Shown: positions 1 through 64,000 of the stretch, piece by piece
Numbering within the stretch: position 1 is the first letter of the stretch
How the letters are laid out: each line of letters opens with the position of its first letter
Assembly: GCA_028819845.1 (NCBI GenBank)
Contig: JAPPKS010000017.1
Location: 346,686 to 410,685, forward strand
DNA: 64,000 nt
Direction of reading: 5' to 3'
Origin: Candidatus Poribacteria bacterium
Lineage (GTDB): Bacteria; Poribacteria; WGA-4E; PCPOR2b
Program-made: the position numbers and the translations under genes
Notes under the pieces: generated by a model
Told to the model about the DNA's origin: nothing
Databases searched by the model: none
Seen by the model: the letters and a program-made list of their open reading frames with translations, nothing else

Positions 1-657
1 CAGCGCAACGCACGCCAACGGCGAAACAAGCAGCGCGTTGATTTGCCCGGTTTGCAATGATAACAACACCTGCGGTACTGATACTGGAACGCCGATGAAA
101 TCAATAGTCTTGTAGAAGTGTTCCGAGACCGGATCGCCTGTGCGTACCCACACCTTGACGTTTGGACTGCGGAGATCTTCGATGGTCTTTATCGGATGAT
201 TGCTGAAAATATAGTAGTAACCGATATCCCCCCATCCCAGCAGGACATAGCCCGCCTCATCGAACGCTTGTTCAAGTCCGTCCCGCAGTTGATTGCGCAC
301 GTAGTCGAGTTCGGCATAGCTATTAAACATGCGGAATGTTTGAAAAATAAGCACAGGTTTATGAATCTCACCTAATCCGACATCGGTCATCGCACCGGCA
401 TGAAGCAGTCCCGCACGCATTTTACGAATCACATCAATCTCATCGCCCTGCACCCCATCCGGATAAAATCGAATCTTGACTTGTCCACCGCTTTTCTCCT
501 CGATTTCCTTCCCCATGGCATAAAAGATTTTCATCCACGACGAGTTTTTGGGGGCGAGTGTAGCCAATTTAATGGTTTCTTCACCGCTAGCGGCGGGTAA
601 AATGAGAAGGTTGGCATATATAAAAATAATAAGGCAAATTGGTGTGAATCGAGTCAT
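1..657 (-). CDS. TRAP transporter solute-binding protein, DctP/TatP family (3' end cut by window edge)
   Basis: Periplasmic solute-binding protein of a tripartite ATP-independent transporter. It captures an organic anion or lipid-like ligand and hands it to membrane subunits, which would lie outside the window to the left. I read it by translating the minus strand from ATG at 657; 219 residues are present of a usual ~330. Residues 1-24 form a signal peptide ending near AASGEE. The mature part starts IKLATLAPKNSSW and continues through KIRFYPDGVQGDE, MRAGLLHAGAMTD and the PNVKVWVRTGDP segment, which carries the family's conserved ligand-binding Arg region. The gene follows a TatT lipoprotein gene by 124 nt on the same strand, the arrangement of TPR-associated TRAP (TPAT) systems. 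The family call is firm; the ligand is unknown. Confidence 0.88.
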   Translation of the reverse strand, partial: MTRFTPICLIIFIYANLLILPAASGEETIKLATLAPKNSSWMKIFYAMGKEIEEKSGGQVKIRFYPDGVQGDEIDVIRKMRAGLLHAGAMTDVGLGEIHKPVLIFQTFRMFNSYAELDYVRNQLRDGLEQAFDEAGYVLLGWGDIGYYYIFSNHPIKTIEDLRSPNVKVWVRTGDPVSEHFYKTIDFIGVPVSVPQVLLSLQTGQINALLVSPLACVAL

Positions 658-781
658 TCGTGTCTCCAATCTGATCAACCTAATAAATCTAGCAGGTGCC
701 GCGAAACATGCGTGAATCGTAAAATGCGCGTCAACAATCTCAACTCGACACTAATCACGCTCCAACGCAATTTACTGAATG

Positions 782-1735
782 TTACTCATCGCGGGCATCT
801 GCTTCACCAAACACATCGTCAGTCTGGGCAAGCCAACGCTTGGCGCGCGCTTTAGCAATCGCGGTAGAAATTCGATGTTCCGGGAACACGTCAATCGGCG
901 CATCAACAATCTCTTGCAGCGTCTGTTCGTAAAGTGCCCTATCCTGAAGGGGATAAGCGTAATAGCGGGCGAGAAACAACTTGCTAAACTGAAATTTGCC
1001 ATTGTTGATTTCGTCCACCTTTTGCAGATGTTGCTTCACTTTCTCCGGGTTTCCTCCCAACTGCGGCGAACGGCTGCCGTAGTAAGCGCTGAAAAACAGA
1101 TGCGCGCCGCCGAAATAAAAGGATTCATCAAGTTCGATAACGCGGCGCATCATCATCTCGACGTTGGCAAGATCGACGAGCAGCATCGGATTGTCCTGCT
1201 GCAGATTTATCGACCTACCCCATGCATACGCCGTCCAGAATAGCGCCGGCACGTGTTTTTTCTTGAAGCCCTTTAACGCGCGTTCCAACTTCTCCGGCGC
1301 ACCGTCCAATGCATCCGGAAATTTTGAATTCACTTTCGACAAAGCCCTCAAACCAGAGCGTTTGCTGCGTCCATAATAATCGATCGCGCGCGCACGCATT
1401 TCAGATTCAGTTTGAAAGTCGCCAACTGCCGCTGCAGCTTCCATCTTGTCTTCAACAAAGCCAAATGCATACGAGGCGAATGATCTCGCCGTAAGCGTCA
1501 TCAGCCGCTGATTTTCAGGCACAATCTCCCGCAGTCCCTCGAAAGTCTTGAGGTTCGACCTGATGCCGGCATCCGCAAGCATTAGGTCAGCTTCCTTGTC
1601 GTAGGTTTTGGAGGCTTTTGCAAAAACCTTCACTGTTTGGTTGACAGTTAATTTGGTTGTGCTGCAACCGGCAATCACTATTGAGGACATGACAGCAATA
1701 ACAACATACAGATAATTTACTCTAAAGTTTGTCAT
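782..1735 (-). CDS. TatT-like TRAP transporter T-component lipoprotein
   Basis: Likely lipid-anchored periplasmic helical-repeat partner of the DctP/TatP protein encoded just downstream. In the Treponema pallidum TPAT system the TatT lipoprotein forms a trimer with TatP, and a hydrophobic pore is proposed to pass ligand. Visible here: an N-terminal hydrophobic segment ending in a lipobox (VIAGC, Cys24) and then 290 residues of almost all-helical sequence with TPR-like hairpins, including PALFWTAYAWGRSINL and a YYGSRSPQLGG loop typical of the TatT family. Length (317 aa) fits. A perfect promoter lies about 80 nt upstream, so tatT and the DctP gene probably form one transcript. The family call rests on recognised motifs plus the neighbour; no ligand can be inferred. 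Confidence 0.8.
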   Translation of the reverse strand: MTNFRVNYLYVVIAVMSSIVIAGCSTTKLTVNQTVKVFAKASKTYDKEADLMLADAGIRSNLKTFEGLREIVPENQRLMTLTARSFASYAFGFVEDKMEAAAAVGDFQTESEMRARAIDYYGRSKRSGLRALSKVNSKFPDALDGAPEKLERALKGFKKKHVPALFWTAYAWGRSINLQQDNPMLLVDLANVEMMMRRVIELDESFYFGGAHLFFSAYYGSRSPQLGGNPEKVKQHLQKVDEINNGKFQFSKLFLARYYAYPLQDRALYEQTLQEIVDAPIDVFPEHRISTAIAKARAKRWLAQTDDVFGEADARDE

Positions 1736-1814
1736 CTTGAATTCCGTAGGCGATTAACATTATGAAGCGCTTGAAAAACCTCGGTGCGAATTGAAAATCC
1801 ACCATTGCTCGTGT

Positions 1815-1843
1815 ATTATATTCGTATCGTGTTTGAGTGTCAA
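1815..1843 (-). promoter_or_regulatory. Housekeeping-type promoter for the TatT/DctP operon
   Basis: On the minus strand TTGACA (1843-1838), 17 nt, TATAAT (1820-1815): an exact match to the sigma-70 consensus. It sits about 80 nt upstream of the lipoprotein start. Confidence 0.8.
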
Positions 1844-2560
1844 CCGCAAATCGTTTAAAGATTCGTGTCCCCGCTGCCGCGATTTTGCCCTTGGGGGCAC
1901 TTTCCCCAATCGGCAAAATTTATTTTGATTTTGGCACATTCGATTGCTTAAGAAACACGTTAAACACTAGCTCCGCGGCGTATCGAACGTCCTCTCAATG
2001 CGCCTGACGCAATGTGTCCTTTTGTGCCCTTTTGTGCCCTTAAATCAAGAATTCCATTTTTGGGACACGTTTCACGGATCGGGTTGTACACATGTTGTGT
2101 TTTCTCAAGCAAAAAAAAAAAACGAGGGTAGACACGATACAGCGCCCTCGCCTCGCCGTTATATAACTTCATGAATTTTAGCAGAATCTTGTCAGATTAT
2201 ACATAATGGTAAGTTGGCGTGTCAAGGGAAAAATGGCGGTAAGTTTTTTGCTCCCCTTGTAGGAGCGATTTCCTAATCGCGGCATTCGCGGCACATATTC
2301 GGCCAATCGCTCTACCCAACTTACAAGAAATTGATTCGCGTCTCATTCTAGTGCCGCTTCTGTATCAAGATTACCACAGGATTCCCTTTATATGTTTCTG
2401 ATAGATGACAGTTTTTCGCTCATTTTCTAGCACAATGTGCAAAAGTGTAGCGCATACTTCCTTATGGCACATTAATTGCTATACTCAAGTGTGTTGATGA
2501 TGCCCAGCTAGATTCAAGAGTTTCTTTGATGGATTCGCCCGATGAATTGAGGAGACTATT
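1844..2560. other. Intergenic region without a convincing gene
   Basis: About 700 nt between the divergent TatT operon and the plus-strand VWA gene. Short open frames here have no recognisable features or ribosome-binding sites. It holds one palindromic repeat (2256-2327). A TATACT hexamer at 2480-2485 could be the -10 of the VWA gene, but no good -35 is seen. Confidence 0.5.
2256..2327. repeat. Dispersed palindromic intergenic repeat, copy 1
   Basis: Starts CTTGTAGGAGCGATT and ends with the inverse AATCGCTCTACCC...TTACAAG, so it can form a hairpin. Related copies lie near 3871, 4975-5638, 10879 and 60430. Confidence 0.7.
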
Positions 2561-3784
2561 ATGACAACGTTACAATCGACAACCTTGGCTGCCAGACAAG
2601 AGCAGATTGTGCGCAGCAAAACTCGAAGGCGTTCGGCGCTGCTCCTGTCGTTAATCTTCCACGTCATCGCTGTAATCATCTATCTTTTTGTCCTTCAGCA
2701 GAAACCTGTCAAAGACGAAGATAGCATAGCCGTGGAATGGGTCAAGGACGTACCTAAACCGAAACTGCGGCAGCCCAAGACCAAACCGCCGTTAAAAAAG
2801 ACGGTCCGCAGACCCGATGAACTGCTTGCGCGCGAGGCAAAAAACAAACTCGCCGAATCCTCACCCAACAAGATTCGAGAAGTCATGCGTCTCAGTGAGC
2901 GCATTGTGTACAAAAATATCGAAGTCAACACGGCAGCGCCAAGTGAGAAGATTCCTGAATTAATGACGGACGCCCAACTCCGTGACGCTGAAGCGTCAAA
3001 TCTTGAACGGCTGGTTTCCCACCGTGGACCGGTGGACGGGCAAGGCAAGGTCACGGGACGTGTGCGGGTACCCGGGCAGCGCAACGGAATGTTCGGTGTT
3101 GATTCTTACGGCGATTCCATTGACGGACTGCTTGGCGGGGGTGGGAATTCGGGAATCGGCGATAAATTGGGTATCATCGACTTTCTTGACGAGTTTGAAG
3201 GCCCGCAAAACATCGTCTATTGCCTTGACGTCTCTGCAAGCATGCAGGTAGCAGGATTGAAGAAACTTGAACTCGCACTTCAGTCAATTAAACAATCGCT
3301 GCGTTCGCTTGGCAGCGACGATAATTTCAATATTGTCACGTTCTCGGCTCAAGCTACACTGATGAGCAAATCGCTCTTGCCTGCGACGCTTGAAAATATT
3401 GAAATAGCGTCAAAATACCTCAATCGATTTACCCCTGAACGCATCGCGAATTACCAAGGGACAAACCTACTTGCAGCGGTTGAAAAAGCCCTTGAAACTG
3501 ACACGTCTGTCATCGTGTTGGTCACCGATGGAGTGCCCACGGCAGGCCAAAACACGCAAGTCTATATTGAAACTGATTCTAGGAAAATACTTGAGACCGT
3601 TCGAGCGAAGAATGTCAACAATGCTAGCATTTACGTTATCGGACTTGAAATAAATTTGCACCGTCCGATGGGAGCTCAACTGTTGGTCTCCTTGACGGAC
3701 CAGAACAACGGAAAATTTAAGTTGATAGATTCAGAACAACTTGCGAAGCACCCAAAAACGAATGATAACCCACTGGAGGATTAA
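2561..3784 (+). CDS. Membrane-anchored VWA domain protein with TonB-like N-terminus
   Basis: Inner-membrane protein with a periplasmic von Willebrand A domain, likely a protein-protein interaction module. Residues 25-45 are a single transmembrane helix after a basic N-terminus. Residues ~60-85 are Pro/Lys-rich (VPKPKLRQPKTKPP), resembling TonB. A Gly-rich linker at ~176-200 leads to the VWA domain at 215-385. The metal-site motif DVSAS begins at Asp223, and a later TDGVPT supplies another metal ligand. The start has a good ribosome-binding site (GAGGAG). It stands alone between a repeat-bearing gap and the opposite-strand dprA, so context gives no function. TonB/GspL-like anchoring followed by VWA is known in Planctomycetes and Poribacteria-like genomes; partner unknown. 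Confidence 0.8.
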   Translation: MTTLQSTTLAARQEQIVRSKTRRRSALLLSLIFHVIAVIIYLFVLQQKPVKDEDSIAVEWVKDVPKPKLRQPKTKPPLKKTVRRPDELLAREAKNKLAESSPNKIREVMRLSERIVYKNIEVNTAAPSEKIPELMTDAQLRDAEASNLERLVSHRGPVDGQGKVTGRVRVPGQRNGMFGVDSYGDSIDGLLGGGGNSGIGDKLGIIDFLDEFEGPQNIVYCLDVSASMQVAGLKKLELALQSIKQSLRSLGSDDNFNIVTFSAQATLMSKSLLPATLENIEIASKYLNRFTPERIANYQGTNLLAAVEKALETDTSVIVLVTDGVPTAGQNTQVYIETDSRKILETVRAKNVNNASIYVIGLEINLHRPMGAQLLVSLTDQNNGKFKLIDSEQLAKHPKTNDNPLED

Positions 3785-3870
3785 TTCAGATTTCTCATAT
3801 TCTTTTGCACTGCTCGTATGTCACGGCACGGAGAAACGTTTCATTGCGAATCTGGAACTTACTCTCTCTC

Positions 3871-3919
3871 TGCAGGAACGATTTCCGACTCGCCGCACTC
3901 GCTCTACCCAACCTACAAG
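3871..3919. repeat. Dispersed palindromic intergenic repeat, copy 2 (contains the dprA stop codon)
   Basis: Reads TGCAGGAACGATTTCC ... GCTCTACCCAACCTACAAG. Its right end overlaps the last codon and TAG stop of dprA at 3913-3918. Confidence 0.7.
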
Positions 3920-4872
3920 AACTCCAATTGCACATGAGAATCCTGCTTTTTGCCGGGAGACAATTCCGTTTGTGCGGCAAAAATGCGTTCGGAAATCGTC
4001 TTCGCGGCGCCGTCTGGATTGAGGCGTTCACCGCCTAGGTCAATTAGGTTAGCGTTACCAATCGGAGGATTGTCAAAGCATTCCGGATTTATGACAAACA
4101 GCGGTAACTTCATGCGTAGCGCCGTTTGTGCGGTGTTGAAAGTTCCTGACATTTTACCCTTTGCGTCTCGTTCAGGTCCCGATTCAATCACGACTACAGC
4201 CTTGGAAAGCGCACAAATGAGGTTATTCCGAACCATCGCGTTCCGCGCTAGCCACTTGGCGCCCGGTGCAAATTGCGAAACTGCCAGCACATCTCGCCGC
4301 CAGTCAAATTCTTTCAGTGCTTTTTTCTGACGCAATTCCTTGATGCCGTAGGGAAGTACTATCGTAGTTGTTCCCTCTGCGGCTAACGCACCCAAGTGGG
4401 CTTTGGAGTCCACGCCCTTGGCGTATCCGGATACGACGTTTAATGCTTCGTTCGCGAGTTCAGCGGCGATTTTCCCCGCCACGCAAATCCCCGTATCTGA
4501 CACATTCCGCGATCCTACGATTGCAACCCCATTGGAAGCGAGCAGCGTTCGTTTTCCCTTTAAAAATAGAATCGGTGCAATTTCAAGGGAATTTGGCGGA
4601 ATATCGGGGTGCGACGGGTAGATAATTTCAACACTATTGCTTTTGAGTTCCTCATACTCTTCACGCACCGCGTTCTCATCTTCTTCAGAGATTTTGGAAA
4701 AGAATTCCGCTAATTCCGGATATTGCATCAAAAGGTCGCTATGGCTCCACGAAGAGATTTCAGCGGTGCGGTTCTTCTTTTCGAGAATTTTGTCAATCTC
4801 GATCAAAGACTTGGTACCGATATCACGCGTCTTAAAGAGCCGAAACCAGAAATAATCTCTCTCGACGTTCAT
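3913..4872 (-). CDS. dprA: DNA-processing protein DprA/Smf family
   Basis: Rossmann-fold DprA protein. In transformation it loads RecA on incoming single-stranded DNA; in many non-competent bacteria its role is unknown. The nucleotide-binding-like core is clear: IVGSRNVS (118-125), VVSGYAKGVDSKAHLGAL (147-164) with the family's SGxAxGxD signature, and TTIVLPYG (169-176). At 319 aa it lacks an obvious C-terminal winged helix and has a helical N-terminal part that is not a clear SAM domain, so it is a divergent member. The residue usually completing the GT(ST)-type loop is present in SGTFNTAQTAL. No ribosome-binding site is obvious before 4872. The stop codon lies in a dispersed repeat. No competence genes are nearby. 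Confidence 0.82.
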   Translation of the reverse strand: MNVERDYFWFRLFKTRDIGTKSLIEIDKILEKKNRTAEISSWSHSDLLMQYPELAEFFSKISEEDENAVREEYEELKSNSVEIIYPSHPDIPPNSLEIAPILFLKGKRTLLASNGVAIVGSRNVSDTGICVAGKIAAELANEALNVVSGYAKGVDSKAHLGALAAEGTTTIVLPYGIKELRQKKALKEFDWRRDVLAVSQFAPGAKWLARNAMVRNNLICALSKAVVVIESGPERDAKGKMSGTFNTAQTALRMKLPLFVINPECFDNPPIGNANLIDLGGERLNPDGAAKTISERIFAAQTELSPGKKQDSHVQLEFL

Positions 4873-4974
4873 TTTTTAGTCCGTGTTTGGGTAAGCGTTA
4901 GGACAAGCACGCGGGATATACAGCCCTGCTTCGCGAAAGTATCAGTAGTAAATTGGGATAATGTTTACTCTGTT

Positions 4975-5638
4975 CTTGTAGGTTGGGTAGAGCGGGTAAA
5001 CCGAAAACCGCACATTAAAACGAACCGCTCTGTTACGCTGACGGCGCACAAGATACGATGAACGCAGCGAAACCCAACGTCCTTAAAACCTCCAGCATTC
5101 CAATACGATTCCGTATTCAACCTGCCACTCCGAACACCAAACAACGCCTTGTTTTTTCCTATTCCGATCGTCCCCGTCGTTTAGACCGACAACCGTTTAC
5201 CCGAACGCTCCAAAAACGTTGGGTTTCGCTTCACTATAAAAATTATCAACAAATCTCATCGAACGAATACCCTGCGGCATACTTCGACTGTCTCACCATC
5301 ACCGCTCTACCCAACCTACAAGAACTTCCCCGTGACAGCATTTGTAGGTTGGATAGAGCGGGTACATTGGAAGTTGTTCATTAGACATCTTTCCTAATTT
5401 ACTCAATGTGGTTGACAAAACTGAAGCAACATCGGACTCTGAAAATATTTTGGAAAGTTGTCGAATGTAGTTTCTGAACATGCCTGAAAAAACTATCTTC
5501 GATTTGACGATCGAAGATCCCGTCTGGGGCTATCGGGCGGCGGAATTAATTTGGAAAGATGTCTATTATATCAAACCGCTTTGTTAGGCAAACTGCCTGC
5601 AAAATACGATGGACGCAGCGAAACCCAACCTACAAAAA
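4975..5638. repeat. Mosaic of dispersed repeats filling the dprA-doxX gap
   Basis: The 766-nt gap 4873-5638 holds no convincing gene. It contains at least three palindromic repeat units. One runs from CTTGTAGGTTGGGTAGAGCG (4975) to CGCAGCGAAACCCAAC (near 5079). One runs in reverse from GTTGGGTTTCGC (near 5218) to CTCTACCCAACCTACAAG (near 5322). One runs from TTGTAGGTTGGATAGAGCG (5341) to ACGCAGCGAAACCCAACC (near 5630). The last unit abuts the doxX stop codon. Confidence 0.7.
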
Positions 5639-6070
5639 CTAGCCATCCTCGCTTTGTTGAGGGTTGAGTCTTTCGTCAAGGCTATATTTTCCTGCTCCAA
5701 TCAGGATTAAACTCAGAAAAACGATGCCAACTTCGATGGGGTGAGCCGCTCCCGAAAAACCATCGCCTCGACCCAGATGGAAGATAGCGGCGACCAGCAT
5801 GGTAATCGTTAAAAGGATACACGCCGGCCTGAAGAATAGTCCGAGAATTAGGCAGGCACCCCCTATGAACTCTGAAAATGCAGCCATGAACCCCCAAAAC
5901 CCTGGTATGAACCCAATGCCAAGGTAATTCATCGCCATGCCAATTTTTTCCCATTTCTCAGGTCCGCCAAACAGCTTGGGGCCGCCGTGAATGAGGAACA
6001 TGCACCCCAGTCCAATACGGAGAATTAAAAGCCCAATATGCCTATGTTTATTCAAAAATGTTAAAACCAT
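5639..6070 (-). CDS. DoxX family membrane protein
   Basis: Small four-helix integral membrane protein of the DoxX/SURF4-like family. Members are linked to quinone-related or thiol redox reactions, but the reaction is not known for this one. Four hydrophobic segments are visible (about residues 12-30, 48-70, 72-93, 108-125). The N-terminal RIGLGCMFLIHGGPKLFGG matches the family's first helix with the conserved HG.KL pattern, and the PACILLTITMLVAAI helix follows. The 143-residue length is usual. A ribosome-binding site (AAAGGA) precedes ATG at 6070. The gene is monocistronic as far as can be seen, and its TAG stop touches a dispersed repeat. Confidence 0.85.
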   Translation of the reverse strand: MVLTFLNKHRHIGLLILRIGLGCMFLIHGGPKLFGGPEKWEKIGMAMNYLGIGFIPGFWGFMAAFSEFIGGACLILGLFFRPACILLTITMLVAAIFHLGRGDGFSGAAHPIEVGIVFLSLILIGAGKYSLDERLNPQQSEDG

Positions 6071-6241
6071 AGTTTCGATTTTCCTTTCACGTTATGGGTT
6101 AATAGACGTTTACAGCGGAGCACAACATAAATCTACAACCTTCGAAAACCTAAGTTTACAAATTTAGGAATGAATCCGTCATTTACTAGGCTAACCAACG
6201 CGCCGCAACGAGGGATTTGAGTTGAGTTCACACGCCTAAGA

Positions 6242-7393
6242 TTAATGCTCTGATTGGTGTTCGGTTGTCTGTATATGCGCCAGTTCGGCATCCAAGATAC
6301 GAATACTCCCCACCTCCCACTGCGCCTTTAACCACGCGTCAACTTGCGATCTCTCTTCCTTCTGAATCATCGTAATTTTTATATCTTCAATAGCCGCTTC
6401 ATCAGTTTTCCAATATGGCGACGATTCGTCCATCAATTTGCAGATTAGGAAGCCTTCGGGCGTTAAAATAGGGTGGCTCAGTTCATTGTTCCCAAGTTTT
6501 GCAACGGTTCGTCCCAACTTGGTGTCAGCGGCAATGATTTGAGGCTGGTATTCCACCTTAACATTGGGCGCAGATTCGTAGGTTTGTTGAATGCCGTCAA
6601 ACTCCGCGCCCGCTTGCAACCGCGTGTAAATCTTCTCCGCGATTTGCTTCGTTTGGGCTTGTTGATCAAGCGAATCTTCAGGGCTTGAGAACACTATGAT
6701 ATATTGGAATTGAAAGAACTGGTTTTGCTTGAAGTATTGAATCGCAGCCTGTTCAATAGCCTCCTTATCAAATTTGCTATGAAATCGGCGGACTATCAGT
6801 TCGTTCAAGATTAAACGAGATTTAATCCACTCCTCCAAATCTTTAAATTCCAACCCGCTTTCTTCAAGTTCCTCAAAAAACAGCAATTCCGAGTCGTATT
6901 TGGATTTGATATCCTCGACCTCTGCATTGACCTTATCCTTCCAGCGTGCCAGTGGAATTCCCCACCGTTCTGCCTCCTGCAACAACAGATTTTGTTCGAT
7001 GAGATTTTTCAATAACCGCGCTCGATTCACCCCGTCCGATGACTCTCGAATCTGTCTAATGATCAGTTCGTTTTCCAGTGCACTCAATGTGATTGCCCTA
7101 TCATTTACCACAGCAACAACATAATCAATTGGTTTTTGGCTTTGCGGAGATCCGGCATCTGCGGCACTGCGCGGCGCAGAGTCCAGACTAACGGCTAGGA
7201 AGAGACTGGCGAGCGCGTAAAATTTGAAACGCGACGCGTAACACGCATGGCGCGTCACGTGGGCGTGCCTTGGAGGGATTAACCTAACGTAGAAAGTGAG
7301 GTATTGGAATGGGCGTTTTTCGCCAAAATACGCATCTCCCATTTTGCAACCCTTCAACGGTTTATCGGTTTTTCGAAAGATTAAGGAAGTCAC
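6242..7393 (-). CDS. SurA/PrsA-like periplasmic peptidyl-prolyl isomerase
   Basis: Predicted envelope chaperone that binds unfolded outer-membrane proteins. A hydrophobic segment (FYALASLFLAVSL, ~58-70) resembles a signal sequence. The SurA N-terminal domain follows: DYVVAVVNDRAITLSALENE (~89-108), LLKNLIEQNLLLQEAERWGI, and long charged helices. A parvulin-like part lies at ~230-350, ending ELSHPILTPEGFLICKLMDE. Only one parvulin unit is visible, against two in E. coli SurA. The start is uncertain: 7393 is GTG; ATG at 7342 has a weak GAAGG upstream; a GTG at 7258 would put the signal segment nearer the N-terminus. It follows the glycosyltransferase gene by 80 nt on the same strand. Confidence 0.78.
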   Translation of the reverse strand: MTSLIFRKTDKPLKGCKMGDAYFGEKRPFQYLTFYVRLIPPRHAHVTRHACYASRFKFYALASLFLAVSLDSAPRSAADAGSPQSQKPIDYVVAVVNDRAITLSALENELIIRQIRESSDGVNRARLLKNLIEQNLLLQEAERWGIPLARWKDKVNAEVEDIKSKYDSELLFFEELEESGLEFKDLEEWIKSRLILNELIVRRFHSKFDKEAIEQAAIQYFKQNQFFQFQYIIVFSSPEDSLDQQAQTKQIAEKIYTRLQAGAEFDGIQQTYESAPNVKVEYQPQIIAADTKLGRTVAKLGNNELSHPILTPEGFLICKLMDESSPYWKTDEAAIEDIKITMIQKEERSQVDAWLKAQWEVGSIRILDAELAHIQTTEHQSEH

Positions 7394-7472
7394 GTCATCA
7401 GGTATCCATAAGCAACCGCGGACGTGCCATCAACGTTCAATGCGTTAGTGTGTTGTTTGCGACTGAAATTCG

Positions 7473-8618
7473 CTATGCCGGTACAAGGTCACGGTAGACC
7501 GCATAAGTCTCTTGAGCAATGGTTTCCCACGTGAATCTCTTAACACGTTCTAAACCGCGCTGGACGCATTGTGCACGAATCGACTCGTCCGACGCTATGA
7601 CTGTGATTTGATTCGCCAATGCCCGTGCATCTTCCTCTTGGAACACCAGACCGGCATCTCCGATGACGTTGGGGATTTCGCCGGAATCGGACCCAATCAC
7701 CGGAACTTCACACGCCATCCCCTCAATGAGCACCCGTCCGAAAAACTCAACCCAGCCCGGCGTCGTACGTGAAGGTAAAACAAGTGTATCCATACAGTTA
7801 ATATATTCCGGGACATTTTCAGGCGGCACGCCATCTATCCAAACCACCCGATTGGCTATGCCGAGCGAATCCGCTAACTTGATTAACTCCGGCTTGTACT
7901 CACCTTGCCCGACTATCAATAGCTGGTAATCCATTTCAAGAACCGCCGCCGATTGAAGAAGCGTATCAAGACCCTTCATATACAATAGACGGCCAATGTA
8001 GCCAATTACGAAACCACTTTTTAGGCCGAGTTGCGCTTGGAGATAACTCATCTCCAATTTGCGAAATAGGCGAAGATCTACACCGTTCGAAATCGGAGTT
8101 AATTTTCCACTATAACCGCGTTGCCTTAAGATTTGTGCAGCATTTTGGCTTAAGGGCAATGCGGCAACAGCCTCCCGAAAACTGCGCCGTTCAATCCAGA
8201 TGGGTAGGAATCCAAACCGCTGTTTGGTCGGAATACTTAATGAAGTCCGAAAAATTAATCGGCTGTGCGGGCAAAATTTCTGTCTGAGATGTAAGGTTTG
8301 GAGTGCGTTCAGGCTCCAAGCTTCTTCTTCAAGGTGAATAATGTGGGGTTGAAACGATTTGAAATGTCTTTTTAAATCGCGGCGATAGTAAAAACGACTG
8401 CTATACCCTGAAAACCGGACCGGGTGCGGAAATTCGCCGCAACGTGTTGTCGGATCGGGTTGGAAGACAATTTCTTGAAAACTTTCATACCATCGGTTAG
8501 GCGTGACTACGCGGATATCAACGTCCGGTTTTTCGCCAATTAATGCGAATTTCCGGCGATAAGGCATCATGATATAAGAATGGGATAGAACCAAAATCCG
8601 AAGCGGACTCATTCCCAT
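7473..8618 (-). CDS. Family 4 (GT-B) glycosyltransferase
   Basis: Cytoplasmic retaining glycosyltransferase that probably adds a sugar from a nucleotide donor to a cell-surface glycan or glycolipid; acceptor unknown. The N-terminal Rossmann half starts ILVLSHSYIMMPYRR. The C-terminal half has the donor-site pattern FVIGYIGRLLYMKGLDTLL (~200-220) and the GT4 E-x7-E motif in EFFGRVLIEGMACEVPVIG, followed by GEIPNVIGDAGLVF. The length of 381 aa is typical. Its start overlaps the end of the upstream acidic coiled-coil gene by 10 nt, so the two are probably co-translated. No other polysaccharide genes flank it. Confidence 0.87.
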   Translation of the reverse strand: MGMSPLRILVLSHSYIMMPYRRKFALIGEKPDVDIRVVTPNRWYESFQEIVFQPDPTTRCGEFPHPVRFSGYSSRFYYRRDLKRHFKSFQPHIIHLEEEAWSLNALQTLHLRQKFCPHSRLIFRTSLSIPTKQRFGFLPIWIERRSFREAVAALPLSQNAAQILRQRGYSGKLTPISNGVDLRLFRKLEMSYLQAQLGLKSGFVIGYIGRLLYMKGLDTLLQSAAVLEMDYQLLIVGQGEYKPELIKLADSLGIANRVVWIDGVPPENVPEYINCMDTLVLPSRTTPGWVEFFGRVLIEGMACEVPVIGSDSGEIPNVIGDAGLVFQEEDARALANQITVIASDESIRAQCVQRGLERVKRFTWETIAQETYAVYRDLVPA

Positions 8619-9523
8619 GGCGGATGTATCACATGACGTTCTGTCTCAGTTTGCGCGTCCTCTTCTTCGGTGGGCGCGTCAGAATCCGCTGCTGATTCAG
8701 ATGTAGAGATTGACTCCTCGTTTGGCAATTCAGGTGGTTCAGTGGTTTCGTCCTCAGGGAACGATAAATCAGACGACTCGGATGTTGGGTCGTCAGCGAC
8801 GGCAGCCGCCTCCATGGCTTCCGCCGCGGGTGAGTCAGATTCTAGCGGCAATTCAGGTATTTCGTCTGTTTCGTCATCTGCGATCGATTCAGTCATCTCT
8901 GTCGATTCGGCTATTTCTTGGTCATCGCCAGCACTAACCGCTACTTCTTCCGCCGCGGCGGTGTCAGAATCTAGCGAAGATTCAGTCGGTTCAAATGTCT
9001 CCTCATCGTCAATTGATTCGGACGATTCGGTTATTGGTTCATCATCTTCAGCAGCCGCCTCTTCTTCTTCAGGCGGGTCTGCGTCGTAATCTAGCGGCGA
9101 TTCAGGTACTTCATTATTTGTCAGTTCCGCACCTGCGGCTGATTCAGACGCCGCTGCAGGTTCATCTTCTACATCGGCCGGCTGTTCCAAGGATGAATCT
9201 GGGCTGTCATCAGTCCCGTTGAGTAGATTCATGACCCCTTCGAGCCGATCGCGAAGTTCAGCTTTTTCTATATCAATTTCTTCGCGATCTTGCTCTTGTT
9301 TCGCTCTGAGCGTTTCTAACTCCGATTCAGCGTATTGTAATTCGGCATTCCGTTTTTCAAGCGATTCGATATATTCATCTTTTGCCTGAATTTGCTCGTG
9401 GAGTTCGCTAATCTGCGACTCTAGTGTCCGCTTATCCTGCCTCAATTGCTCAATCAGCTCAATTGCACGTGCAACACGCTGTTCTAAATCTGTGAGTACG
9501 GTCTCGCGTAATTCTTCGAGCAT
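8609..9523 (-). CDS. Coiled-coil protein with acidic degenerate repeats, unknown function
   Basis: Not assigned to a known family. Residues 1-100 form a continuous coiled coil (LEQRVARAIELIEQLRQDK, then KDEYIESLEKRNAELQYAE), reminiscent of ZapB-type division proteins. Residues ~115-295 are extremely acidic, with about four degenerate units of ~40 residues, each built as ES-x-LDSD / AAAEE / DD-x-I-x-ES-x-S / DDET-x-EP-x-EL. The tail ends RHVIHPPWE. There is no signal peptide, membrane segment or Cys. AAGGAG precedes the ATG. The overlap with the glycosyltransferase gene suggests a shared transcript. The ZapB comparison rests only on coiled-coil style and length of the N-terminal part. Confidence 0.7.
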   Translation of the reverse strand: MLEELRETVLTDLEQRVARAIELIEQLRQDKRTLESQISELHEQIQAKDEYIESLEKRNAELQYAESELETLRAKQEQDREEIDIEKAELRDRLEGVMNLLNGTDDSPDSSLEQPADVEDEPAAASESAAGAELTNNEVPESPLDYDADPPEEEEAAAEDDEPITESSESIDDEETFEPTESSLDSDTAAAEEVAVSAGDDQEIAESTEMTESIADDETDEIPELPLESDSPAAEAMEAAAVADDPTSESSDLSFPEDETTEPPELPNEESISTSESAADSDAPTEEEDAQTETERHVIHPPWE

Positions 9524-9720
9524 GTAAGATTCTCCTTAATTTATCTCAATTCTGTTGAAAAGTTGTTAAGGATTGCAGCTGGCGAAAACTATTCCTATGA
9601 TACGGTCTGACCTTCGAATAATGCGCATTAGGCGGTGGAATTTACTCTGGATTGAACGCACTGCAAGTTTTGTAACGCCGCTCGCAGATTTAATAGCTTA
9701 AAAGGATTTCGGTTATTGCA

Positions 9721-10692
9721 TCATCCACCACCCGGTTTCGCAGTTAAGGATTGTTCAAATCCAACCGTGCGGCCGTAGTGAAAAAGGTATTGCTGTGCGT
9801 AGCCGAGAAATTCACCGAAATAGTTTTGGGCGAACTCGCGAATCTCCCGAATCGAGGCTCTGCGCCGCAAGTAGACGTGTTCTATGATGCGTTTCATCCA
9901 CACATCAATGGGGATTGCTTCTATATGCCCTAACGAAAACACGCACACGCAATCGGCGACCTTCTCGCCAATTCCTTGAAATCCCATCAATTCTAATTTC
10001 GCTTCAGCGTATGGCAAAATCTTTAGCGCCTGAAGGTCGCATTTTCCCGCTGCGATTACTGATGCAGCCTCCCAGAGATAAGGCGCACGGTATCCCATAC
10101 GGCAATCAAACAGGGCGTCAACCCCGGCTTGGGCGAGGGATAGCGGGGTTGGGAAGGTGTAGTCAACCCTATTTGCAAATGTAAGTTTCTCCCCGAATCG
10201 TGCGGAAATCGTTTCAATTAATCCCTTGGTTCTAGGCACGTTGTTATTTTGGGAAAGGATGAACGAGGCGATACATTCCCATACGTCTTGGTTCAGAATT
10301 CGCATCCCCCAAAACGTCTCAATCGCTCTATGAATCGTTGTATCAATGTCCACTGCCTCAAGAACTAACGGCAGATTTCGATTCAGGTCGAGGTAGTGAT
10401 TAAGAAAAACTTCAAGTTGATTGTGGTCTTCTTCGGCGGAACTCTTTACAACCAGCGCTTCCCCGTCTTGGAAAATGTTGAGTAGTCTTCCATCAACGAC
10501 GCCGTAATACCCATCGTCAACTCGCTTCCATCTGAACGACTGCCCACACTCAAGCGTATGCGCCAGATTGAAATCCGTCACATTTTCGATTCGAATAAAA
10601 TTTCCCCCACACCATTTTCGACCAATCTGACATACGTCTAGGTTAAGGATGCATACATCGATGAAATTCGCCTGCAAAATCGCTGGCGCCAC
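9721..10692 (-). CDS. OGG1-type 8-oxoguanine DNA glycosylase/AP lyase
   Basis: Base-excision repair enzyme predicted to remove 8-oxoguanine and nick the abasic site. The OGG_N domain begins DFNLAHTLECGQSFRWKRVDDGYYGVV. The HhH-GPD domain contains SFILSQNNNVPRTKGLIE, then the hairpin LMGFQGIGEKVADCVCVFSL with the Schiff-base Lys (in GEKVADC), and IPIDVWMKRI with the catalytic Asp. These match human OGG1 Lys249 and Asp268 in order. The start is doubtful: 10692 is GTG and lies at the predicted transcription start (promoter 10698-10726). A downstream start, such as the GTG at 10581 just before the conserved domain, would give ~286 aa. Confidence 0.85.
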   Translation of the reverse strand: MAPAILQANFIDVCILNLDVCQIGRKWCGGNFIRIENVTDFNLAHTLECGQSFRWKRVDDGYYGVVDGRLLNIFQDGEALVVKSSAEEDHNQLEVFLNHYLDLNRNLPLVLEAVDIDTTIHRAIETFWGMRILNQDVWECIASFILSQNNNVPRTKGLIETISARFGEKLTFANRVDYTFPTPLSLAQAGVDALFDCRMGYRAPYLWEAASVIAAGKCDLQALKILPYAEAKLELMGFQGIGEKVADCVCVFSLGHIEAIPIDVWMKRIIEHVYLRRRASIREIREFAQNYFGEFLGYAQQYLFHYGRTVGFEQSLTAKPGGG

Positions 10693-10697
10693 GGCTT

Positions 10698-10726
10698 ATT
10701 ATACAATGAATCTGTGAATGATACAA
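10698..10726 (-). promoter_or_regulatory. Promoter of the OGG-type glycosylase gene
   Basis: Minus strand TTGTAT (10726-10721), 17 nt, TATAAT (10703-10698). Transcription would begin near 10691, which argues that translation starts downstream of 10692. Confidence 0.65.
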
Positions 10727-11153
10727 GTGTTTTGGAAACGCAGGATTCGGCAAGGGGAAACCAGTTTAGCTCGAGCTGGTTGAGGTCCTGCGCTCCAGTA
10801 AAAACCCGCTAATCAGACTAGGTTCTGTTGACATTTCATCGCAACCGGACAATCAAGAACGGTGCACATACACATGACGCTTCGTAGGGGTTGGGTTCCC
10901 CAACCCTTTTTTCACAATCAGATACGATTTCGGACTGCTGTAGGTTGTTTGACCAAACTCGACTCAATCTGTATGGTTGGAAGTTCCCTGCCCGCGTTGG
11001 TCAATGGGCGAGGTGGCCTGATAAACACTATCGCCCTCGCTATTCACTCGGTTGATCCCCTACGATTACAGGGTGTTTTACATAAATGTCAACACGCCCT
11101 AGTTAGCGCTAATACAGCGAAAGGGTGAAATTCGCTGCGTGCCCAACGGGTTT
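10727..11153. other. Intergenic region with a short palindrome, no gene seen
   Basis: About 430 nt. A plus-strand open frame (10862-11128) looks non-protein-like. GTAGGGGTTGGGTTCCCCAACCC (10884-10906) holds a perfect GGGTTGGG-type palindrome related to the dispersed repeats. Confidence 0.5.
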
Positions 11154-12146
11154 TTACTCTTCAATCCAACTCATCATACTGCGCAGGTCTTTTCCAACCT
11201 TTTCAATAGGCAACTCTGATTCACTGCGGCGCAAGGCTTGCAGGACAGGCTGATTGGCTTGGTTTTCCAGCACCCACTCCCGCGCGAATTTCCCGCTCTG
11301 CACCTCTTTGAGAAGCTCTCGCATACGCTCCCGTACGTTGTCATCAACAACGCGAGGCCCGCGGGTGAGGTCGCCGAACTCCGCGGTATTGCTGACAACG
11401 CGGCGCATCTTATTTAGCCCGCCAGTGTAGATAAGATCAACAATGAGTTTCAACTCGTGCAGGCATTCAAAGTACGCCATTTCCGGTTGATACCCCGCTT
11501 CGACCAGCGTATCGAATGCGGCTTTGATGAGTGCCGATGTACCGCCGCAAAGCACCGCCTGCTCGCCGAATAAATCTGTTTCTGTTTCTTCACGAAAAGT
11601 GGTTTCAATCACACCCGCCCGCGTGCCGCCAATTCCTTTTGCATAGGCCAGTGCAACATCTCTCGCATGGCCGGTGATATCTTGATGGATAGCGATCAGA
11701 CATGGTGTCCCGCCGCCCGCCACAAATTCATCCCTTACTAGGTCGCCCGGTGCTTTCGGCGCAATCATCGTCACATCAATATTTTCCAAGGGAAGAATCT
11801 GTCCAAAGTGGATGCTGAAGCCGTGCGAAACCATCAGCATATTCCCGGCTTGCATGTTCGGCTCGATTTCCGTTTTATACACCGTAGCGTGCAACTCATC
11901 CGGGATGAGAATCTGGACAATTTCGCTTGCGCTAGCAGCTTCTTCAACGCTGCTGACAGTCAGCCCATCCGCTTCCACTTGTTCGCACGACCGGCTGGTT
12001 GGGCGCAACCCCACCCGGACATTCGCACCACTGTCTTTTAGGTTCAACGCTTGTGCACGACCTTGAGCCCCATAGCCGATGATGGCAATCGTCTTCTCTT
12101 TGAGTAAATCAAAATTCGCATCCGTATCGTAATAAATTGTTGCCAT
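11154..12146 (-). CDS. ilvC: Ketol-acid reductoisomerase (class I)
   Basis: Second enzyme of valine, leucine and isoleucine synthesis: converts acetolactate or acetohydroxybutyrate to the dihydroxy acid with NADPH and Mg. The N-terminal Rossmann motif is [17 protein letters not shown] (~21-37). The cofactor-specificity loop GLRPTSRS carries Arg and Ser residues expected for [20 protein letters not shown] and the C-terminal knotted domain with [16 protein letters not shown] and metal-binding Glu residues are intact. The 330 residues are class I length. AAAGGAGC precedes the ATG. It is last in ilvB-ilvN-ilvC, 57 nt after ilvN, and so falls under the T-box upstream of ilvB. Confidence 0.97.
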
Positions 12147-12203
12147 AAAACGCTCCTTTCAACTGACAATTGAAAATCGGCAGTGCCGACGGCCAATCAT
12201 CAA

Positions 12204-12695
12204 TTACTTCGCTGCCCCGCGCATGATTGCGATTTTTCCCGTGCGGACCAATTCTTGAATACCATACGGACGCAGCATGTCAACCACAGCCTTCAGCTTA
12301 CCTTCGTCACCGGTGACCTCAATCGTCAATGTTGCGGGGCTAACATCAACCGCACGTGCGCGGAAAATCTCCATAATTTGAAGAATCTCTCCACGCCGAT
12401 TGGGTGTTGCATTCATCTTAATCAAGACTAGCTCCCGCTCAACGTGGTTTTCAGCGGTAAGATCGGTCACCTTTATTACGTCAATTAGCTTATTTAGATG
12501 TTTGTATATCTGTTCGACAATTTGCGCATCGCCATGTGTAACGATTGTCATGTGGGAAACGCCTGGATCGTCCGTCTCGGCGACATTTAGGCTATCAATG
12601 TTGTATCCTCGACCACTAAATAACCCCGCAATCCTCGCGAGTACGCCGAATCGATTTTCAACGAGAACAGAAAAGATGTGTCTCTCCTCAACCAT
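12204..12695 (-). CDS. ilvN: Acetolactate synthase small (regulatory) subunit
   Basis: Regulatory subunit that binds IlvB and normally confers valine feedback inhibition. The N-terminal ACT domain reads HIFSVLVENRFGVLARIAGLFSGRGYNIDSLNV with the effector-binding turn, followed by a second half (VHVERELVLIKM region to ...LRPYGIQELVRTGKIAIMRG) of usual length for a 163-residue IlvH/IlvN. Its ATG overlaps the ilvB stop as TAATG, indicating translational coupling and a 1:1 supply of subunits. Confidence 0.95.
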   Translation of the reverse strand: MVEERHIFSVLVENRFGVLARIAGLFSGRGYNIDSLNVAETDDPGVSHMTIVTHGDAQIVEQIYKHLNKLIDVIKVTDLTAENHVERELVLIKMNATPNRRGEILQIMEIFRARAVDVSPATLTIEVTGDEGKLKAVVDMLRPYGIQELVRTGKIAIMRGAAK

Positions 12696-14374
12696 TATGC
12701 TAAACCTCGTATGACATCGCCGAGTCCCGCACCTGCGGGGACCATTGGGAACACGTTCTCATCTTCATCAACAATGAAGTCAATAACCACGGGACCATCA
12801 TCAATATGTTTCGACTTTTCCAACGCTGGTCGAACATCTTCAATCCGATCGACGCGGAGTCCTGTTGCGCCGAACGCTTGAGCAAGCAGCGCAAAGTCGG
12901 GGTTATCGTGGTAATCGACCGCCGCATACCGTTTTTCGTGGAAGAGTTCTTGCCACTGCCGCACCATACCGAGATACATATTGTTAATGATGAAAATCTT
13001 GAGCGGAAGTTTCAGCGTGACAGCAGGAACAAGTTCTTGAATTGTCATGATGTAAGAACCGTCTCCATTAATGTTCACAATAGTTTTGTCCGGACATCCG
13101 AGTTGCGCGCCAATCGCCGCGGGCAAACTGAACCCCATAGTTCCGAGTCCGCCCGAGTTCAACCACTGCCGCGGCTGGGTAAATTTGAAATATTGCGCTG
13201 CCCACATCTGATGTTGTCCCACGTCCCCGACGACAACCGCATCGGGAAAGACATCATAGATTTGCTCAATCACAAACTGCGGCATAATCTTATCCCCTCT
13301 TTGTTGATACTCGAAGGGATATTTTTCCTTCCACTCATCAGTTTGGCGTATCCACGGCTCAATGTCCACGTGATGCACGTGCTGATTCATCTTCGCCAAT
13401 ACGCGTTTGGCATCACCCACTATGGGAACATCTATCGGAACATTCTTGCCGATACAGGAGGGATCGATATCAATTTGAATTTTCTTCGCCTTCTGAGCAA
13501 ATTTGCTTAGGTCGCCTGTGACCCGATCGTCGAACCGCGCCCCCACCGCAATAAGGAGGTCGGCGTCCGTAAACGCATAGTTTGCGCAGCAAGAGCCGTG
13601 CATGCCCGGCATCTCCATTGACAGCGGGTGAGTTTCGGGAAATGCACCTAGCCCCATGAGCGTTACCGTGATGGGAATACCGGTTTTGATTGCCAATTCG
13701 CGCAATTCTTCGCTAGCGTCGGAGAGAACAACACCGCCTCCAGCGTAAATTATGGGGCGCTCGGCGTTGTGGATCAGGTCAACGGCTTTGGCAATCTGCC
13801 GTGGGTGTCCATCGACGCTGGGTTTGTAGCCTCGAATATTGACCGACTCCGGATATCTGAATATGGACTCACTGATTTGAGCGTCCTTCGCGAAATCAAC
13901 GACAACAGGCCCCGGTCTCCCTGTGCTAGCAATGTGGAAGGCTTCCGCCACAATTTCTGCGACCTCGTCGCTTGATTTAATTAAGAAGCTGTGCTTACAG
14001 ACCGGACGTGTTACCCCAATGATATCACATTCTTGGAAGGCGTCATTGCCCATCAAATGGGTGAATACCTGCCCTGTGATTGCCACCATTGGAATAGAAT
14101 CCATATAAGCCGTAGCAATGCCAGTGACAAGGTTTGTCGCACCGGGACCCGAAGTGGCAAGCACAACACCCACGATTCCCGTTGCGCGCGCATAACCGTC
14201 AGCGGCGTGCACTGCACCCTGTTCGTGCCGCATCGGGATGAGCTTGATACCTTGCGCATCGTAGAGCGCATCAAAGATTGGCATCGCTGCGCCCCCGTTA
14301 AGTCCAAAAATGTACTCGACGCCTTCTCGCCGAAGACTTTCGATAAGGAGTTGTGCACCTCGCATCTGTTCCAT
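12695..14374 (-). CDS. ilvB: Acetolactate synthase large (catalytic) subunit
   Basis: Thiamine-diphosphate and FAD enzyme that condenses pyruvate with pyruvate or 2-oxobutyrate, opening branched-chain amino acid synthesis. Domains in order: TPP-binding N-terminal domain with the activating Glu in MRHEQGAVHAADGYA; central FAD/DHS-like domain; C-terminal domain with GDGSYIMTIQEL...NN for TPP-Mg. I chose ATG at 14374 (MEQMRGAQLLIES), which has GCGAGG upstream. The open frame reaches 14614, but that extension is the translated T-box leader, not protein. The 559 residues are the family norm. The operon is ilvB-ilvN-ilvC; premature termination at the T-box terminator should control all three genes. 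Confidence 0.96.
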   Translation of the reverse strand: MEQMRGAQLLIESLRREGVEYIFGLNGGAAMPIFDALYDAQGIKLIPMRHEQGAVHAADGYARATGIVGVVLATSGPGATNLVTGIATAYMDSIPMVAITGQVFTHLMGNDAFQECDIIGVTRPVCKHSFLIKSSDEVAEIVAEAFHIASTGRPGPVVVDFAKDAQISESIFRYPESVNIRGYKPSVDGHPRQIAKAVDLIHNAERPIIYAGGGVVLSDASEELRELAIKTGIPITVTLMGLGAFPETHPLSMEMPGMHGSCCANYAFTDADLLIAVGARFDDRVTGDLSKFAQKAKKIQIDIDPSCIGKNVPIDVPIVGDAKRVLAKMNQHVHHVDIEPWIRQTDEWKEKYPFEYQQRGDKIMPQFVIEQIYDVFPDAVVVGDVGQHQMWAAQYFKFTQPRQWLNSGGLGTMGFSLPAAIGAQLGCPDKTIVNINGDGSYIMTIQELVPAVTLKLPLKIFIINNMYLGMVRQWQELFHEKRYAAVDYHDNPDFALLAQAFGATGLRVDRIEDVRPALEKSKHIDDGPVVIDFIVDEDENVFPMVPAGAGLGDVIRGLA

Positions 14375-14501
14375 CGTTTCCTCGCCCTCTTCTAGAATTG
14401 ATACTACATTGAGTTCACTAAATACGACTTTCCCGCGGCAATTCAAAACGGAATCGGAACTATATTCCCCAGCGTTCCGGAAACATAGTGAGTGACTTGA
14501 A

Positions 14502-14545
14502 TCAAAAAAGCCCTTCTCGTTCCAACTTGGAGACGAAAAGGGCTT
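14502..14545 (-). terminator. Regulated intrinsic terminator of the ilv T-box
   Basis: Minus-strand stem AAGCCCTTTTCGT / ACGAGAAGGGCTT followed by a run of T. It lies 15 nt after the T-box sequence and would compete with the antiterminator. Confidence 0.85.
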
Positions 14546-14800
14546 CTTTCGAAGATCTTGCCGCGGTACCACTCCAATTCCCTCTCTGTTAAGCTTCGCT
14601 TTCAAAAAGGGCACTCATTGGGATGCGGTGACGGGCATCAACCGTCTAACCCTACGTTGTATTTTCGGGCTAGCAACTCCAGGGCGACGTTCAGCTGCAG
14701 CGCTTGAGGAAATCTCTCAGCCGGTGGATTTCCCGCTCTGTCAAGGCTTGGCAGCCTACTCCTCCCCTTCATCGTATTTGCCGTATGAAATTCAAGTATT
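14502..14800 (-). ncRNA. T-box riboswitch leader of the ilvBNC operon
   Basis: The minus-strand leader carries the hallmark T-box sequence GGAGTGGTACCGCGG (14575-14561), which pairs with the uncharged tRNA acceptor end. An intrinsic terminator follows. Stem I begins near 14775 with GATGAAGGGGAGGAGTAG, matching the GA/AGTA motif. A distal-loop-like GGCTGAGAGATTT is at about 14723-14711. The specifier region reads CTGAACGTCGCCCTGGAG; the triplet before GCCCTGGAG is GTC (14688-14686), so valine is the likely cognate amino acid, consistent with ilv control. The folding is my reading of conserved motifs. Specifier identity is less sure than the T-box call. Confidence 0.9.
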
Positions 14801-14807
14801 TCCATTA

Positions 14808-14836
14808 AGTATACATAAGGCGATGAGAGATGTCAA
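14808..14836 (-). promoter_or_regulatory. Promoter of the ilvBNC operon
   Basis: Minus strand TTGACA (14836-14831), 17 nt, TATACT (14813-14808). The predicted start near 14800 gives a leader of about 425 nt containing the whole T-box. Confidence 0.8.
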
Positions 14837-14890
14837 GTTATTTGCAAAAATTCAAGAGTTGATCTATCCATCTCTCTTTTGACGAATCAA

Positions 14891-15505
14891 CTAGCCTTTC
14901 GCAGCCGCATACCGCCTTGCAACCTCATCCCAGTTGATAACGTTAGCAAAGGCTGCCACATAGTCCGGTCGTCTATTCTGATAATTCAGATAGTAAGCAT
15001 GTTCCCAGACATCGACGCCAAGTATCGGAGTATGGCCCTGCATGAGCGGACTATCTTGATTTGCGGTTGAGTAAATTTGCAGTCCACCTGTCTCATCAAC
15101 GACCAACCAAGCCCAACCGGATCCAAAACGGGTGGCTGCTGCCTTGGCAAACGTTCCGTACGCCTCATCGCTCGATCCAAATGCGGAGTCAATCGCAGCA
15201 GCAAGGTCGCCGCTCGGGTCGCCCCCGCTGTCGGACCCCATAATCGTCCAAAAGAGTGAGTGGTTGGCATGACCGCCGCCATTGTTAATGACGGCTTGCC
15301 GTTTTGCCTCCGGTACACTGTCGATGTTACGAAGCAACTCCTCAATGGGCAACGCCGCAAGGTCATCCAGCCCATCAAGAGCATCATTGACGTTGTTGAC
15401 ATAGGTTTGATGATGCTTGCCGTGATGGATTTCCATGGTTCGCGCATCTATATGTGGTTCTAAAGCATCGTGCGCATACGGCAACGCGGGTAGTTCATGT
15501 GCCAT
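14891..15505 (-). CDS. sodA: Superoxide dismutase, Mn/Fe family (Mn-type residues)
   Basis: Cytoplasmic enzyme that dismutes superoxide to hydrogen peroxide and oxygen. The four metal ligands are in place: His in [13 protein letters not shown], His in [11 protein letters not shown], and Asp and His in [11 protein letters not shown]. The GGGHANHS segment and the Gln in [11 protein letters not shown] are the pattern typical of Mn-dependent rather than Fe-dependent enzymes. The 204-residue length is normal. AGGAGG lies before the ATG and a good promoter lies at 15610-15638. No terminator is visible between its stop and the ilv promoter 55 nt downstream, so some read-through into the T-box leader is possible. 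Confidence 0.96.
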
Positions 15506-15609
15506 TATTCATGCCTCCTTGAAAATAGATATTATTTTTGATTTTGGGTTGAATGTCTTCAGTCCAAACGCAGATACATATTGAAATCAACTGCGCGACA
15601 ATAATTGAA

Positions 15610-15638
15610 ATTATAACACATTGAACAATTAAATCCAA
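15610..15638 (-). promoter_or_regulatory. Promoter of the superoxide dismutase gene
   Basis: Minus strand TTGGAT (15638-15633), 17 nt, TATAAT (15615-15610), about 105 nt upstream of the sod start. Confidence 0.65.
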
Positions 15639-15732
15639 GCGTTTTTGCAGAGGCTGCTAGATTTCAGACAAGCGGCTATCGCCCAATTTGCTTCAATAGG
15701 TGCAAAATTTCTCTATTGCAGCGGCAGGCGGA

Positions 15733-16602
15733 CTATAGGACATTTTCCTGATTATTCATCAACTTTCGACTGAATTGCTGGAATTGTTCAATCAAAACCG
15801 TTAACCGCCGTTTGTTGGCATTAATCTTCTGCTGCAAGTCCCTAACCAGGCTGGCCAAGAGATCGGCGCCGCTTTCACGGGATTGTTTTACTTCCTGTTT
15901 GAAATGATATGTCTTGCTCGATTTAATTCTATTGATTTCTAGACGCAATTCGCCTAGGACACGCATCAGCCGATTCATTTCCTGTGACAGCCGTGTCCTG
16001 CGCTGCTGTGTTGTCTCCTCAACTGATTCGATTTCGGGTTCAATCTTAATGTTTATTCGCTTGAGCGTCTGAATATCTCGATCCTCGTAAGCACGATTAA
16101 TCAGCAGCATCATCCGCTTCCGTTCATCTTGTTCGCCATCACAATTCGCCTTGTCCGGGTGGTATGTCTTTGCCAGCCCGAGATAAAGCCCGCGAAGCTG
16201 CTTCATCTGTTCCGGTGGAATTGACAGGGCTTTCGGCGTGTTGAAGTCATCTTCATCCGAGTCTATCTCCCGTTCATAATCAGCCAACCGAATACGTTCC
16301 GAACGGAAACAGGATTCAATCCGTTTTTCCATTTCCGGACTATCGGGGGATACGCCCTCTTCCAATAGTCGCAGCCGCAGCCTCTGTTCCTTGGTCAAGA
16401 GGTCAACTTTGTCGAGCTCAATATAATATCGGCCAACGCGCGCATTATATTCGCTCTCAAACCGGCGAACATCCAGCTTGAGTTCCTCTAGCTCAAGGGT
16501 CATTTCGGCGACCTGATCCCGCTTCGCTTGAATCGTGGTTAACAACTTGTCAACTTCGATTTCATCGCGGGTTCTGATAGGAATGAGGGAAGATTGGGAC
16601 AT
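15733..16602 (-). CDS. J-domain coiled-coil protein of unknown role
   Basis: Cytoplasmic protein with two long coiled coils flanking a J domain, so probably a co-chaperone delivering a specific client to DnaK. The J-domain core is LRGLYLGLAKTYHPDKANC, with the essential HPD at residues 148-150, and MLLINRAYEDRDIQTLKRI as helix IV. Coiled coils cover ~16-80 and ~205-285 (LRLEINRIKSSKTYHFKQE). I chose the ATG at 16602; an upstream TTG at 16608 is in frame. No known named family is recognised. It lies between sod and the carbamoyltransferase gene, on the same strand, without obvious coupling. Confidence 0.75.
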   Translation of the reverse strand: MSQSSLIPIRTRDEIEVDKLLTTIQAKRDQVAEMTLELEELKLDVRRFESEYNARVGRYYIELDKVDLLTKEQRLRLRLLEEGVSPDSPEMEKRIESCFRSERIRLADYEREIDSDEDDFNTPKALSIPPEQMKQLRGLYLGLAKTYHPDKANCDGEQDERKRMMLLINRAYEDRDIQTLKRINIKIEPEIESVEETTQQRRTRLSQEMNRLMRVLGELRLEINRIKSSKTYHFKQEVKQSRESGADLLASLVRDLQQKINANKRRLTVLIEQFQQFSRKLMNNQENVL

Positions 16603-16636
16603 GTGCAAATCTGGAATTTTATCAGTTTATGGGTAA

Positions 16637-16692
16637 TTTACGCATTACTCTTTACGCTTTACTCCTTACGCTTTACTCTTTACTCTTTACTC
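16637..16692. repeat. 14-bp tandem minisatellite at the carbamoyltransferase 3' end
   Basis: Four near-perfect 14-bp units (TTTACGCATTACTC, TTTACGCTTTACTC, CTTACGCTTTACTC, TTTACTCTTTACTC), themselves built of 7-mers. The final unit encodes the last Glu codon and the TAA stop of the minus-strand gene. Confidence 0.85.
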
Positions 16693-17607
16693 ATTATTCG
16701 TCTCTAAAATCTTCAGCATCAGGGCTTTCATACTATGAAGCCGGTTCTCCGCTTGCTCAAAAACAATTGACCGTGGATCGTCCATGATGTCGTCAGAAAT
16801 TTCGTAGCCGCGATGGGCAGCAAGGCAGTGCATAATTAAAACATCGTGGCCATCCAACAATTCCCGGTTCAACTGATAGGGCATAAATAACTGGATACGC
16901 CGCTCTTTTTCCGCTTTGAACCCCGAATCCAGAAAAAACTCCATATCAATCCACGTATCCGTATAAACAACGTCACTCTTTGCGATTGATGCCTGCAGTT
17001 GATTTGACACCGCGAAGCAACCTGCTTTGCGTGCATCCTCAAACAGCGGCTCATCGACTGCCGCCGGATTGATTTCGGGCGTAACTGCGGTCACTTCCAT
17101 GCCTACGTTAAGGCCAGCGGCAATCAGAGAATTGCAAACGTTATTATGTACCCCGACATAGGTGAGTTTAACACCTTCTAAGCGCCCTAGCTTTTCCTGT
17201 ATTGTCATGAGATCGCCCAATGCCTGGGTCGGGTGGTATCGATCGCAGCACCCGTTTATGACGGGAATTGTTGCGCACTCGGCTGCACGCACGACATCTG
17301 CATGCTTCAAGAAACGGGCAAGGATTATATCCGCATAAGTTGACAGCACCCGAATTTCATCGCCTAAATCAGCTAGGGTGAAATTCGTGGTTTGCCAGTC
17401 GAGGTACATGCCGTGTCCACCCAATTGCGCCATGCCCACCTCTCCGGCGCAACGTGTCCGTGTGGAGGTTTTCTGAAAGAGCAAGGCAAGGCTCCGCCCG
17501 TTCATGGCGTCCGCGTATTGTCCCGGGTGTTTTTTGATAGCGATGCTGTTTTCTACAACTTCCATTACACCTGCATTAGACCAGTCTTTAAGCGTAATTA
17601 GATGCAT
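16687..17607 (-). CDS. Carbamoyltransferase, ArgF/ornithine-like with atypical substrate motifs
   Basis: Aspartate/ornithine carbamoyltransferase superfamily enzyme that moves the carbamoyl group from carbamoyl phosphate to an amine. The carbamoyl-phosphate site is intact: STRTR (48-52) and HPTQ (125-128). Overall similarity is to ornithine carbamoyltransferase (VGMAQLGGHGMYLD, HCLAAHRG at 260-267). The ornithine-recognition features differ, however. HPCQ is HPTQ as in aspartate enzymes, HCLP is HCLA, and the usual DVWxSMG loop is replaced by TDTWIDMEFF (216-225). So argF is only a provisional name and the amine substrate may not be ornithine. GGAGG precedes the ATG. No arginine or pyrimidine genes are adjacent. 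Confidence 0.85.
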   Translation of the reverse strand: MHLITLKDWSNAGVMEVVENSIAIKKHPGQYADAMNGRSLALLFQKTSTRTRCAGEVGMAQLGGHGMYLDWQTTNFTLADLGDEIRVLSTYADIILARFLKHADVVRAAECATIPVINGCCDRYHPTQALGDLMTIQEKLGRLEGVKLTYVGVHNNVCNSLIAAGLNVGMEVTAVTPEINPAAVDEPLFEDARKAGCFAVSNQLQASIAKSDVVYTDTWIDMEFFLDSGFKAEKERRIQLFMPYQLNRELLDGHDVLIMHCLAAHRGYEISDDIMDDPRSIVFEQAENRLHSMKALMLKILETNNE

Positions 17608-17968
17608 GATAGCCTCCAGTGCAAATAACGCAACGCATCGCCGCGTGAGTTCGAGCCATTAGAACATGTCCTTGAGGTGCGTCCGCTGCGTTTTGAATTT
17701 TTCCTCTTGGGCAACACCTGAAATCGCGAAACGCCTCTAATTGCGGGGGTGCAGAAACGTGAATTTAGCAGAAGTTTCGCGCCAAATCCAAGGGTCATTG
17801 CGTAGGCAAGGATGACGATGATTATACTGTATTTGCCCACCCTTGTCAAGCGAAGGGGGAATTTTGTATGAGGTTCCACTTCGTGTTTTTTGTTTTTGGG
17901 TGCAAGGTTCATTTATGGTATAATCGAGATACACACAAAACATCAAGAAGGTTAGAATCATCGGAAAT
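17608..17968. other. Divergent intergenic region
   Basis: 361 nt between the minus-strand carbamoyltransferase and the plus-strand DUF815 gene. A plus-strand TATAAT at 17919-17924 with TTGGGT 17 nt upstream (17896-17901) could drive the ATPase gene. No ORF here has protein-like composition. Confidence 0.5.
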
Positions 17969-18856
17969 ATGGCTGACAACTGGGAAAGGGTTATTTCTCG
18001 CCTGGAGCGGCTCATCGACAGCGTGGAGCCGCTATTGGCTAAAAAGGCGGAGTCGTCTCAATATTCCACCAATTCCCTTGACAAATACATCGCTTTTAGG
18101 TGGAAAAACCACGATGGGTGGGGGCATTTGATTCCCGTCAAACGTCCTGACCTCGTTGACATCGCCGATCTAATTGACATTGAGCGGCAGATTGAAATCT
18201 TGAATCGAAATACGCTGCAATTCCTTCGCGGTCTACCAGCGAACCACGTCTTACTCTGGGGCGATCGCGGCACAGGTAAATCGTCGCTGGTCAAGGGCAT
18301 ACTCCATCGCTACGCGTCGGACGGTTTGCGGCTCATCGAAGTGAATAAGGAGGGGTTACTTCACCTGCAGGAGATAACGGACCTGTTGTGGGGGCGACCT
18401 GAACGATACATCCTCTTTTGCGATGACCTTTCCTTCAGCGAAGGGGAAGCGGCATACAGGGAGCTGAAAGCCATGCTGGAAGGCGGTATCGCCGCCCGCC
18501 CTAAAAACACCATCATTTATGCAACGTCAAATCGCCGGCATCTGATGCCACGGCAGATCGGCGAAAATCAGTTCCCGAACAGCGATGAAGATGAGTTATA
18601 CCCGCGCGAATCAACCGAGGAGAAGGTGTCCTTGAGCGATCGATTTGGGTTAAGGCTGGTTTTTTACCGCATCCCGCAAGACACTTATCTGAAAATCGTT
18701 TCACATTATGCCCAAAAAGCAGGGTTGTCCATGCCGATGGACGACCTCCATCGCGCCGCCTTGGAATGGGAAACTGCATCAAGCGGACGTTCGGGCCGCG
18801 TTGCCCGGCAATTTGTCGACGATTTGGCTGGGCAATTGGGATTGGACAGCAAATAA
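17969..18856 (+). CDS. DUF815 family AAA+ ATPase
   Basis: Cytoplasmic P-loop ATPase of the DUF815 family, related to IstB/DnaC-type AAA proteins; function unknown. Walker A is GDRGTGKSS (98-106). Walker B is ILFCDDLSF, followed by ATSNRRHL as a sensor-1-like Asn. The C-terminal SSGRSGRVARQFVDDL is a sensor-2-like Arg region. The N-terminal 40 residues are helical and may mediate oligomer contacts. The 295-residue length is typical. It leads a plus-strand group with rqcH 119 nt downstream, but no functional link to RqcH is known to me. Confidence 0.88.
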   Translation: MADNWERVISRLERLIDSVEPLLAKKAESSQYSTNSLDKYIAFRWKNHDGWGHLIPVKRPDLVDIADLIDIERQIEILNRNTLQFLRGLPANHVLLWGDRGTGKSSLVKGILHRYASDGLRLIEVNKEGLLHLQEITDLLWGRPERYILFCDDLSFSEGEAAYRELKAMLEGGIAARPKNTIIYATSNRRHLMPRQIGENQFPNSDEDELYPRESTEEKVSLSDRFGLRLVFYRIPQDTYLKIVSHYAQKAGLSMPMDDLHRAALEWETASSGRSGRVARQFVDDLAGQLGLDSK

Positions 18857-18975
18857 CAATCCTGCACGATTTCAGAACCTACAGCGTGCAGGTATCCTCA
18901 ACAAAAACCGCATCGCATGCTTATCTTCTTGCAAAAACTCTAGCATTTTTGCCGGCCGCTTAAGAGGTACGCACC

Positions 18976-20769
18976 ATGTCGTTCGATAGCTTAGCTTTAC
19001 ATCTTGTGGTTCATGAACTTCGAGGTACAATTCTCAACGGGCAGATTCGTCATGTTGAGCAGTTGGGCCGGCAGAGTATTGTCCTCAAGGTTTCTCAGAA
19101 AGCCGAAACCTACCGCCTGCTCATTTCAGCACATCCCGTTGAGGCGCGAACGCATCTGATTGAGCGGCCTTCGAACCAACATGAAGATTCGCATTTTGCG
19201 GATTTCTTAATGAAGCACATCGCCCGCGGAAAAATCACCGCTATCGAACAGATGGGCTGGGATCGCGTGCTTAAAATCACTATCGAACTTAAATCCGATA
19301 TTATCGAGCCGTCTCTCCGGTCACTCGTGGGGGAGTTTATGGGTAAACATAGTAACATCATTCTTATTGACGAAGCCACCGGCAAAATCCTTGAGAGCAT
19401 CAAGCATATTGACGGAACAGTGAGCCGGTATCGCGAAATTCTGCCGGGCTTAAATTACACGCTCCCGCCGAGCCAGGAGAAGTTGCCTCCGCTGACGCTG
19501 AATTATGGGACGTTTGCTGCCTTGATTGAAAATCAGAGCGAAATCAACTGGAAATTGCTATTCAATCGAATCGATGGCCTAAGCCCGGCGCTCGCTAAAG
19601 AGATAATTGTGCGCGCCGGCGATAGTCCAACTCCCAATCAGTTGTGGGAGGCATACCAGCAGATTATTGTTCCGTTCAATCCATTGCACAGCCAGCCGCA
19701 GATACTGATTGCGAACTCTGATGAAGGCACTAGACCCGATGGAGCCGTTATGCCCGAGCCAAGAGCGGCCCTTGAATTACTCAACGATAGCAGCCAACTG
19801 GTCGCCGTATCCGCGCTGCCGTTGCGGCAATTCCCGCATACCGAAAGCATTCCATTTGAAACCATGAATGAGGCAACCCGCGCCTACTACGACACGATAG
19901 GCCGTGTTGAGGCAATTAAGCTGGAACGGCACGCACTGAACCAAGTTTTGGACAAACTGAGCACTGCAATCGATCGGAAGCTAGTCTTGCTGCACCAGGA
20001 TTTGGCGGATTCAGAAAAGGCTGATGATTATCGGATAAAGGGCGAGCTTCTCACCGCAAATCTACACCGTATCAAACGCGGGCAAACGTGCGTCGAGGTA
20101 AAGAATTATTACAGCCCGGAAATGAATCCCCTTAAGATTGAACTCGATCCACAACGCAGTCCAACTGAAAATGTGCAACAATACTTCAAACGCTACACAA
20201 AGGCAAAACGCGGGCGTTCCGTCATCATTCAGTTAATCGCCGACAACACCGCGGAACAGGAGGTATTACGGGCTTATGCGTTGGAAGTTGAGAAGGCGAG
20301 CACACTGGAAGGACTTCTCGCAATACGCACAGAGTTCGTGGCAAAGAGATGGATAAAGTCGAGAAAAGCGGGCAAGAAGAAGGCGATGAGCGAGACAACA
20401 TTTCGCAAGTTTACATCGCCTAACGGCTTTCAAATGTACGTTGGACGGAATAGCAAGGAGAATGACCTCCTTCTCCGCCAGATTGCCACCGCTCGGGATA
20501 TGTGGCTTCACGCAAAACAGATTCACGGCTCACACGTGATTATCCGAAACCCTGAAAACAGACCCGATATTCCAATGCCAACACTACTACAAGCCGCCCA
20601 AATAGCAGCATTTTTCAGCAAGGCGCGCCATACAAGTTATGCTCCGGTCGATTATACGTGGGCGCGGTATGTCGTTAAACCCAAAGGCAGCGCGCCCGGT
20701 TTTGTGACGTATACCCGCGAAAAGACGTTGTATGTCGAGCCGGGGCTTCCGCAAACGCCGAACGTTTAG
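18976..20769 (+). CDS. rqcH: RqcH, NFACT-family ribosome quality control protein
   Basis: Bacterial Rqc2/NEMF homologue. It binds obstructed 50S-peptidyl-tRNA complexes and recruits tRNA-Ala to add C-terminal alanine tails for degradation. NFACT-N runs from residue 1 and includes GWDRVLKI, with Asp96-Arg97 corresponding to the DR pair needed for tRNA recruitment in Bacillus RqcH. HhH and coiled-coil middle domains cover ~195-440. The NFACT-R domain contains DMWLHAKQIHGSHVIIR and HTSYAPVDYTWARYVVKPKG. The 597 residues are usual. The AGAGG ribosome-binding site fits. Older annotations call such proteins fibronectin-binding; that name is misleading here. Confidence 0.94.
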   Translation: MSFDSLALHLVVHELRGTILNGQIRHVEQLGRQSIVLKVSQKAETYRLLISAHPVEARTHLIERPSNQHEDSHFADFLMKHIARGKITAIEQMGWDRVLKITIELKSDIIEPSLRSLVGEFMGKHSNIILIDEATGKILESIKHIDGTVSRYREILPGLNYTLPPSQEKLPPLTLNYGTFAALIENQSEINWKLLFNRIDGLSPALAKEIIVRAGDSPTPNQLWEAYQQIIVPFNPLHSQPQILIANSDEGTRPDGAVMPEPRAALELLNDSSQLVAVSALPLRQFPHTESIPFETMNEATRAYYDTIGRVEAIKLERHALNQVLDKLSTAIDRKLVLLHQDLADSEKADDYRIKGELLTANLHRIKRGQTCVEVKNYYSPEMNPLKIELDPQRSPTENVQQYFKRYTKAKRGRSVIIQLIADNTAEQEVLRAYALEVEKASTLEGLLAIRTEFVAKRWIKSRKAGKKKAMSETTFRKFTSPNGFQMYVGRNSKENDLLLRQIATARDMWLHAKQIHGSHVIIRNPENRPDIPMPTLLQAAQIAAFFSKARHTSYAPVDYTWARYVVKPKGSAPGFVTYTREKTLYVEPGLPQTPNV

Positions 20770-20844
20770 CCTGATATGGACACACAATATCTGAAATAAG
20801 CCGTTGAAATTTCAATCAGAGACAACATAACCAAAAGGAGAAGC

Positions 20845-21189
20845 ATGTGGTCAAAAACCCACATCTCAGTCAGGAAAGTTGGGGACGTGGCGATAGTTGA
20901 CGTGACGGGTTCCCTAACAGAAGGATCGGAAAAGGAGATGGACACGGCATATCAGCAGGCACAGAACGAAGGACTAACCAAAATCCTGATTAACTTCGAT
21001 CGGCAGAGTTTTATTACAAGCGCTGGCTTTGGCCTCATCGTCAAGTTGATTTGGCAAGCTCGCAACTCAGGCCACGTTTTGCGTGTGGCGCATACTTCCG
21101 ATCAAACACGGGAGCTCTTCGACGTGATTGGCCTGACCCAGAGTATTGACGTTTTTGATTCCGAAGAAACAGCACTAGCTGAATTTTGA
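20845..21189 (+). CDS. STAS-domain anti-sigma factor antagonist
   Basis: Single STAS domain of 114 residues, like SpoIIAA/RsbV. Such proteins are switched by phosphorylation of a conserved Ser and release partner anti-sigma kinases. The phosphoacceptor region reads SFITSAGFGLIVKL, with Ser59 in the position of the SpoIIAA phosphoserine. The preceding Asp of the usual DSSG is Thr58 here. The fold hallmarks VAIVDVTGSL and KILINFDR are clear. AAAAGGAG lies before the ATG. No kinase, phosphatase or sigma factor gene is adjacent, so the partner must be elsewhere. Confidence 0.9.
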   Translation: MWSKTHISVRKVGDVAIVDVTGSLTEGSEKEMDTAYQQAQNEGLTKILINFDRQSFITSAGFGLIVKLIWQARNSGHVLRVAHTSDQTRELFDVIGLTQSIDVFDSEETALAEF

Positions 21190-21247
21190 CAGGCAATGAC
21201 TGTTCAGGGCGGAATCTGCTTCTGTTTACGTTTTAAGCGTACGGATT

Positions 21248-22357
21248 ATGTCCAAGTCTACGATCCGCGCGATTGTGTTGAGTGACGGCAAACCGGGCCA
21301 TTACAACCAGTCGTTAGGCGTGATACAACAGCTCCCTGGATGCAGCTATCAGTTGCTGGACATTGCCTTCCGCAGCAAAGTGCGTGACAACCTCCTGCGT
21401 GTGCTGGTGCGCATAATTGCTAGATTTCGACTGCGGCGCGGGCTCATCAGGTGTGCCCTGCGCATGGGCCTGGAACGAAACGTCTTAAATCAACTTGACG
21501 CGATTGAACGCGCAGATCTTATCCTTTCAACAGGGTCGTCCGTTGCCGCCGTCAACTTGCTTCTTGGACAGCTTTTCAACGCAAAGACTGTTACCTGCCG
21601 GCGCCCGTCGCCGCTCGGCATTTCGCATTTTAATCTTGCTATCCTTCCCAAAATGCACTGGCCCCGCCGTGACAAACGCAATGTATGTAAGACTATCGGC
21701 GTGCCGAACCGAATCTCGCCCGCAGATTTAGACGCTCGGCGTACCCAATATCTTGAAAACTCCAACTTTGGCGCGACAGCTATCCATGCCCCAAACCACC
21801 GGCGGATTGGCGTGCTCATCGGCGGCGAGGACCGCTATGCGGGAATCAGCGGAGATACAGCAACTCATCTGATTGAAGTTTTATGCCGAAGCGCTGAAAC
21901 ACGCAACTGTCAAATTCTGTTGACAACGTCCCGCCGCACTCCGATCGACATTGAAAATCTGATTGGCGCGCGGCTGTCGAACACAGCGCTTTGCCCAATC
22001 CTTGTATTAGCGCACCGTGAGAATAGCCTGGCCAATCCGGTTAATCAGATTCTCGCATTGTCCGATCTTGTGGTTGTCACCGAAGACAGCTTTTCGATGG
22101 TCTGCGAAGCCGCAAGCAGCGGCCGTCGGGTGATTATTCTGGAGGTTGACCGCAAGACACGCCGGCATCCCAAGCGCAACCGAGTCTATCAAGAAATCCT
22201 ACGTCTCGCATCCGTCAGGTGGAGCGACATAAAGAATCTGGAGGAAGACATTGCGCGCGCGCTGGCAGATTCTTCGCCAGTTGAACCGCTCCGAGACACA
22301 CAGACTGCCGCTGCCGCGATTCAGCGGCTCATCTACGGAACAACGACTAATAATTGA
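21248..22357 (+). CDS. ELM1/DUF1022 family protein (glycosyltransferase-like)
   Basis: Member of the mitochondrial-fission ELM1 family (DUF1022), which has a GT-B-like fold. Bacterial members are uncharacterised and may act in envelope glycan or lipid metabolism. Visible signatures: the N-terminal VLSDGKPGHYNQSLGV, the LILSTGSSVAAVNLLL segment, the VLIGGEDRYAG hinge into the second half, ILLTTSRRTP and TEDSFSMVCEAASSGRRVIILEV near the C-terminus. The 369-residue length fits. It follows the STAS gene by 58 nt on the same strand. Confidence 0.85.
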   Translation: MSKSTIRAIVLSDGKPGHYNQSLGVIQQLPGCSYQLLDIAFRSKVRDNLLRVLVRIIARFRLRRGLIRCALRMGLERNVLNQLDAIERADLILSTGSSVAAVNLLLGQLFNAKTVTCRRPSPLGISHFNLAILPKMHWPRRDKRNVCKTIGVPNRISPADLDARRTQYLENSNFGATAIHAPNHRRIGVLIGGEDRYAGISGDTATHLIEVLCRSAETRNCQILLTTSRRTPIDIENLIGARLSNTALCPILVLAHRENSLANPVNQILALSDLVVVTEDSFSMVCEAASSGRRVIILEVDRKTRRHPKRNRVYQEILRLASVRWSDIKNLEEDIARALADSSPVEPLRDTQTAAAAIQRLIYGTTTNN

Positions 22358-22470
22358 GGAATCATACCCCTGAACGTGTTCAAACGTCTTGAAGGCCAGA
22401 CCTCTCTCGGCTCGAGATTAGATATTCAAACCACTTCCGAATACCATACTGTCTGGTGTATTTCCCACGA

Positions 22471-23919
22471 TTATTCACGAGCACTCCTGATTTTCTTCTG
22501 TAGTTCTGTATCACCTTGTTCTTGGGCAAGTTCAATTGCTTTATCGAAATCTTTGTTGGATTCAATATCCTGCCCCAATTTCAGATAAGATAAGGCGCGA
22601 CGATAATATACCGCCGCGCTGTCAGGATTGAGGTGTGTCGCCTCGTTGTAATCCTCAATGGCAGCGGCATGCTGCCCAAGTTGGGCTTTGCAGAACCCGC
22701 GCTCACCAAACGCCTCCCAAACAAATCCAGAATTTAGGTGTATAACTTCGTTGTAGTCGTATATTGCTGCCTGGTAATAACCCATTTCATATTTGCCCCG
22801 CCCACGATACAAATAAGCATAATGCGTATACGAATCTTGGGAATCCAGACGTATTGATTGGTCGAAGTCTTTAATGGCATCGGCATATTTTTCTAATGCA
22901 AGTTTAACATCACCGCGATGAATGTACGCATGCGGATTATTGGGATCCAAACGAATCGCTTCATCACAGTCCATAATGGCATCCGCATGTTGTTCTAAAT
23001 TCTTTTTGGCATCACCCCGATGAAAATGAGCATACGGATTGTTGGGATCCAAGCGAATCGCTTCATCATAGTCTTCGATGGCTTTCGCATACTGTTCCGA
23101 TGCAAGTTTAACATCGCCTCGATCGATATAAGTGCGTGGATTGTTAGGATCTAGTCGTATCAATTCATCATAGTCCTTTATAGCATCAACATACCGTTCC
23201 AATGCAAGATTAGCATCACTCCGATCGATATAGCTATTGGGATTATTTGGATCCAATCGAATCGCTTCATCATAATCCTTAATAGCATCGCTATACTGCT
23301 GTAATTTAGCTTTAGTTCTGCCGCGGCGGGCATATGCGTCTGCATCAGTCGCGTCTTGCCGTATTGCCTCATCAAAATCTTCTATGGCTTCGGCATATTG
23401 CCTAGAAATAACGTGTTTAATTGCACGCGCTTTCGGCGATCTATCATCGCATGAATCTTGTATCCCCCCAATTATGGCAGATATAATGCCGAAAATGATC
23501 AGGCAACCACATCCTCCGCCTATGTAATCGCCAATTTTGTTGTCATCCTTTTTCCTCTGACGTTCCTGTTCTTGGCGTTCTTTTTCTGCCCTTTCACGTT
23601 CCTGATGTTCTCGCCCTGCTCTCGCCCGTGCTTCCCGTTCTACTCTTTCTCTGTCTTCCCGTTCTTGACGTTCCCGCTCAGCCCGCTCCCGCGCGGCGCG
23701 TTCTCGTCTCGCTTGTTCTTGTTCGTGCCCAGATTGTTGGTATGGGTCGGTTAATATCTCATATGCGGTTTGAACAAGTATAAAGCGTTGTTGTGCACCG
23801 GGGGAACTATCCCTATCCGGATGTGTAATTTTGACGAGGTTCCGGTATGCCTTTTTAATATCGTTGGGATTTGCCGCGCTAGGCAATCCCAAGATGCGCA
23901 GTGCTTCGTCTCGTGTCAT
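22471..23919 (-). CDS. J-domain/TPR membrane protein
   Basis: Chimeric protein. A J domain is at 1-65, with HPD at 33-35 (VKITHPDRDSS). An Arg/Glu-rich charged helix is at ~66-125. A Gly/Cys-containing transmembrane segment is at ~132-153 (GGGCGCLIIFGIISAII), followed by about nine TPR units of 34 residues (consensus YADAIKDYDEAIRLDPNNPxAYIHRGDAK). The architecture puts the J domain in the cytoplasm and, if inserted once, the TPRs in the periplasm. It may couple DnaK to membrane-associated complexes; partner unknown. GGGGAG precedes the ATG. Near-identical TPR units encoded by 102-bp DNA repeats indicate recent expansion. Confidence 0.82.
   Translation of the reverse strand: MTRDEALRILGLPSAANPNDIKKAYRNLVKITHPDRDSSPGAQQRFILVQTAYEILTDPYQQSGHEQEQARRERAARERAERERQEREDRERVEREARARAGREHQERERAEKERQEQERQRKKDDNKIGDYIGGGCGCLIIFGIISAIIGGIQDSCDDRSPKARAIKHVISRQYAEAIEDFDEAIRQDATDADAYARRGRTKAKLQQYSDAIKDYDEAIRLDPNNPNSYIDRSDANLALERYVDAIKDYDELIRLDPNNPRTYIDRGDVKLASEQYAKAIEDYDEAIRLDPNNPYAHFHRGDAKKNLEQHADAIMDCDEAIRLDPNNPHAYIHRGDVKLALEKYADAIKDFDQSIRLDSQDSYTHYAYLYRGRGKYEMGYYQAAIYDYNEVIHLNSGFVWEAFGERGFCKAQLGQHAAAIEDYNEATHLNPDSAAVYYRRALSYLKLGQDIESNKDFDKAIELAQEQGDTELQKKIRSARE
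22870..23380. repeat. 102-bp tandem repeat encoding TPR units
   Basis: The block around GGATCCAAnCGAATCGCTTCATC recurs at about 22943, 23045, 23147 and 23249, exactly 102 bp (34 codons) apart. It encodes the most similar TPR units of the J-domain/TPR protein. Confidence 0.85.
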
Positions 23920-24141
23920 TCAACACTCCCCGATTGCGGCTGGGGCTTTGTGTGCAAGCGGCGTCTGCTTACGGAGGAGAATCCGGGAAATGTCCCTTTT
24001 TCCTTCTGTGGTATTGGCGCGCAAACTCAACCTGCAATTGGATGTTTCCGACCCAACTAGAGGAATGTGTTTGAATTTTCACACACAATAAACGGGGCGA
24101 TGGTTTTAGTGATTGGTTTCATTGGAAACTTCTGTTGCGGC

Positions 24142-26076
24142 TTAACGCTTTGAATCTTGTGCAACCGTTTGGGCGCGCTTATGAATCTCATCAAATCGGA
24201 CGTGGGCAAGGCATCCGAAAAGCGGATGTCTCGACATTTTAGTCTGCGTTAATCGTGGAGAGGTAATGCCGCACGCGAATCGGGCTATTGAACGGGCGTC
24301 GTCAATTAGCTCATCTTGGCCATGCCACGCATCAAGTAGTTGCTTCCACAGTCCTTCATCAATTGCCCCCGGTTTGGCGGGTAATAGGCTCGTAGGTTGA
24401 TGGCCGTTTAAACACCAGGCACAATGTCCGCAGTAGCGAGGGAGTATTTCACCGAAGTGCGCGGCTAAGTGTGCGACTTGGCACCCGTCGTACGATGCCA
24501 AATCAATAACTTGTCCTATCCGTTCTACCTCACGCTTTTCAAGTTCAAGTGCGTTTTGAAACAGCGCATCGGTTAGCTGATCGAGGTCATCGGGCTGCTT
24601 GAGAACTACAAAGCGATTACGAACCCCTTCGGGCTGCACTTTCAACAATCCCTGCGCTTCGAGGTAGTCCAAAGCCCGCACTATTCGATCGCGGGAGCAA
24701 TCAATCGCGGCTGCCGCTTCATCAAGATTGATGTGACACCAAATCTTGGCTTTTTTAGTTTTGTTGAAAACCGATGTCAGGAATTGCCGGCGTTCACCTT
24801 CAAACCTCGATAAAATTTCAGACGACGAAACAAGCGGTTGAAATTTGTAACGGCTGTAGAACGGGGTCAGTTCCTGTAGATAACCGTAAAGTTCCATTTT
24901 CACGCACAGCGTCCGTATCACTAAATGCCGAATGTCATGGCGCCTCGAAAGTTCATATAGACTAACGTCGAACTGGCCGGAAAAGGAGAAAATTTCCCCG
25001 ACTAAACCCCTGATTGCGTTTCGGCTTGGTGTGTCCCCATAGGCAAAGTTTTCAAGTGTACAAACATCATCAAGACAGACAAACATCTGGCAAATCGAAT
25101 TTTCTCCATCCCGCCCGGCGCGCCCTATCTCCTGCGAAAAATTCTCAAGGCTCTTTGGCAGATTATAATGGTAGATATAGCGAATGTTTGACTTATCGAT
25201 ACCCATGCCGAATGCAATGGTAGCCACCACAATGCCTTGGTCTGAGCCCATGAACCACTCTTGCACTTCAGTTCGATGCTCATCTTTCATTCCAGCATGA
25301 TAGGCTCGTGCCGGAAGTCCTGCCGAGGCGAGGTTGTCTGCGACTTGCTCCGCTGTCTTTTGCAGGGTGACGTAGACGATTGTGGGGCCTTTGGGAAGTC
25401 CGTTCAACCTTTCGACCAACGCCCTGTCGCGGCCGTCAGCGGTTATTGAGGTGGTTAACACTTTGAGGTTCTTTCGGTAAAAACCGGTCCGAACAACGCA
25501 TTCACCCGATATGCCGAATCCTGCGCAGATGTCTTTCGCCACCTTAGGCGTCGCCGTTGCTGTCAATGCAAACAATCGCTCCGCACCACATTCCTTCGCC
25601 GATCGAGCGAGTTTAAGGTAATCCGGTCGAAAGTTGTGACCCCATTCCGAGATGCAATGCGCTTCATCAACAGCAAACATTGAGACCTTCGTGCGCTTCA
25701 TTGCGTGCAAAAAGCGTTCGTTGCTAAATCGCTCCGGTGCGGCGTACAGGAGGCGCAATTCTCCAGACGATAATGCAGACATGACAGACCTTGATTCTTC
25801 GGTAGACAAGGTTGAGTCGAGCCGCTCGGCTGGAATGCCGCGGCTTTTTAGGAAATCAATCTGATCTTTCATCAAGGCAATCAGCGGCGAGATTACAACC
25901 GTTACACCGTCGAAGGTGAGCGCCGGCAACTGGTAGCAAAGCGATTTCCCGCCGCCTGTGGGAAAGATTGCAAGCGCTGAACGTTTGGCGAGCAAGTGTT
26001 GGATGACTTCCGTCTGTCCGGGCAGAAATTGGTCGAAGCCAAATTTCTCGGTAAGCAGTTGTTTAGCGCGTTCCAT
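24142..26076 (-). CDS. recQ: ATP-dependent DNA helicase RecQ
   Basis: 3'-5' superfamily 2 helicase for recombination and fork repair. Motif I is TGGGKS (40-45), motif II DEAH in AVDEAHCISEWGHNFRPDY (the RecQ aromatic-rich loop follows), motif III ALTATAT, and motif VI QEIGRAGRDG. The RQC part has a winged helix and a zinc-binding region around residues 530-560, with CGHCAWC and an upstream Cys in DGCQVAHLA. The 644 residues include no clear HRDC domain. GGAGG precedes the ATG. It sits 30 nt after a lipoprotein gene that has a perfect promoter, so the two are probably co-transcribed. Confidence 0.93.
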   Translation of the reverse strand: MERAKQLLTEKFGFDQFLPGQTEVIQHLLAKRSALAIFPTGGGKSLCYQLPALTFDGVTVVISPLIALMKDQIDFLKSRGIPAERLDSTLSTEESRSVMSALSSGELRLLYAAPERFSNERFLHAMKRTKVSMFAVDEAHCISEWGHNFRPDYLKLARSAKECGAERLFALTATATPKVAKDICAGFGISGECVVRTGFYRKNLKVLTTSITADGRDRALVERLNGLPKGPTIVYVTLQKTAEQVADNLASAGLPARAYHAGMKDEHRTEVQEWFMGSDQGIVVATIAFGMGIDKSNIRYIYHYNLPKSLENFSQEIGRAGRDGENSICQMFVCLDDVCTLENFAYGDTPSRNAIRGLVGEIFSFSGQFDVSLYELSRRHDIRHLVIRTLCVKMELYGYLQELTPFYSRYKFQPLVSSSEILSRFEGERRQFLTSVFNKTKKAKIWCHINLDEAAAAIDCSRDRIVRALDYLEAQGLLKVQPEGVRNRFVVLKQPDDLDQLTDALFQNALELEKREVERIGQVIDLASYDGCQVAHLAAHFGEILPRYCGHCAWCLNGHQPTSLLPAKPGAIDEGLWKQLLDAWHGQDELIDDARSIARFACGITSPRLTQTKMSRHPLFGCLAHVRFDEIHKRAQTVAQDSKR

Positions 26077-26106
26077 GCGATACTATTCCCTCCTCCGTTG
26101 TATGGT

Positions 26107-26523
26107 TTATCGCCGTTCCCAAGGGAAAGTAAGTCCGTATGAATGCATCAAGTCCACGAAATCTTCCATTGGTACTTTAACGAACTCCTTCCGTTGCTCC
26201 TCAGTAAGTCCATCAAAGAACGCGTCAACTTCGGCAGCCCAACCGCCGCCATCATAGCCGTTTTGATTCAAGGTTTCAATCATGGCGATGCGGTTGGCTT
26301 TAGAAATAGACATTTTCAGTTCAATTACGGTGATTCGTTCTTCATTCACAACAATTCGCTTCTCATTTGCGGCGACTCGCTTCTCGAGATTCGCAACTTT
26401 CTTTTCCAATTCTCTAACTTGCTCCTGGATATTATCAACATTCTTGCCGAAACTCACACGTGGTTTGTCGACTTGACAACTCAATAAACACAGGGAAATT
26501 GTGAAGACTATAAGTAACTTCAT
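26107..26523 (-). CDS. Small coiled-coil lipoprotein, unknown function
   Basis: 138 residues, not matched to a known family. Lipobox LLSC with Cys16 after a short signal sequence. Residues ~30-72 form a strict heptad coiled coil (VRELEKKVANLEKRVAANE, then KRIVVNEERITVIELK) with a look of Lpp or YbgF-type trimers. A compact C-terminal part follows (GGGWAAEVDAFFDGLTEEQ). Probably a membrane-anchored trimer in the periplasm. AGGAG precedes the ATG. It lies immediately upstream of recQ, which is odd for a periplasmic protein and probably reflects only promoter sharing. Confidence 0.75.
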   Translation of the reverse strand: MKLLIVFTISLCLLSCQVDKPRVSFGKNVDNIQEQVRELEKKVANLEKRVAANEKRIVVNEERITVIELKMSISKANRIAMIETLNQNGYDGGGWAAEVDAFFDGLTEEQRKEFVKVPMEDFVDLMHSYGLTFPWERR

Positions 26524-26679
26524 ATTACGGCTCCTAATTGTGAGATGCGATTGTTATTTCTCTGACGATGCTATGGAATCATCGGCTTACGCCTGCTCAC
26601 GGGCGTTGAATATCGATGGATGATAGAATTTTACCTCCAAATAACAGCTGTTCCATTTCCTTTTATGTTTACTTAACAC

Positions 26680-26708
26680 ATTATAACATGATTTGCCGCA
26701 AATGTCAA
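26680..26708 (-). promoter_or_regulatory. Promoter of the lipoprotein-recQ pair
   Basis: Minus strand TTGACA (26708-26703), 17 nt, TATAAT (26685-26680), an exact consensus match about 155 nt upstream of the lipoprotein. Confidence 0.8.
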
Positions 26709-26803
26709 TGCTGAAACCATGAATTCCGTTCGTAATTGAAGGAAACGATAGAGGAGGCGTTATCTGCTAGCGGGCGCTGCATTCGTTAAGCGATTCCAAA
26801 CGC

Positions 26804-26861
26804 AAAAAGCCGCACTCGGCGGACTCATTGCGCGGAAATATGCCCATCCGAATGCGGCTTT
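26804..26861 (-). terminator. Intrinsic terminator after the tRNA pair
   Basis: Minus-strand stem AAAGCCGCATTCGG / CCGAGTGCGGCTTT with a T run. It follows tRNA-Glu by about 25 nt. The rest of the gap 26524-26887 holds only the lipoprotein promoter. Confidence 0.8.
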
Positions 26862-26887
26862 GGGTATGTATATAAATTGTTTTGAGA

Positions 26888-26959
26888 TAGCGCTACGGGG
26901 AATCGAACCCCGGTTTGATGGCTGAGAACCACCCGTCCTAACCCCTAGACGATAGCGCC
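26888..26959 (-). tRNA. tRNA-Glu (anticodon CTC)
   Basis: Minus strand begins GGCGCTATCGTCTAGGGG. The anticodon stem GGTGG/CCATC encloses the loop TTCTCAG with anticodon CTC, and the T arm is CCGGGGTTCGATTCCCCG. Acceptor GGCGCTA pairs with TAGCGCT (one G-U pair). CCA is not encoded. It decodes GAG. Confidence 0.95.
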
Positions 26960-26971
26960 GTGATAAATTGG

Positions 26972-27042
26972 CTGCCGGGGAAGGACTCGAACCCTCGCGA
27001 CATGGTCCAGAGCCATGCGTCCTACCATTAGACGACCCGGCA
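26972..27042 (-). tRNA. tRNA-Gln (anticodon CTG)
   Basis: Minus strand begins TGCCGGGTCGTCTAATGG. The anticodon stem CATGG/CCATG encloses loop CTCTGGA with anticodon CTG, and the T arm is GAGGGTTCGAGTCCTTC. Acceptor TGCCGGG pairs with CCCGGCA. CCA is not encoded. It decodes CAG and is co-transcribed with tRNA-Glu. Confidence 0.95.
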
Positions 27043-27054
27043 AAGCCATGAAGA

Positions 27055-27083
27055 ATTATAACAGTAACTCAGGTTTTTGTCAA
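27055..27083 (-). promoter_or_regulatory. Promoter of the tRNA-Gln/tRNA-Glu transcript
   Basis: Minus strand TTGACA (27083-27078), 17 nt, TATAAT (27060-27055), directly after the nuoN stop and 13 nt before tRNA-Gln. Confidence 0.85.
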
Positions 27084-27086
27084 GGT

Positions 27087-28562
27087 TTAGCCCAGGATTT
27101 TTCCGAGCGATGCCTTAGACAACTGATACACTGGCGTCCAATAAAGCCCTAATATGATTGTCGGAACAACAAACACCACGAGCAATGCGCGGCTGCCTAT
27201 GGAAAAGGATACGGGGTTAGGCTCGTCTGACGAATCCAGAAACATGGCTTTAACAATTCGCACGTAGTAATACAGAGATACAACGCTGTTAAGCAAGCCA
27301 ACAATCGCCAACCAGTAGAATTCTTCGGTCAGCACCGCCTTAAAAAGCAGCCATTTACCAATAAATCCAGAAAGCGGCGGAATGCCGGTCAGAGAAAAGA
27401 GGAAAATCCCCATGGATATCGCCACTAACGGCGCACGGGTAACAAGCCCGCGGTACCCGTCGATGGTCTCACTGCCAATCCGTTCCGCGATAAGAATAAC
27501 AACGAAGAAAGCGCCCAAATTCATGAAGAGGTAAATGATGAGGTAAAAAAGAATTGCGTGAACGCCTTCGGCAGTCAGTAAGACGCCGCCCATGAGCACG
27601 TACCCGCCGTGCGCAATGCTGGAGTACGCAAGCAGGCGCTTGACATTCTGCTGTGGTAGCGCCGCCAGATTACCAACCGTCATGGTTAAGGCGGCAACGA
27701 CGGCTAACAGTAACGACCAATCAACGGACTCGATGACATTTGCTGACCCAAACCCAGAATAAAACAGGCGGATAAACAGTGCAAAACCGGCAGATTTGGA
27801 AGCAACTGACAGAAACGCCGTTATCGGAATCGGCGCCCCTTCGTACACATCGGGCGACCACATGTGAAACGGAACAGAAGCGATTTTATAACCGACGCCC
27901 GCAAGGACAAATATTATCGACACCAACACCGCTAACTGATAGTCGCCCCCGCCTGAACTGAACAACTCTGCCAGCACATTACTGACCTGCACGACATCTC
28001 CCGTGCCAGTCAAGCCAAATATCAGCGAAATACCGAACAGCATAGTTCCCGACGCGACCGCGCCGTAAATGATATACTTGAACGCGGCTTCACTCGACCG
28101 CGGGCTGTGCGTTAAAAAGCCGGCTAAAATGTATGATGCCAAGCTGACGGTTTCAATCGAGAGGTAAATCATGAGCAGATGCGTCGATGACGCCATGAGG
28201 AACATACCCAGCGTAACTGCCAGCAGCAGCGCGTAGTATTCCCCTTTTGTGCGCGGATCGAGTTCCTCGGAACCCATAGAAAACAGGATTGTGACGGCGG
28301 TCGTTATCAAGATGATGACCTTAAAGAACACCGCAAAACTATCAAGCTGAACCATCCCTAGGAATAGGGAGCGGTCCGCGGCGCCGACTAGGAGTACTGC
28401 GATGAGCGCCGCCGCAAGTCCCGCAAGTGACAGATGGGCTGCTCTTCTGCCGCCTTCCTGCCGACCGATCAGATCGTATATGATTACCCCTGCTGCAAAT
28501 GCAACTAAAATCAATTCTGGGATAAAATAACGAATGCTTTGGACGTTGTTCAATGTATCCAA
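27087..28562 (-). CDS. nuoN: NADH-quinone oxidoreductase subunit N
   Basis: Antiporter-like proton-pumping membrane subunit of complex I. About 14 transmembrane helices. Signature segments: TFLTHSPRSSEAAFKYIIYGAVASG (loop with the conserved Lys of TM7), YKIASVPFHMWSPDVYEGAP and LLAYSSIAHGGYVLMG. The start is TTG at 28562, supported by GGAGG 9 nt upstream; no ATG lies nearby. The 491-residue length is normal. It is the last gene of the nuo operon, 42 nt after nuoM; the tRNA promoter lies directly after its stop. Confidence 0.96.
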   Translation of the reverse strand: MDTLNNVQSIRYFIPELILVAFAAGVIIYDLIGRQEGGRRAAHLSLAGLAAALIAVLLVGAADRSLFLGMVQLDSFAVFFKVIILITTAVTILFSMGSEELDPRTKGEYYALLLAVTLGMFLMASSTHLLMIYLSIETVSLASYILAGFLTHSPRSSEAAFKYIIYGAVASGTMLFGISLIFGLTGTGDVVQVSNVLAELFSSGGGDYQLAVLVSIIFVLAGVGYKIASVPFHMWSPDVYEGAPIPITAFLSVASKSAGFALFIRLFYSGFGSANVIESVDWSLLLAVVAALTMTVGNLAALPQQNVKRLLAYSSIAHGGYVLMGGVLLTAEGVHAILFYLIIYLFMNLGAFFVVILIAERIGSETIDGYRGLVTRAPLVAISMGIFLFSLTGIPPLSGFIGKWLLFKAVLTEEFYWLAIVGLLNSVVSLYYYVRIVKAMFLDSSDEPNPVSFSIGSRALLVVFVVPTIILGLYWTPVYQLSKASLGKILG

Positions 28563-28604
28563 ATTTGCGTACCTCCGGCTCCGGCTGCTCTCGGCCGAAC
28601 GCCT

Positions 28605-30095
28605 CTAACCTAATGGCGCAATCAAACCCTTAACTGCCTCATTAAACATATCCATGGCAAATGACGGCCAAATGCCGAGTACAATTGTTAAAATACCGAG
28701 CGGTACCAGCGTTACGATTTCGCGGCGATTTATTTCGGGCATATCCGCGTATTTCGGATTGAGTTGTCCCAAGAAGACCCGCTGCAAGGTCCAGAGGAAA
28801 TAAGCCGCGCCAATCACAATACCGATGGTCGAAAGAATTGTCAGTTTCGGGAATTTGTCATACGCTCCCAATAAAGACAGCGCTTCGCCGACGAAACCGC
28901 TGAGTCCGGGCAATCCCAGCGACGCCATAAACGCTACGGTTGTAATGCCGGTATATATTGGCATCCGGCTTCCTAATCCGCCAAAACCGCCAATTTCACG
29001 ATGATGCGCACGGTCATAAACGACGCCTACCAATAGGAACAACATGGCGCTAATCACGCCGTGGTTGAACATCTGAAGAATTGCGCCGTTCATCCCGCTC
29101 TCGTTGCGCGCCGCAAGCCCCAAAATCACGAATCCCATGTGCGCAATACTGGAGTAAGCCACAAGTTTCTTGAAGTCCTTTTGCGCTAACGCACACAAGG
29201 ATCCATAGACAATGTTGACAAAGCCAAGTACTGCGAAGGCGTTTCCCCACCTGCCCTCGCCGTTGCAGAAGAGTTCCATGCCTTTTGGCAACATGGCAAA
29301 ATTGATAAGCACTAACCCATAGGTGCCCATCTTCAGTAGAATACCTGCAAGGATGACGCTAATTGCGGTTGGCGCTTCCACGTGTGCGTCAGGAAGCCAG
29401 GTGTGGAACGGAAAGATGGGAACCTTCACTGCAAAGCCGATGAAGAAACCTAAGAACGCCCAAATCTGAAATGTGCGGTCTGCGAGTGGATGGCCTTCCC
29501 GGCTAGCAAGGTCAATCAGCGTCGGAATATCAAAAGTGCCGCCTTTAATGTAGACAGCAATGATGGCAATCAGCATCAGCACTCCGCCGAAAAGTGTATA
29601 CAAAAAGAACTTTATCGCCGCATACTCTCGGCGGGGACCTCCCCAAATCCCAATCAGAAAATACATCGGCAGCAATGTCACTTCGAAGAAAACGTAGAAC
29701 AGAAATAGGTCTTGAGCGCAGAAGAAGCCAATCATCCCCGTCTCTAGCAGCAGGAACAGCGCCAGATAGGCTTTGACCCCCTTCTCAATATTCCGCCACG
29801 ACGCCAGGACGCAGATTGGCCCCAACAACGCCGTCAAGAGCAGCAAAGTGACGCTAATGCCGTTTATGCCGATATGATAGTGAATATCGAACGCTTTGAT
29901 CCAAACCGTGTCAAAATCAAACTGCAAGTCTGAAGCCGATCGGTCGTATTGCATAAATAGAACTACCGCCAGTAGCAGGGGAATCAGTGTAAAACCTAGC
30001 GTCACCCGTCTCGCTAACTCTTCTTGATCGCGCGGGAGGAGCAAAACCACAACCATCCCCAAGAGCGGAATAAAAATCATCAATGATAGGAACAT
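28605..30095 (-). CDS. nuoM: NADH-quinone oxidoreductase subunit M
   Basis: Antiporter-like proton-pumping subunit of complex I with ~14 transmembrane helices. The functional Glu and Lys residues lie in LFYVFFEVTLLPMYFLIGIWGG and VPIFPFHTWLPDAHVEAPTA. LVAYSSIAHMGFVILG and the GLSGFVGE loop are typical. I place the start at ATG 30095, preceded by GGAGGG at good spacing. An in-frame TTG at 30116 includes that Shine-Dalgarno sequence and is unlikely. This gives 496 residues. Confidence 0.96.
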   Translation of the reverse strand: MFLSLMIFIPLLGMVVVLLLPRDQEELARRVTLGFTLIPLLLAVVLFMQYDRSASDLQFDFDTVWIKAFDIHYHIGINGISVTLLLLTALLGPICVLASWRNIEKGVKAYLALFLLLETGMIGFFCAQDLFLFYVFFEVTLLPMYFLIGIWGGPRREYAAIKFFLYTLFGGVLMLIAIIAVYIKGGTFDIPTLIDLASREGHPLADRTFQIWAFLGFFIGFAVKVPIFPFHTWLPDAHVEAPTAISVILAGILLKMGTYGLVLINFAMLPKGMELFCNGEGRWGNAFAVLGFVNIVYGSLCALAQKDFKKLVAYSSIAHMGFVILGLAARNESGMNGAILQMFNHGVISAMLFLLVGVVYDRAHHREIGGFGGLGSRMPIYTGITTVAFMASLGLPGLSGFVGEALSLLGAYDKFPKLTILSTIGIVIGAAYFLWTLQRVFLGQLNPKYADMPEINRREIVTLVPLGILTIVLGIWPSFAMDMFNEAVKGLIAPLG

Positions 30096-30280
30096 CCAGT
30101 GAAACCCTCCTGTCAATAGCCCCGAATGTATTTATATGCTACAGTTTTATTGCTTCGTTTCCCGTGAAATTTACTTCTAATTCTGAATTGCCCGCCTTAG
30201 AATAACGCTGCCCAATCAAATGCGCTGTTTAATGCCGGCCTCTTAATTGCGGCCGTGCCGCAACGATGGCGACAGGCACG

Positions 30281-32476
30281 CTATAAACTTCGGAAAATTA
30301 AAATCAACAGCACTAACCCGCCCAAAATAATTAGTAGGTAGTTTTGAATCATCCCCGTTTGAACTCGCCTGATTCTGCCTCCCACCGACAAGGTAATTTG
30401 CGCTACCCAATTGACAAGTCCATCGACGAAGGTGTTGTCGACCCAGCCGATTAACCGGGAAAACAACTCGCGCACGGTAAATCCGATTCCGTTGACAATG
30501 CCATCAATGACGCGCAGATCGAAAAGCCCAAATAACCTAGAACTTGCGACGGTAAACGCAACAATCGCGCCGTTGTAAAATTCGTCAAAATAATATTTGT
30601 TCCAGAAAAGATTATAGATTGGGCGGAATTTGGCGGCGACAGCTTCGGCGGAAATCTTTTTCCAGTAGTAGAATAGTGCGGACAGCCCAATGCCCAAAAT
30701 CACAATTACGAACGATAAAGGTATGACGATATTGTGCGCCTTGTCATGGATTGGATTGTGATGTTCTCCTGCTGCATGGTCATCATGATGTTGGTGCGCG
30801 TCTTCGGCAGCATACGCTACTGAAAGCCCCGCTTGCGCATACAGGACGCCTTGGCTTTGACTGTCGTGTGCATGTTTTGGCGAACCAACGTGAGGTTGTT
30901 CCGGCGTTTTTACGTAGTTTTCAAAAAACCCTTTGTTGACAATTGTGTTGAAAATTGGAAAACTGAGTACCGCCAGAATTATGAGCGGAACTGTCATTAC
31001 CTTCGGCGACTCATGGACATGGTCATACATCTCTCGGTTGCGAGGTTCGCCGAAAAAGGTCATGAAAATAAGGCGGAACATGTAAAATGCCGTAATGACA
31101 GCGGCAAGTGCCGCGGTGCAAAACAAAATATAGTGGTGAACGGAGTGCCACGACATCGCTCTGTAGAGAACCTCAACCAGAATTGCATCTTTACTCCAGA
31201 ATCCCGAGAAGAGAAACGGCACACCTGAGATTGACAACGTTGCAATGAGCATGGTGACGAATGTGAGAGGCATTTTCCGCCGCAACCCGCCCATATGACG
31301 CATATCCTGCGCCGGGTCGATACCAAAACTCGCGAACGGCGCCTCGGATCCGCGCGAATGTCCATTCTCATCGTGGTGGCTGTGTGCCTGGTGGCTGGCG
31401 TGAAACGCATGGATAACGCTCCCCGATCCGAGGAACAACAGTGCTTTGAAGAATGCATGCGTAGTCAAGTGAAAGAGCCCCGCGACGTAGCTGCCCGCGC
31501 CGATTGCCAACATCATATACCCAAGTTGGCTGATGGTTGAATAAGCTAACACGCGCTTGATATCAAATCGAACGATGGCAATGGTCGCTGCTATCAACGC
31601 CGTAATGCCACCGATGTAAGCGATGACCAACGACGAATCCGGCGTTAGGAGCGGGAACATGCGCGCGGCAAGATAGACGCCGGCGGCGACCATGGTTGCA
31701 GCGTGAATTAATGCGCTGACCGGCGTGGGCCCTTCCATCGCATCCGGCAGCCATGTGTGCAGCGGCACTTGCGCGGACTTCCCAACAGCACCGCAGAAGA
31801 TAAGCACACCGGCAATAGACAGCCATGTCAAGTCCCCAGCGCCCAAATCCGATACCGCTGCGAAAATGCCATCTTCTCCATAGAGCGCCAGCGTTTGGAA
31901 TTTGGCGAACAGCATCATCATCCCGATGAACATCCCAACATCACCCACGCGGGTTGTTAAGAAGGCTTTTTTGCACGCATCCGCCGCCGATTTTTTTTCA
32001 AACCAGAATCCAATAAGCAGGTATGAACACAACCCGACTAGCTCCCAGCCAATATAGATGCCGAGCAGATTGTCCGATACCACCAAGAACAGCATCGAAA
32101 AGGAAAATAACGAAAGAAATGCGAAGAATCTAGGATAGCGCGGGTCGCCGTGCATATAACCAATCGAAAAGATGTGCACGAGGCTGCTGACAATTGTGAC
32201 AACCAGCAACATGACGGCTGTTACACTGTCAAAGTAAAACCCCATCGAAAAATCGACCGATTCGAGCGGTAGCCAGGTGAGCGTTTGGTGATCTGGATTT
32301 TCAGGGTTGGCGGTAACAAAGAGCAGCAGAGAGCAGACAAATGCAATAAGCATTGCCGCGGTTGAGATGAGATCTTGGCGGGGGGAATTGCGTCCGGCTA
32401 GCGACAGCAAGCTAAAAACCGAGAAGGCTGCGAGCGGACAAAGCAGAATTATACTAAAAAGAACAACAACCGACAT
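30281..32476 (-). CDS. nuoL: NADH-quinone oxidoreductase subunit L
   Basis: Largest antiporter-like subunit of complex I. It carries the lateral helix that runs along the membrane arm. Signatures: NLLGIYIGWELVGLCSYLLIGFW, KSAQVPLHTWLPDAMEGPTPVSALIHAATMV and LAYSTISQLGYMML. The 731-residue length is longer than usual. Extra length comes from two His-rich loops: one after VIHAFHASHQAHSHHDENG (~350) and a larger one at ~535-590 rich in HAH, HQHHDDHAAGEHH. These may bind divalent metal or be flexible; they are not part of the pump core. It follows nuoK after a 172-nt gap. Confidence 0.95.
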   Translation of the reverse strand: MSVVVLFSIILLCPLAAFSVFSLLSLAGRNSPRQDLISTAAMLIAFVCSLLLFVTANPENPDHQTLTWLPLESVDFSMGFYFDSVTAVMLLVVTIVSSLVHIFSIGYMHGDPRYPRFFAFLSLFSFSMLFLVVSDNLLGIYIGWELVGLCSYLLIGFWFEKKSAADACKKAFLTTRVGDVGMFIGMMMLFAKFQTLALYGEDGIFAAVSDLGAGDLTWLSIAGVLIFCGAVGKSAQVPLHTWLPDAMEGPTPVSALIHAATMVAAGVYLAARMFPLLTPDSSLVIAYIGGITALIAATIAIVRFDIKRVLAYSTISQLGYMMLAIGAGSYVAGLFHLTTHAFFKALLFLGSGSVIHAFHASHQAHSHHDENGHSRGSEAPFASFGIDPAQDMRHMGGLRRKMPLTFVTMLIATLSISGVPFLFSGFWSKDAILVEVLYRAMSWHSVHHYILFCTAALAAVITAFYMFRLIFMTFFGEPRNREMYDHVHESPKVMTVPLIILAVLSFPIFNTIVNKGFFENYVKTPEQPHVGSPKHAHDSQSQGVLYAQAGLSVAYAAEDAHQHHDDHAAGEHHNPIHDKAHNIVIPLSFVIVILGIGLSALFYYWKKISAEAVAAKFRPIYNLFWNKYYFDEFYNGAIVAFTVASSRLFGLFDLRVIDGIVNGIGFTVRELFSRLIGWVDNTFVDGLVNWVAQITLSVGGRIRRVQTGMIQNYLLIILGGLVLLILIFRSL

Positions 32477-32648
32477 GCCACCCTTCCTGAATGGTCAAAT
32501 ACCGCAACTATAGGTTAACGGACTGAATTTCGTAGCAAAATAACTTAGATCGCGCAGAGCAGAGCGCCCCTTACCATCACCTGCGGCAACACCACTAGCA
32601 CTGCTTTAAGACATCCAACACGCGCCGCCCGATAAAACGCGGAGACAC

Positions 32649-32960
32649 CTATCCCTTCAACGTATCAGTTTCATCCGGGCTAATCGTACTAAACTCTCTA
32701 TAAATCGCCAGGATAATCGCCAAAAACACCGCCGCTTCTGCAGCCGCCAATACAATTCCAAAAATGGAGATGATCTGTCCGCTGATGTCATCGGGGGGCG
32801 TCACAAACCGAGAAAAAGCGGCAAAATTCAGATTACAGGCGTTGAGAATCAGCTCAATCCCCATCAATATGCTAATGGCGTTGCGCCGTGTCAAAACCGC
32901 GAATATGCCAAGGCAGAATAGGGTTGTACTAATGACAAGGTATGGTGTGAGGTCATTCAT
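32649..32960 (-). CDS. nuoK: NADH-quinone oxidoreductase subunit K
   Basis: Three-helix membrane subunit of complex I (MrpC-like), 103 residues. The GIELILNACNLNFAAFSRF helix carries the conserved Glu used in proton transfer. The C-terminal AAAEAAVFLAIILAIYRE holds the second Glu. Its ATG lies 8 nt inside the nuoJ frame, so the two are coupled. Confidence 0.96.
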   Translation of the reverse strand: MNDLTPYLVISTTLFCLGIFAVLTRRNAISILMGIELILNACNLNFAAFSRFVTPPDDISGQIISIFGIVLAAAEAAVFLAIILAIYREFSTISPDETDTLKG

Positions 32961-33465
32961 CTTCGCGGACTTCCTTGCGTGAAATTAACACCGCGCCGAT
33001 TAACGCAATCAGCAGAATTACGGACGCAACCTCAAAGGGGAGCAGGAACTCACTCTGCAATATGGCTTTTCCTATCTGAGCGGTCGTTCCCTCCACAGTA
33101 CCCAGTTCTTCTTGGACGTTCCACGGGGTTCTTCTAATAACACCCAAGAGCAGCGCAAAGATTAATATGGTGACCAATCCTCCCCAGAAGAGCTGCCCGC
33201 GCTCCATCTTAAGTTTCATGTCCAAACGGCCGCTGGTCATCATCACGCCAAACAGAATGAGCACAAGGATGCCGCCGACATAGACGATGACTTGGGTTGC
33301 GGCGAGAAAATCCGCCTGCAAAAACACATAAAGCCCTGCTATGCTAAAAAGCGTTACCATCAGCGAAAAAGCGGCATGAACGATGTTGCGTACCGTCACA
33401 ACGATAACCGCAGATCCAATGGTGAGCAGGGCAAAAACATAAAAAACTAACGGTTTAAGTTCCAT
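32953..33465 (-). CDS. nuoJ: NADH-quinone oxidoreductase subunit J
   Basis: Five-helix membrane subunit of complex I, 170 residues. The third helix reads ATQVIVYVGGILVLILFGVMM, matching the pi-bulge helix with the conserved Tyr and Gly residues. The N-terminal NIVHAAFSLMVTLFSIAGLYV is the family signature. It lies between nuoI (5 nt) and nuoK (8-nt overlap). Confidence 0.95.
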   Translation of the reverse strand: MELKPLVFYVFALLTIGSAVIVVTVRNIVHAAFSLMVTLFSIAGLYVFLQADFLAATQVIVYVGGILVLILFGVMMTSGRLDMKLKMERGQLFWGGLVTILIFALLLGVIRRTPWNVQEELGTVEGTTAQIGKAILQSEFLLPFEVASVILLIALIGAVLISRKEVREDE

Positions 33466-33470
33466 AGACT

Positions 33471-34139
33471 TTAATCGGCAGCCTCAGCATCAGCAGCTTC
33501 ATCAAGCGGTTTATCGTACATCTCCGGCTTTGCAAACTTGAAGATTAAGTTGGTCCGGTCAAACGTTGAATACTCTATGCCTTCAAGTGTATCGATCATT
33601 ATCAGGCATTCTGTCGGACAGACTTCGGTGCAGAGACCGCAATACATACAGAGCGACATGTCAATGTCGAACTTGTCGAGGTAAAAAATTACCGGCTTCC
33701 GTTCGACAACACGGGCGACCTGTTCACTTGGAATTTCCACAGCCCCGCGCTCCCGCGTCTGAATCGAAACTGTCGTGTCCGCCTCAATCTTTTCGTCGCC
33801 TTCAATCATTCCGACGATTTCCGTCCTATCCTTGAGGTGGACGACGTTCATGCTGTCCCAAAGCCTTTCCCCCTTGGGCAATTTTTCGGTGGTGATGTAG
33901 ATACAGTCAACCGGGCAAATCATCTCGCATTTTTTGCAGCCGATGCAGTCCTCAATACGATTGAACAGCTGCCCTCGATAGCCTTGGGGGATATCGCGCA
34001 CGTTTTTCTTCTGCTCAAACGAATGCTCGTACGGATATTGGTGAGTCACAGAAGGTTTAAACAACTGCCTAAACGTGATTGCCATACCAATGAAAACCGA
34101 GTAAACGCCGAGGTAGATATTTGAGAAATATTGACGCAT
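33471..34139 (-). CDS. nuoI: NADH-quinone oxidoreductase subunit I (two 4Fe-4S clusters)
   Basis: Peripheral-arm ferredoxin-like subunit carrying clusters N6a and N6b that pass electrons towards NuoB. Cluster motifs: C65-C68-C71-C75 (CIGCKKCEMICPVDC) and C164-C167-C170-C174 (CMYCGLCTEVCPTEC). About 88 residues separate the two motifs, far more than the roughly 30 usual, because of an insertion at about 85-150 that contains a charged beta-like segment (RTEIVGMIEGDEKIEADTT). An acidic tail ends DEAADAEAAD. Core ligands are complete, so electron transfer should be intact. Confidence 0.94.
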   Translation of the reverse strand: MRQYFSNIYLGVYSVFIGMAITFRQLFKPSVTHQYPYEHSFEQKKNVRDIPQGYRGQLFNRIEDCIGCKKCEMICPVDCIYITTEKLPKGERLWDSMNVVHLKDRTEIVGMIEGDEKIEADTTVSIQTRERGAVEIPSEQVARVVERKPVIFYLDKFDIDMSLCMYCGLCTEVCPTECLIMIDTLEGIEYSTFDRTNLIFKFAKPEMYDKPLDEAADAEAAD

Positions 34140-34156
34140 TTTTAATCCTCCTTGCC

Positions 34157-35407
34157 CTACGCAGAACTCGCCCGGGGCGCGGGGCTTTGCGATGAACGCT
34201 TACCTAACACCAAATATGCACCGATGATTCCTAGAATGATAATCAACAAGCTAATGCCAATATGGGCTGGATTTCTGTCGTTCTGAAAAATGAGCACCCA
34301 AATCCCAATACCAAGAATGTTGAAGAATGAAATTGGGATAAGGTATTTCCAACACAGGTTCATGAGTTGATCGACGCGAAGCCGAGGCAGCGTCCATCGT
34401 ATCCACATCATGACAAAGACGAGTAACATCGTCTTGATAACAAAACCGGGTGTGCCGCCCAGAAATTCGTAGCCGGGGATTATGCCCTTCCAACCGCCGA
34501 GAAATAACGTTGCTGCAATTGCGCTCACGGCAAACATATTCGCATATTCCGCAATGAAGAACAACGCGAATCGCATGCCACTGTATTCCGTGTGAAATCC
34601 TGCTACCAGTTCGGACTCCGCCTCCGGCAAATCAAAGGGGGTTCGGTTTACCTCCGCAATCGCCGAAATAAAGAATACAAAAAAAGCGATAAAGGTGAAC
34701 GGGGTACGAAAGACGATCCAACTCAATATCCCCAAGCCGCCCTGATTCATCACAATATCCTGCATTTTCAAGCTCTCCACAAGCATCACGACCGCCAAAA
34801 TTGAAAGGCCGATTGGGATTTCATAGCTGACAATCTGCGCTGCGGAGCGCAACGCACCTAACAACGACCATTTGCTATTCGACGCCCAACCCGCCATAAT
34901 TACGCCAATCACAACGACAGAGGAGATTGCCATGATGTAAAAGATGCCGATATTCAGGTTACTCACCAAGATTGATTTGCCAAACGGGATAGCCGCAAAC
35001 ACCGCAAAAGAGCATGCAAAGATGATATACGGCGCAACGATGAAGAGAATTTTGTCGCCTTGCCGCGGAATATGGTCCTCTTTGAAAATGAGTTTAACGC
35101 CGTCTGCCAATGTCTGAAGTACGCCATGGGGCCCCACCCGCATCGGTCCGACGCGATCCTGGATATGGGCGGACACCTTCCTTTCCGCCAAGACCAAGAA
35201 CAGCGGAAGCAAAGGCACGACCGCAACGAAGATAACACATACGGCGAGCATCGCAATCAATTGCAACACAGGGTCGGGAAGTGTCGCCAGAAACGGGACG
35301 TGCGACCGCAAAAATTCCAGAACCAACTGCGACAAATTTTCACTGCCCGCTTGGGCGAAGAATTCTGGGAATGGGTTTTGAACAAACTGCTGAAAAACAG
35401 GTAACAT
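34157..35407 (-). CDS. nuoH: NADH-quinone oxidoreductase subunit H
   Basis: Membrane subunit forming the quinone chamber at the junction of the two arms, 416 residues. The key loop reads LVLAERKVSAHIQDRVGPMRVGPHGVLQTLADGVKLIFKED. A second conserved segment is ISAIAEVNRTPFDLPEAESELVAGFHTEYSGM with its acidic quinone-site residues. The N-terminal ~55 residues (PVFQQFVQNPFPEFFAQAG) are an extension over E. coli NuoH. The C-terminal tail is basic and Ser/Pro-rich. Confidence 0.96.
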   Translation of the reverse strand: MLPVFQQFVQNPFPEFFAQAGSENLSQLVLEFLRSHVPFLATLPDPVLQLIAMLAVCVIFVAVVPLLPLFLVLAERKVSAHIQDRVGPMRVGPHGVLQTLADGVKLIFKEDHIPRQGDKILFIVAPYIIFACSFAVFAAIPFGKSILVSNLNIGIFYIMAISSVVVIGVIMAGWASNSKWSLLGALRSAAQIVSYEIPIGLSILAVVMLVESLKMQDIVMNQGGLGILSWIVFRTPFTFIAFFVFFISAIAEVNRTPFDLPEAESELVAGFHTEYSGMRFALFFIAEYANMFAVSAIAATLFLGGWKGIIPGYEFLGGTPGFVIKTMLLVFVMMWIRWTLPRLRVDQLMNLCWKYLIPISFFNILGIGIWVLIFQNDRNPAHIGISLLIIILGIIGAYLVLGKRSSQSPAPRASSA

Positions 35408-35480
35408 CGGAATTTCCTATGTCGAATATTATAACGCTGCCATCACGGTATCTGAAGCAGAGATTCAGCGTTTCCAACGC

Positions 35481-36659
35481 TTAGCGGTCTACTTCTCCCA
35501 TCACAATATCTATACTGCCAATAATCGCGATAATATCGGCAACCATTAATCCTCTACTGAGTTCCTGCAACGCACTCAAAGCCGTGAAACACGGCGATTT
35601 GGCTCTTACTCGCACCGGTTTAGGCGTACCGTCGCTCACGATATAAAACCCAAGCTCGCCGCGCGGCGCCTCGCTTCGGAAGAATATCTCGCCCTTTGGC
35701 GGGCGAACCGCTTTCATCTCCGCCATAATTGGCCCATCAGGGATATCACCCTCAAGAATTTGACGGATTATACGCACGGACTCTTTCATTTCGTCCATTC
35801 GCACCTTGTACCGATTCCAGCAATCACCTAAGACCGCCCCAATTTCCGGAATTTCTTTCCCGTACGCAACGTCAAAGTCGAACCGATCATAAATTGAGTA
35901 CGGTTCATCCTTGCGCAAGTCCCATTGAGACCCTGCGCCTCGAAGATTAGGGCCAGTGATGCCGTAGTTAATCGCCATCGCATTATCCATCACGGCGACG
36001 CCTGTGGTGCGTTCCATAAAAATCTCGTTATCCGTTAGTAGCGAGTTGTATTGGTCAATTTTCGGCTCAAAGTAGTCGATAAATTCCTTGACCTCGTCAA
36101 GAAATTGTGGCGGCATATCCCTCGACACGCCGCCGATACGCACATAATTGTATGTCAGGCGCGCACCGCAGATTTTCTCAAAAAGCAGGAGGATCTTCTC
36201 GCGGTCTCGAAAAGCGTAGAGGAACGGAGTGAACGCACCGATGTCCATACCGTAGGTGCCAAAAGATAGGAGATGGCTCCCAATCCGATTCAGTTCGCAG
36301 ATGAGCACCCGCAGATATTCGGCGCGTTCGGGCACCTCGAATCCCTTTTTTTCGTCAGCCGCCATCAGCTTTTCAACAGCTAGGCAAAACCCCCAATTCT
36401 GGTTCATCGCAGCGATATAGTCCATCCGGTCGGTGAACGGAATAATCTGGGGGTAAGACAGATTTTCGGAATGTTTTTCAAAGCAGCGGTGCAGATATCC
36501 GATATGCGGGATTGCCTCCCGGACGACCTCGCCGTCTAGCTTCAGTTCAAGCCGCAACACACCGTGCGTGCTTGGATGTTGCGGTCCCATATTCACGACC
36601 ATCTCATCCGTAAACGGCTTTAGTTCAATGAATTTGCTTTCGGGTTTTGGCGCTGCCAT
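35481..36659 (-). CDS. nuoD: NADH-quinone oxidoreductase subunit D
   Basis: 49-kDa-type subunit that forms the quinone-reduction pocket with NuoB; descended from [NiFe] hydrogenase large subunits but lacking the metal site. Signatures: VNMGPQHPSTHGVLRL with the conserved quinone-binding His, IGYLHRCFEK, PRGELGFYIVSDG and the terminal GSIDIVMGEVDR. The 392-residue length is normal and it is not fused to NuoC, unlike in E. coli. Confidence 0.97.
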   Translation of the reverse strand: MAAPKPESKFIELKPFTDEMVVNMGPQHPSTHGVLRLELKLDGEVVREAIPHIGYLHRCFEKHSENLSYPQIIPFTDRMDYIAAMNQNWGFCLAVEKLMAADEKKGFEVPERAEYLRVLICELNRIGSHLLSFGTYGMDIGAFTPFLYAFRDREKILLLFEKICGARLTYNYVRIGGVSRDMPPQFLDEVKEFIDYFEPKIDQYNSLLTDNEIFMERTTGVAVMDNAMAINYGITGPNLRGAGSQWDLRKDEPYSIYDRFDFDVAYGKEIPEIGAVLGDCWNRYKVRMDEMKESVRIIRQILEGDIPDGPIMAEMKAVRPPKGEIFFRSEAPRGELGFYIVSDGTPKPVRVRAKSPCFTALSALQELSRGLMVADIIAIIGSIDIVMGEVDR

Positions 36660-36818
36660 AGTAAAATTCCCTGCTATTCAACCGTGTTCCGCGGCGCAGC
36701 ATTTATGCAACGGTTTGGGTGGATTTGCTAATTTCTGCACAAAAAGCCCTTAAATCCGCCGAAATAGGTACTGCAGAAACTGCCTTCAAACGCACTTACC
36801 CCCAATCTATTCCACGAA

Positions 36819-37301
36819 TCAATACGGCACCCGCATACTCCGATAGAAATCAGGTTCTTTGTAATCTTTGCGCAGCGGGTGTCCTTCCCAATCGTCCGGA
36901 AGCAGAATGCGTTTTAGATCGCTGTGACCGTCAAAGACGATGCCGTACAGATCGAACGTCTCGCGTTCATGCCAGTTGGCGGTCTTCCAGATGTTTTCGA
37001 CGGTGGGTACGCGGGGGTTTTCCTTGTGGACGATGACTTTGAGGACAACGTTGTGGCGGTGGGTCATTGAGTAGAGGTGATACACAACCTCAAGGTCTTC
37101 AGCTTTAACGCTCAAATCAACCCCGCTGAGGCACATTAAAAAATCGAAAACCAACGCCTCACCTTCCGCAAGGTATCGTCCGACATCGGCTATCGACTCG
37201 GGGGCAACAACTATAAAGGGATCGACAACAGTTTCTTCAAATGAGAGAATCGATTCTCCAAATTCACCTTTTAACCGAGTATAAATCTCTTGCGGCGTCA
37301 C
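36819..37301 (-). CDS. nuoC: NADH-quinone oxidoreductase subunit C
   Basis: 30-kDa-type peripheral-arm subunit, 160 residues. Family signatures: FDFLMCLSGVDL, VVYHLYSMTHRHNVVLKV and WHERETFDLYGIVFDGHSDLKRILLPDDWEGHPLRKDY. The start is GTG at 37301, with a GGAG about 13 nt upstream. A 159-nt gap separates it from nuoD. Confidence 0.95.
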   Translation of the reverse strand: MTPQEIYTRLKGEFGESILSFEETVVDPFIVVAPESIADVGRYLAEGEALVFDFLMCLSGVDLSVKAEDLEVVYHLYSMTHRHNVVLKVIVHKENPRVPTVENIWKTANWHERETFDLYGIVFDGHSDLKRILLPDDWEGHPLRKDYKEPDFYRSMRVPY

Positions 37302-37325
37302 AGAAATGGAACTCTCCTAATTACT

Positions 37326-37934
37326 TTAGTCCGCAGCCTCTTCGCGTTCAGATTCCTCGTGTTCAGCGAGATGTGCTTTTGCTTCTTCCATCGCTGCCGC
37401 ATTGTTCGCCAACTCTGTCTTGGTAAAGAGTTTTCTCAAGAAAGGCATATTGCGGCGTTTTGCAACTGTCTGCGTTTTGATTTTTTCCTGCAGCTTCATC
37501 AACCCTTCGAGCACCGCTTCAGGCCGCGGCGGACAACCCGGCACATAAACGTCTACTGGTATAATGCGGTCTACCCCCTTCAGGACATGGTAACCGTGCT
37601 GCCAATACGGGCCGCCGCTCGTGGCGCAACTCCCCATAGAAATAACATATTTCGGTTCAGGCATCTGCTCATAGAGGCGTTTGATGCGTGTCGCCATTTT
37701 TAACGTAACCGTGCCTGAAACAATCATGAGATCGGATTGACGCGGCGTCGCGCGCGGCACACCGGCGCCAAAGCGATCCAAATCGTAGTTGGAAGCAGCG
37801 GTCGCCATAAACTCGATTGCGCAGCAGGCAAGCCCGAACGTCATTGGCCAGAGTGACGATGCCCGCGCCCAATTCGCAACTGCATCAACCGACGTTACAA
37901 TTGCATTCTTGTCGAGTCTCTCTTCGATAATCAT
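37326..37934 (-). CDS. nuoB: NADH-quinone oxidoreductase subunit B (cluster N2)
   Basis: PSST-type subunit holding 4Fe-4S cluster N2, the electron donor to quinone. Tandem Cys37-Cys38 ([10 protein letters not shown]), Cys103 ([11 protein letters not shown]) and Cys134 ([15 protein letters not shown]) are the four ligands. After residue ~155 there is a ~45-residue Glu/Ala-rich tail absent from short NuoB forms. Its ATG overlaps the nuoA stop by 4 nt (ATGA). Confidence 0.97.
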
Positions 37935-38326
37935 TGTACTTCACTCTCCTTACTTCCCGACTGAATCGACCGTATCCACTCTAGATCACCCTTGACCCAC
38001 ACGTAAGCCAACCCAACCAACAAAATGGCAATGAATATCACCATTTCGACAAATGCGAGGACGCCGATTTCGCGAAACACAACCCCCCACGGAAATAGAA
38101 AAACAATTTCAACATCAAAAATTAAGAATATGAGAGCGATGATGTAGAACCGTGCGTTAAATTTGATTCGAGTATCGCCTACCGGATCTTCGCCGCATTC
38201 GTATGGAATATATTTCTCTTCGGTGAATAGCCGGGTTTGAAGCAGGCGGGAAACAGTCAGGTTAAGAAGCACAAATACACACCCGACAACCAAGAAAATC
38301 AATACATTCGCAAAATCGAGATCCAT
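37931..38326 (-). CDS. nuoA: NADH-quinone oxidoreductase subunit A
   Basis: Three-helix membrane subunit that holds the loop near the quinone site, 131 residues. Signature [43 protein letters not shown] is intact, including the conserved Cys loop and acidic helix. It is first in nuoABCDHIJKLMN, behind a promoter at 38420-38448. Confidence 0.96.
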
Positions 38327-38419
38327 GTATTTCAGAGCCTTTCAAACGGAGTTTGTGAAAAATATCACAAGCCGTAAGCAAAAAAAATTTACATCCTCAA
38401 TTCGCCCTCGCTACCATAA

Positions 38420-38448
38420 ATTATATATCAGAACCTAATCCTTTGCAA
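38420..38448 (-). promoter_or_regulatory. Promoter of the nuo operon
   Basis: Minus strand TTGCAA (38448-38443), 17 nt, TATAAT (38425-38420), about 90 nt upstream of nuoA. Confidence 0.65.
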
Positions 38449-38498
38449 CAAAAAACACACAGTCCGAAAATTCCAAATCGGTAATTTTGAACTGCTAT

Positions 38499-39800
38499 TT
38501 AATCAAATTCGCCGCCGCATTTGCGGCACAGAATATAAAACTGAATATCGTCCGACTGCGCATGTTCTTTCATCAAATCGACGGCAGGTTCAGGCAAATC
38601 CTCGCCGCATTTGGGACATTTGTACAGCGATCCCTCCATCGCCGGCACGTTAGAGAGGTCGCCCACAATGCTTCGCCAATATTCGAATTCCCACGGAATT
38701 TCGGTTTTGATTTCGGTTGCCATGTCCAACGCGTAGCGGATCAGCGCTTGGCACTCGGCAAACCGAATCGGCTCAAATGGATATACGGTGGCTGGCACTG
38801 GTAAAGTCGCCCCGTCGGTCGCCTCTTCCGGGTTAAACTTTTCGTCCATCGTCAACAATATCTGATCTAATATAGAACCGGGTTCGCGTCCCTTAGACCA
38901 CAATCGATATTTCCCGCGCTTCTTTACATCAAAAAACGCATTGGAGAAAGATGCGCTTTTCACTCCAGAATCCCAGTACCATACACCCCAAGCTGAATCC
39001 GTTTTACTGTCTGAATCACCTTGTTCGGCGTAAATCTTAATTGCGCCTGGTCCCCCAGCGCTATCCCACGGATGAGGCTCGGCGTCGTCCATCCCAATCC
39101 AATACGAATCCTTGCTTCGTTCCGGAAAGAATGCACGAATCCATACATACCACTTACCCGCTTTCGGTATGTTAATTTCATGCACCGTCCGCGCACCGGT
39201 CGCGCTGTCAATTGCTTTTCCATCGGACGCGCCATCCACCTCAATAATATTTACTCCATCGTCCATCTGCATAGCAGATTCTGCTTCGACCACAATGGTG
39301 TTGTGAGGCATTTCAATTAAATTCCCCTCGGCTTTGACCTCGTTTTCCGGCAGGTGATCGGCAAGATCGTAAGATTTACCCAATTTCTCGCAAAATCGGT
39401 CGAGATGTGCCTTGGGCAGATTAGCGTCGACAAAACAGTCGCGGATGCCCCTTTTCCAGAGATCGATCAGCAGAAACATCGCCTTCAAATTACCGTCAGG
39501 CCGCTCCCGCGCAACGATAACGCTTTGCATACCGGTGCGTTTTGAACTACTAATTAAGCATTTATAGATGGGATATTCGGGCGGGGGATGTATTTTGCTC
39601 GTTCGAATCAGAGGCATATAATAACGGCAACGTTCATCGCAGCCCGGGATTTTTGCCCGTTTCGCTTGGCAGCACGCCGGACAAATCAATACGCCGCTCA
39701 ACGCCGGACACACACGCTTGCCATTATCCGTTCGGCAAGTACGGCAGCGATTCTTTTTGAGTCGTCTCCATGGTAGTCCAAATGGATTAAACCGCGCCAT
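38499..39800 (-). CDS. Zinc-ribbon protein with central beta-rich (carbohydrate-binding-like) domain
   Basis: Unrecognised 433-residue protein with an odd layout. The N-terminal Cys cluster has Cys19, 22, 31, 40, 43, 44, 54 and 58 (pattern CPALSGVLICPACCQAKR...CDERC), a zinc finger of a type seen in several Gram-negative phyla. Residues ~165-315 look like a beta-sandwich module of the kind fused to glycoside hydrolases (AGKWYVWIRAFFPERSKDSYWIGMDD, GVWYWDSG, KRGKYRLWSKGREPGSILDQI). The C-terminal ribbon is CPKCGEDLPEP...CRKCGGEF. No signal peptide is seen, so it is probably cytoplasmic, which is unexpected for a sugar-binding fold. It lies directly upstream of the nuo operon with its own TG-rich start region. 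Function unknown. Confidence 0.75.
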   Translation of the reverse strand: MARFNPFGLPWRRLKKNRCRTCRTDNGKRVCPALSGVLICPACCQAKRAKIPGCDERCRYYMPLIRTSKIHPPPEYPIYKCLISSSKRTGMQSVIVARERPDGNLKAMFLLIDLWKRGIRDCFVDANLPKAHLDRFCEKLGKSYDLADHLPENEVKAEGNLIEMPHNTIVVEAESAMQMDDGVNIIEVDGASDGKAIDSATGARTVHEINIPKAGKWYVWIRAFFPERSKDSYWIGMDDAEPHPWDSAGGPGAIKIYAEQGDSDSKTDSAWGVWYWDSGVKSASFSNAFFDVKKRGKYRLWSKGREPGSILDQILLTMDEKFNPEEATDGATLPVPATVYPFEPIRFAECQALIRYALDMATEIKTEIPWEFEYWRSIVGDLSNVPAMEGSLYKCPKCGEDLPEPAVDLMKEHAQSDDIQFYILCRKCGGEFD

Positions 39801-39934
39801 CCAAGCACCTCATCTTCCAAAGTTTGGACTCGGACCGCAACTTGAAATGCCATCTGCGAGAAACTAATCTACAGCCGCTGCCTAGAGTTAGATTATTGGG
39901 CGGAATACGCACTTACTGGCGGCGCAATGTCCCG

Positions 39935-42202
39935 CTAGGATTCCCTAGGGCGGTTTACCAAATCGGCAAGATATTGAGCGATTTTATCAGCGACTTGCTG
40001 GGCGTCGACATCGGCAAAATTGAACAATTCCTTCAACATGGGTGAAATTGCGCCGGTGTCAAGCAGCGTGTTTGCAAGGCGACCCATGTTGCTGCGGTTG
40101 ACGCCGCCCTGATTGTCGCCGCCCATGTCGAGGATTTTAATGCTGTCAATCTGCTCGACCGGCTTCATGAGTCTCTCAACAAGTTCAGGCGATGTATCAA
40201 TGAGATCCAGAATCGCTTCCTGAACCAGGACACGTTGCTCGGCAACATTTCGCGCCTGTAAATGCGCCATTTCACCCTGCGCCTTCGCTCTTGCTTCGGC
40301 GAGCACCGCATCAGCAAGGCGTTCAATCGGCTGCGCCTGCGCCTCTGCACCGATCACGGCAACATCACGCTGCCATTCAGCCTCTCCAACCTCCTGGGTC
40401 GCTGTAACCGTAACTTGTGCGCCCACTTCCTCTGCTTGCGCCAACAACTTGTCGCGTTCCGCCAATGCCGTGACCTGCTGTTTGTGGGCGACCTCGATTT
40501 TCCGATCCTCGTCCCTCAACGCGACTGTCAGTTCCTGACTAATTCGCGCCTGCTCAACCGTCAAGATTTTTTGAATCTCTGCAAGCTCGACTTGGCGCAT
40601 CTGGCCAATCTGTGCGGTTTCAACTACCAAGTTCTTCTCAATTTCACGCTGCTGCACTTGTTGCTCTTGCGCGAAGCGGGAGGTCTCCACGGCTAACAGC
40701 CGCTCAATATCTCTCAACTCAACGCCTTCCTCTTGAGCGATGCGTGCCCTCTCGACGAAGAGGGTCTTCTCCATTTCGCGCACTTCCACGACCTGCATCT
40801 TGTCAATCTCGGCGAGTTCGACCTGTCGGGACTGGCTTATCTGTCCGGTTTCAATAACAAGGTTTTTCTCAATATCACGCAGTTGTACCTGCTGCTCTTG
40901 TGCAATCCTAGAGGTCTCTACCGCCAACGTCCGCTCAATGTCTCTCAACTCAACGCCCTCTTCTTGGGCGATGCGCGCCTTCTCGATTGCTAGTGTCTTC
41001 TCAAACTCTCGGATAGCTACGGTTTCTTCCTGTTCAATCCGCCGCGTTTCGACAGTCAAAACCCGCTCAATCTCAGCCAGTTCCACTGCCTTGGACTGCT
41101 CAATCTGCTTCGTTTCAACCACGAGGTTCATCTGGATTTCTCGCTCTGCGACCGCCTGCTCCTGTTCAACGCGGGCAAGTTCTACTTCCCTGTTCATCTC
41201 GATTTCCCGCTCTTGAACCACCTGCTCCTGAACAATCCGCGCCCTCTCCACCTCCTGCTTCATTACGTACTCGCGCTCTTGCACACCCTGTTCCATTTCG
41301 AATTGGAATTTTAGGGTATCGGCTTCTCTTTCCGCCGCATAGATGGCGATGTTCCGCTGTTGATCGGATTCCGCCAATGCCTGTGCTTGCTCCGCTTCGA
41401 GTTTTTGGATGCGCGCATCAACATCAATGCGGACAATCGCAACCTCTTTTTCCTGAACAATCCGTTCCTTTTCCCGCGCCTGGTCCGCCGTAATTTCGGT
41501 AATTGTACGAATACCGACCGCATCAAATCGGTTCTCCGTATCCAGCGTTGCGACTGGGGTTTGGTCGATACGGATAATTGAGACGGTTTCAAGTGTAAGT
41601 CCGTTTTGATTTTTTAAATCTAAGCCAACTGCTCTTTGGACGTTGTCCGCGAACTCCTGTCGTTTCTGCAACAAATCTTGGATTTCGGTCTCGGCAGCCA
41701 CGCTTCTTAATGCGCCTTCGAGTTTTGGTTCAATGAGTTCACGCACGGTCTCCGGCGTCATCGATTTATCTCCGAGCGCTTGAGCCGCTCTCAAAATTTC
41801 ATCCGTAATCGGTTCAACTTTGAGATAGAACACGGCTTCGGTATCCGCCCGGTTTAAGTCGACGGTAATCAACGCTTCTTGCGCTTCCCGAACAACTTCA
41901 ATGCGCATCGTATTCAGTGAGATTTCCTTGACTTCGTGGATAATCGTGTTGATCCACATACCGCCGGTAATGGTTATCTTCTCGCGGCGGCCGCCAGTCC
42001 GAACCAGTGCAATATCAGATTTCGGCTTTCTGTAACGAATGACAGAACCAATAAAGGCAACGAGGATCGCAAGGACTATGACGCCCGTAATCATCAGCCA
42101 GCGAATCAACCCTTGTACAGCATCCGCCAGCTGCTCGTTAGCCAAGATTCCAACCACTATCGCAACCAACACGGTGATTACGATGACACCGATCAAACGC
42201 AT
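39935..42202 (-). CDS. SPFH/flotillin-like membrane protein with long hendecad coiled coil
   Basis: Membrane scaffold protein of the flotillin/prohibitin superfamily. Two hydrophobic segments (5-20 and 36-55) precede an SPFH domain (~57-235). Residues ~240-300 form a charged helix. From ~309 to ~580 the sequence is a run of about two dozen 11-residue units of the form x-R/A-x-I-E-x-x-x-x-V-E (for example LRDIERTLAVE, TSRIAQEQQVQ, LAEIERVLTVE). This predicts a long, nearly straight right-handed coiled coil. The tail (~640-755) contains a flotillin-like region (AQPIERLADAVLAEARAKA) and an end that reads DAQQVADKIAQYLADL. AGGAG precedes the ATG. Flotillins usually neighbour NfeD, but none is seen here. 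Confidence 0.88.
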   Translation of the reverse strand: MRLIGVIVITVLVAIVVGILANEQLADAVQGLIRWLMITGVIVLAILVAFIGSVIRYRKPKSDIALVRTGGRREKITITGGMWINTIIHEVKEISLNTMRIEVVREAQEALITVDLNRADTEAVFYLKVEPITDEILRAAQALGDKSMTPETVRELIEPKLEGALRSVAAETEIQDLLQKRQEFADNVQRAVGLDLKNQNGLTLETVSIIRIDQTPVATLDTENRFDAVGIRTITEITADQAREKERIVQEKEVAIVRIDVDARIQKLEAEQAQALAESDQQRNIAIYAAEREADTLKFQFEMEQGVQEREYVMKQEVERARIVQEQVVQEREIEMNREVELARVEQEQAVAEREIQMNLVVETKQIEQSKAVELAEIERVLTVETRRIEQEETVAIREFEKTLAIEKARIAQEEGVELRDIERTLAVETSRIAQEQQVQLRDIEKNLVIETGQISQSRQVELAEIDKMQVVEVREMEKTLFVERARIAQEEGVELRDIERLLAVETSRFAQEQQVQQREIEKNLVVETAQIGQMRQVELAEIQKILTVEQARISQELTVALRDEDRKIEVAHKQQVTALAERDKLLAQAEEVGAQVTVTATQEVGEAEWQRDVAVIGAEAQAQPIERLADAVLAEARAKAQGEMAHLQARNVAEQRVLVQEAILDLIDTSPELVERLMKPVEQIDSIKILDMGGDNQGGVNRSNMGRLANTLLDTGAISPMLKELFNFADVDAQQVADKIAQYLADLVNRPRES
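40430..41280. repeat. 33/66-bp tandem repeats encoding the hendecad array
   Basis: Direct DNA repeats underlie the 11-residue protein repeat. A longer block around CTCAACTCAACGCC (near 40711 and 40942) recurs about 231 bp apart, equal to seven 11-codon units, indicating an internal duplication. Confidence 0.75.
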
Positions 42203-42327
42203 TGACTTCTCCTATTAACGTGGAGGGTTCAAAGGTGTGAACTTAAAACTCAAAAAACCAGGTTTCGGGAAAACGGCAAAATTGGACGAATGTTCCTTCC
42301 AATTGGTGTCACAATTTAAGATTATGA

Positions 42328-43743
42328 TTAAATAATTTGTCCGTGCCAATCAGTACTCGAAGGGGCTCGGTGCCGCCCTTTGAGCGGTTGTCGAGGTGAG
42401 GTTTGCCACGCGAGGCTCGCCAGATAACAAAGGGCGTTTTCAATCAAGGTTTTGGCGAGGGACGCTCTACGTGCATCGCGCGTATCTATCGCAAAAGTGA
42501 CATAATACCCATCGCCCCACCGCAATTGAAAACTCACAATTTCGTTATTGTCGCTGCGCACTCCCAATCGCGTGTACGCGGGATCGTCTGTAACCCAGTG
42601 ATCATCGGTCACCAACGCATTCACATCAACCTGGTGGGGCCACGTGAACAACCCTGTTTTCTGCCCTTCGGGTGTAATGTTGATATTCACATCGTCCGAG
42701 TTGACGATACGAATCGGATGCCGATCCACAGGCAGCCAGTCGCCGCGCCACATCGGTTCGTGCGTGTACACGCCATCAGGGGGAATAATGTTGTTATCCA
42801 TGGATGAAGCCCAGACAATCCCACCCCTTCTTACAAAATCTTTAATCGCCTCGTCGGCGTCCTCAACAAAGTATTCTTGGTCGTGCGCCGCCGCAAACCA
42901 TGTAAACCAGATAATGTCGTATTCCGATAGGACTTCGCTAGAAAGTTTTACGGCGGTTTTCGAATCTCCAAAGTTGTCGGGGTTAGGATTAATATTGATT
43001 GTTTTAAACTGAAATTCGTGTCCCTCAATTTTCGTAAGAGATTCCAATATGGACGGTTCCGGGGTAGTGCGGTAGCCAACCACAACCAGGACGCGAAAGG
43101 CGCCGAGCGGCACTATTTTCACAGAGGAGATAATGTCCGAAAATGATTGAGGCACCTCGTGGAGATTCCGAAGACTCACCCTGAACTCGCGCGAAGTTAA
43201 CTGAATGTTCATCCGCCGCCCTTCGAAATTCGGCTGGTCGTAAAAAACCACATGACAACCGCTGAAAGGAAAGTTAGGGCCGCGTTGAATGCGCAAGGAC
43301 GAGATTGCGTCGTCCATTCCAATATCTCGCAGATTGCTGACATCCCGCATAATTATGCTCGTTTGACCATGAAAGTCGAGATCTTGAAACGCCTCAATAA
43401 TGACAGGAATCGCACCATAATCCGGCGGGGTCGGGTTGGCAGCAGGACTAAAACTAATGGAAGAAATTATATCGCCAAAGTTGTATGGAATATCGTGGAT
43501 GTTTGGATAGAATCCCGGTCCAAGAACCAATCTTCGCCCTTGGTAATTGGCGGTCTCATGGAAAATCGCTTTGTAATTGGGGGAAGCATTGAAACCCGGC
43601 CCCTTATAGATTCGGATCGAGGAAATGACATCTTGGACACCAACGTCTTCCGTATTTGATACGGAATCAATAATTGTGGCTTTGCGTCCCTGATAGTTTA
43701 CATGCTCAAAAACTTCAACAACTAATCGGGGCGTGAGTGCCAT
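42328..43743 (-). CDS. Beta-gamma-crystallin domains fused to a GATase-like domain
   Basis: A 471-residue protein with two parts. Residues ~5-213 hold four Greek-key motifs, i.e. two beta-gamma-crystallin domains. Repeats of VFEHVNYQGR, IFHETANYQGRR, AFQDLDFHGQT and FYDQPNFEGRR are each followed by the calcium-site pattern: QDVISS (37-42), GDIISS (90-95), DDAISS (144-149) and SDIISS (202-207). Residues ~217-445 resemble a class I glutamine amidotransferase-like or ThuA-type fold (RVLVVVGYRTTP, YDIIWFTWFAAAHDQEYFVED, VRRGGIVWASS), without an evident catalytic Cys. No signal peptide. GGAGG precedes the ATG. Microbial crystallins bind Ca; the fusion partner's role is unknown. Confidence 0.85.
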   Translation of the reverse strand: MALTPRLVVEVFEHVNYQGRKATIIDSVSNTEDVGVQDVISSIRIYKGPGFNASPNYKAIFHETANYQGRRLVLGPGFYPNIHDIPYNFGDIISSISFSPAANPTPPDYGAIPVIIEAFQDLDFHGQTSIIMRDVSNLRDIGMDDAISSLRIQRGPNFPFSGCHVVFYDQPNFEGRRMNIQLTSREFRVSLRNLHEVPQSFSDIISSVKIVPLGAFRVLVVVGYRTTPEPSILESLTKIEGHEFQFKTININPNPDNFGDSKTAVKLSSEVLSEYDIIWFTWFAAAHDQEYFVEDADEAIKDFVRRGGIVWASSMDNNIIPPDGVYTHEPMWRGDWLPVDRHPIRIVNSDDVNINITPEGQKTGLFTWPHQVDVNALVTDDHWVTDDPAYTRLGVRSDNNEIVSFQLRWGDGYYVTFAIDTRDARRASLAKTLIENALCYLASLAWQTSPRQPLKGRHRAPSSTDWHGQII

Positions 43744-44841
43744 TTCGTATCCTCCAAATCGCTTGTGCTCAATGTTTCGTGTTGCGAATCAGATGATTGC
43801 TAATGAATGAAATTCTTCGCCTCGGACATATCAACCGTGCGTTACACGCTAATGTTCATCCCCCAGCACTGCGGCGGTTGCAGCAGCTAACAGGCGTTCC
43901 GTACGATTTCACATTAAAATTGAAAAAACCAATTTCAGATATAAAGTATTATCTTATCACCTAACCACGCTTCCTGTCAAACCAAAAAGGAATTAGCAAT
44001 CACGCCCTAGCATTTTTCGTTGATCTCGCCATCAAATTGTGATATAGTGGCACAACCGCACCGATTTCGTGCAGTAACATGATGCCCATTTGATAATTAT
44101 AAATGTTAACACGAATCGCCGAACGGCAGCAGCGAGAAACCCCATGGAGCGGGTTTGAGGTATCCGGTGGAATGGCAAAAATGCCAATCCGCCAGAATGG
44201 CCGCCGTGTTTAATACGCTGGATCCAAAATCTGCCGTAACTGAATTTTCTTGACAACAGTTTCGATCTGATGTATCATTTTAAATTGTATGTATGCGATA
44301 ATTCCACGAAAACAAGAATCAGTGATTAGTTTGCAGTATCCCCGAAAGATGGTCTTCCCTTCCTGCGAGATGGACTCCCCTTTCGCCCTAGCCTTCATGC
44401 ACCGCAGGAAACACTTCCCCCAGGGGATTGTGAGACATGCGGTTCCCTTAGCTCAAGATTAAATTAACGGTGCCGAAGTCCAATTCTGGGTTTAATCGGC
44501 ATGCGTATAGGCATGCCATCCTGAGCCTCAACTCAAGGATTGGGATTAAATTTGCGAAGAATCTTTGATTTCCACGGTTCTTCCTTGCGGCTCAGAATGG
44601 CATGCGAAAAAACAGTTAATTTTAGATACCCTTTTTCAGCATAATCGGACATTGGTAATTTATACTCGGCATTAAGCAGAAGGGATAATAGCAATTGCCT
44701 CACAAAACCTTCATCTACTTAACAGATTAAGAGCCATCAATTAATACACATGCTACAGATAAAACATTGGGCAGCTTTCGAATCACTAGCAGCGAGAACG
44801 TTCCAACATGAAACTGGATCCGGTAAAATAGGCGGTGTTGG
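43744..44841. other. 1.1-kb intergenic region, no convincing gene
   Basis: Lies between two divergent genes. Short frames at 44032-44256 and 44210-44398 on the minus strand have no motif or ribosome-binding site. It contains an inverted repeat (44510-44605). I see no riboswitch-like structure and no strong promoter for gltB. Confidence 0.5.
44510..44605. repeat. Inverted repeat (hairpin-type intergenic element)
   Basis: GGCATGCCATCCTGAGCC (44510-44527) is inverted as GGCTCAGAATGGCATGC (44589-44605) around 61 nt. It resembles non-autonomous intergenic palindromes; no target-site duplication was identified. Confidence 0.75.
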
Positions 44842-47800
44842 ATGAGAGATACTTATAATGGGTTGTACCATCCGCGGTTTGAGCACGATTCCTGCGGCGT
44901 TGGATTTGTCGCTGAAATCTCAGGCAACCGCAGCCGCGAAATCCTCAAACTAGCGATTCAATCAGTCATAAATCTTACCCACCGCGGCGCGGTTGACGCT
45001 GATGCCAAGACTGGCGATGGTGCCGGAGTCCTGACGCAAATACCGGAAAAACTTTTCTGGAGAGAAGCAGAAAAACTCGGCGTACATCTTTCATCTAGCA
45101 GCGACTTGGCCGTCGGTATGATTTTCCTGCCACGCCATGACCCTGCCGCTCAAGAACGTTGCCGTACCGTGATTGAGGAATTGTTGTCCTACTATGAATT
45201 TCCCCTATTGGGTTGGCGTCCTGTGCCGATAGATGCATCAATACTCGGCGAAAAAGCCTTAACAACCATGCCAGAGATTCAACAAATCTTGGTCGGCCGC
45301 CCCAGTAGCTTCACGGATGAGATGTTCGAACAACGCCTGTATCTGGTACGCAAAGAAATCGAACATCATGTAGCGAACAAGGGGATTCAAGATTTTTATA
45401 TCCCGTCGTTCTCGCACCGCACCATTGTCTACAAGGGGTTGTTTGTTGCGCCTCAACTCGATCGGTTTTACCACGATTTGCGCGACCCCGAATATGAAAC
45501 AGCGCTGGCGCTTTTTCACCAACGTTACAGCACCAACACTTTCCCTGACTGGTTTCTAGCACAGCCTTTCCGCATGCTTGGCCACAATGGGGAGATTAAC
45601 ACGCTGCTAGGAAATCGAAATTGGATGCGTGCTCGAGAATCGGAACTTCGCTCCCCGATTTGGGGCAATCTATTGGAAAAGCTCAAACCAATTATCGATC
45701 CCGACGGCAGTGATTCCATGAGCCTTGACAATGCCTTAGAACTCTTGGCACTCTCCGGACGAAATCCCCTTCATGCCATGATGTGTCTTATTCCGGACTC
45801 TTACGAGAACATGCCCGGAATAGATGAAACGCTGCGCGGCTGTTATGAATACCTATCTTGCCTCAGCGAACCGTGGGACGGCCCTGCGTCCGTAGCGTTC
45901 AGTAACGGAGTGATTGTCGGCGCCGCTTTAGATCGCAACGGGTTGCGCCCGGCGCGGTACAAAGTGACCGAAGACGGCATCGTTATAATGGGGTCGGAAG
46001 TCGGGCTAATAGAGCTTGATGATAGCCGCGTGATAGAAAAAGGGCGTCTCGGTCCCGGACAGATGATTGCCGTAGATACGGCACAGGGCAGGCTTCTGAA
46101 GGATGCGGAGATTAAAATGGCGGTCGCCCGGAAAAAACCGTACGCGGAATGGGTATCGCGTAATCTGATAAAGCCAGAGTCTATTGAGAACCATGATCGT
46201 GAGACAGCCGCCGAAGAGCCCGAAACGCTCCTTCGCCAACAAAAGGCATTCGGATATGCCATTGAAGATGTGAAGCGCTTTTTGATACCGATGGTTATCG
46301 AAGTTAAGGAAGCGGTCGGCTCCCTAGGAGATGACACACCGCCTGCAGTAATTTCTCGAAAGTCTCGCCTGCTTTACAGCTATTTCAAACAGTTGTTTGC
46401 TCAAGTCACGAACCCGCCCATTGATTCCCTCCGCGAGCGGCTCGTCATGTCGCTCTCAACCTATCTAGGGCGGCGGCGGAGTTTACTTGAGGAGACTGAA
46501 GCGCACGCCCGGTTAATTCAATTGTCCTCCCCTATCCTGACGCGTGAGCAGTTGCAGTGGCTAAAAGACTTTGACGCGTCCGACTTCCAAGCCGCGACAC
46601 TTTCCACGCTCTTCCCCGTCGCGAACGGAAAGGAAGGACTGGAGAAAGCGCTTACGCAGTTGTGCCAATCGGCCGCGGCTACGGTTGATAACGGGGTCAC
46701 CATCCTGATATTGAGCGACCGCGACGTGAACGCCGAACATGCACCTATTCCTATGCTCCTGGCGGTCGGAGCAGTCCATCATCACCTTATTCGCGAAGGC
46801 AAGCGGATGCAGGTCAGTGTGGTCGTGGAAACCGGAGAACCGCGAGAGGAACATCACTACGCCCTTTTGCTAGGTTACGGCGCGAACGCAATATTTCCCT
46901 ACGTGGCTTTCGAAACAATTGCTCATCTTGTGAATACGGGTGAAATTGACGGCATCCCATTGGAGAACGCACTGGTCAATTACCGCCAAACGGTCGAGAA
47001 AGGAATCCTCAAGATTATGTCGAAGATGGGAATCTCGACGGTGTCGAGCTACCGCGGTGCACAAATCTTTCAAGCAATCGGCCTAAACAGTACCGTCATC
47101 GACACCTGTTTCACGGGCACTGCATCACCGTTGGGCGGTATCGGCTTCACGGATATTGCCATGGAAGTACTCCATTTCCACACGAAAGCTTTCGGTCTGG
47201 ATAGCAAAGACGCACTTGAGGAATCCGGCGACTTTCGCTTTCGCAGAACGGGAGAATTTCATGCATTTAATCCTTCGGTCTTTAAGTCACTCCATCGGCT
47301 AGCCAAGAGCGGCGACTACGAAGACTACAAAACATACGCTGAAGCTGTAGAGAAGGGTGAGCAATCAAGTCTTCGTGAGCTACTATCTTTCAAGGCAGGG
47401 AAACCCATTCCCATTGAAGAGGTTGAGCCTATCGAATTGATTATTCAGCGTTTTTCAACTGGAAGTATGTCCTTCGGCGCCCTAAGCCGAGAAGCGCATG
47501 AGACTATTGCCATCGGCATGAACAGAATCGGCGCCAAGTCAGGCAGCGGCGAGGGAGGGGAAGATCCGGCGAGGTACCATCGCCGTTCAAACGGAGATTT
47601 AGCTTCCAGCGCAATCAAGCAGGTGGCTTCAGGACGGTTTGGAGTCACGCCCGAATATCTGACTTCAGCTAAAGAATTAGAGATTAAGATGGCACAGGGG
47701 TCCAAACCCGGTGAAGGCGGTCAGATTCCTGGACACAAAGTCACGACAGAAATCGCTGCCATTCGGCATTCTACGCCGGGGATACCCCTGATTTCTCCGC

Positions 47801-49287
47801 CGCCGCATCACGACATCTACTCGATAGAAGATCTCGCACAACTCATTTACGACCTCAAGCACGCCAATCCGCGCGCCAAAATAGCCGTAAAGCTAGTGTC
47901 GGAGGCCGGTGTGGGGACAATTGCCGCCGGGGTCGCCAAAGGATACGCTGATGTCATACAAATTAGCGGCCACGAAGGGGGAACGGGCGCTTCGCCGCTC
48001 AGTTCAATTAAGAACGCGGGTGTCCCATGGGAACTTGGACTCGCAGAAACTCAAGAAACACTCGTGCGCAACGACCTTAGGGGACGGGTCGTAGTCCGGG
48101 TAGACGGCGGTTTCCGTACCGGACGCGATGTAGTCGTTGCGGCAATGCTCGGCGCTGAAGAATTCGGATTCGGCACAACAGCCATGGTCGCAACCGGGTG
48201 TATTGTCGCGCGTCAATGCCACCTTAACACGTGCCCAGTAGGCGTCGCTACACAAGACCCTGCGCTCCGGGCAAAATTTCGCGGCACACCCGAGATGGTG
48301 ATTAACTTTATGGTAGGCGTCGCCCAAGAAGTGCGGGAAATCCTTTCCCAACTCGGCTTCCGCAGCTTAAACGATGTGACAGGGTGTCCGGAGCTCCTAG
48401 AGCAAGAAGACTTGTCCGAACATCCGAAAGCAGCGTCCCTCAACCTCAGCCCTATTCTAGCACAATGCGATCCGACCGGAAACCGGCCGCGCCGCCGCAT
48501 GCGGGAACGCAATAATCGGCTAGAAGATTCACATCTCGACGATATAATTTTACAGGACGCCAAAGACGCTTTGACAGGGGAAAATCCCATTAACCTCTCT
48601 TATGAGATTCGCAACATTCACCGAACAGTCGGGGCAACTGTAGCAGGTGAAATTGCATTCCGATATGGCGATCAAGGCCTGCCTGACGGGACTATTGAGT
48701 GCCATTTCCGAGGCAGTGCAGGTCAGAGTTTTGGCGCATTTTGCATCAAAGGCATGCGCCTCATCCTAATTGGTGAAGCCAACGACTATGTCGGCAAAGG
48801 TATGGCCGGTGCGGAGCTAATCATTAAGCCGCCGGAAAACGCCCAATTCCGTTCCCATGAGAATGTCATAATCGGTAACACCGTAATGTATGGCGCCACA
48901 AGCGGCTCACTCTATGCCGCCGGTCGGGCGGGAGAACGGTTCTGCGTCCGTAACAGCGGCGGTAACGCCGTAGTAGAGGGCGTCGGCGACCACGCCTGCG
49001 AATACATGACCGGGGGAATGGTTGTCATCCTCGGCGAGACCGGCCGCAACCTTGGAGCGGGAATGACAGGCGGAACGGCTTATGTCCTTGACGAAGAGCA
49101 GCACCTCTCCAAAAATTATAATTCACAATCCGTGAAATTAGAACCTGTGAATGACAACAAAGATATCACACTGATATTGGCCGAAATTGAGCATCACGCG
49201 GAACTTACCGGCAGTGCCCGGGCTAAAGAAATCTTATCTAACTGGGATCATTACTTGCCGATTTTCCGGAAGGTTTCTCCCTTGTAG
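44842..49287 (+). CDS. gltB: Glutamate synthase large (alpha) subunit
   Basis: Makes glutamate from glutamine and 2-oxoglutarate; central to ammonium assimilation. The N-terminal Ntn glutaminase nucleophile is Cys18 in HDSCGVGFVAEIS, so a 17-residue propeptide is expected. The central domain follows. The FMN/synthase domain contains GAKSGSGEGGEDPARY and HEGGTGASPLSSIKNAG. The 3Fe-4S ligands lie in CIVARQCHLNTCPVGVATQ. The C-terminal GXGXG beta-helix domain ends the protein. The 1481 residues are normal. Start ATG 44842 has only a weak ribosome-binding site. The usual partner gltD (beta subunit) is not next to it, and no gltD is present in the window. Confidence 0.97.
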   Translation: MRDTYNGLYHPRFEHDSCGVGFVAEISGNRSREILKLAIQSVINLTHRGAVDADAKTGDGAGVLTQIPEKLFWREAEKLGVHLSSSSDLAVGMIFLPRHDPAAQERCRTVIEELLSYYEFPLLGWRPVPIDASILGEKALTTMPEIQQILVGRPSSFTDEMFEQRLYLVRKEIEHHVANKGIQDFYIPSFSHRTIVYKGLFVAPQLDRFYHDLRDPEYETALALFHQRYSTNTFPDWFLAQPFRMLGHNGEINTLLGNRNWMRARESELRSPIWGNLLEKLKPIIDPDGSDSMSLDNALELLALSGRNPLHAMMCLIPDSYENMPGIDETLRGCYEYLSCLSEPWDGPASVAFSNGVIVGAALDRNGLRPARYKVTEDGIVIMGSEVGLIELDDSRVIEKGRLGPGQMIAVDTAQGRLLKDAEIKMAVARKKPYAEWVSRNLIKPESIENHDRETAAEEPETLLRQQKAFGYAIEDVKRFLIPMVIEVKEAVGSLGDDTPPAVISRKSRLLYSYFKQLFAQVTNPPIDSLRERLVMSLSTYLGRRRSLLEETEAHARLIQLSSPILTREQLQWLKDFDASDFQAATLSTLFPVANGKEGLEKALTQLCQSAAATVDNGVTILILSDRDVNAEHAPIPMLLAVGAVHHHLIREGKRMQVSVVVETGEPREEHHYALLLGYGANAIFPYVAFETIAHLVNTGEIDGIPLENALVNYRQTVEKGILKIMSKMGISTVSSYRGAQIFQAIGLNSTVIDTCFTGTASPLGGIGFTDIAMEVLHFHTKAFGLDSKDALEESGDFRFRRTGEFHAFNPSVFKSLHRLAKSGDYEDYKTYAEAVEKGEQSSLRELLSFKAGKPIPIEEVEPIELIIQRFSTGSMSFGALSREAHETIAIGMNRIGAKSGSGEGGEDPARYHRRSNGDLASSAIKQVASGRFGVTPEYLTSAKELEIKMAQGSKPGEGGQIPGHKVTTEIAAIRHSTPGIPLISPPPHHDIYSIEDLAQLIYDLKHANPRAKIAVKLVSEAGVGTIAAGVAKGYADVIQISGHEGGTGASPLSSIKNAGVPWELGLAETQETLVRNDLRGRVVVRVDGGFRTGRDVVVAAMLGAEEFGFGTTAMVATGCIVARQCHLNTCPVGVATQDPALRAKFRGTPEMVINFMVGVAQEVREILSQLGFRSLNDVTGCPELLEQEDLSEHPKAASLNLSPILAQCDPTGNRPRRRMRERNNRLEDSHLDDIILQDAKDALTGENPINLSYEIRNIHRTVGATVAGEIAFRYGDQGLPDGTIECHFRGSAGQSFGAFCIKGMRLILIGEANDYVGKGMAGAELIIKPPENAQFRSHENVIIGNTVMYGATSGSLYAAGRAGERFCVRNSGGNAVVEGVGDHACEYMTGGMVVILGETGRNLGAGMTGGTAYVLDEEQHLSKNYNSQSVKLEPVNDNKDITLILAEIEHHAELTGSARAKEILSNWDHYLPIFRKVSPL

Positions 49288-49329
49288 CCGCCAGAAATGT
49301 TGTGGCCGCCGCCCCATGACGACTTGCTG

Positions 49330-49363
49330 AAGCCGGTAATCAATTGATGTTGCCGGCTTTTTT
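49330..49363 (+). terminator. Intrinsic terminator of gltB
   Basis: Stem AAGCCGG / CCGGCTT with a T run, about 45 nt after the gltB stop. Confidence 0.75.
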
Positions 49364-49612
49364 CATGAAACCAACACAAAGCACATCAATCGGCAATTGC
49401 TTGCGTGTTAATACCATGTGTTTAGAATTCAACGTATCCTATCAAATCAACGCTCGCCTAATAGGCAGGAACAGCAAAATCCGCCCTAAATGATGTCCAT
49501 TCCTATCCTGTCGAAACCATTGAAAAACCGCACAGTCAAATTCACGCCGGAAGAAGCCGCCAATCCCCCTGAGTTGGATAAATGATGATATCCCTTTTCT
49601 CCCTGTTTTACC

Positions 49613-49641
49613 TTGACTTTCAAAGATGCCTTTGCTAAAAT
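49613..49641 (+). promoter_or_regulatory. Candidate promoter of the citrate synthase-icd-mdh genes
   Basis: TTGACT (49613-49618), 17 nt, TAAAAT (49636-49641). It is ~490 nt upstream of the citrate synthase start. Confidence 0.5.
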
Positions 49642-50128
49642 ACAATTGATTTTAAAGACGCTGGAATCGCTCAGGTTTTGGGGTTAACATTGAGATAAAG
49701 GATTGGCGTTCCGATATTGCGGTCAATCTGATTTCGCCGGCCCTCTCTTCCCTATGTTTTTAATGTTTCACACTCCAAATTGCAATGTTTTGTATGATTC
49801 CCTTCGATAGGCACTCGCCCCGTATTGCGCCATTGGGCAGGGGAAAGTGGAGGACCTCCGGTTGTTTTCCTTATTCACCATCCCCTTTCGCCTTTTTCCT
49901 TTCCCAAAATACGAATCCTTTTTGCGGTGAATCCTCGGCTAAACACCGAAAGGTATCATGGCAGGTATGGAATTTTGGATAACACAACAGAGCGTTATTG
50001 AAACCGCACGATTCTTCAAATGAACGGATATTTTTCTACGAAATATATCAGGCGAGGGTTTCGCAGCATCGGAGATTGGCGAGAATACACACCCACTCAA
50101 AATCAATGAGGCTTTAAGGAGATGATAT

Positions 50129-51706
50129 ATGGCAGAAAAGAGAATATGGACGGAAACCGCAGCATCAATACGGAGGACACTTACAGAGAACCCTAAGTCC
50201 TCTGCGTACGGCCCTGTGACGGATGCGATTCAAAAAGCCGCGAAATTGGGCGAAAAGGGTATCGGCGGAAGTCTAAGGAATTTTAACTCAATGCCGCAAT
50301 CAACCATGGTGTTCGCGAATCCGGTCTTGTATCAAACACCCGTTGCCTGCGATGGGGCGGAAATGATATTGAATATTCGAAGTTTCGGAATTCGCGGCGT
50401 CCTACAGGAAGGAGAAATTGTCGCCGGTAGTATTAGCCCTGCTCACCTGATTTTCGTTGGCTTATTCGGTCGAAAACCCGAAAAAATTGAGGACGGTTTG
50501 GACGAAGAAGCCATGCTTCAAACACTCATCGATCGGAAGTTCTACAGATCGAGAAGGGTGACCCGAGATAGTGTATCGGGGCAGAGCCCGTTAATCAATC
50601 AGCTCGCAGAATTTGTGAAAACATTTTCAACTTCAGGTCCCGAGGTAGTGATTCAATATTTTTCGACGCTTAGAAAAGCACATATCACCAAAAACCGATT
50701 GCCAGATCGCGGGGTGGACGATGACCGGCATCCCAGCACGTTGCTAGTCGAGATGATAAGCACACATATGGAAAATGTTGCGATAGGGGCAATGTCCGTC
50801 TACATGCGCCGTCTCCTGAGGCAGAACACGGGGCTAGCGGCGCAAGCACTCGCGCAACAGGTGGACGACTTTATTTCACAGGAGGAAAATTCAGGTAAAT
50901 CCGCTTTCCAGGTGGCTTATAGCCTGCTCATCGGTCATCACGCTAATGACACTGAAAGTACAATTTTGGAGAAGATGGGGTTGATTCAAACGCACCACGG
51001 CTCTGCCGGATCTAACATGGTAGCACGGTACGCTGCAACACTGCATACAGAACACGTATCCGATTTTTTGACTGCAGCCCATATTACCCTGGACGGCGCC
51101 CGGCACTTTGGCGCCATTCACGACATGACCCATTTCATTAACGAACTAGAACATGTGCCCGCGGACGAACGCGAAGAATTCATCAAGACCAGATTGCTGG
51201 GCGGTGGACTTCCAACGTTCGGACACCCGGAAATTGCTGCCGCTGGCAGATCAAACGAAATCCAACAGGATCCACGTGCGGCAATATACCTTGAATCCTT
51301 CTTCCATGCAATTGATAACGGGCAGATTGTACTGAACGCACACCAGAGAGAAAGACTCAACATGATTCAACGAATTTATCAAATAGCTTTCGTGGAAGGC
51401 GTCATTAAGCCCGGGAGAGAAAACAGTCCGCCGCTCCGCCTAACGCCAAACACCGATTTCGGCGGATGGTCTGTCCAAGAAGGTATGGGAATCGAAGAAG
51501 AAGACAGAACGCTTTTGACTTACATATTTAGGGGGTTCGGATGGATGATGGACGCCAGAGAACAACTGCAGCAGAGAATTATACGTCCCGTCATTCCGCC
51601 CGACCCTAGCGTTATTCCTACACCTGGCGAAGATACAACGGTGCCCGATGTAGTCGCCGCCATACATAACCGGCTGGCTCACGGAGATGCGTTCGCGCCG
51701 CAATGA
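50129..51706 (+). CDS. Divergent citrate synthase-fold protein
   Basis: Predicted to condense oxaloacetate with acetyl-CoA. At 525 residues it is longer and much more divergent than GltA. The fold-defining C-terminal half is visible: GSAGSNMVARYAATLHTEHVSDF, then GARHFGAIHDMTHF. The presumed catalytic His326, His366 (in LPTFGHPEI, equivalent to GFGHRVY) and Asp443 (in TPNTDFGGWSVQ) occur in the right order. The usual ELNAS and RVY sequences are not conserved. The N-terminal ~200 residues match no GltA motif I know. Location directly before icd and mdh supports the TCA role. AAGGAG precedes the ATG. It could act on another acyl-CoA or oxoacid (2-methylcitrate-type). Confidence 0.75.
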   Translation: MAEKRIWTETAASIRRTLTENPKSSAYGPVTDAIQKAAKLGEKGIGGSLRNFNSMPQSTMVFANPVLYQTPVACDGAEMILNIRSFGIRGVLQEGEIVAGSISPAHLIFVGLFGRKPEKIEDGLDEEAMLQTLIDRKFYRSRRVTRDSVSGQSPLINQLAEFVKTFSTSGPEVVIQYFSTLRKAHITKNRLPDRGVDDDRHPSTLLVEMISTHMENVAIGAMSVYMRRLLRQNTGLAAQALAQQVDDFISQEENSGKSAFQVAYSLLIGHHANDTESTILEKMGLIQTHHGSAGSNMVARYAATLHTEHVSDFLTAAHITLDGARHFGAIHDMTHFINELEHVPADEREEFIKTRLLGGGLPTFGHPEIAAAGRSNEIQQDPRAAIYLESFFHAIDNGQIVLNAHQRERLNMIQRIYQIAFVEGVIKPGRENSPPLRLTPNTDFGGWSVQEGMGIEEEDRTLLTYIFRGFGWMMDAREQLQQRIIRPVIPPDPSVIPTPGEDTTVPDVVAAIHNRLAHGDAFAPQ

Positions 51707-51792
51707 TAAGCGCCGCTTTTCTTAAGTGAACACTGAAATCATCTTGTACAAAATTTCTCTACGTTCAAAAACACGTAAAATGAGGAGGACAA

Positions 51793-53043
51793 GTGATCGA
51801 ATTTGATAATCTCACACCACCGGCGAATGGTGAGCGGATTGAAAAAGAAAATGGCAGGCTAGTTGTGCCAAATTATCCAATCACTCCGGTAATCGAGGGG
51901 GACGGCATTGGGCGAGACATCATGAAAGCCACACGCCGGGTCATTGATGCTGCCGTGGAAACATCTTACGGAAGTGATAGGCGGTTTGTATGGTTTGATG
52001 TTTTCGCTGGCGAAATCGCCAATGAGAAATATGGGGAATGGTTGCCCGCGGATACCTTTAAAGCTATAGACTATTTCCGCGTTGCATTGAAAGGTCCCCT
52101 GACTACACCAGTCGGTGGTGGTTTTCGGAGCTTAAACGTGACGCTCCGCCAAAAGTTGGATTTGTATGCGTGTGTGCGGCCCGTACGCTATTTTCAAGGT
52201 GTGCCCGCGCCTGTAACTCACCCCGAAAAAATGGACGTTGTCATCTTTCGTGAGAACACGGAAGATGTCTACGCCGGAATCGAGTGGGCGCAAGGAACCT
52301 CGGAGGCGGGCAACGTCATTGAATTCCTCCGTACGCAGATGGATACGGAAGTCCGGGCCGATTCAGGTATTGGGATTAAGCCCATCAGCATTTTCGGTAC
52401 CAAGCGTTTGGTGCGAATGGCAATTCAATACGCAATCCAACACAACCGCCGCAGCGTCACCCTGGTTCACAAAGGCAACATCATGAAATTCACTGAAGGG
52501 GCGTTCCGAGATTGGGGATATGAAGTCGCCAGCGAAGAATTTCCGCACGAAACAATCACAGAAGATGAGGTCTACAGTCAACACAACGGACAAGCGCCCG
52601 AAGGAAAGGTTGTTATTAAAGACCGAATTGCGGATAGTATGCTGCAGCAGATTCTGACGCGCACCGACGAGTACGATGTCATCGCTACACCGAATCTGAA
52701 TGGGGATTATCTCTCAGATGCTTGTGCAGCCCAAGTCGGCGGCATTGGAATGGCACCGGGCGGCAATATCGGTGCGGAGGCAGCGCTTTTTGAAGCAACG
52801 CACGGTACTGCTCCCAAATATACGGATAAAGATGTCGTAAATCCGAGTTCGCTCATCCTCTCCGCGGTGATGATGCTTGAGCACATCGGATGGCAGGAAG
52901 CCGCAAATCTCGCCATTCAGGGAATTGAAAAGACAATCATCCAAAAGCGCGTGACTTATGACCTCGCGCGTTTGATGGATAGCGCGACATCAATTCGCAC
53001 GTCCGCCTTCGCATCTGCGATAATCGAGAATTTTTCAAATTAG
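51793..53043 (+). CDS. icd: Isocitrate dehydrogenase, NADP-type
   Basis: Oxidises isocitrate to 2-oxoglutarate. Substrate and phosphorylation-site region [27 protein letters not shown] is intact (Ser, Asn and Arg ligands). The metal-site Asp residues lie in the later part. Cofactor pattern [17 protein letters not shown] matches the Lys/Tyr/Val set for NADP in E. coli Icd, with TYDLARLMD supplying Tyr and Arg further on. Start is GTG at 51793, preceded by a strong GAGGAGG. The 416-residue length is normal. It lies 86 nt after the citrate synthase gene and before mdh. Confidence 0.96.
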
Positions 53044-53141
53044 GACGGTTGGCGTTGTCAGGCAAAAGCACGCCGAGACTCGATTGCCGCGGCACGAACA
53101 TCCATCGGTGAAAAGCACGCTTCAGAACAGAGGAGTAACAA

Positions 53142-54068
53142 ATGTCTAGACAGAAAATCAGTGTTATAGGTGCGGGAAATGTCGGAGCGACAGCGGCATT
53201 TCTCATCGCCCAGAAGGAGCTCGGCGATGTCGTCATGGTCGATATCGTTGACGGTCTTCCGCAGGGAAAAGGCTTGGACATGGCAGAAGCCTCGCCCGTC
53301 GAAAATTTTGACGCCAACGTAACGGGGTCGTTAGATTACGAACCGACCGCGGGTTCAGATCTAGTCATCATTACCTCCGGTTCGCCCCGTAAGCCGGGCA
53401 TGAGCCGCGAAGATCTTTTGCATATTAACGCAAACATCGTCAAAACCGCAACTGAAAACGCGGTGAAGCATTCTCCCAACTGCACAATTGTAATATTGAC
53501 CAACCCACTGGACATCATGACTTATCATGCGTGGCAGGTTTCCGGCTTTCCATCCAACCGTGTCGTTGGACAAGCGGGTGTGCTTGACTCTGCACGATTT
53601 CACTACTTCATCTCAATCGAGCTCGGCGTTTCTGTCGAAGATATTTCCGGATTTGTGCTGGGTGGCCATGGCGATACCATGGTACCCCTGCCGCGTTATA
53701 CGACGGTTGCGGGGATACCAATTACGCAGCTAATGTCCGCTGATCGGATTGAAGCGCTTGCGCAACGCACGCGCGATGGCGGTGCTGAAGTCGTCCAACT
53801 CCTCAAAACGAGCGGTTACTATGCCGCGGGCGCCTCCCTCGCTCAAATGGCAGAAGCGATTTTGCGCGACAAAAAGCGTATCTTAGCCTGCTCGGCTCAT
53901 CTCACCGGGCAGTACGGCATCGACGACCTGTATATCGGTGTTCCAATTAAATTAGGTGCTGGCGGCGTTGAGGAAATCATCGAAATCAAACTGACCGACG
54001 ACGAACTTCAGGAATTGCAAAACTCCGCTCAAACCTATCGCGAAGGCATCAGTCTGCTCGGTTATTGA
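53142..54068 (+). CDS. mdh: Malate dehydrogenase (LDH-like type)
   Basis: NAD-dependent malate/oxaloacetate interconversion. The NAD motif is ISVIGAGNVGATAAFLIAQ, and the Asp in VMVDIVDG selects NAD. Substrate-loop Arg residues lie in SGSPRKPGMSREDLL, distinguishing malate from lactate dehydrogenase, which has Gln in the loop. Also ILTNPLDIMTYH, VLDSARFHYF and the catalytic His in GGHGDTMVPL. The 308-residue length is typical of the tetrameric LDH-like MDH group. GAGGAG precedes the ATG. Confidence 0.97.
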   Translation: MSRQKISVIGAGNVGATAAFLIAQKELGDVVMVDIVDGLPQGKGLDMAEASPVENFDANVTGSLDYEPTAGSDLVIITSGSPRKPGMSREDLLHINANIVKTATENAVKHSPNCTIVILTNPLDIMTYHAWQVSGFPSNRVVGQAGVLDSARFHYFISIELGVSVEDISGFVLGGHGDTMVPLPRYTTVAGIPITQLMSADRIEALAQRTRDGGAEVVQLLKTSGYYAAGASLAQMAEAILRDKKRILACSAHLTGQYGIDDLYIGVPIKLGAGGVEEIIEIKLTDDELQELQNSAQTYREGISLLGY

Positions 54069-54289
54069 ACGGGCGGGGAAGCCGCCGCATCATGCTGCTA
54101 GCGGTAGGCGTTTCTATTTTGGATGGCGGCTCAAGGAAATGCCGGTGGGAATTTAACAGATTTGCAGTTGCGCTTAGCCGGGAACTACCATCATCGCCCC
54201 GATTGTGCGAAACCCGAATTGCACAACAATAAAAACCTGTTTGAAAACTCATTTTATACAGCCCCAGAAGGGCGGCATGTGTGTAGTTC

Positions 54290-54495
54290 CCTATTACCCA
54301 CCGTAGGCGGGGCGTCTTGCCCCGCCCAATGCTGGAGTAAGGTATTTGGTGGAATCAAGCGACCAAATAGGATCAGCTGAATAAATTACAGAGGCGATAG
54401 TAAATCCCGCCCTCGCGCTATAGAATTTCCACCAGTGATACTAAGTGGAACGCCCAAGAATGGCGTTGTCGCCTAATATTCAAACAGGTTCTAAG
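54290..54495 (+). repeat. Long intergenic repeat element, copy A
   Basis: About 200 nt that aligns in pieces with 60815-60975: ATTACCC..CGTAGGCGGGG, GGCGATAGTAAATCC, TGGCGTTGTCGCCTAATATTCAAACAGG (TGGCTTTGTCACCTATTAATCAAACAAG in copy B). It lies in the 448-nt gap after mdh; no gene is seen there. Confidence 0.7.
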
Positions 54496-54516
54496 TAGAG
54501 CAGCGTATTAATGCGT

Positions 54517-55287
54517 TTATCTCTTCTTTTCAGTAACTAACTTTTCCAGAAACGCCACAATATCAGAGATGTCTTGGTCGGACAACCGATCTTCACCGTA
54601 GAATGGCATAATAAATCCGCCGCCGCGGACCTTTGCGGCGATGTTGACCTTCCATTTTTTCATGTTGGACGGCGGTCTTCTGCGCACAAGCTGCGTGCCG
54701 ATGCCCGCTTTTTTAGCCGTTGGATGGCAATCGTTGCAGGCTCTGCTAAAGAGTTTCCAACCCGCCTGCGGGTCACCCTCAATCACAAGAATCTTCTCAG
54801 CCGCCTCGGCTGCCGCTTCTCTGTCAAGCATCTTTATCTCGAATTCCGGCCCCTTGTTATCCCCGGAAACATGTTCAAAATAAGCCATCAAGGCTTCTGC
54901 TTGTTCCTCCGGGATGGCAATCGGATCGACCTTATCCTCCGGAATCCGCTGTAAGAAATGCTGATAGCAGAAACCCCCGCCGCCGGCAGCGCGCCGGAAT
55001 ATATCTGCCTTAATCATCCCGCCTTTTGCCTCGCCGCGATGCGGCACGCCAATTATGCTGTGTCCTGCCCGTATTTTACCGTCAGGGTTCGCATCTTCAT
55101 CAAAATCAGCGTGGCAATGCGCGCAGGCGAGGCCGCTAATTTTTTGAGGTTCGAGTGTGCCGCCGAAAGAGGGGTCATAGAATAGTTCACGGCCCATCTG
55201 AGCTTTTTCGGACATCTCCGCGCTTGCCATCGCTGCGAGCGGGAGAATCAAGATTGTAACGATTACAACACCTTTAACTTTACGCAT
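54517..55287 (-). CDS. Diheme cytochrome c
   Basis: Periplasmic electron-transfer protein. After a signal peptide ending near AMASA, the first heme site is CAHCH (57-61, with GLACAHCHAD) and the second is CNDCH (186-190); numbering counts from the upstream in-frame ATG at 55293. The C-terminal domain carries a likely axial Met in FIMPFYG (229) and LSDQDISDIVAFLEKL, the classical C-terminal class I cytochrome c helix. The N-terminal domain opens MGRELFYDPSFGG, reminiscent of the cytochrome c peroxidase/MauG superfamily. AGAGGAG touches the ATG at 55293, so I prefer the ATG at 55287, six bases further. The electron partner is unknown. Confidence 0.87.
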   Translation of the reverse strand: MRKVKGVVIVTILILPLAAMASAEMSEKAQMGRELFYDPSFGGTLEPQKISGLACAHCHADFDEDANPDGKIRAGHSIIGVPHRGEAKGGMIKADIFRRAAGGGGFCYQHFLQRIPEDKVDPIAIPEEQAEALMAYFEHVSGDNKGPEFEIKMLDREAAAEAAEKILVIEGDPQAGWKLFSRACNDCHPTAKKAGIGTQLVRRRPPSNMKKWKVNIAAKVRGGGFIMPFYGEDRLSDQDISDIVAFLEKLVTEKKR

Positions 55288-55340
55288 TAGCATCTCCTCT
55301 TGACATTTTGGAAGTTTATGAATGCAAAATAACGGCCACT

Positions 55341-55369
55341 ATAATATCAACTGGCTTATGCGCTGTCAA
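55341..55369 (-). promoter_or_regulatory. Promoter of the diheme cytochrome c gene
   Basis: Minus strand TTGACA (55369-55364), 17 nt, TATTAT (55346-55341). It lies ~55 nt upstream of the start and just downstream of hpt. Confidence 0.75.
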
Positions 55370-55455
55370 CGAAAAACTACGCCGATTGCCGCCGATAAGC
55401 CAATCTGAAATCGCCGGCAAGATGGTCGTTAATGAGCTTTCTGGCTCCTTGATTC

Positions 55456-55980
55456 TCAATCATCGCACACGGCAACGTACGGTAGATTGCGGTATTGCTG
55501 ATTGTAGTCCAAACCGTACCCGATTACAAAAACATCATCGATTTCAAATCCCACATAGTCAATGGAAACCGGAACCACGCGCCGACCAGGCTTATCGAGC
55601 AAACTACACACCCTTACGCTCGCTGGTTGCAGCGTACTGACATAATTCATGAGAAAGTTCAATGAATGTCCGGTATCAACGATGTCCTCCACCACGAGGA
55701 CATCTGCGTTGCGAAGATTTCCTTTAATACCGTGGATGACTTCGACATTCTCCGACGAAACACAGTTGGCACCGTAACTCTCAATTTGGACAAACTCACA
55801 CCGGACGGGAATAGAAACGGCACGCATGAGATCGGTAAAGAACACAACGCCGCCTTTGAGTACACCGAGAAGCACGAGGTCGGAATTGGCGTAATCGCCG
55901 GAAATTTCCCGCCCTAATTCGCGGACTCGTTCGCCAATTTGTGATTCCGTTATTAAAATTGATTGCGTCCGAGATTTCAT
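55456..55980 (-). CDS. hpt: Hypoxanthine phosphoribosyltransferase
   Basis: Purine salvage: makes IMP or GMP from hypoxanthine or guanine and PRPP. PRPP-binding motif VLVVEDIVDTGHSL is intact; LVLLGVLKGGVVFFTDLMRA, VRVCSLLDKPGRR and VGFEIDDVFVIGYGLDYNQQYRNLPYVA are family signatures. I chose ATG 55980 (174 aa), which matches the usual family N-terminus (ILITESQIGERVRELG). The longer frame from ATG 56058 overlaps the end of tilS by 17 nt and would add 26 residues. The tilS-hpt neighbourhood is a common bacterial pairing. Confidence 0.94.
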   Translation of the reverse strand: MKSRTQSILITESQIGERVRELGREISGDYANSDLVLLGVLKGGVVFFTDLMRAVSIPVRCEFVQIESYGANCVSSENVEVIHGIKGNLRNADVLVVEDIVDTGHSLNFLMNYVSTLQPASVRVCSLLDKPGRRVVPVSIDYVGFEIDDVFVIGYGLDYNQQYRNLPYVAVCDD

Positions 55981-56041
55981 AGCGGTAGACAATTCTCTTG
56001 CTCGTATATTCTTGGGTGCTGACAACTCGATTGTTAATTGC

Positions 56042-57445
56042 TTAATCCGCCAATCCATCGTACGGCGTATAAGCTAGATAGACGCATTGCTTAGTCTCAT
56101 CTCCGACCTTAAACCGCTCACTCGTCCGATGTCCCACAACCCACACGATTTCTTCGCCGCTCACAAGAATCGGAACACGGTCTCGTTCTTGGCGGGGAAC
56201 TTTGGAATCAATAAGAAAATCCTTAACCTTTTTGCTGCCCTGCATCCCAAATGGTTGAAATCGATCGCCTGCCCACCGGTTTCGCAGTTTAAGCGGAGAT
56301 TGGAAAAAATCGAACACCGCCCGAAATTTTCCATCAGGCAATTTCGCGGGTTGGGACGCCTCAACGGTAGCAATTATCCGTGCGTTTAACAGCGGCAAAT
56401 CCGTTGTACCCGGCACAACAACCTCGTATTCAAACGCGTTTGAAGCATATTCGGATTTGTGAAAAATTAGCTGATCATATTCGCGTTGCAGCCGCAGATT
56501 ACCGGGTAAATTTAATGAAGCGTTGGGCGATTCCCCTTCAATCAATTTTAACATCGCCGAAAAGTGATTAAAATAAAAACTCGTCATATTACCCGATAAC
56601 TCCCCGATAGCACAGCGCAAGATGCGTTGACGCACTGCGAGATGGTATCGAAGGAAGGTGCGGCGATTCAACACAACAACATCGGTCACATCCGGCTTCT
56701 CGCGGCACGCTTGAAATGCTTCGCCGCCAATCCCCTCTAAGTAGTCTGACTCGACGCGCAGCAGCTCGGCAGTCTGGTTAATCGTGCTTTGGATATTCGG
56801 ATTATATAACTGTTCTAACAGCGGAATCAACTCTAATCGAATGCGGTTACGAAGGCTACTAGGTTCATAGTTTGTCAAATCCCGCCGCGGTTGCAAACCG
56901 AGTTCCGCTGCGAACGCTTCAATTTCTTCCCGCGAAAATTTGAGAAGCGGGCGGATGAACTTTCCCTCTCGAACCGGTAGCATGCCTTTGAGGCCAATCG
57001 AACCGGCGCCGCGCAATAAGCGCATCAGAACGGTTTCCGCCTGATCCCCGCGATGATGCCCCAGTGCAATCTTCGTTGCGCCAATCTGTTCAGAAACGCG
57101 TTCGTAGAAATCGAATCGTGCTTCCCGAGCTGCCGCCTCTATCGAAAGTCCGCGATGCCTCATCATTTGCGGCACGTCAACCTGTTCGACGGAAATTGGC
57201 AAATTCAGTTCCTCCGCGAGTTTGTGGACATACTCGGCATCTGCAACCGAATCTGGGCGAATGCCGTGGTCTAAATGTGCAACATGGAGAGAACAACTGA
57301 ATTCATGCCGTAATGCGTGCAAGCAATACAGCAGCGAGAGCGAATCAACGCCGCCGGAAACGCCGACTACTACAATTTCCCCCGGTCGAATCATGTGATG
57401 TTCCAAGATATAACGGTTTACACGTTGAACAAAACAATCGGACAT
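56042..57445 (-). CDS. tilS: tRNA(Ile) lysidine synthetase
   Basis: Modifies C34 of the CAU anticodon tRNA-Ile to lysidine so it reads AUA; essential for decoding. The PP-loop is SGGVDS (30-35 from this start), with VAHLDHGIRPDSVADAEYV, ALGHHRGDQAETVLMRLLRG and an RNRIRLELIPLLE region. The C-terminal TilS domain contains NRWAGDRFQPFGMQGSKKVKDFLID. I chose ATG 57445 from family length (467 aa); the frame extends to ATG 57511. No clear ribosome-binding site precedes either. It lies close to the 3' end of the double-VWA gene and leads into hpt. Confidence 0.94.
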   Translation of the reverse strand: MSDCFVQRVNRYILEHHMIRPGEIVVVGVSGGVDSLSLLYCLHALRHEFSCSLHVAHLDHGIRPDSVADAEYVHKLAEELNLPISVEQVDVPQMMRHRGLSIEAAAREARFDFYERVSEQIGATKIALGHHRGDQAETVLMRLLRGAGSIGLKGMLPVREGKFIRPLLKFSREEIEAFAAELGLQPRRDLTNYEPSSLRNRIRLELIPLLEQLYNPNIQSTINQTAELLRVESDYLEGIGGEAFQACREKPDVTDVVVLNRRTFLRYHLAVRQRILRCAIGELSGNMTSFYFNHFSAMLKLIEGESPNASLNLPGNLRLQREYDQLIFHKSEYASNAFEYEVVVPGTTDLPLLNARIIATVEASQPAKLPDGKFRAVFDFFQSPLKLRNRWAGDRFQPFGMQGSKKVKDFLIDSKVPRQERDRVPILVSGEEIVWVVGHRTSERFKVGDETKQCVYLAYTPYDGLAD

Positions 57446-57517
57446 GACAATTGTTTTAATGCGGAGGTTTAATGTTACCTTTTCCAAGTCGCCTAACTTG
57501 TGCGCAAACATGTTACG

Positions 57518-60382
57518 TCAGCTGCCTGAACCGGCGCGTTTTTTGGCTGCCAATAAACGCCCCGTCCCGCCGTGTTCAACCTGCGGCTGAACACTCGCGC
57601 TTGCAGATGCCTGTTGCGATAAAAGTGCATCTGTCGGAACCTGCCTTTGTTGAAATGCGCCTGTTCGAGTTGGCTGGCGTAGAACGGACTTTGTCTCGCT
57701 CAGACGGGAGAGTGTCGGTGACAAAGCATTGCGGTCTCGCCGGCGAAACACACGCAACTGCGCCCGAAGTTCAGATAAGTAGCCGCTTGCAATTGTTACA
57801 CGGCGGAGTATCATCTCAACGACAAACAACACAAAGCTCGCCGCCAGCAAAAGACCCGATAGCGGCTTCAGGTGTTCTATTCCTTTACCCGATCGCTCCA
57901 GAATTTGGTCTGGCGACGGGTCGAAAATTCCGTCAGTTCGCCTGGATATTTCAGCGAGTAACTGTCGATTGGTCTTGAATTCAGCGAATTCTCCCGGGTA
58001 CGAAACAATCAGATTTGCACGCCGCGAACTCTTGAGCGCGCCGTTCAACTTTTCCTGCACGGTAACGTGATATGCACCGAGTTCGCGAATCGGGAAACCG
58101 CCTTCGTACCGTGTCGGCGTGACACGTTGCAACTCTATTGACTCGCCGCCCCCGCGTGGTCGTGCAACATGACCGACAAACCCATCTGTTTCGCTAACCA
58201 CGCCCCCAACGCCTCCTTCGTGACGCCGGACCGAGCGCGTCACGTCAAAATCATCAACTACAACCTGTCCCTCCCCACCGCGATGAAGAACGTGGAGATT
58301 GAACTCTCCGCCGCCCTGGTTGGGTGCCAACACCCAATTGACCACTTGACCCCAAAACTTTCCGAAATTTTTCCATTCAATCCAATCGGCGCCCCAACCC
58401 GGTTTCACGTCGGAAGTAAATGCGGCAGCTCTCCCCAAGCCGTAATTCCATGCAGCCAAGATTGGGTGATTTTCGTGAGAGCGGATGATAACCTGCGCAC
58501 GCTCCTTTCCAGATGTCGCAATATAGCCGTAGAGTTTCGGAAGACGGCCAATTTCCGCCAAAATCTGACTGCCGAATTCGCTGATAGTTGGTTGAAACGA
58601 TTGCTGGATCGTGTACTTCTGCGTCTGCCTCACCGCGTTCACGAAAACCTTCGGTAGTTGGCTCACGTTTCGCACGTATTTGTAATTCCCCTGTCCCTCG
58701 CGAGCAATTGATTGCATTAACTGTTGTCCGGCGGCATCGCCAATGGCGATTGTTGTTACGGATATCTGATCGGCGGCTATCCGCCTCGCTAAAGGGGTGA
58801 ATGCACCATCCGATTTTCCGTCCGACAACAGGATGATGTGTTTCTGCTTCGCGTCAATTTCCTTGAGAACTTCATGTGCTTTTTCGAGCGAGGGATACAT
58901 TTCCGTACCGCCGCCTGGGGATAACTTTCCAACACCTCGGTTGATTCGTTCGTGTTCATTCGTGGGTGCGATGAACATCTTAATCGGCGGATTCGCCGCG
59001 AACCCAATTAACCCAACGCGGTCCTCTTCATCAAGCACACGAACAGCGGCGCGAACCCCTTCAATAGCCAACTCAATCTTTTGGTCGGCGCCGACATAGT
59101 CTTCCATGCTGCCGGACGCATCAACCACAAGCATGAGTGCGACCGATTCTTTACGCTGCTTGGGCGTCATGTCGACGGGCAATACGCGCTCCAGCGGCGT
59201 ATCGTGATAGCCGCCCACGCCGAAAGCGCGATCTCCGCCTATTGCCACCAGGCCATTGCCCAAATCACGGACGTAGCTATCGATTAGCACCATTTGCGAT
59301 TGTGGAATTTCATCCGCAGAGACATTACTTAGGATGACTGCGTCATAGCCTTGAAGGAGAGCCAAATCAGTTGGAAATCCGGAAGGCGCGATAACGTCCA
59401 CGTTGAAATGGTCTTTTTCAAGCACCGTCTTAAGTCTGGCGGCATTTTCTGCTTCGCTTTCAACGTACAAGATGCGCGGGCGCCCGTACACACCAACTAA
59501 ACCGTAAGCCGAGTTGTTTTCGGAAATTGAATCAATAGGCGCGGAGATGTCGACACGATACACGTGGTTCCGCGTTTCCCTGATTCGCTGTGGTAAAAAA
59601 CTATCAATAACCTGCTTGCCGGCTTCAAGTTGAACCGTTTGCGCTGTTGAAACGGGGACGTTGTTATGATACAGCCGCACCGTCGCTTGGGTATCTGTCG
59701 TGCTCTCGACAATCGCACGAATTGTAAAGGGTGCATCGGCTTTGGCTCGCGGCGGCACCTGTAAATCTCGCACCCAAACTTCATTTTCCCGCTCGGCGTT
59801 CAGAGGAATTGTAAATATTTCTATCCCGCTTGCTTCCACGAGATCCAATATTTCATTTGCGTCATTTATATTCTGTAAACCGTCGCTGAGCAAGACAAAT
59901 CGGGTTTGCCTTGCCTCCGGCAAGTTTACCATACCCAACTGAATAGCACTGGCAATATCGGTTGCGTTACCGTCGATACTTGTGTCCGATAAAAATTCCG
60001 AAGTTAAAGTCGGCGCAGTCAACCGAGGTTGCATTGGTGTACCGATGGTAGCTCGCGCTGCGAAACGAATCACACTGAACTCATCTTCGGAATTCATCGC
60101 ATTTACGGCATCGTTTATCCGAGCTATCCCCTCTGCCTGTTTTGAAGACGGAATGCTGCCAGATACATCAAGGAGAAACGTCACAGAAAGTATATCCGAT
60201 CGGCTTTTCTGTTGTAATCCGACGGTTGCCAGAATCAGACACACTAATCCTCCGATTCGAAGCACAAGTAGCGTAAATCGCCGCCATGGTGCGGCTTCAA
60301 CCCGTGTGCGACCGTTGATTATTAAGACAAGCGGCAAAGAAATCAGGAACAAAAATAAGAGAGGATGATCAATCTGAATCAT
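57518..60382 (-). CDS. Large membrane protein with two VWA domains and a GATase-like middle
   Basis: 954-residue inner-membrane protein. Transmembrane helices at 8-23 and 37-56. The first VWA domain carries DVSGS at 72-76. A CARDB-like beta region is at ~200-290. A glutamine-amidotransferase-like segment is at ~300-405 (RPRILYVESE, YDAVILSNVSADEIP, GGDRAFGVGGY). A second VWA domain carries DASGS at 421-425 and LLSDGKSDG. A C-terminal helix (~LSGLLLAASFVLFVVEMIL) and a basic, Ser/Gln-rich tail follow. This is the BatA/BatB-like VWA family common in Planctomycetes-type genomes, where it is usually beside a DUF58 protein and MoxR ATPase; neither is here. Likely a periplasmic scaffold. Interior promoter at 60542-60570. 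Confidence 0.9.
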   Translation of the reverse strand: MIQIDHPLLFLFLISLPLVLIINGRTRVEAAPWRRFTLLVLRIGGLVCLILATVGLQQKSRSDILSVTFLLDVSGSIPSSKQAEGIARINDAVNAMNSEDEFSVIRFAARATIGTPMQPRLTAPTLTSEFLSDTSIDGNATDIASAIQLGMVNLPEARQTRFVLLSDGLQNINDANEILDLVEASGIEIFTIPLNAERENEVWVRDLQVPPRAKADAPFTIRAIVESTTDTQATVRLYHNNVPVSTAQTVQLEAGKQVIDSFLPQRIRETRNHVYRVDISAPIDSISENNSAYGLVGVYGRPRILYVESEAENAARLKTVLEKDHFNVDVIAPSGFPTDLALLQGYDAVILSNVSADEIPQSQMVLIDSYVRDLGNGLVAIGGDRAFGVGGYHDTPLERVLPVDMTPKQRKESVALMLVVDASGSMEDYVGADQKIELAIEGVRAAVRVLDEEDRVGLIGFAANPPIKMFIAPTNEHERINRGVGKLSPGGGTEMYPSLEKAHEVLKEIDAKQKHIILLSDGKSDGAFTPLARRIAADQISVTTIAIGDAAGQQLMQSIAREGQGNYKYVRNVSQLPKVFVNAVRQTQKYTIQQSFQPTISEFGSQILAEIGRLPKLYGYIATSGKERAQVIIRSHENHPILAAWNYGLGRAAAFTSDVKPGWGADWIEWKNFGKFWGQVVNWVLAPNQGGGEFNLHVLHRGGEGQVVVDDFDVTRSVRRHEGGVGGVVSETDGFVGHVARPRGGGESIELQRVTPTRYEGGFPIRELGAYHVTVQEKLNGALKSSRRANLIVSYPGEFAEFKTNRQLLAEISRRTDGIFDPSPDQILERSGKGIEHLKPLSGLLLAASFVLFVVEMILRRVTIASGYLSELRAQLRVFRRRDRNALSPTLSRLSETKSVLRQPTRTGAFQQRQVPTDALLSQQASASASVQPQVEHGGTGRLLAAKKRAGSGS

Positions 60383-60429
60383 GGCGAGAGGAGGATTACG
60401 TTCACTGTTGTACAGTCAGAATGATAATT

Positions 60430-60510
60430 GTAGGAGCGATCTCCGTATTACAGCCTCTGCCTTCGCGCCGTAGGAGCAATCTCCGAATCGCGACTTCTAC
60501 GTATCGCGGC
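60430..60510. repeat. Dispersed repeat, direct pair
   Basis: TGTAGGAGCGATCTCCG (60430 on) and CGTAGGAGCAATCTCCG (60468 on) are near-identical halves of the same family as the copy at 2256. Confidence 0.7.
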
Positions 60511-60726
60511 ATCTAATTCCGTAGTCGCAAACGCAGTAGCTATAATATACCACAGCACCAAACATATCAAGGAGAATTCGCCGCCAGATGTGCGTTGAAA
60601 ATGCCAATAAGGGCGGTGTTCCCAACCCGGCAACAAAACTCCGCTGTCGAAATATTTATGTTGACCGGGAAACAATAAACGAATAAAATAACTGGACTGG
60701 TTCAGTAGTTGCTTGACATATTGCAT
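60448..60726 (-). CDS. Possible small membrane protein (doubtful)
   Basis: A 92-codon frame upstream of the double-VWA gene, beginning MQYVKQLLNQSSYF, with one hydrophobic stretch (GGEFSLICLVLWYIIATAFA). Its last ~14 codons are translated dispersed-repeat sequence (EIAPTARRQRL). A good promoter for the VWA gene lies inside it. It may be a relic or not coding. Confidence 0.3.
   Translation of the reverse strand: MQYVKQLLNQSSYFIRLLFPGQHKYFDSGVLLPGWEHRPYWHFQRTSGGEFSLICLVLWYIIATAFATTELDAAIRRSRDSEIAPTARRQRL
60542..60570 (-). promoter_or_regulatory. Promoter of the double-VWA gene
   Basis: Minus strand TTGATA (60570-60565), 17 nt, TATTAT (60547-60542), ~160 nt upstream of the VWA ATG; the leader spans the dispersed repeat pair. 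Confidence 0.6.
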
Positions 60727-60814
60727 AATTTAACTTGAAACCGAGTTTTTTCTTCAAAACTCGGTTTCTTTAATGGCTACTGCATTCATCAAAGCCCAAG
60801 AGAGGAGGCAGGCG

Positions 60815-60975
60815 TATATTACCCCTCTACCCGCGGTAGGCGGGGAACAAGCGGCTGAATAGAATCAACTGAGCGAATAGCGAAGGCGATAGTAAATCCG
60901 GTGCGATAGATGTTACACCGGTTATACCAACTCAACCCCCCAAGTATGGCTTTGTCACCTATTAATCAAACAAGC
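60815..60975 (+). repeat. Long intergenic repeat element, copy B
   Basis: Second copy of the element at 54290, same orientation, ending ~60 nt before the GH127-like gene. The rest of the gap 60727-61033 shows no gene. Confidence 0.7.
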
Positions 60976-61033
60976 TTTAATATACGTCCACTAAATCGCA
61001 TAAATTTCTTTGTCTGAAAGGGAATAAAATAAA

Positions 61034-62878
61034 ATGCTCAATCACAATCCAATGGCGAAATGTACGCTGGGTGAACGCTACGAAGTTGAGGTGCCGGACA
61101 CACTCGATTTAGCTGACAGAATGGGCTTAGCCATTACCGCATTGACTAACGTTTGGGACCCTCAAGCAAAGTGGGGGTTGAAGTTTATCGTGGATTTTTC
61201 CCGTAAACCAGCTGTCCTGTTCGTCAATCACCTGATCGATGTCTACCTGAATATTCCGCCAAAATTCGTCGAAGCGTTGGCGTTGTGCCGGCTAGCATCT
61301 GGCAATAAACAAAACATTGAGGTAGATAAAGGTGTACTTGGAGCGCAGTTGAGCTTCGTCGGCGAGGATGGGCTGACCTACTGCCCAACCGATATTTTCG
61401 ACACCGTTTCCATGGGAATCCCCAGTTTCGCAGAATCTGAAAGTGGGGAAATGACGCCGTTCTCAGAGATTTGGGGTGAAGGTAGGCAACTCATCGCACT
61501 ATCGACACTCGCGCAAATTGACGACGACCCGCGATGGATTGAGATTGGCAAACGCAAAGTCGACCGCCTCCTTTCGCTCACACGGGAAAAAGGTGATTTT
61601 CGATTCCTGTGGAGAGCGCAATTCGTACCAGGTCAAGCTCCGCCAAGCGATGCAGATGAACCTGGCTTGATGGATAGCGAAGGCGGCGGCTTATACAGTA
61701 AGGACAATCTTTTCACCATATATTATTGCATAGGATCGACAGGCCATGGCGCCGGGCTTTTCTACCGCGTAACCGGATATGAACCAGCGCTCGAATTATC
61801 GCGCGGATTAGCTCGGTGGGCGTTGGCTCGCCTCTTTAACAGTGCGGACGGTGAATACAAATTCTGGCACTTTCACCACGGGCTTTACGCATTGATGGCA
61901 GTTTGTGAATACGGTTTTGCCACCAGCGATCGGGAGGTTTTAGAACGTGTGGACGCGTGTTATCGCTTCGCGCGCGAGATGGGAGATCCGCTCATCGGTT
62001 TCTTCCCTGAAGCCCAACCCGGTACAGATTGGTATTTGGACCGGCGCGGAAACTCCGTCGAAATCTGTGAAGTCGCGGACATGGTCTGGTTGGCGCTTTA
62101 CCTGACAGAGGCAGGTTTAGGCGATTATTGGGACGATGTAGACCGGTGGGTACGCAATGTGTATGCGAACGGGCAACTCTGCGATGTGAGTCTGTTCGAT
62201 CGAATCCCGGAGAGTTACTACAACACCGAACCCGATAATCACCAATACCGGGACGACGATAACATTCGCGAGCGTTCCGTCGGCTCCTTTTTTGGGTGGA
62301 TGCGCGCAAACGAAGCGCTGACAGTCCATCAGACGCCCGACGGACCGAAGTTAGACGCATCAAGCATCATGCACTGCTGCACCGCTAACGGCGCTCGCAC
62401 GCTTTACTCTGTGTGGGACAAAATGGTGGCAAAAACGGACGGGCTTGTCAAAGTCAATCTACTGCTGAACCGCGCCTCTCAGTGGCTTGATGTGGATAGC
62501 TACCTGCCTGTCGAAGGGAAGGTCGTGCTGCACATTAAAGACGCGCCTACTGTAGCCGTGCGAATTCCCGAATGGTGCAATCCAAACGATGTCCATGCCA
62601 CCGTCGGAGGTGAAGAACGCCGAACGCTCATAGATGGGCGTTACGTACAAGTCGGTTGGTTGAATCGCGGTGACCAAGTTACCCTCAAGTTCCCGGTACC
62701 AGAACGCGTTGTACATCGAGTTCTTGGCGAAATCCCCTATAAATTGGTTATTCGCGGTTCAGATGTCGTGTCTATCGATCCGAAAGGTGTCGCATACCCG
62801 CTCTATGAAAACACGCCAACCGGGAAACTAGTTAAGAAAACACGTTTCGTCCCCGACACGAAAGCCGTTATCTGGTAA
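61034..62878 (+). CDS. GH127/DUF1680-like glycoside hydrolase
   Basis: Cytoplasmic (no signal peptide) all-alpha (alpha/alpha)6 barrel enzyme related to beta-L-arabinofuranosidases. The Zn-Cys catalytic set seems conserved: Glu343 and Cys345 in SVEICEVADM correspond to the E-x-C of GH127, and Cys448-Cys449 in SIMHCCTANGARTLYSV to its Cys-Cys pair. Other signatures are TGHGAGLFYRVTG and GGLYSKDNLF. C-terminal beta domain ~480-610. The 614 residues are usual. AAAGGGAA precedes the ATG. Poribacteria-like genomes carry many such enzymes. The substrate may not be arabinofuranose; several DUF1680 proteins remain uncharacterised. Confidence 0.88.
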   Translation: MLNHNPMAKCTLGERYEVEVPDTLDLADRMGLAITALTNVWDPQAKWGLKFIVDFSRKPAVLFVNHLIDVYLNIPPKFVEALALCRLASGNKQNIEVDKGVLGAQLSFVGEDGLTYCPTDIFDTVSMGIPSFAESESGEMTPFSEIWGEGRQLIALSTLAQIDDDPRWIEIGKRKVDRLLSLTREKGDFRFLWRAQFVPGQAPPSDADEPGLMDSEGGGLYSKDNLFTIYYCIGSTGHGAGLFYRVTGYEPALELSRGLARWALARLFNSADGEYKFWHFHHGLYALMAVCEYGFATSDREVLERVDACYRFAREMGDPLIGFFPEAQPGTDWYLDRRGNSVEICEVADMVWLALYLTEAGLGDYWDDVDRWVRNVYANGQLCDVSLFDRIPESYYNTEPDNHQYRDDDNIRERSVGSFFGWMRANEALTVHQTPDGPKLDASSIMHCCTANGARTLYSVWDKMVAKTDGLVKVNLLLNRASQWLDVDSYLPVEGKVVLHIKDAPTVAVRIPEWCNPNDVHATVGGEERRTLIDGRYVQVGWLNRGDQVTLKFPVPERVVHRVLGEIPYKLVIRGSDVVSIDPKGVAYPLYENTPTGKLVKKTRFVPDTKAVIW

Positions 62879-62938
62879 CCAGCCAAATCTAACCAGCCGA
62901 ATCAATTTGGAATCCCTGCGCCTATCCGCCAATATCCG

Positions 62939-63532
62939 TCACCGCTCTGCAAGCTGATACACTTCGACTTCTCGAATTTTCGCGGGCGCCTGGTCGATAA
63001 CGCGGTAATGCGGAATATAGAGCCGACCCACCGTCAGCTTTCTATTCACGACCTTGTCCCCCGGCTCCGCGATTGGCTTCGGAACAATGTCATCATCGAC
63101 TGTGCGGGACACATCAATTCGAATCATATTTGTCTCGACGTTCAGCCGATCGACGAGATATTGCGTTTGCGTTCGTCCAGTACCAATATTCCTTCGTTGG
63201 CGCATCGAGTAGCACGTTTCCCATTCGGAAGTCTTCATGTCTAAATAGTCCACATGAAACCAAAACAGATTTTCATTGTGGATAATAATTCTTCGCACCT
63301 TCTTAGCTTCGGGAAATTTAAGTATAAAGATCCGCGGTTTATTGCTGCCGCCTACTGCCGCCACCGTGTCGAGTTTTCCATCATTGATGGACGGATGGTT
63401 TGCCTCCGTACCAAAACTTTTGAGCGCAAAATTCTCGCTCCACTGGGTTGACAAGGCTGACAGCCAAACGCAACCCGGCAACCCGATACACATCACTAAA
63501 AAAAAGCTGAATCCGGACAGTCTACCGTACAT
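62939..63532 (-). CDS. Discoidin-like lipoprotein
   Basis: Lipoprotein with lipobox LPGC and a beta-sandwich resembling F5/8 type C (discoidin) domains: LKSFGTEANHPSINDGKLDT, FPEAKKVRRIIIHNENLFWF, VRIDVSRT-like strands and the closing KIREVEVYQL. Such domains bind sugars or lipids at the cell surface. I chose ATG 63532, which has GAGG at good spacing; a TTG six bases upstream is also in frame. About 197 residues. It sits next to a beta-propeller gene on the same strand, 88 nt away, and may share its transcript. Confidence 0.75.
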   Translation of the reverse strand: MYGRLSGFSFFLVMCIGLPGCVWLSALSTQWSENFALKSFGTEANHPSINDGKLDTVAAVGGSNKPRIFILKFPEAKKVRRIIIHNENLFWFHVDYLDMKTSEWETCYSMRQRRNIGTGRTQTQYLVDRLNVETNMIRIDVSRTVDDDIVPKPIAEPGDKVVNRKLTVGRLYIPHYRVIDQAPAKIREVEVYQLAER

Positions 63533-63620
63533 TTTCAACCTCGTGAGTCATTGTCACGTTCAACCCATCTAGACTAGAAGAGTCTCAGGGTGGGATAATC
63601 AAGTCGTTTTTCGAACGCGT

Positions 63621-64000
63621 CTATTCTTCTTCGTTTTGAATTTGCCTGTCCATGGCGGGGTTGTTTCTGTCCAGCTTGGCAAGTCCGTTAGATGTACCAA
63701 CCCAGACAACGCCGTCGCCGATCGCAATGCAATTCACAATCGGATCTCCAAGCTGAATGGCAGGATATTCAAACCATTCCCAATTACCCGCACTTTTTAA
63801 GTACACTACATCATTCTTTGCTATCCACAACGGCGGCTGTCTGTTTATTTCCCCAGAGTTCTCGCCCGAAATTTCCCCCACGGCAATGTAGATATCTCGA
63901 AGCGATACCAAATCTCCGACAGAATCCACCGGTTGTACAGAACTGTTCGATCCCTGCGGGTCTATCTCGACGTAGCCGTTTTCCTCATCATTGTACCACG
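63621..64000 (-). CDS. Beta-propeller protein, C-terminal end (5' part outside window)
   Basis: The frame is open through the right edge (first codons read TGG TAC AAT on the minus strand), so this is the 3' part of a larger gene. The visible 126 residues contain propeller blade motifs, notably GVVWVGTSNGLAKLDRN, which matches the two-component regulator propeller (Reg_prop) consensus, and a PLWIAKNDVVYLK strand set. Probably an extracytoplasmic ligand-sensing or carbohydrate-related propeller. The overall architecture cannot be seen. Confidence 0.75.
   Translation of the reverse strand, partial: WYNDEENGYVEIDPQGSNSSVQPVDSVGDLVSLRDIYIAVGEISGENSGEINRQPPLWIAKNDVVYLKSAGNWEWFEYPAIQLGDPIVNCIAIGDGVVWVGTSNGLAKLDRNNPAMDRQIQNEEE

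Follow-up and report, generated by a model that had tools for sequence, protein, structure and literature searches.

The window analysed here, a stretch of 64,000 nucleotides from a Candidatus Poribacteria genome, carries a complete transcriptional T-box leader on its minus strand (14836–14504). Judging from its sequence, this leader is very probably a canonical transcriptional T-box riboswitch that senses tRNA-Val, controls ilvBNC, which serve valine and isoleucine synthesis, and has been inherited together with a second T-box upstream of pheS. It is placed among the canonical cases because every feature tested agrees with a transcriptional T-box. Sequence analysis establishes the parts of the leader, the agreement between specifier and gene, the covariation of the antiterminator and the presence of T-boxes throughout the phylum. 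The ilv leader itself belongs to a known family and is normal for it; what appears to be new is the phylum-wide occurrence of T-boxes in Poribacteria, together with variants specific to the phylum.

The leader and its operon

The initial annotation, made from the letters alone, had proposed a T-box before ilvBNC, and a search of the minus strand with the Rfam model RF00230 bears this out. The match spans the full length of the model (14526–14781, minus strand) and scores 103.2 bits against a gathering score of 93, with an E-value of 1.1e-21 in the scan of the whole 64-kb window and of 8.9e-24 in a local rescan; in the local scan no Rfam family other than RF00230 matched at the leader. The fold of the leader has a z-score of -4.9, and none of 200 shuffles was equally stable. 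All of the parts named in that annotation are present, namely the promoter, a GA-rich Stem I, the GTC before GCCCTGGAG, the GGAGTGGTACCGCGG element and a terminator with T6. The sigma-70-type promoter, TTGACA-17-TATACT (14808–14836, minus strand), has 11 of 12 consensus letters and a 17-nt spacer, but on its own it is weak evidence because shuffles of the region yield 0.8 promoter-like sites on average. TTGACA-17-TATAMT is found upstream of most ilv leaders in relatives and is mostly absent at the pheS leaders, which fits transcription of pheS from the infC-rpmI-rplT side. In the ilv leaders compared, Stem I retains AGAG, GGCTG and the greater part of the specifier loop, and Stem II (14646–14673, minus strand; CTAGCCC...GGGTTAG, S-turn-like loop) is supported by both the Rfam alignment and the fold. 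The transcriptional long-Stem-I class of RF00230 has the same GA motif, specifier, Stem II, IIA/B and Stem III, the same antiterminator with a UGGNACC bulge, a terminator and an amino-acid gene downstream; there is no essential difference between this class and the leader, whose host phylum is Poribacteria.

The identities and order of the downstream genes, all on the minus strand, come from NCBIfam matches: ilvB, the large subunit of acetolactate synthase (12695–14374, ATG at 14374; TIGR00118, 787 bits), ilvN, its small subunit (12204–12695; TIGR00119, 211 bits), and ilvC, ketol-acid reductoisomerase (11154–12146; TIGR00465, 450 bits). The suspicion of a non-Firmicute, Poribacteria-like host was well founded, the nearest named IlvB being 80% identical and belonging to a Candidatus Poribacteria genome whose own leader scores 99.7 bits. 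In G060, a genome of another class of the phylum, the Val leader lies upstream of ilvD-ilvB-ilvN-ilvC, and ilvD comes first in the operon in G062 too, so the gene order of the window probably reflects the loss of ilvD from the head of the operon.

Specifier codon and cognate tRNA

The Rfam alignment gives GAAC-GTC-GCC-CTGGAG for the 3' side of the specifier loop, which places a GTC (Val) specifier at 14686–14688 (minus strand), in the register that gives TTC before pheS and conserved in relatives. The valine specifier, regarded as probable in the initial annotation, is well supported by the tRNAs of the same genome (located via RF00005 loci), since GTC matches the GAC anticodon of its tRNA-Val(GAC) and ilvBNC lies downstream. 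This tRNA has the discriminator A73, as does tRNA-Phe(GAA), and the UGGU of the T-box bulge UGGUACC (14565–14571, minus strand) is complementary to the ACCA end that A73 produces. The specifiers of 102 leaders from 59 Poribacteria genomes were parsed by script. GTC occurs in 52 of them, with ilvB or ilvD-ilvB downstream wherever the contig is long enough (two of the 52 lie too near a contig end for the gene to be seen), and TTC in 48, every one before pheS; one ilv leader has ATC (Ile), and one, also an ilv leader, escaped the parser and reads GTC by eye.

Many ilv T-boxes sense isoleucine or leucine tRNA. A reading of GTC in the wrong register, with tRNA-Ile or tRNA-Leu as the true ligand, could draw on the ATC found at the specifier place in G014 and on a Paenibacillus ilvB leader (L054) that is readable as CTC, yet it is extremely unlikely, as this register yields TTC throughout the pheS leaders and GTC in 52 of the ilv leaders, and no Ile or Leu codon stands at the specifier position of this leader. 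The pheS leaders (GAAT-TTC-ATC-TTGGAG in the genome studied, specifying phenylalanine) serve as an independent control for the GTC reading, and tRNA-Val is retained as the ligand. Firmicute ilv T-boxes, such as those of Paenibacillus ilvB (L054 and others), are alike in target gene and switch parts, but the L054 leader reads CTC (Leu), whereas the Poribacteria leader reads GTC (Val).

As a separate observation, the ATC of G014 lies at about position 299 of its locus (L170), while its sister G011 and the remaining genomes have GTC; this is likely to be a natural switch of the specifier from Val to Ile, the alternative being a sequence error in the assembly.

Antiterminator, terminator and the proposed switch

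The antiterminator (TTGGAG[TGGTACC]GCG ... CGT CTCCAA; 14527–14577, minus strand), also written TTGGAG[TGGTACC]GCG ... CGTCTCCAA, is defined by pairing and covariation in 21 ilv leaders. Across these leaders 96.8% of the cells are paired, falling to 40–55% when the partner strand is slid, and three pairs show double compensatory changes, a number reached by none of 500 shuffles; these changes support the predicted antiterminator. Sequence, fold and comparison together identify an intrinsic terminator (14504–14544, minus strand), which consists of a 12-bp lower stem, AGCCCTTTTCGT/ACGAGAAGGGCT, and an upper stem followed by T6. Its pairing is likewise conserved (91.5% of cells, against 42–62% when slid), with covariation that does not clearly exceed the column-shuffle control. 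The 3' strand of the antiterminator is at the same time the 5' arm of the terminator, and the two forms exclude each other because the CGTCTCC strand (14535–14529) is common to both.

By analogy with the known T-box mechanism, the leader would bind tRNA and switch as follows. The GTC of Stem I would pair with the GAC anticodon of tRNA-Val, and if this tRNA is uncharged, its ACCA end would also pair with the UGGU bulge and stabilise the antiterminator (TTGGAG/CTCCAA and GCG/CGT), allowing RNA polymerase to read through into ilvBNC. With charged tRNA-Val, whose end would be unable to pair, CGTCTCC would instead be drawn into the AGCCCTTTTCGT...ACGAGAAGGGCT terminator, and transcription would halt upstream of ilvB.

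Actinobacteria have translational T-boxes (PMC7583486), and six relatives of one genus seemed at first to be without a nearby terminator, so that an action on translation, by hiding of the ribosome site rather than by termination of transcription, had to be weighed. It is exceedingly improbable here: the 12-bp stem and T6 end some 130 bases upstream of the ilvB start codon, a distance that puts the ribosome site out of the terminator's reach, the sequestered ribosome-binding site that replaces the terminator in the Actinobacteria type is not seen in the ilv leader, and the six relatives retain terminator arms and a T run around an inserted loop. Control of transcription termination remains the preferred reading of the leader.

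In the genus concerned, g2, the terminator loop of the ilv leaders (e.g., L153, L156 and L163) carries an insertion of tens of bases. A switch to translational control in this genus (G001, G004–G008) was considered and rejected, the alignment showing intact terminator arms and T run.

Distribution and history of T-boxes in Poribacteria

Surveys of T-boxes have recorded them in Firmicutes, Actinobacteria, Chloroflexi, Deinococcus/Thermus and a few delta-proteobacteria, and leave undecided whether they originated in Firmicutes and spread or are of greater age (PMC2494555; PMC3766115). No paper joining T-boxes and Poribacteria was found by a search outside which lay subscription papers, the main 2008–2009 surveys, the Rfam full alignments and the TBDB tables, and this silence of the literature is weak evidence of novelty. 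The same leader was sought in related genomes, as the initial annotation had advised: T-boxes are present in all 59 genomes of the first search of relatives and in 79 of 85 Poribacteria genomes, representing 17 of 22 genera. An RF00230 match is absent from six of the 85; five of these are under 90% complete and the sixth, G067, is about 91% complete, and the assemblies of the relatives are mostly fragmented. Both the Val and the Phe leader occur in G060, a genome of another class, so the ilv and pheS leaders are probably older than the diversification of the phylum.

The retention of T-boxes in Poribacteria is shown by this distribution to be vertical, and the T-box is here an ordinary device, long inherited. 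The initial annotation had suggested transfer or ancient retention: retention within the phylum stands, and the data speak neither for nor against transfer into the phylum's ancestor. The rarity implied by its description of a distant occurrence was overstated, with T-boxes near-universal in Poribacteria and present in 17 of about 155 genomes sampled outside the phylum, several of these being Leu (CTC) leaders before leuA. The T-boxes of Geobacter/Pelobacter leuA, Dehalococcoides and Deinococcus are also non-Firmicute and lie on amino-acid or tRNA-synthetase genes (PMC2494555); those of Poribacteria differ from them in being near-universal in the phylum and in lying on ilv and pheS.

A quick IlvB tree broadly tracks the Poribacteria families and places Poribacteria on the side of Bacillota, Actinomycetota and Atribacterota, outside Bacillota. 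Together with the concentration of T-boxes in Firmicutes (PMC2494555), a place on the side of Bacillota might favour a recent acquisition of the leader from Firmicutes by this lineage, alone or with the ilv operon. Such an acquisition is nonetheless very unlikely, given that the 79 genomes with T-boxes belong to several families and a second class and have the same gene partners and specifiers, and that Poribacteria IlvB is not nested within Bacillota. Vertical inheritance within the phylum is therefore preferred. As for its ancestor, the T-boxes may have come by ancient transfer, which is possible, or from an older common ancestor, two histories between which the tree cannot decide because its sampling was chosen by similarity.

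Nearly every Poribacteria genome having one or both T-boxes, with matching partners and specifiers, the phylum is a useful test case for T-box origin; if the vertical inheritance of a phylum-wide case is true, it bears on the choice between a Firmicutes origin with spread and older T-boxes. The leaders also predict how these poorly culturable bacteria regulate their amino-acid genes. Two natural variants are of interest, the single change of specifier from Val to Ile (G014) and the shortening of the middle region in pheS leaders of one family.

Two T-box-like motifs, neither of them listed at the Rfam gathering score, were observed upstream of ilv genes in other assemblies, one in an assembly labelled Deltaproteobacteria (L035:1-300), with GTC (Val) and an ilvE-like aminotransferase gene downstream, and one in an assembly labelled Atribacteria (L078, about 2300–2530).

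The pheS leader

Beyond the ilv leader, the genome studied contains exactly one T-box, which scores 102.8 bits, has a Phe (TTC) specifier and lies in the gap between rplT and pheS (L002:1499-1790, corresponding to C10:177999-178265 of the same genome, plus strand), identified by RF00230 and partnered with pheS across the phylum. In three genomes of family f4 (G011, G014 and G016) only the ilv T-box was found, and the pheS leader may have been lost or may be too diverged. In family f3, many of the leaders before pheS (e.g., L178, L190 and L226) have only about 62–92 bases between specifier and T-box, against about 120 elsewhere, and appear to have lost Stem II and IIA/B, elements that are likewise missing in glyQS-type T-boxes.
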